From a virus: 35,249 bases of DNA. A program made the position numbers and the translations under genes. The stretch is taken from the IMG/VR virus record IMGVR_UViG_3300013004_000098, positions 1 through 35,249 of that record; one strand, written 5' to 3'. Under the pieces are notes generated by a model. The model made no database searches and was not told the origin of the DNA. It saw only the letters and a program-made list of their open reading frames with translations. Numbering within the stretch: position 1 is the first letter of the stretch; each line of letters opens with the position of its first letter. Of the stretch, positions 1 to 35,249 are shown piece after piece.

Positions 1-20
1 AGCTAAAAATATGGTTTAAT

Positions 21-548
21 ATGTTACTATCCGAACATCTCCAATTTCATATCAATAATAGAATTTGCGTGGCTGAATCTGTTTTCAGACCAGGAAGCGA
101 ATCACACGTATCTTTATTAACAGAGGCCCGTTCTTTGTACCTAGAAGGAAATTTAACTCTAGACAGAGCAACTGCTCTTTTGTTTGAAGCTACTGATCTT
201 GGATTAACTGGATTATACGAGGGAGAAATTGTACCCCTGGATATGCCATTAGAAATTTTAGACGAGGCAGAATACCGTGGGAAGAAAGTAAAACTTGGAT
301 ATCCTATGCGTGGAGGCTCTAAAAAATTCTACGTTTATGTTAAAAATCCAGCAGGAAACATTATCAAGGTTCAATTCGGAATTCCTGGGATGAGAGCAAA
401 AGTTAGCGATCCTGAACGCAGAAAGAGTTTTGCAGCTAGACATCAATGTCACAAAAAGAAAGATAAAACTAAACCAGGATATTGGGCATGCAGAGCTAAT
501 AGATATGCTCATCTTTGGGGTGGTAAAACTTATCCTGGATACTGGTAA
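21..548 (+). CDS. Conserved phage protein with basic RKSFAARHQC-type C-terminal domain
   Basis: The 175-residue product has two parts. The N-terminal half (residues 1-85) contains an ESVFRPGSESH segment and a mixed helical stretch. The C-terminal part (about 90-175) begins with MRGGSKKFYVYVKNPAGN and continues through DPERRKSFAARHQC to end in an aromatic GKTYPGYW tail. I remember this C-terminal pattern from proteins of marine and flavobacterial T4-like phages (a DUF5872-like domain); that is memory, not a search. The function is unknown and a structural role is only a guess. The reading frame stays open to the left edge of the window, so the true start could lie upstream; the first ATG here is at 21. 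Its stop overlaps the next gene's ATG by one base. Confidence 0.7.
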   Translation: MLLSEHLQFHINNRICVAESVFRPGSESHVSLLTEARSLYLEGNLTLDRATALLFEATDLGLTGLYEGEIVPLDMPLEILDEAEYRGKKVKLGYPMRGGSKKFYVYVKNPAGNIIKVQFGIPGMRAKVSDPERRKSFAARHQCHKKKDKTKPGYWACRANRYAHLWGGKTYPGYW

Positions 549-805
549 TGAAACCATATACACAAGAAACATCCAACAGTTCCATAGTTAGAAGGTTTTC
601 CCAGAACATAGACCCTACTGAATTATTATGGCACAGGGATCTGAAAAACAGATCAATAAAAGTGCTAGAAGGATCCGGATGGAAAATACAATTGGAAAAT
701 GAATTACCCAAGGACATGGATAATATTATAGTTCCAAAGAAGGTTTGGCACCGGGTCATAAAGGGTCAAAGCGATCTTGTAATACAAATTGAAGAGTGGG
801 ATTGA
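548..805 (+). CDS. Small cupin-like phage protein
   Basis: The 85-residue product follows the preceding gene with a one-base TAATG overlap, so the two are probably translated together. Residues 25-85 read as a short beta-rich unit with WHRDLKNRSIKVLEGSGW, then NIIVPKKVWHRVIKG and a hydrophobic last strand (DLVIQIEEW). The His-containing WHRD and VWHRVIKG segments suggest half of a small cupin-like barrel, and I recall similar short proteins in T4-like phages. There is no full metal-binding cupin motif, so enzymatic activity is doubtful. The function is unknown. Confidence 0.6.
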   Translation: MKPYTQETSNSSIVRRFSQNIDPTELLWHRDLKNRSIKVLEGSGWKIQLENELPKDMDNIIVPKKVWHRVIKGQSDLVIQIEEWD

Positions 806-843
806 TCTATACCAATCACTAAACAAGATTTGAATCTAATAAA

Positions 844-850
844 TATATAA
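844..850 (+). promoter_or_regulatory. TATATAA start-proximal element
   Basis: TATATAA lies 3 nt before the ATG at 854, with no Shine-Dalgarno sequence. It is one of a recurring set in this window and could be a late-promoter -10 box or an AT-rich translation-initiation context. Confidence 0.5.
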
Positions 851-853
851 ATC

Positions 854-1012
854 ATGAAACAGTCTGAACATAAAAAACTTTCCCGAGAAGAAAAGAGAGA
901 AATAAGAAGAAAAGCAGCTAAGGTTATGGGAGATAAATTAAAGTATTATGCTTCTATCAAATCTAAGGACCCAGAAGAAAACGAGGATATTATAGAGAAA
1001 GAGAAAGAATAA
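854..1012 (+). CDS. Small highly charged protein (52 aa)
   Basis: This short reading frame starts three bases after a TATATAA element. It encodes a 52-residue, almost entirely helical and highly charged peptide: a basic first half (SREEKREIRRKAAKV) and an acidic tail (DPEENEDIIEKEKE). It has no cysteines, no membrane segment and no recognised motif. The start context matches that of many neighbouring genes, and the frame fills the gap between its neighbours exactly, which is the reason to call it. A small DNA- or protein-binding role is possible but unsupported. Confidence 0.55.
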   Translation: MKQSEHKKLSREEKREIRRKAAKVMGDKLKYYASIKSKDPEENEDIIEKEKE

Positions 1013-1033
1013 TACGCGTATTCGCGTTATTGA

Positions 1034-1040
1034 TATATAA
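1034..1040 (+). promoter_or_regulatory. TATATAA start-proximal element
   Basis: TATATAA lies 5 nt before the ATG at 1046 and belongs to the recurring initiation context. Confidence 0.5.
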
Positions 1041-1045
1041 GGGAT

Positions 1046-1252
1046 ATGAAAGAAGAAAACTCAATCAATCCCTTTTTAAGTGGGGAAAAGAACCCAAATT
1101 CTAAACTGACAGAATCTCAGGTACAAGAGATAAGAGACCTTTACAAGACAGGATCTTTTACAATGGTTCAATTGGCAGAAAAGTTTGGAATGTCCAGAAG
1201 AAGTATCTCTGCTGTTATTAACAAGGAGCGATGGAAACATCTTCAATCTTAA
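1046..1252 (+). CDS. Helix-turn-helix protein related to homing-endonuclease DNA-binding modules
   Basis: The 68-residue product carries GEKNPNSKLTESQVQEIRDL followed by a helix-turn-helix (FTMVQLAEKFGMSRRSISAVI, about residues 38-60) and an NKERWKH tail. The GE-NPNSKLT lead-in and terminal W are typical of the DNA-binding module at the C terminus of phage HNH homing endonucleases. No HNH domain is present here or adjacent, so it is either a free-standing DNA-binding protein or a remnant of a homing endonuclease. Sequence-specific DNA binding is likely; the target is unknown. Confidence 0.75.
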   Translation: MKEENSINPFLSGEKNPNSKLTESQVQEIRDLYKTGSFTMVQLAEKFGMSRRSISAVINKERWKHLQS

Positions 1253-1281
1253 GATATAATATAATTCACTAGAAAAGAATA

Positions 1282-2961
1282 ATGTACATCTTAGGAATAT
1301 CCGCATTTTATCATGACTCAGCAGCATGTCTATTTAGAAATAATACTCTATTGGGAGCTGCTGAGGAGGAGAGATTTACTGGGATCAAGGGAGATTCCTC
1401 ATTCCCACTTAAAACCATCAAGTGGCTCTTCAGATCTAATGGAATCTCTATAGATGATATCAGCGTAATTTGTTGGTATGAAAACCCGGATTTAAAAAAG
1501 GAAAGGATAATTGAAAATTTCAAAAAACATCCTATTAAGAATCTTCCTAGAATCATAAGGTGGATATTCAACAAAGATGCACAATTTGATCTAAAGAATT
1601 TTCTTAGGGAAGAGATTGGATTTAATAACACCTTAAAAGTGGTTGATCACCACCTTTCCCATGCATCTTTTTCTTTCTTCACCTCAGATTTTGACGACTC
1701 TAACATTCTTACTGTTGATGGGGTAGGTGAAAAAGAAACACTAACTATATCCAAAGCAAGAGGGAATAAAATCTCTAAATTACATTCCGTTAATTATCCA
1801 AATTCTTTAGGACTTTTCTATTCAGCATTCACCGCGTTTCTTGGATTTAAACCGAATGAAGGAGAATATAAATTAATGGGGCTGGCGGCATACGGGGATT
1901 CTAATGTATTCTACAATAAGCTTAAATCTCTCATAGATTTTAATTCTGGGGATTTAAAGATCAACATGAGGTATTTTTCCTGGCACGTTTCAGAAAAAAC
2001 AATGTTCAATGAAAATCTTTTAGAACATCTTGGAATGCATCCCCGAATCCCCGGAGATCCAATTTTAAAAGAGCATAAGGATCTTGCAGCTGCTGTTCAG
2101 AAAATCTACGAGGATATATTTTTGGAATTTGTTAATTTTAGTTTTTCTTTAAACCCTTCCGAAAATCTTTGTCTTGGAGGAGGATGCGCATATAACGGAT
2201 TAGCTAATGGTCTGATAAAATCTAGAAGCGAATATAAAAGAACATGGATTCCTTTTTCCCCGTCGGACGGAGGATCTGCTATAGGAGCTTGTCTTTTTTA
2301 CATTAACATAATTAGAAGACAAAAAAGAAAGGGTCCTTTATCGCCATACCAAGGTCCAGATTTTAATGAGCACAGAATTCTATCAGGTATTCAGAAATTT
2401 GATAACATAGATTTCGTCAAAATGGAAACCTCAGATCTTGTAAATGATGTTGCTAAAAAACTTGCCGATGGAAATGTTATAGGATGGTTTCAGGGAAGAA
2501 TGGAATTTGGATCGAGAGCTTTAGGTAACAGATCCATTATAGCATCTCCCCTTATAAAAGATATGCAGGATAGAATAAACCTTGTGATTAAAAAGAGGGA
2601 AACATTCAGACCATTTGCCCCATCAGTAATAGAGGAAAGCGCAGATAAATTTTTTGATGTCCCAGGATATGTTCCTTACATGAACATGGTGGTCAGGGTT
2701 AAGCCTGAATGGGATTTACCCGCTATCACACACATAGACGGAACTGCTAGGGTTCAGACCGTGAATAGGCATGATAACCCTAGATATTATCATTTGATTA
2801 AAAAATTCGGGGAGTTAACGGGAATCCCCGTTATTTTAAATACATCTTTCAATTTTAAGGATCAAACCATAACTTTGCATCCTGAAGATGCCATAATTAG
2901 GTTTTTAGACTCTGAAATGGACCATCTTGTTTTAGGTAACTTTCTAATCTCAAAAAAATGA
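1282..2961 (+). CDS. Carbamoyltransferase (NodU/TobZ/CmcH family)
   Basis: The 559-residue protein has full family length. The N-terminal Kae1-like domain shows ISAFYHDSAACL (His11), DHHLSHASF (His123/His127, the HxxxH metal ligands of TobZ-type enzymes) and ILTVDGVGE (Asp146). Later segments are CLGGGCAYNG and SPSDGGSAIGA. The C-terminal YrdC-like carbamoyl-adenylate domain shows GWFQGRMEFGSRALGNRSI, RETFRPFAPS and ILNTSFN. The family uses carbamoyl phosphate and ATP to O-carbamoylate a hydroxyl group. In phages a related enzyme is known to carbamoylate 5-hydroxymethylcytosine in DNA. Whether this one acts on DNA bases or on a sugar is not shown by the sequence. Its stop overlaps the next gene (ATGA). 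It has no Shine-Dalgarno sequence; an AT-rich TATAATATAA stretch lies about 20 nt upstream. Confidence 0.93.
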   Translation: MYILGISAFYHDSAACLFRNNTLLGAAEEERFTGIKGDSSFPLKTIKWLFRSNGISIDDISVICWYENPDLKKERIIENFKKHPIKNLPRIIRWIFNKDAQFDLKNFLREEIGFNNTLKVVDHHLSHASFSFFTSDFDDSNILTVDGVGEKETLTISKARGNKISKLHSVNYPNSLGLFYSAFTAFLGFKPNEGEYKLMGLAAYGDSNVFYNKLKSLIDFNSGDLKINMRYFSWHVSEKTMFNENLLEHLGMHPRIPGDPILKEHKDLAAAVQKIYEDIFLEFVNFSFSLNPSENLCLGGGCAYNGLANGLIKSRSEYKRTWIPFSPSDGGSAIGACLFYINIIRRQKRKGPLSPYQGPDFNEHRILSGIQKFDNIDFVKMETSDLVNDVAKKLADGNVIGWFQGRMEFGSRALGNRSIIASPLIKDMQDRINLVIKKRETFRPFAPSVIEESADKFFDVPGYVPYMNMVVRVKPEWDLPAITHIDGTARVQTVNRHDNPRYYHLIKKFGELTGIPVILNTSFNFKDQTITLHPEDAIIRFLDSEMDHLVLGNFLISKK

Positions 2962-3407
2962 TAAAAGATTATATTCTAAGAAGAAATGAAACATTAGTTT
3001 CTGACTGTTCCAAGGAGCAAAAGACCCTCTGGAAGGATGAAGTAGTGGATTTCCGTCTAAATGGTCATTTGTCACCATTCACCCAAGAGATGTTTGGCTT
3101 ACATAGACATACCATATTTCCGACTTATCTTAGTGCCAAGACTTATCTTAGGGCATCAGAATTTAAGCTCGTATTTGAAGCTAAAATGAGTAATAACGAC
3201 CACATAGTAGCAACACATAGCCAGATATTCAATAAAATCCACAGAGATCGTTTGCAAGAAGAAAAAGGTAAGCTTAAAATTCTAATAAATGGCGGGGAAT
3301 TAAATCATTATGGTACATGGAGTACTAATTCTCTTTCAAACTTTGAATCCCTTCGTAATTTTTATTTCCTAAATTGGATGCCATCACAGCAAGCTAATTT
3401 AATATAA
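2958..3407 (+). CDS. Unknown protein translationally coupled to the carbamoyltransferase
   Basis: The 149-residue product starts within the carbamoyltransferase stop (ATGA, four-base overlap), which suggests translational coupling and a shared pathway. It has several conserved-looking aromatic and His segments (FGLHRHTIFPTY, IFNKIHRDRLQEE, LNHYGTWSTNSL) but no motif I recognise, no signal peptide and no membrane segment. It might be an accessory subunit or a further modifying enzyme for the carbamoylated substrate; that is inference from position alone. Confidence 0.7.
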   Translation: MIKDYILRRNETLVSDCSKEQKTLWKDEVVDFRLNGHLSPFTQEMFGLHRHTIFPTYLSAKTYLRASEFKLVFEAKMSNNDHIVATHSQIFNKIHRDRLQEEKGKLKILINGGELNHYGTWSTNSLSNFESLRNFYFLNWMPSQQANLI

Positions 3408-3428
3408 ACTACATCTATATATACTGAA

Positions 3429-3446
3429 ACACTTTTCTTAAAGTGT
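3429..3446 (+). promoter_or_regulatory. Perfect hairpin in the leader of the bS21 gene
   Basis: ACACTTT and AAAGTGT form a perfect 7-bp stem around a TCTT loop, ending 15 nt before the bS21 start codon. No T-tract follows, so it is not a clear intrinsic terminator. Its position fits a translational operator or an mRNA-end element for the ribosomal protein gene. Confidence 0.5.
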
Positions 3447-3461
3447 AATAAAAAATGTAGT

Positions 3462-3656
3462 ATGATTATAGTAAACGTACAAGAATGCTCATCAATCGAG
3501 CAAGCTCTTAAGATTTTTAAAAATAAAATATCAAAGACTAATCTAGTAAAAGATCTTAGGGAAAGACAGGCATTCACTAAACCTTCTGTTAAAAGAAGAA
3601 AAGAAATTCTTGGGGCAAGATATAGAGAAAAAATTGTCAAAGGATCAGAAAATTAA
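3462..3656 (+). CDS. rpsU: Phage-encoded ribosomal protein bS21
   Basis: The 64-residue product matches bS21 along its whole length. It has an MIIVNV N-terminal strand, SIEQALKIFKNKISK (the usual SIDxALKRFKRKxxK), then LVKDLRERQAFTKPSVKRRKEI and a basic tail, ARYREKIVKG. Length and order of elements are those of Bacteroidota bS21. bS21 sits by the 3' end of 16S rRNA in the small subunit, and in Bacteroidota it helps sequester the anti-Shine-Dalgarno. A tyrosine lies at residue 54, where I recall the Flavobacterium protein touching that RNA (memory, unchecked). Phage-encoded bS21 is a known phenomenon and is thought to replace the host subunit. No Shine-Dalgarno precedes it; a hairpin lies just upstream. 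Confidence 0.9.
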   Translation: MIIVNVQECSSIEQALKIFKNKISKTNLVKDLRERQAFTKPSVKRRKEILGARYREKIVKGSEN

Positions 3657-3665
3657 GAGTACCCC

Positions 3666-3944
3666 ATGGGAAAAGATAAATGCGTTATGTGTAGCGAAGA
3701 AACACAGTATGACTTTTCAACCCATATAGATTTGAGAACAGGATACATTGAGGGAGTTGGACAATTATGTTTTAATTGCTATGCTACAGGATCTGCAAGA
3801 AAACAGATTATAATAGATCACAGAACCATCATAGATACTCCAAATGATATGGAGCTGGGTGCAAAGGTTCGGAGTATATTTTTTGAATCAGCTAATATCA
3901 TACCTGATCTAAAATGGGAAAATGCGAACGAGATAGATGCCTAA
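3666..3944 (+). CDS. Small zinc-ribbon-like protein
   Basis: The 92-residue product has two CxxC pairs, KCVMC near residue 6 and LCFNC near residue 35, enough to bind one zinc ion as a treble-clef or ribbon. The rest is mixed, with an acidic C terminus. It begins nine bases after the bS21 stop, so the two may share a transcript. The function is unknown; nucleic-acid or protein binding is usual for such small zinc proteins. Confidence 0.65.
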   Translation: MGKDKCVMCSEETQYDFSTHIDLRTGYIEGVGQLCFNCYATGSARKQIIIDHRTIIDTPNDMELGAKVRSIFFESANIIPDLKWENANEIDA

Positions 3945-5109
3945 ATTAAAGAAGGATTTTGAGAATTTTCTTAATAGATGCGTAACAGGTAATTGGGATT
4001 TTAATTTAGATGGATCAATATCCATCGAGGGAGATCTGGATTGTTCCTCATTTTTAAAATCTTCCAAAAAACTAAATACTGGGTTTTTACCTAAGATTAA
4101 AATAAAATCAGTTTCTGGGGATTTTAATTGTTCGAACAATAATCTAATCTCTCTTCAATATAGTCCAGAATTCGTAGGAGGATCCCTCAAGTGTTATTCC
4201 AATAATTTAAAATCTTTGGAATTTTGCTCTTCCAAAATAGGGGCAAATCTCGATTGTATGTACAACCAGATAGAAAACTTATTTGGCTGTCCTGCTGAAA
4301 TCTTTGGGAACATCGTTTTAGATTTTAATGAATTGAATGATCTGCAAGGAGGACCAAAGATTGTCTCTGGTGACTATCGTGTTTCTACCAATCAGCTAAT
4401 ATCACTTATAGGATCACCCATCGAAATAGGGGGATCTTTTATTTGTGAAAACAACAATCTAGAATCCTTAATCGGAGGACCTAAAACCATTGGAAAAAAT
4501 TATAGCTGTTCACAAAATTATCTTACTGATCTTAAGGGATCCCCTGATACAGTAGGTGGTAATTTCTGCTGCTCTAATAATTCTATACATTCCCTTGATG
4601 AATCACCATTAAAAGTAGCAGGAGGATTTGATTGCAGAAATAATAAGCTTGAATCCCTGAAGGGATGCCCAGAGTTTGTTGGTGGTGGATTTAATGCCTC
4701 TAATAACTCTCTAATCTCTTTGGAAGGACTTCCCCCTATCAATATAGAAGATGTTATTATTCAATCCAACAAAATATCAGATAAGTCCTTTTATATTATT
4801 GCTAAAGAAGTTGTTAAAGGAATACCTTATAAGGTTTCTCTTGCTCTATCGTGGGATTTGCTCGATTATATGGATCAAGAAAATCTTAGTCATTTTCTAG
4901 ATTACAAGGAGGTTTCTGAATTTATTATAAAAATGTATACTGATGATCCTATCGGGATAACTAAAATCTATGATCGTATCCCAGTTCATATTAGAAAAAA
5001 GGTAATGGATCAAATTAAAAAATCCATTGAAGAACCTAAAGAATTTAATCAAACACTTCAAAATGTTTCGGATCTGATCTCATCGGGGATCTTTGATGAT
5101 GATATATAA
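3937..5109 (+). CDS. Leucine-rich-repeat-like repeat protein
   Basis: The 390-residue product overlaps the previous gene by eight bases. Residues about 30-270 are a run of roughly ten repeats of about 20-23 residues on the pattern GG-x-F-x-C-S-x-N-x-L-x-S-L-x-G-x-P (for example GGSFICENNNLESLIGGP, GGNFCCSNNSIHSLDESP and GGFDCRNNKLESLKGCP). The spacing and Asn-Leu placement indicate a solenoid of the leucine-rich-repeat type, with Cys/Phe positions stacking in the core. The C-terminal 115 residues are helical without repeats. No signal peptide is visible, so it should act in the cytoplasm or as a virion protein. Such solenoids bind proteins; the partner is unknown. Confidence 0.8.
   Translation: MPKLKKDFENFLNRCVTGNWDFNLDGSISIEGDLDCSSFLKSSKKLNTGFLPKIKIKSVSGDFNCSNNNLISLQYSPEFVGGSLKCYSNNLKSLEFCSSKIGANLDCMYNQIENLFGCPAEIFGNIVLDFNELNDLQGGPKIVSGDYRVSTNQLISLIGSPIEIGGSFICENNNLESLIGGPKTIGKNYSCSQNYLTDLKGSPDTVGGNFCCSNNSIHSLDESPLKVAGGFDCRNNKLESLKGCPEFVGGGFNASNNSLISLEGLPPINIEDVIIQSNKISDKSFYIIAKEVVKGIPYKVSLALSWDLLDYMDQENLSHFLDYKEVSEFIIKMYTDDPIGITKIYDRIPVHIRKKVMDQIKKSIEEPKEFNQTLQNVSDLISSGIFDDDI
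5103..5109 (+). promoter_or_regulatory. TATATAA start-proximal element
   Basis: TATATAA supplies the TAA stop of the repeat protein gene and lies 3 nt before the ATG at 5113. Confidence 0.5.
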
Positions 5110-5112
5110 AAC

Positions 5113-5703
5113 ATGAAACACGTCAAAACCTTTGAGTCTTATAACGGCGAAGATGGCATTCCAGATTCTGCCAAGGATATGTTTGATCTTTGGACCGATA
5201 TAGTATTTGATAGCTATAAGATAGTTCACCATTTCCAGCAACTTGACTGGGAAAAAACTGATATTATCGAACGTCACGATCATCAGGTAGAATGGGCTGC
5301 AGAAGCCTATGATGAAGATGATTTTTTATGGTACGTAAATATTGATGTATTCGATGGTCATTTTGAGGAGGTCAATTATGACTCATTAGAGCTAGAGTCC
5401 GATTCTGTTGGTAAAATGGTAAATCAGGTATTTGATAAGGTACGAGAGATAGACCCCTCAGCAGTAAATAGAAAAGTTGAGACAGAGAGGGATAGTTTTG
5501 GAAAAAAGATTACTGTAAAAAAAGATTCAATCAGAACTAATATCTCCTGGCAAGAATTTACTAATTTATTCGAAAAGGTTTACCCACAGAATGATACTGA
5601 TTATAAATTAGGATTCACATTTAAGCTATTAGGAGGAGATGAAACAAAAATAATCTACTATGTAAAGCTTACAGGTAAAGAGGGATTTTGGTCACTCGTT
5701 TAA
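5113..5703 (+). CDS. Unknown acidic protein with capsid-targeting-like N terminus
   Basis: The 196-residue product begins MKHVKTFESYNGE, which fits the motif M-[KR]-x-[LIV]-x-x-[FY]-x-x-[FY]-x-x-E shared with several other proteins in this window and resembles the T4 capsid-targeting peptide (MKTYQEFIAE). The rest is acidic and aromatic, with alternating short strands (WEKTDIIERHDHQVEWAAEAYDEDD is cut here to WEKTDIIERHDH). No catalytic motif is visible. If the motif is a targeting peptide, this protein would be packaged in the head and clipped near residue 13. Its stop overlaps the convergent downstream gene by four bases. Confidence 0.7.
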   Translation: MKHVKTFESYNGEDGIPDSAKDMFDLWTDIVFDSYKIVHHFQQLDWEKTDIIERHDHQVEWAAEAYDEDDFLWYVNIDVFDGHFEEVNYDSLELESDSVGKMVNQVFDKVREIDPSAVNRKVETERDSFGKKITVKKDSIRTNISWQEFTNLFEKVYPQNDTDYKLGFTFKLLGGDETKIIYYVKLTGKEGFWSLV

Positions 5704-5900
5704 TCTCTTTTGCTTTCGATTAGATTGCTAATTTCTATAATTTTTTCTTCATCTTCTACCATTTCCTCGTTGTCATCAAAAATATCTATGGAGAAGTGGC
5801 CACTAAATAAATCTTCCATAATTAAAACAGTATATTCTTTCCCATCTTCCGTGGTAACATTATAGGTTAGATCCGACTGCATTAATTGAACTGTGGCCAT
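5700..5900 (-). CDS. Small acidic protein, unknown
   Basis: The 66-residue product lies on the minus strand, convergent with and overlapping its right-pointing neighbour by four bases. It has alternating strands in the first half (LTYNVTTEDGKEYTVLIMED) and an acidic helix at the end (EEKIIEISNLIESKRD). No motif is recognised. It starts directly after the intrinsic terminator of the gene transcribed ahead of it, so it probably has its own promoter or depends on readthrough. Confidence 0.6.
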   Translation of the reverse strand: MATVQLMQSDLTYNVTTEDGKEYTVLIMEDLFSGHFSIDIFDDNEEMVEDEEKIIEISNLIESKRD

Positions 5901-5902
5901 AA

Positions 5903-5929
5903 CAAAAAACGACTGGGAGCCCAGTCGTT
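5903..5929 (-). terminator. Intrinsic terminator for the minus-strand gene at 5955-6233
   Basis: AACGACTGG and CCAGTCGTT form a perfect stem around a short GAGC/GCTC loop (10 bp if fully closed). On the minus strand it is followed by a run of six T. The stem is also T-rich on its plus-strand downstream side, so it may work in both directions. Confidence 0.8.
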
Positions 5930-5954
5930 AGTAATTTTATTTTTTAAAGGACTC

Positions 5955-6233
5955 TTACTTCTTAGCCTTATTAACCTTTTTGGTTTCTTCCTTTGCCTTT
6001 TTAGGAGCTTTAGTTACCGGCTTTTTAGCTGCTGGCTTTCTAGCTGCTGGCTTTCTAGCAGGTTTAGCTTCAACAACCACATCTAAAACTGGAGATTCTT
6101 CTACTTTCTCTTCCACTTTAAGATCTAAATCTTTTTTAGGCTCAGCTACAGGAGCTTCTTTCTTTTTAGAAAATTTCTTGTAACCAAAGTAAGCTAGGAC
6201 TGCTACCGCTGCTACTGCTAATAATATTTTCAT
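5955..6233 (-). CDS. Membrane-anchored Lys/Ala/Pro-rich protein
   Basis: The 92-residue product has one N-terminal membrane segment (ILLAVAAVAVLAYFGY, residues 3-18) followed by a basic stop-transfer patch (KKFSKKK), an acidic linker, and a tail of repeated KPAARKPAAKKPVTKAPKK type that looks like the C-terminal domain of histone H1. The cytoplasmic-side tail would bind DNA or another polyanion. It is transcribed from an AT-rich upstream region (TATATAAA about 20 nt before the ATG) and ends at the hairpin terminator. Membrane tethering of phage DNA is conceivable but untested. Confidence 0.75.
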   Translation of the reverse strand: MKILLAVAAVAVLAYFGYKKFSKKKEAPVAEPKKDLDLKVEEKVEESPVLDVVVEAKPARKPAARKPAAKKPVTKAPKKAKEETKKVNKAKK

Positions 6234-6343
6234 GATTTGTACTTATTTGATTTATATATTCAAAAAATGGCCAAAAAACCAGGTCATCTGTGGATTAACG
6301 TCATTTTTCTGTAATTTTATGAAGAAAATATCTATGATTTAGT

Positions 6344-7045
6344 ATGAAAAATAAGATAATGCTCATAAAAACGCCTCTGCTGAAGGGGGAGGTTCGAGAA
6401 ATCGCTCCTAATATATTTGGAGTAGTGGTTAAGGATCGATATCAGAGGGGTATGTTATTTTGTAGATATCAGGAATTTTATGAATCCCCGTATAAAGAAA
6501 TCAGGGGAAAGCATTTTACCCTCGAGCAATATATGGATCTTTATAGAATAAAAAATAAGAAGCATTCTTTCACATACCCTAGTGATTGGTCAGGATATAA
6601 CATACCATCAAAAACTCTTTGGAAAGCACTGGACGTGTTTGGCAAATCCGAAAGACGAGAATATGACGAAATAATGTCTTCAATTATACACTCTTGTGAA
6701 AACTATCCCCTCAGATTTGATAAGCCCAGGGTCAAGAGATGGTACCTTCTAGGAGCTGATAGTTTTGATTCATCTACTATGGATCACGAGATTTCCCATG
6801 GACTATACTACACCAACAAAGAGTATAGAAAAAATTGTGATTCTCTTATCTCTGAGATAAAGAAGGGGGATTATAATAAAATGAAGAAACAGCTGATCAA
6901 AATAGGATACGCTGATGATTCAAAGATAATTGATGATGAGATTCAAGCTTATATGTCAACCGGGCTAATCAGTATCTTCGATATTAATTCGCTTAAAAAA
7001 TACACCAAGGGATTTGAAAAAAACTTTAAGATCTATCGGAAATAA
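6344..7045 (+). CDS. Putative zinc metallopeptidase-like protein (HEISH)
   Basis: The 233-residue product contains TMDHEISHGLYYTN, an HExxH zinc motif at residues 148-152, and a plausible third ligand Glu199 in DDEIQAYMSTG about 47 residues later, as in gluzincins. The N-terminal 140 residues are rich in aromatic residues and have no recognised domain. There is no signal peptide. The HExxH may be structural or regulatory; a cytoplasmic peptidase is the simplest reading. The gene heads a short plus-strand run after a divergent region with the minus-strand gene at 5955-6233. Confidence 0.65.
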   Translation: MKNKIMLIKTPLLKGEVREIAPNIFGVVVKDRYQRGMLFCRYQEFYESPYKEIRGKHFTLEQYMDLYRIKNKKHSFTYPSDWSGYNIPSKTLWKALDVFGKSERREYDEIMSSIIHSCENYPLRFDKPRVKRWYLLGADSFDSSTMDHEISHGLYYTNKEYRKNCDSLISEIKKGDYNKMKKQLIKIGYADDSKIIDDEIQAYMSTGLISIFDINSLKKYTKGFEKNFKIYRK

Positions 7046-7050
7046 AAGCA

Positions 7051-7057
7051 TATATAA
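7051..7057 (+). promoter_or_regulatory. TATATAA start-proximal element
   Basis: TATATAA lies 3 nt before the ATG at 7061. Confidence 0.5.
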
Positions 7058-7060
7058 ATT

Positions 7061-7285
7061 ATGATAGCAAATAATGAATACATGGAAAACATTGCTAGGA
7101 AGCTAGATTCCCTTAATAAGATTAATGGATTCAACCCCCAAAGCAATACCATATTAAAAGATAATTTTGATGTAATAGATTACACAGGACAAGCTGCAAT
7201 TAATTACATGAAGAAAAAACAAATAGAAAATCAATCGGTGCAACCAATAATTGATCCTCTATTTAAAGATCATAATACATATTAA
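7061..7285 (+). CDS. Unknown small protein (74 aa)
   Basis: The product is polar and Asn/Ile-rich, with a helical N terminus (MENIARKLDSLNKI) and no recognisable motif, membrane segment or cysteine. The gene stands one base before the next ATG, so the two are probably co-translated. It is kept as real because of its start context and tight packing. Confidence 0.6.
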   Translation: MIANNEYMENIARKLDSLNKINGFNPQSNTILKDNFDVIDYTGQAAINYMKKKQIENQSVQPIIDPLFKDHNTY

Positions 7286-7286
7286 T

Positions 7287-7493
7287 ATGGAAGTAGAAAA
7301 ATTAGAAAAGAAGAAATTAAAAAGAGGAATTGCAGACAGGGACTGGAACAAACATCTACCAAATCCGCTGTTACCTGAGGAGATAGTTTATATTCACCCT
7401 AGTCAAGAATCAATAGACACAAAAAGATATATCAGGATCATTCACTCGGAAGAAATGGTTTCTTCTATATTCAGTAAGGAGTATTTTGAATAA
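7287..7493 (+). CDS. Unknown small protein (68 aa)
   Basis: The start is taken at the ATG giving MEVEKLEKKKLKRG, one base after the upstream stop. An in-frame ATG at 7251 would add 12 residues inside the previous gene and is less likely. The product is basic at the N terminus, followed by RDWNKHLPNPLLPEE and an aromatic C-terminal end (SIFSKEYFE). No domain is recognised. Confidence 0.6.
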   Translation: MEVEKLEKKKLKRGIADRDWNKHLPNPLLPEEIVYIHPSQESIDTKRYIRIIHSEEMVSSIFSKEYFE

Positions 7494-7496
7494 AAA

Positions 7497-7503
7497 TATA
7501 TAA
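7497..7503 (+). promoter_or_regulatory. TATATAA start-proximal element
   Basis: TATATAA lies 3 nt before the ATG at 7507. Confidence 0.5.
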
Positions 7504-7506
7504 TCT

Positions 7507-7968
7507 ATGGGATACGAAATAAAATTACACGTTGGAGAAATTTCTTCGGTAGATCAGGAAACATTTTTAGAAATAGCATGTGTTGATGTTTCTAAAATAG
7601 GAACAGGTCCATTAAATCATCTTATTCAATTTGCAAAAGGAAAATCAGTTCCCGTTGAATTTAAGGATTTTAAATTTCTTAAGGACATTAAAGGAAATCA
7701 CCTTGATGTAGACCCGGCTTCCTCAGATTTTTTTGATCTAGGCATGGATTACATCAACGTTGAAATATGGGAGGGAGAATCTAAACTCGGGGAAGATCTA
7801 TACGGGGATCCCCTTCCTGCTATCCCATTAGACCACGTACTTGCAGCAGTAAACGAGGAGCTTAAGTACGACGATTACAGAAGATTTAAAATTGCCCAAG
7901 CCCTTTTAAATGAGTTTACCTCTTCTGCCTGGGGAAGGAACATTTACGTTGTTCCGTTTGGGCACTAA
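7507..7968 (+). CDS. Unknown acidic protein (153 aa)
   Basis: The product has strands at the start (MGYEIKLHVGEISSV), a central acidic segment, and a helical end (YRRFKIAQALLNEFTSS). Motifs such as YGDPLPAIPLDHVLAAVNEE are reminiscent of conserved small phage proteins, but no function can be named. It has no signal peptide or membrane segment. Confidence 0.65.
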   Translation: MGYEIKLHVGEISSVDQETFLEIACVDVSKIGTGPLNHLIQFAKGKSVPVEFKDFKFLKDIKGNHLDVDPASSDFFDLGMDYINVEIWEGESKLGEDLYGDPLPAIPLDHVLAAVNEELKYDDYRRFKIAQALLNEFTSSAWGRNIYVVPFGH

Positions 7969-8007
7969 TTAGCCACCCTGCCAGATATATAGAGGAAAAT
8001 CTTACAC

Positions 8008-8139
8008 ATGGCAGGCAAAAAAGGTTCCACAGAAAGACAAAACAAAGTTACCTTCGGTAAAAGAAGGAACGGAAAGGCTCAAAAATCCCACAACAAAAAC
8101 GACAGAAAGGAAAGAAATTATAGAGGACAAGGTAGGTAA
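8008..8139 (+). CDS. Tiny very basic protein (43 aa)
   Basis: This short frame encodes MAGKKGSTERQNKVTFGKRR followed by NGKAQKSHNKNDRKERNYRGQGR-type sequence, with about 16 Lys/Arg residues and no acidic cluster. It is glycine- and asparagine-rich and likely unstructured until bound to nucleic acid. The pattern KVTFGKRRNGKAQKSHNK is one I remember from other Bacteroidota phages, so it seems conserved. A TATATAG stretch lies 18 nt upstream. RNA, ribosome or DNA binding are all possible. Confidence 0.6.
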   Translation: MAGKKGSTERQNKVTFGKRRNGKAQKSHNKNDRKERNYRGQGR

Positions 8140-8166
8140 TCGTTTTTATTTACCGCAAGATCGCTC

Positions 8167-8174
8167 TATATTTG
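8167..8174 (+). promoter_or_regulatory. Bacteroidota-type promoter -7 box (TATATTTG)
   Basis: TATATTTG matches the Bacteroidota primary-sigma consensus TAnnTTTG. A T-rich stretch (TTTTTATTT) lies 15 nt further upstream, as at 30594. It is placed 19 nt before the kinase ATG. Confidence 0.65.
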
Positions 8175-8193
8175 TCTAAATAAAATTTAGGCA

Positions 8194-8607
8194 ATGAGTA
8201 AACTTTTAGTGTTGTTAAGAGGTCTTCCTGGATCTGGAAAATCCTCATTTGCGAAACATATGTGGTCAGATTTTGTCATTTGTGAAGCTGATCAATTTTT
8301 TTATGATCCGGAGGGTAATTATAATTTCGATCCTTCAAAATTAAGAGATGCTCATAAATATTGCAGGGACAAGGTCGAGACCTTTATGTCTGACAATGAA
8401 AAAAACTCTCAATTTTATCCCGAGATAGTAGTTTCAAATACCTTTACTAGAGAATGGGAAATGGACGAGTACTTTAAATTGGCAAAAAAATATAATTATC
8501 AAGTCGTTTCACTGATTGTTGAGAATAGACACGGTAATAAAAACGTCCACGGAGTTCCTGATTCTAAGATAGAAGAGATGAAAAATCGATTCGAAATATC
8601 TCTTTAA
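8194..8607 (+). CDS. P-loop polynucleotide-kinase-like protein
   Basis: The 137-residue product begins with a Walker A motif, GLPGSGKS (residues 10-17), then CEADQFF (the usual D-x-[FY] segment of Pnk/zeta-toxin-like kinases), VSNTFTREWEMDEY (substrate and lid region) and a C-terminal NVHGVPDSKIEEMKNRFE typical of the N4BP2/T4 Pnk kinase family. It corresponds to the kinase domain alone, without the phosphatase domain of T4 Pnk. 5'-end phosphorylation of nucleic acid is likely, and RNA repair is possible. It has its own promoter box and may be an early gene. Confidence 0.85.
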   Translation: MSKLLVLLRGLPGSGKSSFAKHMWSDFVICEADQFFYDPEGNYNFDPSKLRDAHKYCRDKVETFMSDNEKNSQFYPEIVVSNTFTREWEMDEYFKLAKKYNYQVVSLIVENRHGNKNVHGVPDSKIEEMKNRFEISL

Positions 8608-8658
8608 AAAAATTTTACATATTCCTTTACCACATTGATTTTCACGGGGGATACTAGA

Positions 8659-8665
8659 TATATAA
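8659..8665 (+). promoter_or_regulatory. TATATAA promoter-like element of leader RNA copy 1
   Basis: TATATAA stands 4 nt before the conserved GAAAAATCCTC that opens the leader, in the same arrangement as copy 2 at 15418. Confidence 0.55.
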
Positions 8666-8669
8666 TATC

Positions 8670-8747
8670 GAAAAATCCTCATACCGTGAAAGAGTTATAA
8701 TCTTTGCACGACAATTCTGAGGGTTTTCTGAATGATTTCAGAAAACC
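8670..8747 (+). ncRNA. Structured leader RNA, copy 1
   Basis: GAAAAATCCTC (8670-8680) can pair with GAGGGTTTTC (8719-8728), enclosing a hairpin of CGTGAAAGA (8685-8693) with TCTTTGCACG (8701-8710). The 3' strand can instead pair locally: GGTTTTCTGAA (8722-8732) with TTCAGAAAACC (8737-8747), a perfect 11-bp stem. The two states are mutually exclusive. The outer strands, the CACGACAA segment and the position ahead of an exported protein are shared with copy 2. It is probably the 5' leader of the export genes; whether it senses anything is unknown. Confidence 0.6.
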
Positions 8748-8759
8748 TGTTTAATTGAT

Positions 8760-8774
8760 GCCCATCCCATGGGC
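8760..8774 (+). promoter_or_regulatory. Hairpin in the export-module leader
   Basis: GCCCAT and ATGGGC form a 6-bp stem around CCC, 35 nt before the chosen start of the first exported protein. A T-run follows after a gap, so it may be a weak terminator or a stability element. Confidence 0.4.
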
Positions 8775-8808
8775 TTATGGTGATTTTTTCCAACATAACT
8801 TAAAAATT

Positions 8809-9339
8809 ATGAAAATAATGGAAAAAATTATACACAAAATCCTAAGACTCCCGATTATTGTATTTAGCATCTTTATGGTGTTTTCTTTTACCCCTTCATT
8901 TGGGCAGGGTAAGTCTGTGCTCATTGGTGAGATCAACAACAAAATTGTGATTGGAAATCTAGCAGGATCTAGACCTTTAACTTTTGGATTTAGGAACCTT
9001 TTGGAAGAATATCTCCAAGAGAACGATTTTGAGATTGTTGAAGATGAAACGAAATTTGATTATAAGATCAACATCGATCTTCTATTTTTTGATGTCGAAA
9101 CAACTAAATCAAGTGTAGCAGTATTTCATAAGAATAATGCGGAAACCGTCTTAAAAATAAAGGCATACCTCTTAGATAACAAGGGGAAAAAAATAAAAGA
9201 ATGTTTAATAACCGAAAAAGCATCTGAAATTTCAGTGTCAACATTAATAGTTGACGAGGGAGGGAAGATGAATCAACAATCGGTTTCAACTGTTATTAAA
9301 AAGGTATGTGGAACAGCAATAAAACAATTATTAAATTAA
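8809..9339 (+). CDS. Secreted CsgG-like protein
   Basis: The start is chosen at MKIMEKIIHK, which puts a clean signal peptide at the N terminus (LPIIVFSIFMVFSF, cleavage near SFGQ). An upstream ATG at 8755 falls in the leader hairpin and would spoil it. The mature part follows the CsgG layout: a helix before a strand (LLEEYLQENDFEIVEDE), then KFDYKINIDLLFFDVE and a final helix after QQSVSTVIKKVCGTAIKQLL. It aligns in that order with the second CsgG-like protein at 17121. It has no lipobox. The family sits at the outer membrane and exports curli-like subunits; this copy is shorter, so it may be a periplasmic paralogue rather than a pore. Confidence 0.65.
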   Translation: MKIMEKIIHKILRLPIIVFSIFMVFSFTPSFGQGKSVLIGEINNKIVIGNLAGSRPLTFGFRNLLEEYLQENDFEIVEDETKFDYKINIDLLFFDVETTKSSVAVFHKNNAETVLKIKAYLLDNKGKKIKECLITEKASEISVSTLIVDEGGKMNQQSVSTVIKKVCGTAIKQLLN

Positions 9340-9340
9340 A

Positions 9341-10981
9341 ATGAAAAAACTACTAACAATCCTGGGAATGTTAATGTCCCTATCGTCATTTGCTCAAATT
9401 AACGTGTCTCAATCGGTAACACCTGCTCCACCCTATAAAGTTGGTGATACCTTAACTGTAAAATATAATATAAACAGGGGAACCACCCTGCCCCGCTATT
9501 TTTGGTTGAGATATTCTTTTAACAATAAGGCATTAGCGATGGTACCAAACAGTACTGTCTTTACACAGGGTAGCTCGACACAGACATTCTTTACCATTTG
9601 GAATAACTATGCATTTACACCTTCTCCAACTGTGGCTGCCACGAACTTATATGGTCAATACCAAGCTACACCCTGGGCTTACGGTGCAAATAATGATTGG
9701 AACGTGGGTCAATTAACAGTTCAAAGAGCTGATGCAGCAATTAATGGAGACATTGCAACTCAAAAATTTGTATTAAAGGATCAAAACGCGTATAACAATA
9801 TTCATAAATTAGATTTAGCATACGCTATTGATGGTGCGTCAGTAAACATTTCCCCTATTACAAAAAGTTCTACTGATCTATCATTAACAAACGTAACTGG
9901 TAATACCTCTCAATTCAAGGTTAAAGTGTTATTCCCACAAGGGTATACAATCACAGATCATAATGTTCAGCTGATGAAATTGAAAACTGATGGAACGATT
10001 GATTGGGCATTACCACCAGTTGCACAATTACCATTGGATGCTACGGGGGAAGCACTATTTACAACACAGGTTAAAGTTGGTGATTCTGTTGGTGTGTTTG
10101 TGTCTCCTGCTTCTCAAAAAGCTTGGATGAATAATGTTATTACTGTATCAGATGCTTATAAATCATTTTTAGGACATTCTCAAACTGATATTAGTGGTAA
10201 TGCTAATTTCTTTACATATCCTAATTTGGAGAAGAAAGTTGGTAATATAACTAAGAATGATACAGTATTTAATGAATCTGATTCATACTATTCATTCGCT
10301 TATGTTATGGGTCAAGATGTTTCAGCGAATGCTTTTATTCCAACACAAACTGCAACTTCTTGGAGATGGCATAGTGGTTTATTAAACCAAAGCTGGTTAG
10401 ATGGTAATATTAAGAACAAGGTAACTATTGACACCCCAATTAAAGAAGTGTATGCTGTATTTGCGTGGGGTGGAGACTTAGATTGGTCACATTCGTCTTC
10501 GACTGCGGAAATTGTAAGCAGAATTAATGCCGGCCAATTTACAAATTCAGTAAACTCAATTAATGCTAAAACGACGATGTCAACTCAATCGATGGCTTAC
10601 AGAACTGAAGCATTAGAAACAGCTAAATTGAGCGTAACATCAACACTAGAGGGGGGTAAAGTTGTTCTAACAACAAACTTAACAAAAGAAGGATTAGCAG
10701 GGTTAGAGGTTATTATGAATTATGACGAATCTAAATTGACATTAGATAATGTAATCTTTGATTCGGGATCAACCATAACAAATTTCTCTACACATAAAGA
10801 TGGTAGGTTAACCTTTGGTTCAATCGATCAATTAAAAACTGCTAGAATTAAAACAGGGAAGCCTTACAAATTAATTTTCACACCAAAGGTTCAACTGACA
10901 AATACTGCAGGTTTATTCTACTTCGTTTTATCTGATGCTGTTGATGGATTTGGTAATAAAATAAACTTAATCGTAGAATAG
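9341..10981 (+). CDS. Exported protein with degenerate dockerin-like and cohesin-like regions
   Basis: The 546-residue product has a Bacteroidota signal peptide (MKKLLTILGMLMSLSSFAQ). After a beta-rich N-terminal half, residues about 269-330 hold VSDAYKSF and KNDTVFNESDSYYSF, a degenerate version of the dockerin-like region of the next gene. Residues about 380-390 give GGDLDWSHSSS, and residues about 438-546 form a cohesin-like beta domain (LEVIMNYDESKLTLDNVIF, then YKLIFTP and FYFVLSDAVDG). The next gene repeats this order, so the two are paralogues. It starts one base after the CsgG-like gene stops. Export to the periplasm or cell surface is expected; a surface fibre or adhesin is inferred. 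Confidence 0.75.
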   Translation: MKKLLTILGMLMSLSSFAQINVSQSVTPAPPYKVGDTLTVKYNINRGTTLPRYFWLRYSFNNKALAMVPNSTVFTQGSSTQTFFTIWNNYAFTPSPTVAATNLYGQYQATPWAYGANNDWNVGQLTVQRADAAINGDIATQKFVLKDQNAYNNIHKLDLAYAIDGASVNISPITKSSTDLSLTNVTGNTSQFKVKVLFPQGYTITDHNVQLMKLKTDGTIDWALPPVAQLPLDATGEALFTTQVKVGDSVGVFVSPASQKAWMNNVITVSDAYKSFLGHSQTDISGNANFFTYPNLEKKVGNITKNDTVFNESDSYYSFAYVMGQDVSANAFIPTQTATSWRWHSGLLNQSWLDGNIKNKVTIDTPIKEVYAVFAWGGDLDWSHSSSTAEIVSRINAGQFTNSVNSINAKTTMSTQSMAYRTEALETAKLSVTSTLEGGKVVLTTNLTKEGLAGLEVIMNYDESKLTLDNVIFDSGSTITNFSTHKDGRLTFGSIDQLKTARIKTGKPYKLIFTPKVQLTNTAGLFYFVLSDAVDGFGNKINLIVE

Positions 10982-10982
10982 C

Positions 10983-13268
10983 ATGAAGAAACTATTAGTA
11001 ATATTTTTTTTACTAATTTCATTTTTAGGGTTCGGACAGAGTGTATCTGCTCCGAATTCTAAATCTTTTTTACCCTCAACAACAGGACAAGATGCTAGTG
11101 GATTTAGTCTAAGTGGATTCAATTCTACTGCAACCCTATTAGCATCAATCAGTTTAGTTAATCCACCATCAGGTACAACATTCGTATTAAACACAACAAC
11201 AGGTTTAACTGCCGCTAGTGGATTCATTTTAACAGGAAATAAAACTCGTTTAGTGGTAACGGGAACTATGGCCAACATCAATACGGCATTAGCGTCCTTA
11301 AAAATAAACACAGGTTCGGTAAAGGGTAATGTTGTATTATCAGTGGCAGCAACCGTAAATCCAACCGGATATTTCTATAACGGAACAAATGGACACTTTT
11401 ATAGACCTATAACAACCGGAACAACTTATACAAATGCTAGAACACTTGCATCACAACAAACATTCAAAGGACAGCAAGGATATTTAGTAACTATCACTTC
11501 TGCCGATGAAGATGCTTTCATTTTTAATAATGTTCCCCAAAATCAAATATGGTTTGCGTTAACCGATGAAGTGGTGGAAGGACAATGGAGAATTGATGCT
11601 GGGCCTGAAGCTGGTACTTTAATCAAAACATCAAATGGACAAACTGCAGGAAATATACAAGGACAATATAATAACTGGGCCGGTGGAGAACCAAACAATA
11701 GTGGTAACGAAGATTATGCGGTAACAAAGTGGAATGGTTCTCAATGGAATGATTTACCAAATGGGTTTAATAATCCATATGTGATTGAATTTGGAACTTG
11801 GACCAATCCTGATGATGCAACATTTACGGAGTTTTATACAAATTCGGTAACACATACAAACGGAGATGTATTAACTGCAAGATTTAATTTTGATTTTGGT
11901 AGTAATGTGGATGAAACTAAATTCACAGCCAAAGCAAATACGTTTGTAAACAATGCATGGAGTGCAACAACTAACACATCAAGACCAATAAGTGGCTTGG
12001 GTAAAGTTGATTTAACAAATGATTTAGACACTGCAAAAATAAATGACGGGGGTATTAGAGCAACAACAACAGGTGGTCAAGTAGAATGGTGTGTGGTATA
12101 TGATTACGAACCTCAAAATCAGCGATACCAAATTTTAATTGATAAAAGAGAATTTCCACAGGGTACTTCAGCAAGTAATGTTACGAGTTTGCAATTATTT
12201 GATTTGTGGAACGGAAACGTAACTTATCAATGGGATGATGGGACATGGGCTGCGTATTGGATTTATACACCAACGCAATTTAATTTCGCAGGTTCATCAT
12301 TTTCGTCTAATATAAGACGAGCTGGATTTTTTTGGGGGATAAGTGCGGAGTTTATATTCACACCAAATATAGTGTTCAAGCAACATGGAATTGATCTATC
12401 ATATACCAACCAAAACGAACTAAACACATTATACAATAATATTGTAACGGTGTCAGATGTGTTTTTAGCATTCAAAGAATTATCTAATGGTGGATTATTC
12501 GGAAACGAAAGCGGTAATGAATTTACCTCCGGTATTCAATTTATGAACGCAGATGTAGACGGTAATGGCACATTCAACGAAGCAGACACTTATAAATTAT
12601 TACAGCACCTGACTGGGCTTCAATCTCTTACTCAGTATTCTGCATTAACTTATCTGATGAAGTTGTACAATAAATCAGATTATGACGCAATTACCAAGTC
12701 TAATTGGAATACTCAATTCAACTCAACAAGAAGTTTATTTCCATTTAGTTTGAATACTGGTACATTTAATAACACGTACAACGTGAACGTAACCTGGATA
12801 GGTGATGTAAACCTTTCTCATTCGGCACAACAAACTGCAAGCGGGGTTAGTGCTAATAGTATCAGATCTATGAGTTTGATGACTAATTCTGTGTCAAACG
12901 AGATCAATGCATCTATTATGAGTGAGATCAACAATGGTAAAGTTATAGCAATCATATCATTAGATCCATTGCAGCAAGAAGTGACTGGAACTCAATTCCA
13001 ATTGAATTATGATAATACCAAATTAAAATTCGAAAAGGTGGATTTTATAACAAAGGGTAATCCAATGAATTATGGGACAGATAAAGGTACTTTTGTAAAT
13101 ATAGGTTCACTAATAACAGATGGCTCTAGTGTATTAGATAAAACTACTGAATACAGAGTTATATTCACTCCAATAGAGATTGCAAATGATATTTTAGGAT
13201 TAATGTCTATATCAACAACTGATGCAGTTAATAAAGGTGGTAAACAATTAAAAGTGAAATTAAACTAA
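10983..13268 (+). CDS. Exported C-type-lectin, dockerin-like and cohesin-like protein
   Basis: The 761-residue product has a signal peptide (KKLLVIFFLLISFLGFGQ). Residues about 129-270 are a C-type-lectin-like domain: GYLVTITSADEDAFI, IWFALTDEVVEGQWRI, NNWAGGEPNNSGNEDY (EPN-type carbohydrate site, Glu236-Asn238) and a WNDLPNG segment; the usual cysteines are absent. Residues about 524-540 hold DVDGNGTFNEADTYKLLQHL, a dockerin-type calcium loop and helix. GDVNLSHSA follows at about 607 and a cohesin-like domain at 650-760. It is co-transcribed with its paralogue (one base apart). Calcium-dependent sugar binding at the cell or virion surface is the likely activity. Confidence 0.8.
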   Translation: MKKLLVIFFLLISFLGFGQSVSAPNSKSFLPSTTGQDASGFSLSGFNSTATLLASISLVNPPSGTTFVLNTTTGLTAASGFILTGNKTRLVVTGTMANINTALASLKINTGSVKGNVVLSVAATVNPTGYFYNGTNGHFYRPITTGTTYTNARTLASQQTFKGQQGYLVTITSADEDAFIFNNVPQNQIWFALTDEVVEGQWRIDAGPEAGTLIKTSNGQTAGNIQGQYNNWAGGEPNNSGNEDYAVTKWNGSQWNDLPNGFNNPYVIEFGTWTNPDDATFTEFYTNSVTHTNGDVLTARFNFDFGSNVDETKFTAKANTFVNNAWSATTNTSRPISGLGKVDLTNDLDTAKINDGGIRATTTGGQVEWCVVYDYEPQNQRYQILIDKREFPQGTSASNVTSLQLFDLWNGNVTYQWDDGTWAAYWIYTPTQFNFAGSSFSSNIRRAGFFWGISAEFIFTPNIVFKQHGIDLSYTNQNELNTLYNNIVTVSDVFLAFKELSNGGLFGNESGNEFTSGIQFMNADVDGNGTFNEADTYKLLQHLTGLQSLTQYSALTYLMKLYNKSDYDAITKSNWNTQFNSTRSLFPFSLNTGTFNNTYNVNVTWIGDVNLSHSAQQTASGVSANSIRSMSLMTNSVSNEINASIMSEINNGKVIAIISLDPLQQEVTGTQFQLNYDNTKLKFEKVDFITKGNPMNYGTDKGTFVNIGSLITDGSSVLDKTTEYRVIFTPIEIANDILGLMSISTTDAVNKGGKQLKVKLN

Positions 13269-13618
13269 TGAAAAAAATTATATTATTCCTATCGTTAATT
13301 TTATTGTTTGGGTGCACAAAAATGGAAATAGAACCAGTACCCCCACCAACAAACCAAAACATATTCAGTGTTAGTGAAAGCTTTGTTACTGATGGACAAA
13401 CCATCAAATTTGACTTACCATCGGATGGTATTTACATATTAACCTTACTTGATAGGGAAACAAATCAAGCAATAAGCAGAGAAAAATTTGTAGGAAAATT
13501 TGGAGAAAATTCAAAAAAAATCTATACAAATTCTCTAAAATCACAATCAATGTATTTATTGTTGGAAGATTTTCAACGAAAAGAAATCAAAAAAACAATA
13601 ATAACAATAAAAAAATAA
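13268..13618 (+). CDS. Lipoprotein, T9SS-sorting-domain-like fold
   Basis: The 116-residue product has a lipoprotein signal (ILFLSLILLFGC, Cys16) and shares a base with the upstream stop. The mature part is a small beta domain (IKFDLPSDGIYILTLLDRETNQAISREK, described here in pieces) whose GIYILTL and KKIYTNSLKSQSMYLLLED segments resemble the beta-sandwich of type IX secretion C-terminal domains. It is similar to the next lipoprotein. It should be anchored in the outer membrane, with a role in assembly of the neighbouring exported proteins inferred from position. Confidence 0.75.
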   Translation: MKKIILFLSLILLFGCTKMEIEPVPPPTNQNIFSVSESFVTDGQTIKFDLPSDGIYILTLLDRETNQAISREKFVGKFGENSKKIYTNSLKSQSMYLLLEDFQRKEIKKTIITIKK

Positions 13619-13629
13619 AAAAATAAAAA

Positions 13630-14001
13630 ATGAAAAAAGTATTAATTCTATCTGCCTGTGTCGCAATATTCTCAGGCTGTTCAAAAGAAGACATGCTACC
13701 TATAATAGATCAACCAGTTAAGCAAGATCTTAAAATTGAAAATAGTGTAGGTATTAAATTGGAAACATCGTTTGTTTCTAGAGAGGTTGCTATGAATGTA
13801 AAGCTGGAAAATGCAGGAATTGTTACCATTAAAATAATGGACATTTCTAATAGAGTTGTGTCCAAGGAACAGGTTACAGCAAAGGTTGGAGACAATATAC
13901 TAAAAGTTTATACGTCTGCTTTACCTTCTTCCGCTTATAGAATAGGTCTTTATGACTCAAATAATAACCTATTAGGAATTACAGATTTTAATAAGCTGTA
14001 A
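13630..14001 (+). CDS. Lipoprotein paralogous to its neighbour
   Basis: The 123-residue product has a lipobox (ILSACVAIFSGC, Cys17). The mature domain includes VTIKIMDISNRVVSKEQV, NILKVYTSALPSSAYRIGLY and NNNLLGITDF, a pattern close to T9SS type-A sorting domains but on a lipoprotein without other domains. The order of strands matches the preceding lipoprotein (KIYTNSL versus KVYTSAL), so the pair arose by duplication. The gene follows a short A-rich spacer. The function is unknown. Confidence 0.75.
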   Translation: MKKVLILSACVAIFSGCSKEDMLPIIDQPVKQDLKIENSVGIKLETSFVSREVAMNVKLENAGIVTIKIMDISNRVVSKEQVTAKVGDNILKVYTSALPSSAYRIGLYDSNNNLLGITDFNKL

Positions 14002-14025
14002 TCCGAAATTAGGAAGAAAGACTAG

Positions 14026-15411
14026 ATGAATAAAATATTGTTATCACTCTTTTTGGTGTTTATCTCTTTTGGGGTAAATGCACAGATTTTTACCCAAACG
14101 TATGTTGATAAATGTACAGGGGAGATAAAAACTGTGATAACCACACCTATGCCAAACGGAGCGGTAATGGTTGCATTTTATAATCAAATAAGAACATTTA
14201 GTAATACAGAGGTTAACAATGGAACTGTCCAGGCTTGGCTAAATCAAGTATATTCGGACTATAGTTCAAGGCCTTGTCCTGCAATAGCGATAGTTCAACA
14301 AACAGTTCAACAAACGGTTGCCCAAGCAGCTTCCGCAGCAGCTTCACAAGCTGCATCATCTGCAGCGAGTAGTGCTGCAAGTAGTTCTGCTTCTTCTGCA
14401 GCATCTTCCTCTGCTAGCAGTGCAGCAAGTTCATCAGCAGCTTCTTCTCCACCTGCTAGTTCTGGTGGGGGTTCGCAGTCTTCTGGTGGCTCAAGCAGTT
14501 CGAGCTCTGGAGGATCCAGCTCTGGGGGAGAAGCAAAGAAAGAGAGCGGTACTTCTTCTGAGCAGAAATCTGAATCTAAATCTGAATCCAAATCTGAAAG
14601 TAAGAGCGAAGAAAAATCTGAGAGCAAACAAGAAGAAAAAAAATCGGAGAATAAGGAGGAAAAATCAGAGAGCAAAGAGGAGAAGAAAAAAGAGGAAGAA
14701 AAGAAGAAGGAGGAGGAAAAGAAAAAGAAGGAGGAAGAGAGAAAGAAGAGGCAATCTATGAGCAATCCCACTTTAGTTGCGTCAGATCTTGCAGTAACTG
14801 AAAATAAGGACGGAAGATATTCTGCTATGATTTCTACCGGGATCAGTAAATCCTCTATGACTGGTGCGGAAAGCTGGGGCTTAACCTCTATGATCTGGAC
14901 AACATTTGATCAGTTTGCTTTGAATGGTGGTTACACTAAGATGAATTTTAAAAAAGGAGCTTTAAACAGCATTAATTCATATTCCTTTACTGCAGCTTAC
15001 CTACAGGGAAATTACATGCTTATGCAGGGTTATACGTACATTAAACCAGATCCTAAGATAGGAACATATGGATATAACATTGGAGTGGTTAGTTTATTTC
15101 TAAAGAACGGGAACAAATATGATTATTCAATGTCTGTGTCCTCTGTAGGATTCTGGACAAAAATCTATCAAGTAAATAGAAAAGTCTCGATCTCTCCTCA
15201 AATATTTATTACCAGTTCCCCTATAGCATGGAACCCCTCAACCAATCAAACAATAGTCAATCGACAATATGGATTCATGTCTGGCTTCTCGTATGACTAT
15301 AAATTAACTCAAAGATTTGGGTTAAATCTTAATTATAGATTTTCGGGGGGTACCCAACCAGGAACAAAAATATTGCACAATTTCATGATTGGATCCAGAA
15401 TTATGCTGTAA
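14026..15411 (+). CDS. Exported protein with Ala/Ser and Lys/Glu tracts and a beta-barrel-like C terminus
   Basis: The 461-residue product starts with a signal peptide (MNKILLSLFLVFISFGVNAQ). A short folded part with two cysteines (DKCTGEIKTV, RPCPAIA) precedes an Ala/Ser-rich stretch (about 95-180) and a long Ser/Lys/Glu then Lys/Glu coiled tract (about 180-245). The C-terminal 210 residues alternate polar and hydrophobic residues in antiparallel-strand fashion (YSAMISTGISKSS, GFMSGFSYDYKLT, LNLNYRFSGG) and end FMIGSRIML, which suggests an outer-membrane beta-barrel. The charged tract may span the periplasm or reach peptidoglycan. It is the last gene before the second leader RNA. Confidence 0.75.
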   Translation: MNKILLSLFLVFISFGVNAQIFTQTYVDKCTGEIKTVITTPMPNGAVMVAFYNQIRTFSNTEVNNGTVQAWLNQVYSDYSSRPCPAIAIVQQTVQQTVAQAASAAASQAASSAASSAASSSASSAASSSASSAASSSAASSPPASSGGGSQSSGGSSSSSSGGSSSGGEAKKESGTSSEQKSESKSESKSESKSEEKSESKQEEKKSENKEEKSESKEEKKKEEEKKKEEEKKKKEEERKKRQSMSNPTLVASDLAVTENKDGRYSAMISTGISKSSMTGAESWGLTSMIWTTFDQFALNGGYTKMNFKKGALNSINSYSFTAAYLQGNYMLMQGYTYIKPDPKIGTYGYNIGVVSLFLKNGNKYDYSMSVSSVGFWTKIYQVNRKVSISPQIFITSSPIAWNPSTNQTIVNRQYGFMSGFSYDYKLTQRFGLNLNYRFSGGTQPGTKILHNFMIGSRIML

Positions 15412-15417
15412 AAAAGA

Positions 15418-15424
15418 TATATAA
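15418..15424 (+). promoter_or_regulatory. TATATAA promoter-like element of leader RNA copy 2
   Basis: TATATAA lies 3 nt before the conserved GAAAAATCCTC of the leader and 7 nt after the upstream stop codon. Confidence 0.55.
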
Positions 15425-15427
15425 AGT

Positions 15428-15548
15428 GAAAAATCCTCATACTGTTCGAAAGAAAACACGACAAGCCGGCCTTAATTCTTAAAAGGCTCTGGATATGTAA
15501 CATCTTTCGAAATATTCCAAAAGTGAATTTCAGGTTCGAGGGTTTTTC
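15428..15548 (+). ncRNA. Structured leader RNA, copy 2
   Basis: GAAAAATCCTC (15428-15438) pairs with GAGGGTTTTTC (15538-15548) over 11 positions with one G-T wobble. Inside, TTCGAAAG (15445-15452) pairs perfectly with CTTTCGAA (15504-15511), and GCCTT (15469-15473) pairs with AAGGC (15483-15487). Both outer strands, the CACGACAA segment and TCTGAAT after the 3' strand recur in copy 1, while the interiors differ and remain paired, as expected for a conserved RNA structure. It ends 18 nt before the next start codon, so it is most simply a 5' leader of the membrane-protein genes. Confidence 0.65.
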
Positions 15549-15566
15549 TGAATATAAAATTTAAAA

Positions 15567-15884
15567 ATGTCAGAAGAAACACAAGATCACAACGACGGAA
15601 CCTGGTCAGGTTTAAAGAAAACTATTGTTGGCGTTATCACAACTGCGGTAACAGCGGGAGGGGTTTGGATCTCAACACTATTAGGTGGGGGAGACAAAGA
15701 AGCTGCACCAGTTGCTGCACCAGCTCCGGTAATTAACATTACTAACTCTAACCAGCAAGCTCAGCAAGCTGCAGGTGGTGGTAAAACAGTTATCATTAAA
15801 GAAAAAGAAACTGTTAAGGAACCAGCTAAACCTGTTAAGAAAAAAGAAGGTGATGAGTTTAAGGAAGAAGCACCAAAGTGGTAA
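15567..15884 (+). CDS. Single-span membrane protein, lysis candidate
   Basis: The 105-residue product has one membrane segment (TIVGVITTAVTAGGVWISTLLG, residues about 19-40) after a polar N terminus, then an Ala/Pro linker, a Gln-rich part and a Lys/Glu tail (KEKETVKEPAKPVKKKEGDE). It is the first of four consecutive small membrane protein genes behind leader RNA copy 2. Its layout fits an inner-membrane spanin or accessory holin; the sequence alone does not decide. Confidence 0.65.
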   Translation: MSEETQDHNDGTWSGLKKTIVGVITTAVTAGGVWISTLLGGGDKEAAPVAAPAPVINITNSNQQAQQAAGGGKTVIIKEKETVKEPAKPVKKKEGDEFKEEAPKW

Positions 15885-15896
15885 TATAAAAATTAA

Positions 15897-16532
15897 ATGA
15901 TGAATAATCAACAACAGCCGGGCGGATTTAAAGATTTATTGAATGCAATGATGAAACGTAGATGGTATATCACTGCATTAGTATTAGGAGGATTTATGTT
16001 TATTATAGGGGGAATGTTCTTCGCTATTTTAAATAAATCCGAAATAGCAGGTGAATGGAAGGAACTTTTACTTCTTTTACTTGGAGCTTTCATCGGGAGC
16101 TATGGAAAAATCATCGACTATTGGTTTAGCGATACTGACAAGGATAAAATGTTAGTTCAGAAAATGGATGAAGAAGACGGAACTTCTCTATCTAATACTG
16201 CAGACATGCCTAGTAATCCAGTACCCCCAACACCAATAATTCCGATAGAATTTTCACGAGCTTTATCTAACTCACAGGATCAAGTATCAACTGTAGAACA
16301 TGTTCCTACTTATACGGAGGAACAAGCTGTAACAACAGGGCCAGTTAAGAAAGGTGTTGAAATTGATGAAGACGGAGACGGTGTAGCAGACGGTTTAGAT
16401 TATGACGGAGATGGAACAATCGATGAATACTTTCCACATCGCTATTGTCAACATGTTTGGGGAGACGCAAATAATGATGGACAGGAAGAGTGTCAAATCT
16501 GCGGATTGCTTAGAGAAAACTCAGGAGAGTAA
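15897..16532 (+). CDS. Holin-like membrane protein with calcium-loop repeats and a zinc-type tail
   Basis: The 211-residue product has two membrane segments (WYITALVLGGFMFIIGGMFF, and LLLLLLGAFIGSYGKII) followed by IDYWFSDTDKDK, similar to the end of three-span phage holins. The soluble tail is unusual: after a Pro-rich linker it carries DEDGDGVADGLDYDGDGTID, tandem Asp-rich calcium loops of thrombospondin type-3 style, then a Cys/His cluster (YCQHVW, ECQICG) able to bind zinc. A calcium-sensitive membrane protein is implied. Which side the tail faces is not clear. Confidence 0.65.
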   Translation: MMNNQQQPGGFKDLLNAMMKRRWYITALVLGGFMFIIGGMFFAILNKSEIAGEWKELLLLLLGAFIGSYGKIIDYWFSDTDKDKMLVQKMDEEDGTSLSNTADMPSNPVPPTPIIPIEFSRALSNSQDQVSTVEHVPTYTEEQAVTTGPVKKGVEIDEDGDGVADGLDYDGDGTIDEYFPHRYCQHVWGDANNDGQEECQICGLLRENSGE

Positions 16533-16562
16533 TCTCTTGTAAAATAATATAATAGCACGACT

Positions 16563-16814
16563 ATGAATTTCAAACAATGGATCGTTGATCTTTTCAAAGA
16601 CGAAAGGGGATCAACTTCAATCAAACCTGTAATTGCATTTGTTGGATCATTATTCCTTTGCGGAACTATGCTAGCAAATTCTTTTTCACATGCTGATTTT
16701 GCACCTTCACCTGAATTGGTAAATGCAGTAATGCTTATTACTGCTATCGGAATGGGTGCAGATACTTTGGATAAGTTCTCGCATAAGAAGAAAGATGATT
16801 CTTCAGAGTCTTAA
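16563..16814 (+). CDS. Two-span membrane protein, holin candidate
   Basis: The 83-residue product begins with an amphipathic helix (MNFKQWIVDLFKDERGSTS), then two membrane segments (VIAFVGSLFLCGTMLAN; LVNAVMLITAIGMGADTLD) and a charged KKKDDSSES tail. Size and arrangement are those of class II holins, and the KDERGSTSIKP lead-in is common in phage holin-like proteins. A hairpin follows the stop. Confidence 0.65.
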   Translation: MNFKQWIVDLFKDERGSTSIKPVIAFVGSLFLCGTMLANSFSHADFAPSPELVNAVMLITAIGMGADTLDKFSHKKKDDSSES

Positions 16815-16823
16815 TTCAAAAGA

Positions 16824-16857
16824 AAGAAAGGGCGGAAACACGACTCCGCTCTTTCTT
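16824..16857 (+). terminator. Hairpin after the holin candidate
   Basis: AAGAAAGGGCGG and CCGCTCTTTCTT pair over 12 bp with one G-T wobble around a 10-nt loop. The stem is strong but only a weak T-tract follows, so termination may be partial. Confidence 0.6.
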
Positions 16858-16877
16858 AAATTAATATAATAAAAAAC

Positions 16878-17108
16878 ATGAAAACATTAACGTTAGACAG
16901 AATAAGCGATTCTATGATCAAAGGGTTCTTATACTTATGTGTGGCATGGACAGTTTGCGCATTGGCGTTCCAATTATTTTTTGTTTATCTGGAAGTTACA
17001 GGTCAGCAAGAGAGAACACTAAGAATATCAAATCACCTTACATGGAAATTTGATGGTAGTTTTAAAAATACCCCAGGTAATATCTTTTACGAAGGACCTG
17101 TGAAATAA
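16878..17108 (+). CDS. Small single-span membrane protein
   Basis: The 76-residue product has one long hydrophobic segment (GFLYLCVAWTVCALAFQLFF, residues about 15-34) followed by a polar C-terminal domain containing NHLTWKFDGSFKN. No known family is recognised. Its place among the holin candidates suggests a role at the membrane late in infection. Confidence 0.6.
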   Translation: MKTLTLDRISDSMIKGFLYLCVAWTVCALAFQLFFVYLEVTGQQERTLRISNHLTWKFDGSFKNTPGNIFYEGPVK

Positions 17109-17120
17109 AAAATATTAAGG

Positions 17121-17849
17121 ATGAAAGGACTTGTACTTATACCAGCATTCCTAGTAAGTTGTTTAATTTCAGAAAATGTAATTGCACAAACTATAGGGAA
17201 AACAAAAACTGAAGATTTTAAAGCAGACTTTGAAAAAAAAGTAGACATTTCTCAGTACCTAGATTACGAAGGACCTAAAAAGAACATCCAATTGTTAAAG
17301 TGCGGTATTAACGATGAGACTTATGAAGCATATCCGGAATTAAAGGAAAAAAGAGTAGGCCTTGGTGTAACTAATATCGTATTAGAATACCTAGACAATC
17401 TAAATCGTTTTGAATTTACAGAAGATAAAACTGAAATTAAAAACAGAATGGTTAAGCAATTCCAGGCATCACAGTCAGGTATTTCTGAAAACAAATTAGA
17501 TGGAAGAGGCAAAATAAAACTCGCTGAATATTTTGTTGAAATTGAGTGTTATGATTATTCTGTTTCTGAAGATGAAACAGTAAATCTTAAAGACGGAGTA
17601 AAGAATTTATTAGTTACCCGTATTGGTTTACAAGTTAGATTTACTAATGCCGAAACAGGAGCTATTATAGCTGCTTCTGGGTTGGGAGAAGCTAAGACGA
17701 CAAGAGAATTAACATTTGTCTCTGATGCAACCGTTGATCCAGTTAAATTTAATCAGTCAACAATTAGTATAGCAACTAAAAAAGCTTTGGATATAGCTTG
17801 CGCTAATATTCTGGGCAAGATGGTAAAGAAAGGGGTTTTCACAGAGTAG
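17121..17849 (+). CDS. Secreted CsgG-family protein
   Basis: The 242-residue product has a signal peptide (GLVLIPAFLVSCLISENVIAQ). The mature domain follows CsgG: VGLGVTNIVLEYLDNLNRFEF, then KLAEYFVEIECYDYSV, LQVRFTNAETGAIIAASGLGE and a terminal helix (STISIATKKALDIACANIL). CsgG forms the outer-membrane pore for curli subunits; the E. coli protein is a lipoprotein, and here a cysteine (Cys14) lies inside the signal region, so lipidation is uncertain. It has one of the few Shine-Dalgarno-like leaders in the window (AAGG just before ATG). It closes the export module with a paralogue of the first gene. Confidence 0.75.
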   Translation: MKGLVLIPAFLVSCLISENVIAQTIGKTKTEDFKADFEKKVDISQYLDYEGPKKNIQLLKCGINDETYEAYPELKEKRVGLGVTNIVLEYLDNLNRFEFTEDKTEIKNRMVKQFQASQSGISENKLDGRGKIKLAEYFVEIECYDYSVSEDETVNLKDGVKNLLVTRIGLQVRFTNAETGAIIAASGLGEAKTTRELTFVSDATVDPVKFNQSTISIATKKALDIACANILGKMVKKGVFTE

Positions 17850-17897
17850 GTGTTTAAGACTATTCTTTAGTTACACGACCTAAAGTAAAGTATTAAA

Positions 17898-18536
17898 ATG
17901 AATTTAAAAAGAAAAGGAATTGTATTCCTTCAAATTGCTATGCTGTCTCTTTATTTGGTTGCATTTACCGGATGTAAGAATTCTAAAGAGCAGAAAGATA
18001 AACAGATAATAGAAAGTATTAAGCCCGAGGTTATCCATGATACTCTTTTATTAGAACAAGATACACTTTACGTGGAAATCCCGGTTCCTTATACTGTTAT
18101 CAAAGATTCAATTATTTACGTCAATAATCCAGTAGACACCTTTGCAATATTAAGAATGTTTGCAGAGAAAAAAATATTCAGGGACACTCTAAGATTTGAT
18201 TATGGCTATATAGCTATTACAGATAGTGTTTCTGGAGGATCTATTGTTTCTAGAAACTTTGTACCCAAATTCAAAGTTCCAGTGAAGGAAAGAATTCAAA
18301 CAGTGAAGGAGGATCCTACCTCTAATTTTTATCTAGGACTTAATGGTGGATTTGATAGACCAAACTATGTTTATTCTTTAGGAACATCGTTACTTTATCA
18401 AACTCCAGGCAAGAAAATTTATGAGATAGGAATAGGAGTATGGAACAGAACAGAAGATGGAATATATGGTCAATTCGTTCCATATATCCATGGAGGAGTT
18501 TTCTGGCAACTTAATTTAAAGACCAAAAAGAAGTAG
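17898..18536 (+). CDS. Lipoprotein with a beta-rich C-terminal domain
   Basis: The 212-residue product has a lipoprotein signal (MLSLYLVAFTGC, Cys26). A helical or extended stretch carries regular VEIPVPYTVIKDSIIYVNNP and DTFAILRMFAEKKIFRDTL segments. I recall this D-T-x-x-I-x-x-x-F layout from other Bacteroidota phage lipoproteins. The last 70 residues alternate strands (NFYLGLNGGFDR, IYEIGIGVWNRT, YGQFVPYIHGGVFW), like a small outer-membrane barrel or beta-sandwich. An outer-membrane spanin or an assembly factor for the export module are both possible. Confidence 0.65.
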   Translation: MNLKRKGIVFLQIAMLSLYLVAFTGCKNSKEQKDKQIIESIKPEVIHDTLLLEQDTLYVEIPVPYTVIKDSIIYVNNPVDTFAILRMFAEKKIFRDTLRFDYGYIAITDSVSGGSIVSRNFVPKFKVPVKERIQTVKEDPTSNFYLGLNGGFDRPNYVYSLGTSLLYQTPGKKIYEIGIGVWNRTEDGIYGQFVPYIHGGVFWQLNLKTKKK

Positions 18537-18609
18537 AATTACTCTTCAATGTATGCGGCGGGTAGGGAATGGAATTTTTCCCGGGTTTGGTACTATAGTT
18601 TAAAAACGT

Positions 18610-18897
18610 ATGAGGATCGTATCAAACCCAACCCGCTGTATTTTATTCTTCGATGTCGATTGCGACGACAAAAAAATCAACGTAGAATTAGAGCAGGACA
18701 TCCCAACAAATGATGTCAAAGTTAAAATCTTTTATGAGGGAGTTCAAATTACAGATCAGAATCTTGTTTCTGTAATAACTGATTATATGCTTCAGAAATA
18801 TATAATCACGTATGACGATTCAGAAGACCCTGCTGATTCACAGCCGGTACAAAATCCCCCAAAATCAACAGGCTCTCGATTAGATCCCGCAATATAA
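18610..18897 (+). CDS. Unknown small protein (95 aa)
   Basis: The product has a beta-rich first half (RCILFFDVDC, KINVELEQDI, VKVKIFYEGVQI) and a Pro/Ser/Asp-rich disordered tail. No motif is known. Upstream, between 18541 and 18609, lie a GGGAA/TTCCC hairpin and GGTACTATA, a string also found before the gene at 20026, which may mark another promoter type. Confidence 0.6.
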   Translation: MRIVSNPTRCILFFDVDCDDKKINVELEQDIPTNDVKVKIFYEGVQITDQNLVSVITDYMLQKYIITYDDSEDPADSQPVQNPPKSTGSRLDPAI

Positions 18898-18906
18898 TTT
18901 GGCTCT

Positions 18907-19458
18907 ATGGTAAAGGAATATGAGAATTTTATAACTGAAGAGGAATGTCAGTTTATGATAGAAGCTGCGCAAAAGCAGTTTATGAGAACAACAACTCTTG
19001 GAAAAGAAATAGAAGGATACCGTGTGGCTGATGGTGCATGGCTGAATGACAGTTCTGAGATTGTTAAAAATTATAGAAAAAGAGTATCAGAAATCTCTGG
19101 ATTTCCTACGGAGAATATGGAGTTGATCCATATTGTCAAATATGAAGTAGGAGGAGAATATAAATCTCATCACGATTTTTTCCATCCAGGAGAGGGATAT
19201 TATGATAATGAAATGAAAAGAGGAGGTCAAAGATCCAAGACCGCTCTTGTTTATCTAAACGAAGATTTCACCGGGGGTGAAACCGAATTTCCAAAAGTCA
19301 ATATTAGAATACAACCACAGAAAAGAAAATTAGTTCTATGGGACAACTCATTTGAAGATGGAAGTCCTGATTATGATAGCCTTCATGCGGGATTGCCTGT
19401 TATTTCAGGAACAAAGTATATCGCAGTTATTTGGATAAGGTTTGGGAAATTCGTTTAA
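18907..19458 (+). CDS. 2OG-Fe(II) oxygenase, prolyl-4-hydroxylase-like
   Basis: The 183-residue product shows the double-stranded beta-helix ligands: HxD at His88-Asp90 (in SHHDFFHPG), distal His160 (DSLHAGLPV) and the 2-oxoglutarate-binding Lys170 (GTKYIAVIW). The strands LIHIVKYEVGGEYK and KTALVYLNEDFTGGETEFP are typical of prolyl-4-hydroxylase-like members. It should hydroxylate a protein or small-molecule substrate using O2 and 2-oxoglutarate. Such enzymes are common in T4-like phages; the substrate is unknown. The length is that of a single catalytic domain, and it is cytoplasmic. Confidence 0.9.
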   Translation: MVKEYENFITEEECQFMIEAAQKQFMRTTTLGKEIEGYRVADGAWLNDSSEIVKNYRKRVSEISGFPTENMELIHIVKYEVGGEYKSHHDFFHPGEGYYDNEMKRGGQRSKTALVYLNEDFTGGETEFPKVNIRIQPQKRKLVLWDNSFEDGSPDYDSLHAGLPVISGTKYIAVIWIRFGKFV

Positions 19459-19486
19459 AACATTTTTTATTACGCGTTCTTGATTT

Positions 19487-19494
19487 TATATTTG
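19487..19494 (+). promoter_or_regulatory. Bacteroidota-type promoter -7 box (TATATTTG)
   Basis: TATATTTG sits 15 nt before a TTG start codon, with TTTTTATT about 23 nt upstream, as in the other copies of this box. Confidence 0.65.
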
Positions 19495-19509
19495 TAAAAA
19501 CTAAAAGAA

Positions 19510-19932
19510 TTGGCCCACGATATAATTGCAAAATGTAAAAGGTCTGGAGAAAGAATCTCATTCATTTCTATCGGTGCATTCAACCAAGGTAAATCCTGGA
19601 TCCTGTATGAGTCATTAAATTGCTCAGATTTTAATTCAGGGGTATCCGGAAATGGCGGATGTATTGTTTTATCGGAGAACGAACTTAAAATCTCTCTTTC
19701 TAAATTTAACTATCTGAAGGGAGAACCTGTTGACGATATAAGATATACTGTGGAATCATCTCCTCCCTGCAAAAATACAAGAGGCATTTTTAATAGGGTA
19801 TTAAAGGCAATCGGATCAAAATCCAGGCAAGAAGATATTAGAATAAATCTTGATACCGAGGCTCTAGATGACGTCGAAAGATTCATAGGGGCCCTCCAAG
19901 GAAAGGGTGAGATTTTAATACAATTCGCTTAA
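19510..19932 (+). CDS. Unknown protein, TTG start (140 aa)
   Basis: The frame opens with TTG giving (M)AHDIIAKCKRSGERISF, right after a promoter box. No in-frame ATG lies near, so TTG is the likely start. The product has beta segments (ERISFISIGAFN, SWILYESLNC), a central GGCIVLSENELKISLSKF and a C-terminal half ending EALDDVERFIGALQGKGEILIQFA-type sequence. No domain is recognised. Expression from a host-type promoter suggests an early role. Confidence 0.65.
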   Translation: MAHDIIAKCKRSGERISFISIGAFNQGKSWILYESLNCSDFNSGVSGNGGCIVLSENELKISLSKFNYLKGEPVDDIRYTVESSPPCKNTRGIFNRVLKAIGSKSRQEDIRINLDTEALDDVERFIGALQGKGEILIQFA

Positions 19933-20025
19933 AACCTTTGTTTTTTCATATTTTTTGGAACTTTTTTGAAATCGGGTACTATAATATGTGTATATTAATT
20001 ATTTAAAAACCTAAATTTCAAAAAA

Positions 20026-20241
20026 ATGTCAAACACAAAAAACACTGCTAAAAGCAGAAAAACCCCAACAAACCCCCGTTCTAAATCGGTAATGCAAATG
20101 ACTGCTGGTGGCAGAAAGCTAAAAAAGTATAGCTCTATCCGTGAGGCAGGATTAACAACAGGTGTAGATCCTAGCAGCATCTCTAAAGTTACTCGTGGAG
20201 TACTTCAAAGTGCTGGTGGTTTCCGTTGGCAAACCGTTTAA
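20026..20241 (+). CDS. NUMOD1-like DNA-binding protein
   Basis: The 71-residue product has a basic N-terminal tail (KNTAKSRKTPTNPRSKS) followed by KLKKYSSIREAGLTTGVDPS and SISKVTRGVLQSAGGFRW, the NUMOD1/IENR helix-turn-helix found in homing-endonuclease DNA-binding regions. No nuclease domain is attached. The gene is a single transcription unit: upstream GGTACTATAATATG, an A-rich leader and a strong terminator immediately after. It could be a repurposed regulator. Confidence 0.8.
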   Translation: MSNTKNTAKSRKTPTNPRSKSVMQMTAGGRKLKKYSSIREAGLTTGVDPSSISKVTRGVLQSAGGFRWQTV

Positions 20242-20256
20242 GAAGTTTAATTTGTT

Positions 20257-20288
20257 AAAAGGACCTCTTTTTAAGGGGTCCTTTTTTG
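20257..20288 (+). terminator. Intrinsic terminator after the NUMOD1-like gene
   Basis: AAAAGGACC pairs with GGTCCTTTT around a T-rich loop, followed by a T-run: a classical Rho-independent terminator. Confidence 0.9.
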
Positions 20289-20308
20289 TTTATCATTAAA
20301 TTTACTAA

Positions 20309-20995
20309 ATGATCTTCGACTTTTACGAAAATTTTTCATCCCTATATCCTCTAAGAAAAGAAGAACTTTTACGGCCAGATAGAGAAAAATTTGGGTACTA
20401 TTGGGACTTTGAAGATTTTCTAGTGGAAAACGAGAAGGGGAAGGGTCTGGTCTTACAGGGGTTTATGATTTCTACTGAAGAGGATCTTTCTGGTTTTATA
20501 GAAAGATTTGATAGAGCATTTTTAAGATTCTCCATCGGGTCCATCATTAAAAATGCATTTTTCGATCTTGCTTTATGGGACGAGGATCTAAAGAAGAAGG
20601 TGGAGCGAAAGGCTATTGACGAAATTAAATCTGATTTTTCAGGTAGGATAGATAGAAGAGAAGATTTTTTATTGTCTTTAAAAAGTTCTTTGAAAGAAGG
20701 TAATATTTGGATAGCTACGAATAGCTATTGGAGTATTTTAGTTAAAAAGGATATTGAAAGTTTTTGGGGGAATGGGGTTAAAATCAAAACACTTCCTGAC
20801 GATTTTTCGATCATGAATAGAAAGGACGTCTGGGAAGAAGTAGATTTGCTAGGCCCCCTAAATTTTGAGCCTGAAATGGCTTGGCAGGATCTTTCTTTTT
20901 CATATCCTAATTTGGTTAAGTATATAGATGAAGAAATCAGGCAAAAATCGGGGGTAGATTTTCTCGATCAATGTCACGATTTCGGTCTAATCTAA
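20309..20995 (+). CDS. Unknown protein, first of a tandem paralogous pair
   Basis: The 228-residue product shares landmarks with the next gene: an early [DP]REK-x-GYxW block (DREKFGYYWDFED), a helix ending in FIERFDRAFLRFS, and the C-terminal pattern YPNLVKYIDEEI...DFGLI. It is rich in aromatic and charged residues and has no membrane segment, signal or catalytic motif that I recognise. The gene begins 20 nt after a terminator. The function is unknown. Confidence 0.7.
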   Translation: MIFDFYENFSSLYPLRKEELLRPDREKFGYYWDFEDFLVENEKGKGLVLQGFMISTEEDLSGFIERFDRAFLRFSIGSIIKNAFFDLALWDEDLKKKVERKAIDEIKSDFSGRIDRREDFLLSLKSSLKEGNIWIATNSYWSILVKKDIESFWGNGVKIKTLPDDFSIMNRKDVWEEVDLLGPLNFEPEMAWQDLSFSYPNLVKYIDEEIRQKSGVDFLDQCHDFGLI

Positions 20996-21003
20996 GACTA
21001 TGG

Positions 21004-21753
21004 ATGATATTAGGTAAAACCCCGGGGATAAATGTTATATTTCCCTTTTATGAAATTTACTCGGAGGAAAATCCATTAGACATCAAGGAATTATTTAACA
21101 ATCCCGAAAGGGAGAAGCACGGATACTTATGGAAGGATCTCTACCCTTCTATCGTTAAACAAACCTCAAGACAAAAATATCACAGAAAACCTTTTATTGG
21201 AATTTACGTTTCCAGCTATGAGGAAGCAGCCATTTGTATAAGTCTTTTTAATCGGTATTTTTATCTTTCCCTCATCTCAAGATTTGACTGGTTTTTGAAT
21301 TCCTTTTCTCAAAATGGAATATATCACAGAAAGATGGTGGAATCTGGGTATGATAGGGATGAAATAATATGGACAGGCTTTTATGAGTACTTAAAAGACT
21401 GCTTCAATTACTATTATGTTCCTTTTAAGAGATTTTTAGCATCCAAAAGACCTGATAAATGCTGGGTTTCCTTCGACCCCCAGCCTTTATCTCCAAAAGA
21501 TCCGGTTTATTCGGATTTTCTGTGCGGGCTTCCCTCTGTTGAGGTTTTATCCTATTATGGACATCAAATCAACTTCACGACAGAACATTGGGAATCTGCA
21601 ATAAAAGAAGGGCCTCTCGAGCACCCCGAAATCCCTATCTTAAAGGATTTCATAGATTATTTCCCAGGAACTGTAAAATACATTCCTGAGCATATCTTTG
21701 AAAAAATTGATATAGGAAGTCTCAGAGAGTTAAAAGATTTCGGACTTATATAA
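21004..21753 (+). CDS. Unknown protein, second of a tandem paralogous pair
   Basis: The start is chosen at the ATG giving MILGKTPGINVIFPFYEI, 8 nt after the upstream stop. An in-frame ATG at 20971 would overlap the upstream gene by 25 bases. Like its neighbour it has a PEREKHGYLWKDL block, LFNRYFYLSL, FPGTVKYIPEHI and a final KDFGLI. The middle (about 60-200) is more divergent. The pair looks like a duplication; whether the products form a heteromer is unknown. Confidence 0.65.
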   Translation: MILGKTPGINVIFPFYEIYSEENPLDIKELFNNPEREKHGYLWKDLYPSIVKQTSRQKYHRKPFIGIYVSSYEEAAICISLFNRYFYLSLISRFDWFLNSFSQNGIYHRKMVESGYDRDEIIWTGFYEYLKDCFNYYYVPFKRFLASKRPDKCWVSFDPQPLSPKDPVYSDFLCGLPSVEVLSYYGHQINFTTEHWESAIKEGPLEHPEIPILKDFIDYFPGTVKYIPEHIFEKIDIGSLRELKDFGLI

Positions 21754-21761
21754 ATTAAAGA

Positions 21762-22157
21762 ATGGAAGAGAATGAAATTAAAGAAACACAGGTTTCTTCA
21801 GAGATTGAAACAACAGAAAGAGGAAAGATTACAGATCTTGATGTAGCTAAGAAAATGCTAAATCTTAAGCAGAGTGCAGATTCTAGAAACATCAAATTTG
21901 ATTTGTCATTTCTTGTCCTAAAAAATCTGATGGAACAAAAGAAGTGTTTCTATACCGGGAGGGTTTTTGACGGCAAGGGTGACTATGCATTGAGCATAGA
22001 CAGAATTGACAACAAAATAGGATACATTGATGGGAATGTTGTTGCTTGCACTGTTGAAATAAACCGTAAGAAAACAGACATCACGATAGAAGAAATTGAG
22101 ATGATTTATAAAGCGATAAAGAAAACTAAAAAGATTTCAACTGAATCTGTAGAATAA
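21762..22157 (+). CDS. HNH-like endonuclease-type protein
   Basis: The 131-residue product contains KCFYTGRVF (Cys62), then LSIDRIDNKIGYIDGNVV and EINRKKTD, the beta-beta-alpha core of HNH-family proteins, with the SIDRID core in place of the H-N pair and conserved Asn84, Asn92 and Asn101. The N-terminal 45 residues are charged and helical. It could cut DNA, for example a homing-type or recombination nuclease, or be inactive. A TATATAA stretch ends 8 nt before the start. Confidence 0.7.
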   Translation: MEENEIKETQVSSEIETTERGKITDLDVAKKMLNLKQSADSRNIKFDLSFLVLKNLMEQKKCFYTGRVFDGKGDYALSIDRIDNKIGYIDGNVVACTVEINRKKTDITIEEIEMIYKAIKKTKKISTESVE

Positions 22158-22163
22158 TAAATT

Positions 22164-22535
22164 ATGAATACTTCGGATATTAATCTAAGAAATGCTAGGG
22201 CCATCGTAAAATGGTGCTCCCACAATTTGGGGAAATCTAAATGCCGTAACAATTCTAAATTATCCGTTTCGATTTCAAGAAAAATCAATTGTAAAGGACT
22301 TTACGAGGAGGATGATGAAGACAGTAAGATCTACATTAATCCAGACAGACATAGGAGTTTTAATGAGTTTATAGACACTGTAATACATGAATACACGCAT
22401 TTTTTACAGGGTCTTAGATTCTATGACCAAATCCTGGAGATAACTGGGTACGATAAACATCCTATGGAGCATTCCTCCAATTTAGTAGCTGACATCCTTA
22501 AGAAGAAGTGCAGGAAGGATCTTTTTTCAAATTAG
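22164..22535 (+). CDS. Putative metallopeptidase-like protein (HEYTH)
   Basis: The 123-residue product contains DTVIHEYTHFLQ, an HExxH motif at residues 75-79, and HPMEHSSNLVAD downstream, which offers Glu102 or His103 as third ligand. The arrangement recalls small SprT- or ImmA-like zinc peptidase domains. KIYINPDRHRSFNEFID precedes it. It is unrelated in sequence to the HEISH protein at 6344. A cytoplasmic zinc peptidase is plausible; the substrate is unknown. Confidence 0.65.
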   Translation: MNTSDINLRNARAIVKWCSHNLGKSKCRNNSKLSVSISRKINCKGLYEEDDEDSKIYINPDRHRSFNEFIDTVIHEYTHFLQGLRFYDQILEITGYDKHPMEHSSNLVADILKKKCRKDLFSN

Positions 22536-22547
22536 GGAAAAATCCCG

Positions 22548-22555
22548 TATATTTA
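22548..22555 (+). promoter_or_regulatory. Promoter-like box (TATATTTA) for the Myb-like gene
   Basis: TATATTTA differs at the last base from TAnnTTTG and is preceded by the T-rich TTTTTTCAAAT. The 50-nt leader contains a GGGG/CCCC hairpin (22576-22588). Confidence 0.5.
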
Positions 22556-22606
22556 CAAGGTAAACATCGGATTTAGGGGACGAACCCCATTAAAAAACAA
22601 ACCAAA

Positions 22607-22996
22607 ATGGACGGAAAAAGATGGACCAAGGACAAAGAAGATTTTTTAGTTGCGAATTATCAAAGACTATCCTTTAAAGAGCTTTCTGAGGCTTTAGAAA
22701 GAAGTATAGAAGGGATAAGATCTAAGCTTAAGAGAATGGATTTATCCAAGGACCCAATAAACAAGAAGGATGGTAGAAACAACTTAATATTAAAGCCATT
22801 GGTTGGAAAATTATCGGTTCCTGCTAAGGTTTATAAAAGAAAACCTAAGGTTTTTGAATCCAAACCCACTGTTGAGATGCTAGCGGTTCATATCGACAGA
22901 AAAACCACAATTTATATAAAAAGGGGAGAGAATCCAGAAACTGCCAAGCTAAACTACTTTAAAAAGAGAGAAGAATATTTATTATCTAAAAAATAA
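22607..22996 (+). CDS. Myb/SANT-like DNA-binding protein
   Basis: The 129-residue product starts with RWTKDKEDFLVANYQRLSFK and ELSEALERSIEGIRSKLKRM, a three-helix Myb/SANT-like domain with the conserved tryptophan and regular hydrophobic spacing. A basic linker (KVYKRKPKVFESKP) and a C-terminal helix follow. A DNA-binding regulator is likely. It has its own promoter-like box and hairpin leader, which fits a regulatory gene. Confidence 0.8.
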   Translation: MDGKRWTKDKEDFLVANYQRLSFKELSEALERSIEGIRSKLKRMDLSKDPINKKDGRNNLILKPLVGKLSVPAKVYKRKPKVFESKPTVEMLAVHIDRKTTIYIKRGENPETAKLNYFKKREEYLLSKK

Positions 22997-23000
22997 AGCT

Positions 23001-23246
23001 ATGCCTTTTAATTTTATTAAATACGGAAAAAAAAGAATCAACCTAGATCAGGTTGCTTTTATGATCGAGAAAGAATTTAGAAGAATGTCAGATTCCCCGT
23101 CAGGAGAATATAAAGACATCTATGCTTTAGACTTTATGTCAAACGGAAAACATTTGATTTCTGTTGACTTTGAATCTGAAAAAGACAGGAAGAAATTTTT
23201 GGAAAAGATAGATAAAATAATCGGGCCCGAATCGATCACTGTCTAG
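23001..23246 (+). CDS. Unknown small protein (81 aa)
   Basis: The product has a basic N terminus (FIKYGKKRINLDQVAFMIEK) and alternating strands (DIYALDFMSNGKHLISVDF) ending in a helix. It recalls small PH-like or ribosome-associated folds, but no family is recognised. Its TAG stop overlaps the GTG start of the next gene by one base. Confidence 0.6.
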   Translation: MPFNFIKYGKKRINLDQVAFMIEKEFRRMSDSPSGEYKDIYALDFMSNGKHLISVDFESEKDRKKFLEKIDKIIGPESITV

Positions 23247-23653
23247 TGAAACTAAATCTGATTCTTGTGTATAATGATTACGTAAGAATCAAATTGAAAA
23301 GATCCATCCACTATGAAACCTACCCCACTTCGGTAGCTGATGTTACTGAAAGACTTTTAGAAGGGTTAGAAGAAGCAGAATTCTTCGCAAAGGAAGAAGC
23401 TGATTACAATGTTACATTTAAAAGATTTGCTGATTTTTTCTTGGGCCGTTGGTTAAACGGTGAAGAATTAGAGGATTTCCCAGAAGAAGAATTTAGCAGT
23501 ATTCTTAATAGATCCATTATAGAATCCTGCATAAAAAGATTAAGTGATCGGAATTTATTAGATTGTATAGAGGACGAGAAGGGAGAAACCTTATATTTTG
23601 TTACAGAAAAGGCTAAAAAAGAGATGGAGAAATTAAAATCGAAAACTGACTAA
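23246..23653 (+). CDS. Unknown protein with GTG start (135 aa)
   Basis: GTG overlaps the upstream stop (TAGTG), giving (M)KLNLILVYNDYVRIKLKR. The C-terminal half (SIIESCIKRLSDRNLLDCIEDE, cut here, then TLYFVTEKAKKEMEKL) reads like a winged-helix wing and recognition helix, so a DNA-binding role is conceivable but weak. It is convergent with the next gene by four overlapping bases. Confidence 0.6.
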   Translation: MKLNLILVYNDYVRIKLKRSIHYETYPTSVADVTERLLEGLEEAEFFAKEEADYNVTFKRFADFFLGRWLNGEELEDFPEEEFSSILNRSIIESCIKRLSDRNLLDCIEDEKGETLYFVTEKAKKEMEKLKSKTD

Positions 23654-24111
23654 TCAAATTTACCGAACGTTTTTTCTATTTCTTCCCTTAATGTCTCGTC
23701 GATTAGGATAAAGTCATACTCTCCAGTTTCGTAATCCTCAAGTCCTTCTCCGTATTCAAGGTAATTAGTATTATCGTTAACATACTCCTCTACCACCTCA
23801 TCATCAAATTCGAAAGCTTCGGTATTACGGGTTAAGGATTTTCCGTCTTCGTCCCATTCATAATATCCAGGGAGCCAGGCATAATCATAAAAATCTGAAG
23901 GATCTTTGTCTTCGTAGTAAAAAAAGTAAAGTTTTTTAGTGATAACATTGGTCAATACTGCTGCTGAACTCTTCCAGTTTTTAATTACTTTAAACATTTT
24001 ATGTTTAGCAGTTTTGTAGGGTTCTATATCCTTGCTTGAGTCGTCCTCCTCATAAGATCCGTAATAGTTCTCCTTGATGTGGGTAAAATCTTTAAATTTT
24101 TTAATCCTCAT
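23650..24111 (-). CDS. Acidic protein with capsid-targeting-like N terminus
   Basis: The 153-residue product lies on the minus strand and begins MRIKKFKDFTHIKENYY, close to the targeting-like motif of the other proteins listed in this window. The rest is very acidic (SYEEDDSSKDIEP; EFDDEVVEEYVNDN; YLEYGEGLEDYETGEYDF), aromatic and probably a mixed alpha-beta fold. No enzyme motif is visible. It sits in a divergent arrangement with 24169. Confidence 0.7.
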   Translation of the reverse strand: MRIKKFKDFTHIKENYYGSYEEDDSSKDIEPYKTAKHKMFKVIKNWKSSAAVLTNVITKKLYFFYYEDKDPSDFYDYAWLPGYYEWDEDGKSLTRNTEAFEFDDEVVEEYVNDNTNYLEYGEGLEDYETGEYDFILIDETLREEIEKTFGKFD

Positions 24112-24168
24112 ACCTCTATTTATCCTGAAATAAAAATGAATTTCCCATCTATATAAATAAAAGCAAGG

Positions 24169-24432
24169 ATGAATAATTTAACCTGGTCCGGGAACAACCC
24201 AACAAAAAAGACAGAAACACAAAGGGAAGAAAATAAAGCAAAGAAGAAGGTAGATTTTAAAAAGGAACTACTGGATTTAGAAAAGGTTCTTGAGAGGGTG
24301 AAAGAGAAATATGAACTTCGCCCAACTAACCCTGTTTCTAGTGCTATCGTTAATTTAAATTCTTCTATAGAAGGTCTTAAAAAAGAGATAGAGAATATGA
24401 AATACCTAGATGGTAAAGGAAGTGATAACTGA
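24169..24432 (+). CDS. Coiled-coil protein (87 aa)
   Basis: The product is basic and polar at the N terminus (PTKKTETQREENKAKKK), with two heptad-like segments, FKKELLDLEKVLERVKEKY and AIVNLNSSIEGLKKEIENM. The divergent region upstream contains TATATAAATA about 12 nt before the start and AAGCAAGG just ahead of ATG. It may be an oligomeric adaptor; the function is unknown. Confidence 0.65.
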   Translation: MNNLTWSGNNPTKKTETQREENKAKKKVDFKKELLDLEKVLERVKEKYELRPTNPVSSAIVNLNSSIEGLKKEIENMKYLDGKGSDN

Positions 24433-24643
24433 GAGTGATCTAAAGGCAATGTCACTCAAATTTGTAAAAGAAAGATTCGGATATTGTAATTTAATGGAGG
24501 CCTCAGATTCCCAGATAGATCTTAAAAGCCACAGAATTTCTTTCGAAGCAGGAATAGTGATTCTCCTACTGTCTTCAGGATATGTTAAGGAAGGTAAAAA
24601 ATATATTTTAAAGAATGGAAAAGAAAATAACTCCTCTGAATAA
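24410..24643 (+). CDS. Unknown small protein (77 aa)
   Basis: The frame overlaps the end of the coiled-coil gene by 23 bases from the ATG. A GTG at 24422 is an alternative start overlapping its stop. The product is helical (SDLKAMSLKFVKERF) with a hydrophobic VILLLSSGYVKEGKKYILK end. No motif is recognised. The following gene overlaps it by 29 bases. Confidence 0.55.
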   Translation: MVKEVITESDLKAMSLKFVKERFGYCNLMEASDSQIDLKSHRISFEAGIVILLLSSGYVKEGKKYILKNGKENNSSE

Positions 24644-25019
24644 GGAAGAACTACTGTCTTATCTAAATCATGGGTATATGACAGTAGGAGCTCTTAAAAA
24701 ATTCATAGAAAAACACGAAGTTCCTGACGATGCTTTAGTAGTTGTGCAGAGAGTAGAAGATTTTTATTACGAGAATCATGACTGGAAGGTTTATCTCAAG
24801 GAAGCAGAGCATTCAAACTGGATGAAATCATATAACGATGCTTTAGATAGAGGGGAATTCGACGACAAAGAGAAATACCCAGATTTCAAAGATGAAATGA
24901 GAAAGAAATTCACAGAAGAGCAGATAATCGAAGCTAGTTCTCAATATCATCCTGCTTGGTGTCCAGTTCTCTACGAGGATGACGGAAAAGAGATTCTCTT
25001 TTTAGATCTACATTATTAA
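24615..25019 (+). CDS. Conserved-looking acidic protein (134 aa)
   Basis: The product contains MTVGALKKFIEKHEVPDDAL, followed by VVVQRVEDFYYENHDWKVYL and a charged middle, ending WCPVLYEDDGKEILFLDLHY-type sequence. The SVGxLKxFIExxxxPDDAxV phrase is one I recall from other phage and bacterial small proteins without assigned function. No catalytic residues are evident. Confidence 0.65.
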   Translation: MEKKITPLNKEELLSYLNHGYMTVGALKKFIEKHEVPDDALVVVQRVEDFYYENHDWKVYLKEAEHSNWMKSYNDALDRGEFDDKEKYPDFKDEMRKKFTEEQIIEASSQYHPAWCPVLYEDDGKEILFLDLHY

Positions 25020-25021
25020 TT

Positions 25022-25747
25022 ATGAGAGGTAGAAAAATTTGCATAATCATACCTTCTAGAATGGGCAGTTCTAGATTTCCCAATAAACCCTTGGAAGATA
25101 TTGGCGGAAAATCGATGATAAGAAGGGTATACGAAAGATGCACAGAATCCGTAGCAGATTCTGTAATAGTATCAACAGAGGATAAATCAATATACAACCA
25201 TGTCACAGAATTTGGGAATTGTTATATGACACCCAAGTTTGATAACGGAACCCTCCGTGTATGTCATACCGCATTAGAAATGTCCGGGGATTTTGATTAC
25301 ATAATAAATGTCCAGGGTGACGAACCTTTTATAGACCCAATTTTTTTAGATAGACTAATAAATCAATTGATTTTCTTCAGAGGAGGTACAATAATAACAG
25401 GTGCAACCGAATTAAAAGAAGAGGACATGTTAAATAGGTCTTCGGTAAAAATGATAACTGATACAAATGACGATGTGATATCTTTTACCAGATCTCCCTT
25501 TTTTGGAAAAAATAATAACATATTTAAACACGTTGGAATATACGGATTCCATAAGTCAGATATTGCAGAGATATCAAAGTTGAATCCCTCTCCTGGATCC
25601 ACTGCTGAACAGTTGGAACAGATTAGATGGATGGAAGCGGGATATAGAATGAAATACACACTTTCTTACAAGGAAACAATTGCTATCGATACGCCGGAAG
25701 ATTTAATAAGGGCCAAAGATCTAATGATTAAGGAAAAAATGTCTTAA
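25022..25747 (+). CDS. kdsB: CMP-sugar synthetase of the KdsB family (CMP-Kdo synthetase-like)
   Basis: The 241-residue product opens with the nucleotidyltransferase signature KICIIIPSRMGSSRFPNKPL and has VQGDEPFIDPIFLDRLI (metal and nucleotide site) plus IRWMEAGYRMKYTL and IDTPEDLIRAK near the C terminus, all in the order of CMP-Kdo synthetase. Length equals that of host KdsB. The reaction joins CTP to a 3-deoxy-octulosonic-type acid for surface polysaccharide or LPS. A phage copy could alter the host surface or supply sugars for a phage glycan. It starts two bases after the previous stop. Confidence 0.88.
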   Translation: MRGRKICIIIPSRMGSSRFPNKPLEDIGGKSMIRRVYERCTESVADSVIVSTEDKSIYNHVTEFGNCYMTPKFDNGTLRVCHTALEMSGDFDYIINVQGDEPFIDPIFLDRLINQLIFFRGGTIITGATELKEEDMLNRSSVKMITDTNDDVISFTRSPFFGKNNNIFKHVGIYGFHKSDIAEISKLNPSPGSTAEQLEQIRWMEAGYRMKYTLSYKETIAIDTPEDLIRAKDLMIKEKMS

Positions 25748-25776
25748 ATTGGATCGATAATCAGATAAATATAGTT

Positions 25777-26256
25777 ATGAAAATCTATATCGACCTAGAT
25801 GGAACGGTGTGTGATTTGAACTCAGCAGTTCATCGATTTAGAGAGAACAATAAGAATCTTCACTCAGAAGATGTTAAGTTTAAATATCCCTGGTCAGAGC
25901 CAGGATTTTTTTTGAATTTACATCCTCTCCCCCTTTCTATACAATCGGTTAATGAATTAGCATCTAAATATGATGTTTGGTTTTTAAGTAGACCTTCGTT
26001 TAAAAACACCCACTCCTATACAGAAAAAGCAGAATGGGTTAAATCTCATTTTGGATATGAAATGCAGAAGAAATTAATTCTATGCGGTGACAAATCCCTC
26101 TTAAGAGGAAGAATTCTTATTGATGACCAAGACAATGCGAATCAAAGAATGTTCGAAGGAATTTGGATTCCTATTTTTAGCCAATCTTTTCCAACCTGGG
26201 AATCTGCTCTTATGAGGGTGGAAGAAATATCTGGTCTCGGGATAAATACATTATGA
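25777..26256 (+). CDS. 5'(3')-deoxyribonucleotidase-like HAD phosphatase
   Basis: The 159-residue product begins MKIYIDLDGTVCDLNSAVHR, with HAD nucleophile Asp6 and acid Asp8. It continues with WFLSRPSFKN (motif II), LILCGDKSLLRG (motif III Lys) and ILIDDQDNANQRMFEG (motif IV). This order fits NT5C-type 5'-nucleotidases that remove phosphate from dNMPs. In a phage it would adjust nucleotide pools. It lacks extra domains. Confidence 0.88.
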   Translation: MKIYIDLDGTVCDLNSAVHRFRENNKNLHSEDVKFKYPWSEPGFFLNLHPLPLSIQSVNELASKYDVWFLSRPSFKNTHSYTEKAEWVKSHFGYEMQKKLILCGDKSLLRGRILIDDQDNANQRMFEGIWIPIFSQSFPTWESALMRVEEISGLGINTL

Positions 26257-26266
26257 TAAATACCTG

Positions 26267-26575
26267 ATGGCAAGGATGATCAGAAGATTCAATAAAGGGG
26301 AGAAAGAAACCCCAATTGATGCTATAATGGAGGTCAAGGACCCCGAAATGATTTATGAAATCGTAAGAGGGATTTTTTACGGGATAGCTAAGGGGTTAGA
26401 GGAAGTGGATTTGTTCGAGGTTCAGGTAGGAGATGAAAATAAGGTTTTTTCGGTTTCAAGAGATCAATGGGAAAAAGCCCTTAATAAATGCCTGGAAGGA
26501 ATGATAGAAATAGAGGATTATGAAACATGTTCCGAGATAAAAAAGGCTTTATCTATTGTGTCTAGAAATATATAA
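26267..26575 (+). CDS. Unknown helical protein (102 aa)
   Basis: The product is mainly helical: MIYEIVRGIFYGIAKGLEEV, then a short strand pair (EVQVGDENKVFSVSR) and KALNKCLEGMIEIEDYETCS. No domain is recognised. Its TAA stop is part of the TATATAA element before the next gene. Confidence 0.6.
   Translation: MARMIRRFNKGEKETPIDAIMEVKDPEMIYEIVRGIFYGIAKGLEEVDLFEVQVGDENKVFSVSRDQWEKALNKCLEGMIEIEDYETCSEIKKALSIVSRNI
26569..26575 (+). promoter_or_regulatory. TATATAA start-proximal element
   Basis: TATATAA lies 4 nt before the ATG at 26580 and supplies the upstream stop codon. Confidence 0.5.
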
Positions 26576-26579
26576 GACT

Positions 26580-26834
26580 ATGAAACATCTACAGATATAC
26601 GAAAATTTTGAACAGCCATTCAATCCAAATTATAATCCTAAGGAGTATAAGATCTTAAATCCCGGACAAATCCAGCATTATAGACAGGTTTTTAGACTAA
26701 GACCCGCTAGGGAGGTTGATTATGTGTTTAAGGTTCTAGACTCAATCGAAAAGAAAGGGGGAAAGACCTCTTTGAAACAATGGAACGTCATTCAGAGAAC
26801 ATATCACGGGGGAAATTATCCAGTTAACTATTAA
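26580..26834 (+). CDS. Small protein with capsid-targeting-like N terminus (84 aa)
   Basis: The start is taken at MKHLQIYENFEQPFNP, after the TATATAA element; an ATG at 26556 lies inside the previous gene. The first 12 residues match the recurrent targeting-like motif. The remainder is basic and helical (YRQVFRLRPAREVDYVFKVL, then SLKQWNVIQRTYHGG). It shares one base with the next start. Confidence 0.65.
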   Translation: MKHLQIYENFEQPFNPNYNPKEYKILNPGQIQHYRQVFRLRPAREVDYVFKVLDSIEKKGGKTSLKQWNVIQRTYHGGNYPVNY

Positions 26835-27478
26835 TGAGACATCTTTTTGAATATTACGAGTTTGATAATCTTTCTGACAAAGCACAAAAAAATGCTATTG
26901 AAAGGGTAAGGTCTGAGATGTATGATGGTAATTGGTCCTCTGATATGAGCTGGGTAATAGATGACGATGCCCTTTTCGAGCCAGCTCAAACTGAAATGGA
27001 GCAGTTATTTGGACCGGATTATATTTTAAATAACGGTGGCAATCTAATGATTGGGAACACCAGAAAGAATATTTCGCTGGTGGGGAAGGATGATCCCAAT
27101 TATTACATACACTGTGCAGATGCTTTGGATGTTACCAATGATAATCTATTTTTAAGATGGCTTGGTATTCCTAATAGATTCAGAAAGTTTATATATTATT
27201 CATTCAAGGATTCGGGAAGGTATGGAAATACCACTATAGAATTTGAAATAGACGACGAAGAATCAATGATAGAGAAATTTGGCTCAGAATCTGTCGGCGA
27301 AATAGAAGAGTATTTTGAATCCGCAGAAAAAAAATTCGAATCCCATATAGATTGGGTCCTTACCAATGCATCAGATTCTTATGATGATCAATTTACAGAC
27401 GATGGCGTAATCAACGCCATAGAGTCAAACGATATAGTATTCCACGAGGACGGGGAGATCGACGAAGAGAATACCTAA
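26834..27478 (+). CDS. Phage protein with FDxLSDKAQxxA domain and capsid-targeting-like start
   Basis: The 214-residue product begins MRHLFEYYEFDNLSDKAQ. The FDxLSDKAQKNAIERVRSE phrase, with a following WxxxMSWVIDDD region, is a domain I recall from many phage and plasmid proteins of unknown function. The last third is strongly acidic (EIDDEESMIEKFGSESVGEI and so on). It overlaps the previous gene by one base. The N terminus may double as a targeting peptide, or the resemblance may be chance. Confidence 0.7.
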   Translation: MRHLFEYYEFDNLSDKAQKNAIERVRSEMYDGNWSSDMSWVIDDDALFEPAQTEMEQLFGPDYILNNGGNLMIGNTRKNISLVGKDDPNYYIHCADALDVTNDNLFLRWLGIPNRFRKFIYYSFKDSGRYGNTTIEFEIDDEESMIEKFGSESVGEIEEYFESAEKKFESHIDWVLTNASDSYDDQFTDDGVINAIESNDIVFHEDGEIDEENT

Positions 27479-27507
27479 TTTCATTTCAAATAGCCGAGAA
27501 ATTATTT

Positions 27508-27515
27508 TATATTTG
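27508..27515 (+). promoter_or_regulatory. Bacteroidota-type promoter -7 box (TATATTTG)
   Basis: TATATTTG is preceded by CCGAGAAATTATTT, nearly the same as TCGCGAAACTATTT before the box at 30594. It drives the nuclease/glycosyltransferase pair. Confidence 0.7.
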
Positions 27516-27542
27516 TTAGTATAAAATGTAAAATATTAATTT

Positions 27543-28283
27543 TTGGTACAAGAAGAAGTAAGTTTTAGAAGATTAAGAGAAAAGGAAAATCGCTTTTTCT
27601 CAACATCTACTCGAGACTATAGTCCATTAAAAATAGACTTAAATAAATACACGAAAGAAATAGTAGAATTTTCCCACGAGTCCTGTTGGGGGGAGGGCCA
27701 CTTTAGAGGTGATGGTAGAGACAAATCAACAATTTTTAAGAATTCAACACTTGGAAAATTTGGAGAGTTTGCACTCTATGAATTCTTTTTAAGAGAGGGA
27801 TATCAACCCTCCCGACCTGATATGAAAATTAAGAAAAAAGGAGAATGGGACGACGGGGATCTTGATTTAGGTAAAATGAAATTTCAAATAAAATCCACTT
27901 TTTCATTCGGAAATTTATTGATGCTTAAAAAGAGTGACTACGATTCCATGGGAAGATATATTCATGGCAATGATGGAAACCCGATAACATATGATGCTTT
28001 CTTTCTTTGTAGAATGAAACCAACTCTAGATATTTTAGAGATAGGGGGAAATACAGATCCTGGTATTGAGACACTAAAGCAAAAATTAGAAAATGTCAAT
28101 TTCAGAATGGACATAGCAGGATATATTAAACTAGAGGATTTTTTAAAAATAATTTCTACTGGTATGCATATTCCTAAAGGGTCATACATCGGAAACGGAA
28201 AAAGAGAATTACAGGAAGATTTATACTACTGCCAATCGGGGGATTTAAGATCCATCAAGACAATAAGAAGTAAGAAAAAATGA
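27543..28283 (+). CDS. Putative PD-(D/E)XK nuclease, TTG start
   Basis: The 246-residue product starts at TTG ((M)VQEEVSFRRLREKENRFF). A candidate restriction-endonuclease-like core is visible: Glu75 in LGKFGEFALYEFFLREGY, acidic residues Asp106/Asp108 in WDDGDLDLG, and Gln115-x-Lys117 in MKFQIKSTF, as in families with a Q-x-K variant. A folded C terminus follows (KLEDFLKIISTGMHIPKGSY). An ATG-TAA start-stop lies 12-17 nt upstream of the TTG. The glycosyltransferase gene overlaps it by four bases, and both follow an early-type promoter. DNA cleavage is plausible but not proven. Confidence 0.7.
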   Translation: MVQEEVSFRRLREKENRFFSTSTRDYSPLKIDLNKYTKEIVEFSHESCWGEGHFRGDGRDKSTIFKNSTLGKFGEFALYEFFLREGYQPSRPDMKIKKKGEWDDGDLDLGKMKFQIKSTFSFGNLLMLKKSDYDSMGRYIHGNDGNPITYDAFFLCRMKPTLDILEIGGNTDPGIETLKQKLENVNFRMDIAGYIKLEDFLKIISTGMHIPKGSYIGNGKRELQEDLYYCQSGDLRSIKTIRSKKK

Positions 28284-28978
28284 TCGATATAATTATTCTT
28301 AGTTATTCTGCAAACGAGATTCTAAAAAAACAAACAGAGGATTGCTTGAAATCTCTTTTTGAATCGGAGGATAACGCTAAAGAAATATTTAATGTTATAG
28401 TTTTAGAATCCCAGGAAGGAATATCTTGGGATGGATATCCAAACACAAAAACGTATGATCCGCCTAAACCATACGGGTATCATAAGTTTATGAATTATGG
28501 AAGAAAACTCGGATCTAGTGAATATGTTTGTTTATGTAACAATGACCTAATCTTTGGTAAAAATTGGGCTTCTGAAATTTTAACCTTTGCGAGAAGACAT
28601 CCTGAAATTTCATCATTTTCCCCATTGTGTCCAAAAACACAACCTCTTTATGGAATTCAAGAAAATAGCGGATATCATATTGGAGATCAAATAAGAAAAC
28701 ATATCTCAGGATGGTGTATATTTCAGAGAAGAAGCATTTATGAAATTATAGGAGATCTTGATGAAAGATTTACTCACTGGTTTTCCGATAACGATTACGC
28801 ATTAACCCTACACGCAAACCATTTACCTCACTGTTTGGTTTCTTCCTCTGTAGTGGAGCATCACGATAAGAATATCGGTAAAACAGGACCAATTGTTTTA
28901 TCTGAGCTTGAAATGTACAATGCAACATCAGGGAGTCAGGGAATTTTTATCGAAAAATGGAAGGATATGTTCCGCTGA
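28280..28978 (+). CDS. Family 2 (GT-A) glycosyltransferase
   Basis: The 232-residue product opens MIDIIILSYSANEILKKQTE, has a nucleotide-sugar binding region, and SSEYVCLCNNDLIFGKNW, where NND replaces the DxD metal motif. GWCIFQRRSIYEIIGDLDER and HWFSDNDYALTLHA give the acceptor and catalytic region of GT2 rhamnosyl- or glucosyltransferase-like enzymes. It overlaps the nuclease gene (ATGA), so the two are translated together. Candidate acceptors are modified DNA bases or phage/host surface glycans. Confidence 0.85.
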   Translation: MIDIIILSYSANEILKKQTEDCLKSLFESEDNAKEIFNVIVLESQEGISWDGYPNTKTYDPPKPYGYHKFMNYGRKLGSSEYVCLCNNDLIFGKNWASEILTFARRHPEISSFSPLCPKTQPLYGIQENSGYHIGDQIRKHISGWCIFQRRSIYEIIGDLDERFTHWFSDNDYALTLHANHLPHCLVSSSVVEHHDKNIGKTGPIVLSELEMYNATSGSQGIFIEKWKDMFR

Positions 28979-28983
28979 TTAAA

Positions 28984-28990
28984 TATATAA
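28984..28990 (+). promoter_or_regulatory. TATATAA start-proximal element
   Basis: TATATAA lies 4 nt before the ATG at 28995. Confidence 0.5.
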
Positions 28991-28994
28991 TCAG

Positions 28995-29657
28995 ATGGAA
29001 AACTTAAAATCTTACAAAAAATTCATTCTTAATGAGGGTCTTTTAGATAAACTTCTCGGAAGAGAAGAATCAAGCCCCTCTGTTCTACCAGTAGAATCTC
29101 AGTCTAAAGAGGTTTCTACCCAGTCTCTGGTTGATGAACTGGCTAAAAAGATTAACAGCTCAGACGATTCCCCAGTTTACGTTTTTACACAAATAGAGAC
29201 CGATCAAGATCTATATGTTTCGGCAGAACTTTTTAGTGAAGCTAAAAGAATTGGATTTGAAATAGAAAAAAGAGGCACCATGTACACAACAGGTGGAAGA
29301 TATTCATATTCAGTTTTAGATTGCTCCCTTATGCAATCTTTTGATGCTGAAAGGATAAAGTATGATCTCTCAGGAATACTTAAAAAGAATGGATCTGAAG
29401 GAATAAAAACAATCATAGAATTTGCAAACATCTCCTCTCTAGTTAAGGAGCAAATTTCGGAGGTTTGTGATTTTATATCCTCTAGGCAGATTTCAGATTA
29501 CATGTTAAAAGGAGGAGATTTTTTCATCATGTCTGACAATAGCAACAATCAAAAAGGAGGGAAGGATTTTTCACAAAACATCACATCATTCTTCCCTAAA
29601 ATCCAGATTGAAAAATTTAAGCACATTTTTTCTCCAAAGGATGAAAATCCAGCATAG
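28995..29657 (+). CDS. Protein with capsid-targeting-like N terminus (220 aa)
   Basis: The product begins MENLKSYKKFILNEGLLDKL, which matches the recurrent motif with Glu at residue 14 as a possible processing site. A Ser-rich linker (ESSPSVLPVESQSKEV) is followed by a folded alpha-beta region (SPVYVFTQIETDQDLYVSAE; SVLDCSLMQSF; IKTIIEFANISSL). No enzymatic motif is recognised. Confidence 0.7.
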   Translation: MENLKSYKKFILNEGLLDKLLGREESSPSVLPVESQSKEVSTQSLVDELAKKINSSDDSPVYVFTQIETDQDLYVSAELFSEAKRIGFEIEKRGTMYTTGGRYSYSVLDCSLMQSFDAERIKYDLSGILKKNGSEGIKTIIEFANISSLVKEQISEVCDFISSRQISDYMLKGGDFFIMSDNSNNQKGGKDFSQNITSFFPKIQIEKFKHIFSPKDENPA

Positions 29658-29686
29658 GCTAGAACTATAATTAGTACCTAGTTTTT

Positions 29687-30181
29687 ATGTCTAAAAAGTT
29701 TAAAATATCTTTCAGAATATCACCGTTCCAAGAATTTGAGGAAGGATCCCTGGTAACTTATCGGAATGAAAATCTATTGGAATATCTGAAAGAAATCTTA
29801 TATTCAAGGTCTAATTTTTTTTATATAGAATCTTGTGATTGGGATTCTTATCAGTGTAAAATTTCTAATGGGATAGACTCGTTGTCAACAACCCCCGATC
29901 AATTAATAGAAATCGTTGCATATGCTGAAGAGGTTTTAGAATCTGGAATTAATATTTCATATGGACAGAATAGGTTGGAAAACGTTATAAGATGGCAGGA
30001 GAGTTTTAACAATCAGGAATCCTATATTTTGGAAGATCAGAAGATGGGAATTTTTTTAGAAGATAGTATTTTCAAAAATGATAGTTTTAGATTGATCGAG
30101 CAGACAACTAGAATAAACATGGCTTTAAAATCTTACAAAACAGTAAGATTCCTGGAAAGTAAAATCCCAGACATTCTCTAG
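29687..30181 (+). CDS. Unknown protein (164 aa)
   Basis: The product begins MSKKFKISFRISPFQEFEEG and has a mixed fold with a conserved-looking CDWDSYQCKISNGIDSL segment and a helical C terminus (TRINMALKSYKTVRFLESKI). It has two cysteines, no signal peptide and no membrane segment. The function is unknown. Confidence 0.65.
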   Translation: MSKKFKISFRISPFQEFEEGSLVTYRNENLLEYLKEILYSRSNFFYIESCDWDSYQCKISNGIDSLSTTPDQLIEIVAYAEEVLESGINISYGQNRLENVIRWQESFNNQESYILEDQKMGIFLEDSIFKNDSFRLIEQTTRINMALKSYKTVRFLESKIPDIL

Positions 30182-30224
30182 GATAAATAACACAGAGATT
30201 ATTCCCTGAATATAAACAAGAAAA

Positions 30225-30524
30225 ATGAATCAATTAGACAATGAAAATTTCTTCGAGACAATCAAATCCTCCAACAAATGTGTGGTTGATTTTTTTGCAG
30301 AATGGTGTGGCCCGTGTAAAGCTATGCATCCAATCTTAGAGGGTGCAGAGAAAGAAATGGGGGAAGGAAAAATTTTTAAAGTAAATATAGAGGAAAATCC
30401 AGAATTAGCAGAAAAGCTTGAGATTAGATCTATTCCAACTTTTATCTTTTACGAAAAGGGGAAAGAGATCTCGAGAAAGAGTGGAATGGTTTCTAAGAAC
30501 TTTTTAATAGAATCCTTATCATGA
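30225..30524 (+). CDS. trxA: Thioredoxin
   Basis: The 99-residue product has the thioredoxin fold order with active site WCGPC (Cys28, Cys31) in VVDFFAEWCGPCKAMHP, a conserved NPELAEKLEIRSIPTFIFYE segment containing the cis-proline, and KGKEISRKSGMVS. It is cytoplasmic, with no signal. It would reduce phage or host proteins such as ribonucleotide reductase; phage thioredoxins are also known as polymerase partners. Confidence 0.93.
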   Translation: MNQLDNENFFETIKSSNKCVVDFFAEWCGPCKAMHPILEGAEKEMGEGKIFKVNIEENPELAEKLEIRSIPTFIFYEKGKEISRKSGMVSKNFLIESLS

Positions 30525-30593
30525 TAGGACCCAGAAGCATTGAAAAATCTAAAATAGTTTTTTGAAACATTTTTATTTGTCGCGAAACTATTT

Positions 30594-30601
30594 TATATTT
30601 G
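30594..30601 (+). promoter_or_regulatory. Promoter -7 box (TATATTTG) of the large RNA
   Basis: TATATTTG is preceded by TCGCGAAACTATTT and the T-rich TTTTTATTTG. A TATATAA follows at 30605-30611, so the RNA may have two promoters. Confidence 0.65.
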
Positions 30602-30611
30602 CGATATATAA

Positions 30612-31029
30612 CAACCAAAGATCTTTAAAATATTGGTGATTTGATTTCGAAGCGGCAGATTTGGATACTTCAAACTATACAAATAAGCAACGGATTGGGC
30701 TTCAATGTCCAATCTAAAAAAAGAGAGATTCCCTCCCACCGGGTAATACTCACCCAGACGCTAGGCGACTGGAGCAATTGAACGGGTATTTCCAGTAGAA
30801 ACTGGGGTGTCAGAGACCAGAAGGCTGGAGATTCGCTTCCTTAAGGAGCAACCCCAAACTGGGTATTCTCGAAACAAAAAACCAAATTTAAAAATACTAT
30901 CCGACGCGGGATAGGGAGTTACTTCAAACTGGAAAACGAAAAAACACTCCCTCTCAATATTCTCGGTAAGTTTCTTTATACTAGACAATGTATTATGGAG
31001 GCCTATCGAGAACCGATAAGGCCTTTTTT
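30612..31029 (+). ncRNA. Large structured noncoding RNA upstream of Ro60, candidate Y-like RNA
   Basis: The ~420-nt gap between thioredoxin and the Ro60 gene has no supported gene. Visible stems: GATTGGG/TCCAATC (30693-30714), GGGT/ACCC (30741-30755), CCAG/CTGG (30792-30805), GGGGT/ACCCC (30804-30855) enclosing CCAG/CTGG (30817-30828) and a GGAGC hairpin (30835-30849), CTATCC/GGATAG (30897-30914) and GGGAGT/ACTCCC (30914-30951). Adjacent stems share a few bases, so not all can coexist. TACTTCAAACT occurs at 30666 and 30920, and TATTCTCG at 30864 and 30958. Promoter-like boxes precede and a terminator ends it. Ro proteins bind Y RNAs, so this is a candidate partner, but it is longer than known bacterial Y RNAs. 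Confidence 0.7.
31000..31029 (+). terminator. Intrinsic terminator of the large RNA
   Basis: GGCCTATCG pairs with CGATA-A-GGCC (one bulged A) around AGAAC, followed by six T. It stands 28 nt before the Ro60 start codon. Confidence 0.9.
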
Positions 31030-31057
31030 GTTTTATAACCATAACAAAATATCAATT

Positions 31058-32698
31058 ATGTCTAGATTATCAGAATATTCAGTAAAAGAAACATCAACTA
31101 TAAGAAAGCACGAAGATGCTGTAGTTGAAAATTTTATGGGTGGCAATTCTTACACCCTTAGTCCATTACAAGCTCTTAAAATTGTAGCTGCTAGCTCTAT
31201 CTTTGGAGAGCCTCAATACTATAGAGATGGTTTAAATACTTCTAAGACGATAAGCAACCATTCTACAATTTTAGAATATTCCATTCTCAAGGATTTATTT
31301 AAAGACAATACCACCGCTGTAGATGTGTTTACGAGCGCAATTGATCGTGCCTTAGATTATGACTTCAAAGGAACTTTAGACTTAGCTACGGAGCTAAGAA
31401 CGGTGTTTTACATGAGGTTAAATCCTTCTGTTATTTTTGTTCGCGCTTCTATGCACTCAGGAAGGGCAGAGTTCAATGAAAAACATCCAGGTTATATGAA
31501 AAACGTGGGAAAATCAATCGCTTCTCGCCCTGATGATCTAACCAACCAGTTCGATTATTTCATGTTTTTGAACAAGTCTAAAAACAAGTTAAGTTCTTTG
31601 ATCAAAAGAACATGGGCTGAAAAATTGCAGGAATATTCCAGGTATCAATTAAACAAATACAAAGGGAAAAAACTAATTGATCTGGTTAGAATTTCTCATG
31701 CTTTTAGTCAGGATATTGACGAGCTAATGAAGACCGGAACATTAAAGGTAGAGGAAAGTGAAAGAACTTGGGAGAATTTAAAATCTGAGGGAAAGACCTG
31801 GACTGAAATTTTAGAAAAAATTGAAATTCCACACATGGCTCTTTTAAGAAATCTGAGAGGAATTTTCACTGAGATCAATGATGCAGAGGTCGCTAAAAAT
31901 GTATCAGAGAAACTTAAGTCCGGGGTATTAAACGGGAAGCAATTTCCTTTTAGATACTGGTCTGCTTATAAAGCTATTGGGAAAGAGAACGAGGTTAACC
32001 ATAAAGGAATTCTAATGGATGCTCTGGAGGAGTGTATGGATATTGCAGTTGATAATATGCCAAAGCTAAAAGGTAAAACTATTTCTCTTTCTGATAATTC
32101 AGGTTCTGCCTGGGGTTCATGTAACTCTGAATATGGATCTGTTTATGTAGCTGAGATCGCAAACCTATCTTCTTTGATAACAGGTAAGAATTCAGAGGAA
32201 GGAGAGATAGGATTATTTGGGGATCGCTTAATTGTTGAGCCGGTTTCTAAAAGAGACGGACTTCTTTCTCAGCTTAATAAGGTTAATAATATTGAAAAGG
32301 AAGAAGGAAGGATCGGAGGAGGCACGGAAAATGGAATTTGGTTATTCTTTGATGATGCTATCAGAAATAAAAAACATTACGATAATATTTTTATCTATTC
32401 TGATATGCAAGCTGGCCATGGCGGATTATATGGAATAAGATCGGAAGACTATAAGGATTTTATCCACGGCGGAGGTGGATTTGGAAGACATATTGATGTA
32501 TTAGCTCTCGTTACAAAATACCGCAAGGATGTAAATTCAAAAGTTAATGTTTTCAGCGTTCAGGTTGCAGGATATAATAACAGTGTACTTCCCGAAAATT
32601 TATACAGGGGAGCAATTCTAGCAGGATGGACAGGCAAAGAACCAATTTTTGCTAAAGCTATTATCGATACTTGGGATCAGATAGAATCTAATCAATAA
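31058..32698 (+). CDS. Ro60/TROVE-domain RNA-binding protein
   Basis: The start is at MSRLSEYSVKETST; an upstream in-frame ATG at 30995 falls in the terminator and is rejected. The 546-residue product has the Ro layout: an N-terminal alpha-helical HEAT-like ring (TROVE, about 15-335, for example YTLSPLQALKIVAASSIFGE and GTLDLATELRTVFYMRLNPS) and a von Willebrand A-like domain with a complete MIDAS motif, DNSGS at 346-350, a Thr in GGGTENG and the acidic YSDMQAG. Ro60 binds Y RNAs and misfolded RNAs in its ring. The large RNA just upstream makes a two-part RNP likely. The transcript ends at a UUCG terminator. Confidence 0.92.
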   Translation: MSRLSEYSVKETSTIRKHEDAVVENFMGGNSYTLSPLQALKIVAASSIFGEPQYYRDGLNTSKTISNHSTILEYSILKDLFKDNTTAVDVFTSAIDRALDYDFKGTLDLATELRTVFYMRLNPSVIFVRASMHSGRAEFNEKHPGYMKNVGKSIASRPDDLTNQFDYFMFLNKSKNKLSSLIKRTWAEKLQEYSRYQLNKYKGKKLIDLVRISHAFSQDIDELMKTGTLKVEESERTWENLKSEGKTWTEILEKIEIPHMALLRNLRGIFTEINDAEVAKNVSEKLKSGVLNGKQFPFRYWSAYKAIGKENEVNHKGILMDALEECMDIAVDNMPKLKGKTISLSDNSGSAWGSCNSEYGSVYVAEIANLSSLITGKNSEEGEIGLFGDRLIVEPVSKRDGLLSQLNKVNNIEKEEGRIGGGTENGIWLFFDDAIRNKKHYDNIFIYSDMQAGHGGLYGIRSEDYKDFIHGGGGFGRHIDVLALVTKYRKDVNSKVNVFSVQVAGYNNSVLPENLYRGAILAGWTGKEPIFAKAIIDTWDQIESNQ

Positions 32699-32702
32699 AT
32701 TT

Positions 32703-32726
32703 AAAAGGATCTTCGGATCCTTTTTT
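32703..32726 (+). terminator. Intrinsic terminator with TTCG tetraloop after Ro60
   Basis: AAAAGGATC-TTCG-GATCCTTTTTT is a perfect stem with a stable tetraloop and T-tract directly after the stop. Confidence 0.93.
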
Positions 32727-32732
32727 ATTGGA

Positions 32733-32739
32733 TATATAA
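32733..32739 (+). promoter_or_regulatory. TATATAA start-proximal element
   Basis: TATATAA lies 3 nt before the ATG at 32743. Confidence 0.5.
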
Positions 32740-32742
32740 AGT

Positions 32743-33381
32743 ATGAAAGTTATAGATCACTTTGGGCTTATTGAAAGACTTAACGTTTCCTTTTCTGAAT
32801 TTAAAGATCCCAGGGATGGGCAGATCTATCAAACAGTGAAGATAGCAGGAGTAGAATGGTTCAGAGACAATCTCAATTTTGATGACACCGAAGAGTTTGG
32901 AAACGTAGCACTTTTGCAAGATGTATTTTCTGTTGAAATGCCTTCAGTCAAAGTTCCTGATAGTGATACCTGCGGTAGACTATATTCTTTCTCCGCAGCT
33001 CAGGAAGCTTGTCCAGAGGGATGGGAAATACCTAAAAGGGAAGATTTTATAGAATTATACAAAAAGATCGCACAAAAAGATCCTTTTAATTGGAAAGATC
33101 CGGAAAGAGCTATGTTCTTTTATACCTTTTATGGAAAAAATTCCATTATGGGGGTAAAAGATTGCGGATATTACGACAATCTTGATTACACGACAAAAGA
33201 AGTGGCTAAAAGAGAAAAAAAATTTACAAATAAACCTGGATGGGGCCACATTTTCACAAGCACCTCAGGATCATTGATCAACGGAGGATCTGTTTTTGTT
33301 TATAGATCAGATTATAAACACGGGGTTGAAGACGTAAGATATGGATTTTATCCGGTTAGACCGATTAGAAAAAATATATAA
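32743..33381 (+). CDS. FISUMP-domain protein
   Basis: The 212-residue product contains DPRDGQIYQTVKIAGVEWFR, then LYSFSAAQEACPEGWEIPKR and a C-terminal HIFTSTSGSLINGG with VRYGFYPVRPIRK. These are the signatures of the Fibrobacter succinogenes major paralogous domain, a beta-rich C-type-lectin-like fold common in Bacteroidota. No signal peptide is seen, so a virion or adhesive role is more likely than secretion. The first residues (MKVIDHFGLIERLN) weakly resemble the targeting-like motif. Confidence 0.8.
   Translation: MKVIDHFGLIERLNVSFSEFKDPRDGQIYQTVKIAGVEWFRDNLNFDDTEEFGNVALLQDVFSVEMPSVKVPDSDTCGRLYSFSAAQEACPEGWEIPKREDFIELYKKIAQKDPFNWKDPERAMFFYTFYGKNSIMGVKDCGYYDNLDYTTKEVAKREKKFTNKPGWGHIFTSTSGSLINGGSVFVYRSDYKHGVEDVRYGFYPVRPIRKNI
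33375..33381 (+). promoter_or_regulatory. TATATAA start-proximal element
   Basis: TATATAA lies 3 nt before the ATG at 33385 and supplies the upstream stop. Confidence 0.5.
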
Positions 33382-33384
33382 GAC

Positions 33385-33633
33385 ATGGAAATAAAAAGAT
33401 TTTACGATTTCTTAAATGAAATGAGAAAAGGATACGGAGAGGATTTTTCCCTAAGAGATGTTAAAAAAGGAGAAATCGTTGCATTTAGAGGCACAAGATA
33501 CTTTGTTATAGATTCTAACGAGGTTATCCTAGAACTCTCTAAAGACAAAGGTGCAAGTCCAGGCGACAGAAAAAATATACTTGCAAATAGAAGTATGTTC
33601 AGAGAATACGGAGCCATTCCTGATCAAAATTGA
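33385..33633 (+). CDS. Small protein with capsid-targeting-like N terminus (82 aa)
   Basis: The product begins MEIKRFYDFLNEMRKGYGED, fitting the recurrent motif with Glu12 as a possible cleavage point. A short beta-rich body follows (GEIVAFRGTRYFVIDSNEVI) and a basic, Asn-rich end. No other motif is recognised. Confidence 0.65.
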   Translation: MEIKRFYDFLNEMRKGYGEDFSLRDVKKGEIVAFRGTRYFVIDSNEVILELSKDKGASPGDRKNILANRSMFREYGAIPDQN

Positions 33634-33640
33634 TATATAA
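33634..33640 (+). promoter_or_regulatory. TATATAA promoter-like element
   Basis: TATATAA stands 17 nt before the ATG at 33658, a spacing that would give a short mRNA leader if it is a -10 box. Confidence 0.5.
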
Positions 33641-33657
33641 AACATAAAACTATAACA

Positions 33658-33990
33658 ATGAAGCACCTTAAAACATTCGATTTAATAAACGAAGAATTTG
33701 ATACACCAACAGAGCAAGAGATTTATGCAGAGACATGGAATCCTTCAGAGGTTGCAGAAGCAGATTATGATCTGATCTGGACTAATGCAGAGGGCGAAAC
33801 CGTTTCAGCTTCATTTGCTGCTTCCCCTGGTCCCATCATGAATGATGCCGGTGGTAGCGCAACCTCAACATTTGACAGCGTGCAAGGAACATCCACCGAC
33901 GGAAAAGATTATGTGGCAGAGGCAGTTTATGAAGAGACAAAAGAAGAAGGAAAATATGCTATTGTTTCTTTTATCATTCATTCCGTTTAA
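33658..33990 (+). CDS. Small protein with capsid-targeting-like N terminus (110 aa)
   Basis: The product begins MKHLKTFDLINEEFDTPTEQ, the closest match here to the T4-type peptide, with Glu12/Glu13 as likely processing positions. The body has SASFAASPGPIMNDAGGSAT and a final two-strand segment (KDYVAEAVYEETKEEGKY; AIVSFIIHSV). It is acidic and has no cysteine. A terminator follows directly. Confidence 0.68.
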   Translation: MKHLKTFDLINEEFDTPTEQEIYAETWNPSEVAEADYDLIWTNAEGETVSASFAASPGPIMNDAGGSATSTFDSVQGTSTDGKDYVAEAVYEETKEEGKYAIVSFIIHSV

Positions 33991-34010
33991 TTAATTTAAA
34001 AAGAAAAATA

Positions 34011-34042
34011 AAAGGTTGTTTTCGAAAAAAACAGCCTTTTTT
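34011..34042 (+). terminator. Intrinsic terminator
   Basis: AAAGGTTGTTTT pairs with AAAACAGCCTTT over 12 bp with one G-T wobble, followed by T's. Confidence 0.88.
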
Positions 34043-34147
34043 AGTGGAAACATTGGAAGGTTATTTGGATATAATCTCTGGTTTTAAGTATCAAAAATAG
34101 TTGTTTTTTATTTAGATACATACTAGCAATATAAGAGTAAATAGTAA

Positions 34148-34474
34148 ATGGCACTGGTAATCTACACTAAATTAAAAGAGCTACAAATACAGGAAAAAGA
34201 AATCTACGAATTTGGAAATTGGCTAAGAAGTTTTACTAACGAAACCACATGGGAGGAAGATGACGAGTATATGGGAGATTATGAGGAGGATTCCGAAGCA
34301 CCTACAAATCAAGACGGAGATATTATGGAATATCCCTGGGATGATTTCTGTTACGTGATTATTCCTGATAATTTAGATGAATTAGAGGAAGCTAAGGAGG
34401 TTGCAGAAACCCTTGGTGTATATTCAAGATTTGATGTTTATGATCTAAATAGAGTATTTCTGGTGGTCAAATAA
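34148..34474 (+). CDS. Acidic protein (108 aa)
   Basis: The product begins MALVIYTKLKELQIQEKEIY and has a very acidic middle (EEDDEYMGDYEEDSEAPTNQ) and a C-terminal FDVYDLNRVFLVVK strand pair. No domain is recognised. The acidity suggests DNA mimicry or protein binding, but nothing specific supports that. Confidence 0.6.
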   Translation: MALVIYTKLKELQIQEKEIYEFGNWLRSFTNETTWEEDDEYMGDYEEDSEAPTNQDGDIMEYPWDDFCYVIIPDNLDELEEAKEVAETLGVYSRFDVYDLNRVFLVVK

Positions 34475-34495
34475 AAACCACCCAAATACTTTAGA

Positions 34496-34502
34496 TATAT
34501 AA
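34496..34502 (+). promoter_or_regulatory. TATATAA promoter-like element
   Basis: TATATAA is followed by an A-rich 15-nt leader before the ATG at 34518. Confidence 0.5.
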
Positions 34503-34517
34503 AAAAAAAGAACAAAA

Positions 34518-35069
34518 ATGGCTTTACAAATAAACCAGGAGATAGAAACACTCAACAAAGGGATCGTTCCTACCCCATACCTAAGAATAGAGTCCTATAG
34601 GATTGATAAGCCTCTGGGATACATGATCGTCCAGGTTGCTTTGTTCTCAAGTAAAGCTGATGCTGACACAAACAAATTTGTTTATTCGGAGGATATCACA
34701 GAGCCGTTGGGCAGAACAGGTCAAACCGGACCTATTGCCGTTTCTATCGGTTATAATGACGAGAGTATAAATTATCCAGTTTTGCTTGAATTTCCCCTTA
34801 TCGTAACTGAAGAAGTTTCTGAAGATATCTACGAAACTCAAGAGATCACGAACACCATAACATATAATGATTTTGACGAGAATGGAGATATAGTAGAAAA
34901 AACTAGGGAAGAAACAACAACTCAAAGAGTTAAAACCGGAACTAGAACTGTTACTAAATCCCGAATAGATCTGTCTGTTATAGACGGTGATCCCTATGGA
35001 TGGGCATATACAAAGACTAAAATAGCTTACGAGCAAATTTTTGGAGAGGGTAATCTAACTGATTGTTAA
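34518..35069 (+). CDS. Probable virion structural protein (183 aa)
   Basis: The product starts MALQINQEIETLNKGIVPTP and is beta-rich (LRIESYRIDKPLGYMIVQVA; TNKFVYSEDITEPLGRTGQT), with a Thr/Glu-rich segment (EITNTITYNDFDENGDIVEK) and a final helix. It resembles small phage tail or baseplate components in texture only. The next gene starts three bases after its stop and runs off the window, which suggests a structural operon begins here. Confidence 0.6.
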   Translation: MALQINQEIETLNKGIVPTPYLRIESYRIDKPLGYMIVQVALFSSKADADTNKFVYSEDITEPLGRTGQTGPIAVSIGYNDESINYPVLLEFPLIVTEEVSEDIYETQEITNTITYNDFDENGDIVEKTREETTTQRVKTGTRTVTKSRIDLSVIDGDPYGWAYTKTKIAYEQIFGEGNLTDC

Positions 35070-35072
35070 TTT

Positions 35073-35249
35073 ATGAGTTCAGTTCAAATAGGTAGTAGTA
35101 ATATTAACATGGGTAACCAAGGGGGATTGGCTGGTACCGGTCAATTATCCAATCTTTGGGGTGGAACCTCCAATGTGAGTCTAAACAACATTTGGACAGC
35201 TAAGGTATATGCTAGAAAATCAGGGCAGTCCAATTTTGGTTATTTTTCC
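35073..35249 (+). CDS. Start of a probable phage structural protein, cut by the window edge
   Basis: The frame begins MSSVQIGSSNINMGNQGGLA and stays open to the last base (59 codons). It is glycine-, serine- and asparagine-rich (GTGQLSNLWGGTSNVSLNN) and then WTAKVYARKSGQSNFGYFS. The composition is like a tail or fibre protein N terminus. The gene is incomplete here, so the call is tentative. Confidence 0.5.
   Translation, partial: MSSVQIGSSNINMGNQGGLAGTGQLSNLWGGTSNVSLNNIWTAKVYARKSGQSNFGYFS

Follow-up and report, generated by a model that had tools for sequence, protein, structure and literature searches.

Two homologous structured leader RNAs from one phage group, a possible two-state translational switch ahead of genes for exported-looking proteins

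The stretch of DNA analysed here, referred to as the window, is the 35,249-bp IMG/VR record IMGVR_UViG_3300013004_000098, which is complete as a record yet covers only part of a larger phage; genes for portal, tail sheath and head protease are present in G001, a relative of 245 kb. Judging from promoter style and gene content, the leader-carrying phages seem to infect Bacteroidota. No tRNA or tmRNA was found in the window. At two places a structured 5′ untranslated region lies directly ahead of a gene and in the same orientation, an arrangement that recurs in several genomes:

8659–8665, + strand: TATATAA element of leader 1, 4 nt 5′ of the presumed RNA start (strand bias, constant spacing)
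8670–8790, + strand: leader 1 (kind B), fold z −6.3, with the same layout in six orthologues and compensatory changes
8809–9339, + strand: gene behind leader 1, starting at 8809 or 8818, product with a signal-like N-terminus
15418–15424, + strand: TATATAA element of leader 2, 3 nt 5′ of the presumed RNA start
15428–15548, + strand: leader 2 (kind A), fold z −3.5, with homologues in L015, L058, L062, L070, L073, L078, L108 and G002
15567–15884, + strand: gene following leader 2, for a small protein that has a single hydrophobic segment

The first-pass annotation had described both leaders as preceding genes for membrane or exported proteins, and both products do look so, the first by its signal-like N-terminus and the second by its hydrophobic segment. 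The 8809–9339 protein is predicted at low confidence to have a PelC/LptE/CsgG-like fold (mean pLDDT 69). Gene 15567–15884 is widespread among related phages, whether or not they carry the leader, and was found in none of the named phages in INPHARED. PDB sequence searches returned nothing useful. Positions 9341–13268 encode two large exported-looking proteins with a common C-terminal domain, the second of which has a C-type lectin domain; the predicted structure model of the protein at 9341 is poor. A carbamoyltransferase with both Pfam halves is encoded at 1282–2961; L100 and G001 have it too, likewise ahead of the same module. That the two gene blocks form one export module is a guess.

TATATAA, GAAAAATCCTCATAC and CACGACAA occur in the same order in both segments, as originally described. 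TATATAA had been counted as part of the leader RNA; however, the window has 18 occurrences on its + strand and 5 on its − strand, and the commonest position of those that precede no leader is 3–5 nt 5′ of an ATG. This bias and position suggest that it is a phage-specific, promoter-like element outside the leader RNA. The distance from TATATAA to GAAAAATCC is 4 nt in leader 1 and 3 nt in leader 2, and is similar in the homologues. Because this spacing is constant, the leader RNA most likely starts at or near the G of GAAAAATCC, which places the predicted transcription start at the 5′ end of the leader element and not downstream of it. Elsewhere in the window, at 844, 1034, 5103, 7051, 7497, 26569, 28984, 32733 and 33375, TATATAA lies 3–5 nt before an ATG, and the mRNAs of these genes are probably near-leaderless transcripts from the phage-specific promoter.

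Pattern searches of IMG/VR combined with protein searches recovered leader copies from roughly twelve records of related phages. Where a record spans the region (the window, G001, G002, G003, G004 and G005), it carries two copies, 7–8 kb apart. We refer to the orthologues of copy 1 as kind B (L089, L090, L091, L092, L093 and L094, together with leader 1 of the window) and to those of copy 2 as kind A (L015, L058, L062, L070, L073, L078, L108 and one in G002). A third leader context, kind C, precedes a paralogue of gene 15897 in L100 and in G002. Relatives from other phage groups with the same genes had no leader, and none was seen beside remoter relatives of gene 8809 or of gene 15567. Four GTDB matches in bacterial genomes were judged by inspection to be due to chance, and apparent third copies at G001:176307 and G003:94241 were set aside as chance-like pattern matches without the promoter-plus-leader layout. 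As far as these collections show, the leader family appears specific to one phage group.

Leader 1 is predicted to fold into a multi-helix RNA closed by its own ends:

8670–8677 with 8782–8789, + strand: helix P1a
8679–8683 with 8776–8780, + strand: helix P1b
8685–8693 with 8701–8710, + strand: helix P2
8712–8716 with 8753–8757, + strand: helix P3a
8721–8732 with 8737–8748, + strand: helix P3b
8760–8765 with 8769–8774, + strand: helix P4

This fold corrects the first description of copy 1 in two respects. The proposed extent, 8659–8747, is too short, since P1 closes at 8789 and the RNA element ends near 8790; and GAGGGTTTTCTGAA (8719–8732), taken to be the closing strand, contains the 5′ arm of the inner hairpin P3b, whereas GAAAAATC (8670–8677) pairs with GATTTTTT (8782–8789), as it also does in the orthologues. 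All seven kind B leaders fold as P1a, P1b, P2, P3 and P4, with z scores between −4.4 and −6.9. The covariation that had been proposed from the two window copies is unreadable from those two alone, but is present among the orthologues of copy 1: a hand structural alignment, which leans towards its own structure, shows 15 of 39 pairs with both partners substituted, and standard pairs in 263 of 271 cells. RNAalifold found four double-changed pairs on a MAFFT alignment whose 3′ end is shifted by one base. Examples of compensatory change are CGTG/CACG to GGTA/TACC at the base of P2, a UA pair to AU in P1b, and UCCC/GGGA to GCCC/GGGC in P4. The conserved P1–P4 fold of kind B is thus well supported. 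The P1 5′ arm is nearly invariant across leaders, and a comparison of swapped P1 arms is for this reason uninformative. An intrinsic terminator or attenuator was considered for leader 1 and rejected: P4 lies ~9 nt before the U-run, which is itself paired in P1 or P5 (described below).

In leader 2, the closing helix proposed by the first-pass annotation holds:

15428–15438 with 15538–15548, + strand: helix P1 of leader 2

Of ten leaders of kinds A and C, eight have an A-run and a U-run of the same length in P1; in L015 and L058 a single C interrupts the U-run, with no change in stem length. In leader 2, the P2 arm UUCGAAAGA pairs with UCUUUCGAA, enclosing CACGAC and a GC-rich hairpin. Fold z scores of kinds A and C range from −2.2 to −4.9, and support for a conserved structure with compensatory changes is weaker in kind A than in kind B. 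A search of 1.1 Mb with a covariance model made only from kind B sequences gave leaders of kinds A and C as the only other plausible sense-strand matches, at E values of 0.0015 to 0.27; copy 2 of the window was not listed. Apparent noise starts at E 0.29, so the weakest of these matches are marginal, and a good deal of the score probably reflects the shared 5′ sequence. Recovery of copy-2-type leaders by the kind B model, together with homologues bearing compensatory changes, supports the view that both segments are homologous structured leaders. Rfam 15 gave no match in the window at gathering cut-offs, and relaxed thresholds gave nothing credible for leaders of either kind, in agreement with the first-pass annotation, which knew of no named family with this layout. 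The leaders are structured cis-acting leader RNAs in kind, not assigned to a family.

The U-rich 3′ strand of P1 can pair downstream instead, around or just after the start codon, in a helix that we call P5:

8784–8827, + strand: P5 of leader 1, 8784–8792 (UUUUUUCCA) with 8819–8827 (UGGAAAAAA), sharing the P1 3′ strand
8794–8798 with 8807–8811, + strand: inner pairing of leader 1 P5, CAUAA with UUAUG
15544–15577, + strand: P5 of leader 2, 15544–15551 (UUUUCUGA) with 15570–15577 (UCAGAAGA)

In leader 2, UUUUCUGA and UCAGAAGA flank the AUG, and UAU at 15553–15555 can pair with the AUG at 15567–15569; the corresponding pairing in L015 is CAUU/AAUG. P5 lies directly at the AUG in L091, L092 and L094 (UUUUUUCCUA/UAGGAAAAAA) and in L089 and L090 (UUUUUCCAAU/AUUGGAAAAA), and in codons 3–6 in kind C (UUUUCUAGA/UCUAGAAAA); in L062, L070 and L108 it joins CAUU to AAUG. 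Its sequence changes while pairing is kept, from CCAAU/AUUGG in L089/L090 to CCUA/UAGG in L091/L092/L094, and from UCUGA/UCAGA in copy 2 (codon 2 UCA) to GCCAUU/AAUGAGC in L062/L070/L108 (codon 2 AGC). In most leaders the sequence thus supports a helix that would exclude P1 and hide the start codon. The three exceptions are L073 and G002_A, where P5 was not seen, and L078, whose competing hairpin does not reach the start codon.

Energy calculations are consistent with this competition. In 16 of 17 leaders the P1 3′ strand folds more stably with the real downstream region than with a shuffled one, and cognate P5 arms average −8.4 kcal/mol compared with −6.0 for arms swapped between classes. The start-region fold has a mean z of −1.85 in the leaders versus −0.08 in 150 other genes of these phages (p = 0.006 with one leader per class). 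When the first 13 nt were kept unpaired, as a proxy for P5, the resulting fold differed from the P1 fold by no more than 3 kcal/mol in 11 of 17 leaders; a margin of 4.5 kcal/mol takes in 14 of the 17. Ensemble predictions populate both states across the leader set. P5 is best supported in the relatives' leaders of kinds B and C; for the two copies in the window its support is moderate.

Our favoured reading is that the leaders act as a two-state translational switch, a reading to which we assign a probability of about one half. The mRNAs of both leaders would start at the phage-specific TATATAA promoter. In the first state, the 5′ end (GAAAAAAUCC) would pair with the U-rich strand (GGAUUUUUUC) upstream of the gene to form P1, which would close the multi-helix RNA and leave the start region freer; in the second, the same U-rich strand would pair around or just after the start codon as P5, hiding it. 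As P1 and P5 are mutually exclusive, the leader would set translation of the genes behind it. We infer that switching occurs, with P1 the ON and P5 the OFF state. The P1 5′ strand is transcribed first, and P1 would therefore form before P5; P5 could follow by slow refolding, through the binding of a regulator or once the 5′ end is lost. The state may accordingly be set by folding order, an intact 5′ end, or a regulator binding CACGA(C). Against a switch, some pairing between a U-run and an A-rich start region is expected by default, leader sequences from one phage group amount to few independent events, and the start codon of W1 and L015 is still partly paired when P1 forms.

Precedents exist in the lambda cIII mRNA, the MS2 maturation-gene leader and the hok mRNA, in each of which one strand takes part in two exclusive helices, one of them hiding the start codon. 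The strand shared by P1 and P5 resembles these systems and translational riboswitches. The phage leaders differ from lambda cIII, MS2 and hok in that the junction is closed by the mRNA's own 5′ end; they have no sequence or Rfam relation to them and no known ligand, and their switching is a prediction.

The main rival is a static 5′ shield, in which P1 would tie in the 5′ end and protect abundant late mRNAs from 5′-end-dependent decay, P5 being incidental. P1 does include the presumed 5′-terminal bases, the folds are very stable, and some kind A leaders have a weak P5. However, kinds B and C keep a strong P5 on the P1 strand through sequence changes that preserve pairing, and we regard a purely static role as possible but not probable.

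The hexamer CACGAC raises a different alternative. It is the most enriched hexamer in 5′ untranslated regions of leader-positive phages (25 occurrences, 0.68 expected) and is not among the top 5′ UTR hexamers of leader-negative relatives. Across nine records, which are related and not independent, 46 of its 116 occurrences fall in 5′ untranslated regions, compared with 26 of 1669 for eleven control hexamers, a count that leaves out the overlapping ACGACC. All five intergenic occurrences in the window lie between 8.7 and 17.9 kb on the sense strand:

8707–8712, + strand: CACGAC in leader 1, on the 3′ side of P2
15457–15462, + strand: CACGAC in leader 2
16556–16561, + strand: CACGAC one base 5′ of the ATG of gene 16563
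16824–16857, + strand: 13-bp hairpin upstream of gene 16878, with CACGAC (16839–16844) in its loop
17865–17885, + strand: hairpin CUUUAG..CUAAAG upstream of gene 17898, with CACGAC (17874–17879) in its loop

The last hairpin is kept in G001–G004 and G006–G008. Within the leaders the site lies in or next to P2, and as CACGA in the P3 loop of kind B. The early-type genes L117, L129, L258 and L266 (in G003, G002 and G007) have a CATTTTT...TATATTT(G/A) promoter and a short 5′ untranslated region ending in CACGAC directly before the ATG. CACGAC may thus be a candidate binding site of a regulator. Two known types of site offer comparison. CsrA/RsmA operators carry a short ANGGA motif, placed in the loops of hairpins and beside start codons, with several sites per regulon; CACGA(C) shares the loops, start codons and multiple sites, but is not ANGGA, and no such protein was identified. 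At T4 RegA operators, a recurring sequence marks the start codons of phage genes; CACGAC likewise recurs at phage start codons, but as a fixed hexamer, often in structured RNA, and a RegA (PF01818) profile gave no match in seven records, with control genomes equally silent.

The leaders could therefore be operators without switching, in which a phage RNA-binding protein would repress or activate translation by binding CACGA(C) displayed on their hairpins, P1 serving only as a scaffold. The enrichment and the placement of the motif at 16839 and 17874, or directly before ATGs, favour this reading. Several kind A leaders, however, lack CACGAC inside the RNA, and the searches yielded no binding protein; we think it unlikely. 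Somewhat less doubtful, though still tentative, is a combination with the two-state switch: a phage-wide post-transcriptional circuit in which a putative phage RNA-binding regulator would recognise CACGA(C) at start codons and in the loops of hairpins, in early and late mRNAs alike, and set the P1/P5 switch of the two large leaders, timing exported-protein synthesis.

The phage also encodes, at 30995–32698, a TROVE (Ro60-like) protein ~50% identical to Bacillus phage G gp540, and the leaders resemble Y RNA in their paired ends and variable interior, with a 3′ U-run. Release of the leaders as Y-RNA-like ligands of this protein would fit the presence of TROVE in leader-positive records that reach the locus; it was not found in 12 leader-negative records, a co-occurrence that reflects one lineage only. 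Unlike Y RNA, the leaders are 5′ untranslated regions abutting genes, ~15–22 kb from TROVE. Directly upstream of the TROVE gene, a ~420-nt non-coding stretch (30605–31030) between TATATAA and a terminator-like hairpin is conserved in G001, G002 and G004, with fold z of −2.8 to −4.6 and no Rfam match, and is a candidate phage Ro-associated RNA. Because TROVE has this separate conserved, structured RNA beside it, we rate the Y-RNA reading as very unlikely. Least credible is a DNA element, such as a duplicated recombination or mobile-element end: in five records two direct copies do bracket similarly sized blocks, but their interiors differ while RNA pairing stays, and copies occur only behind promoter-like elements, in the sense direction, ahead of genes.

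We found no report of the leader or of the CACGAC motif in the open-access literature. To our knowledge, large, conserved, switch-like mRNA leaders have seldom been described in phages, and RNA-based regulation in Bacteroidota is little explored. The leader family offers a testable two-state leader together with a short RNA motif common to early and late genes, and a route to a putative phage RNA-binding regulator.
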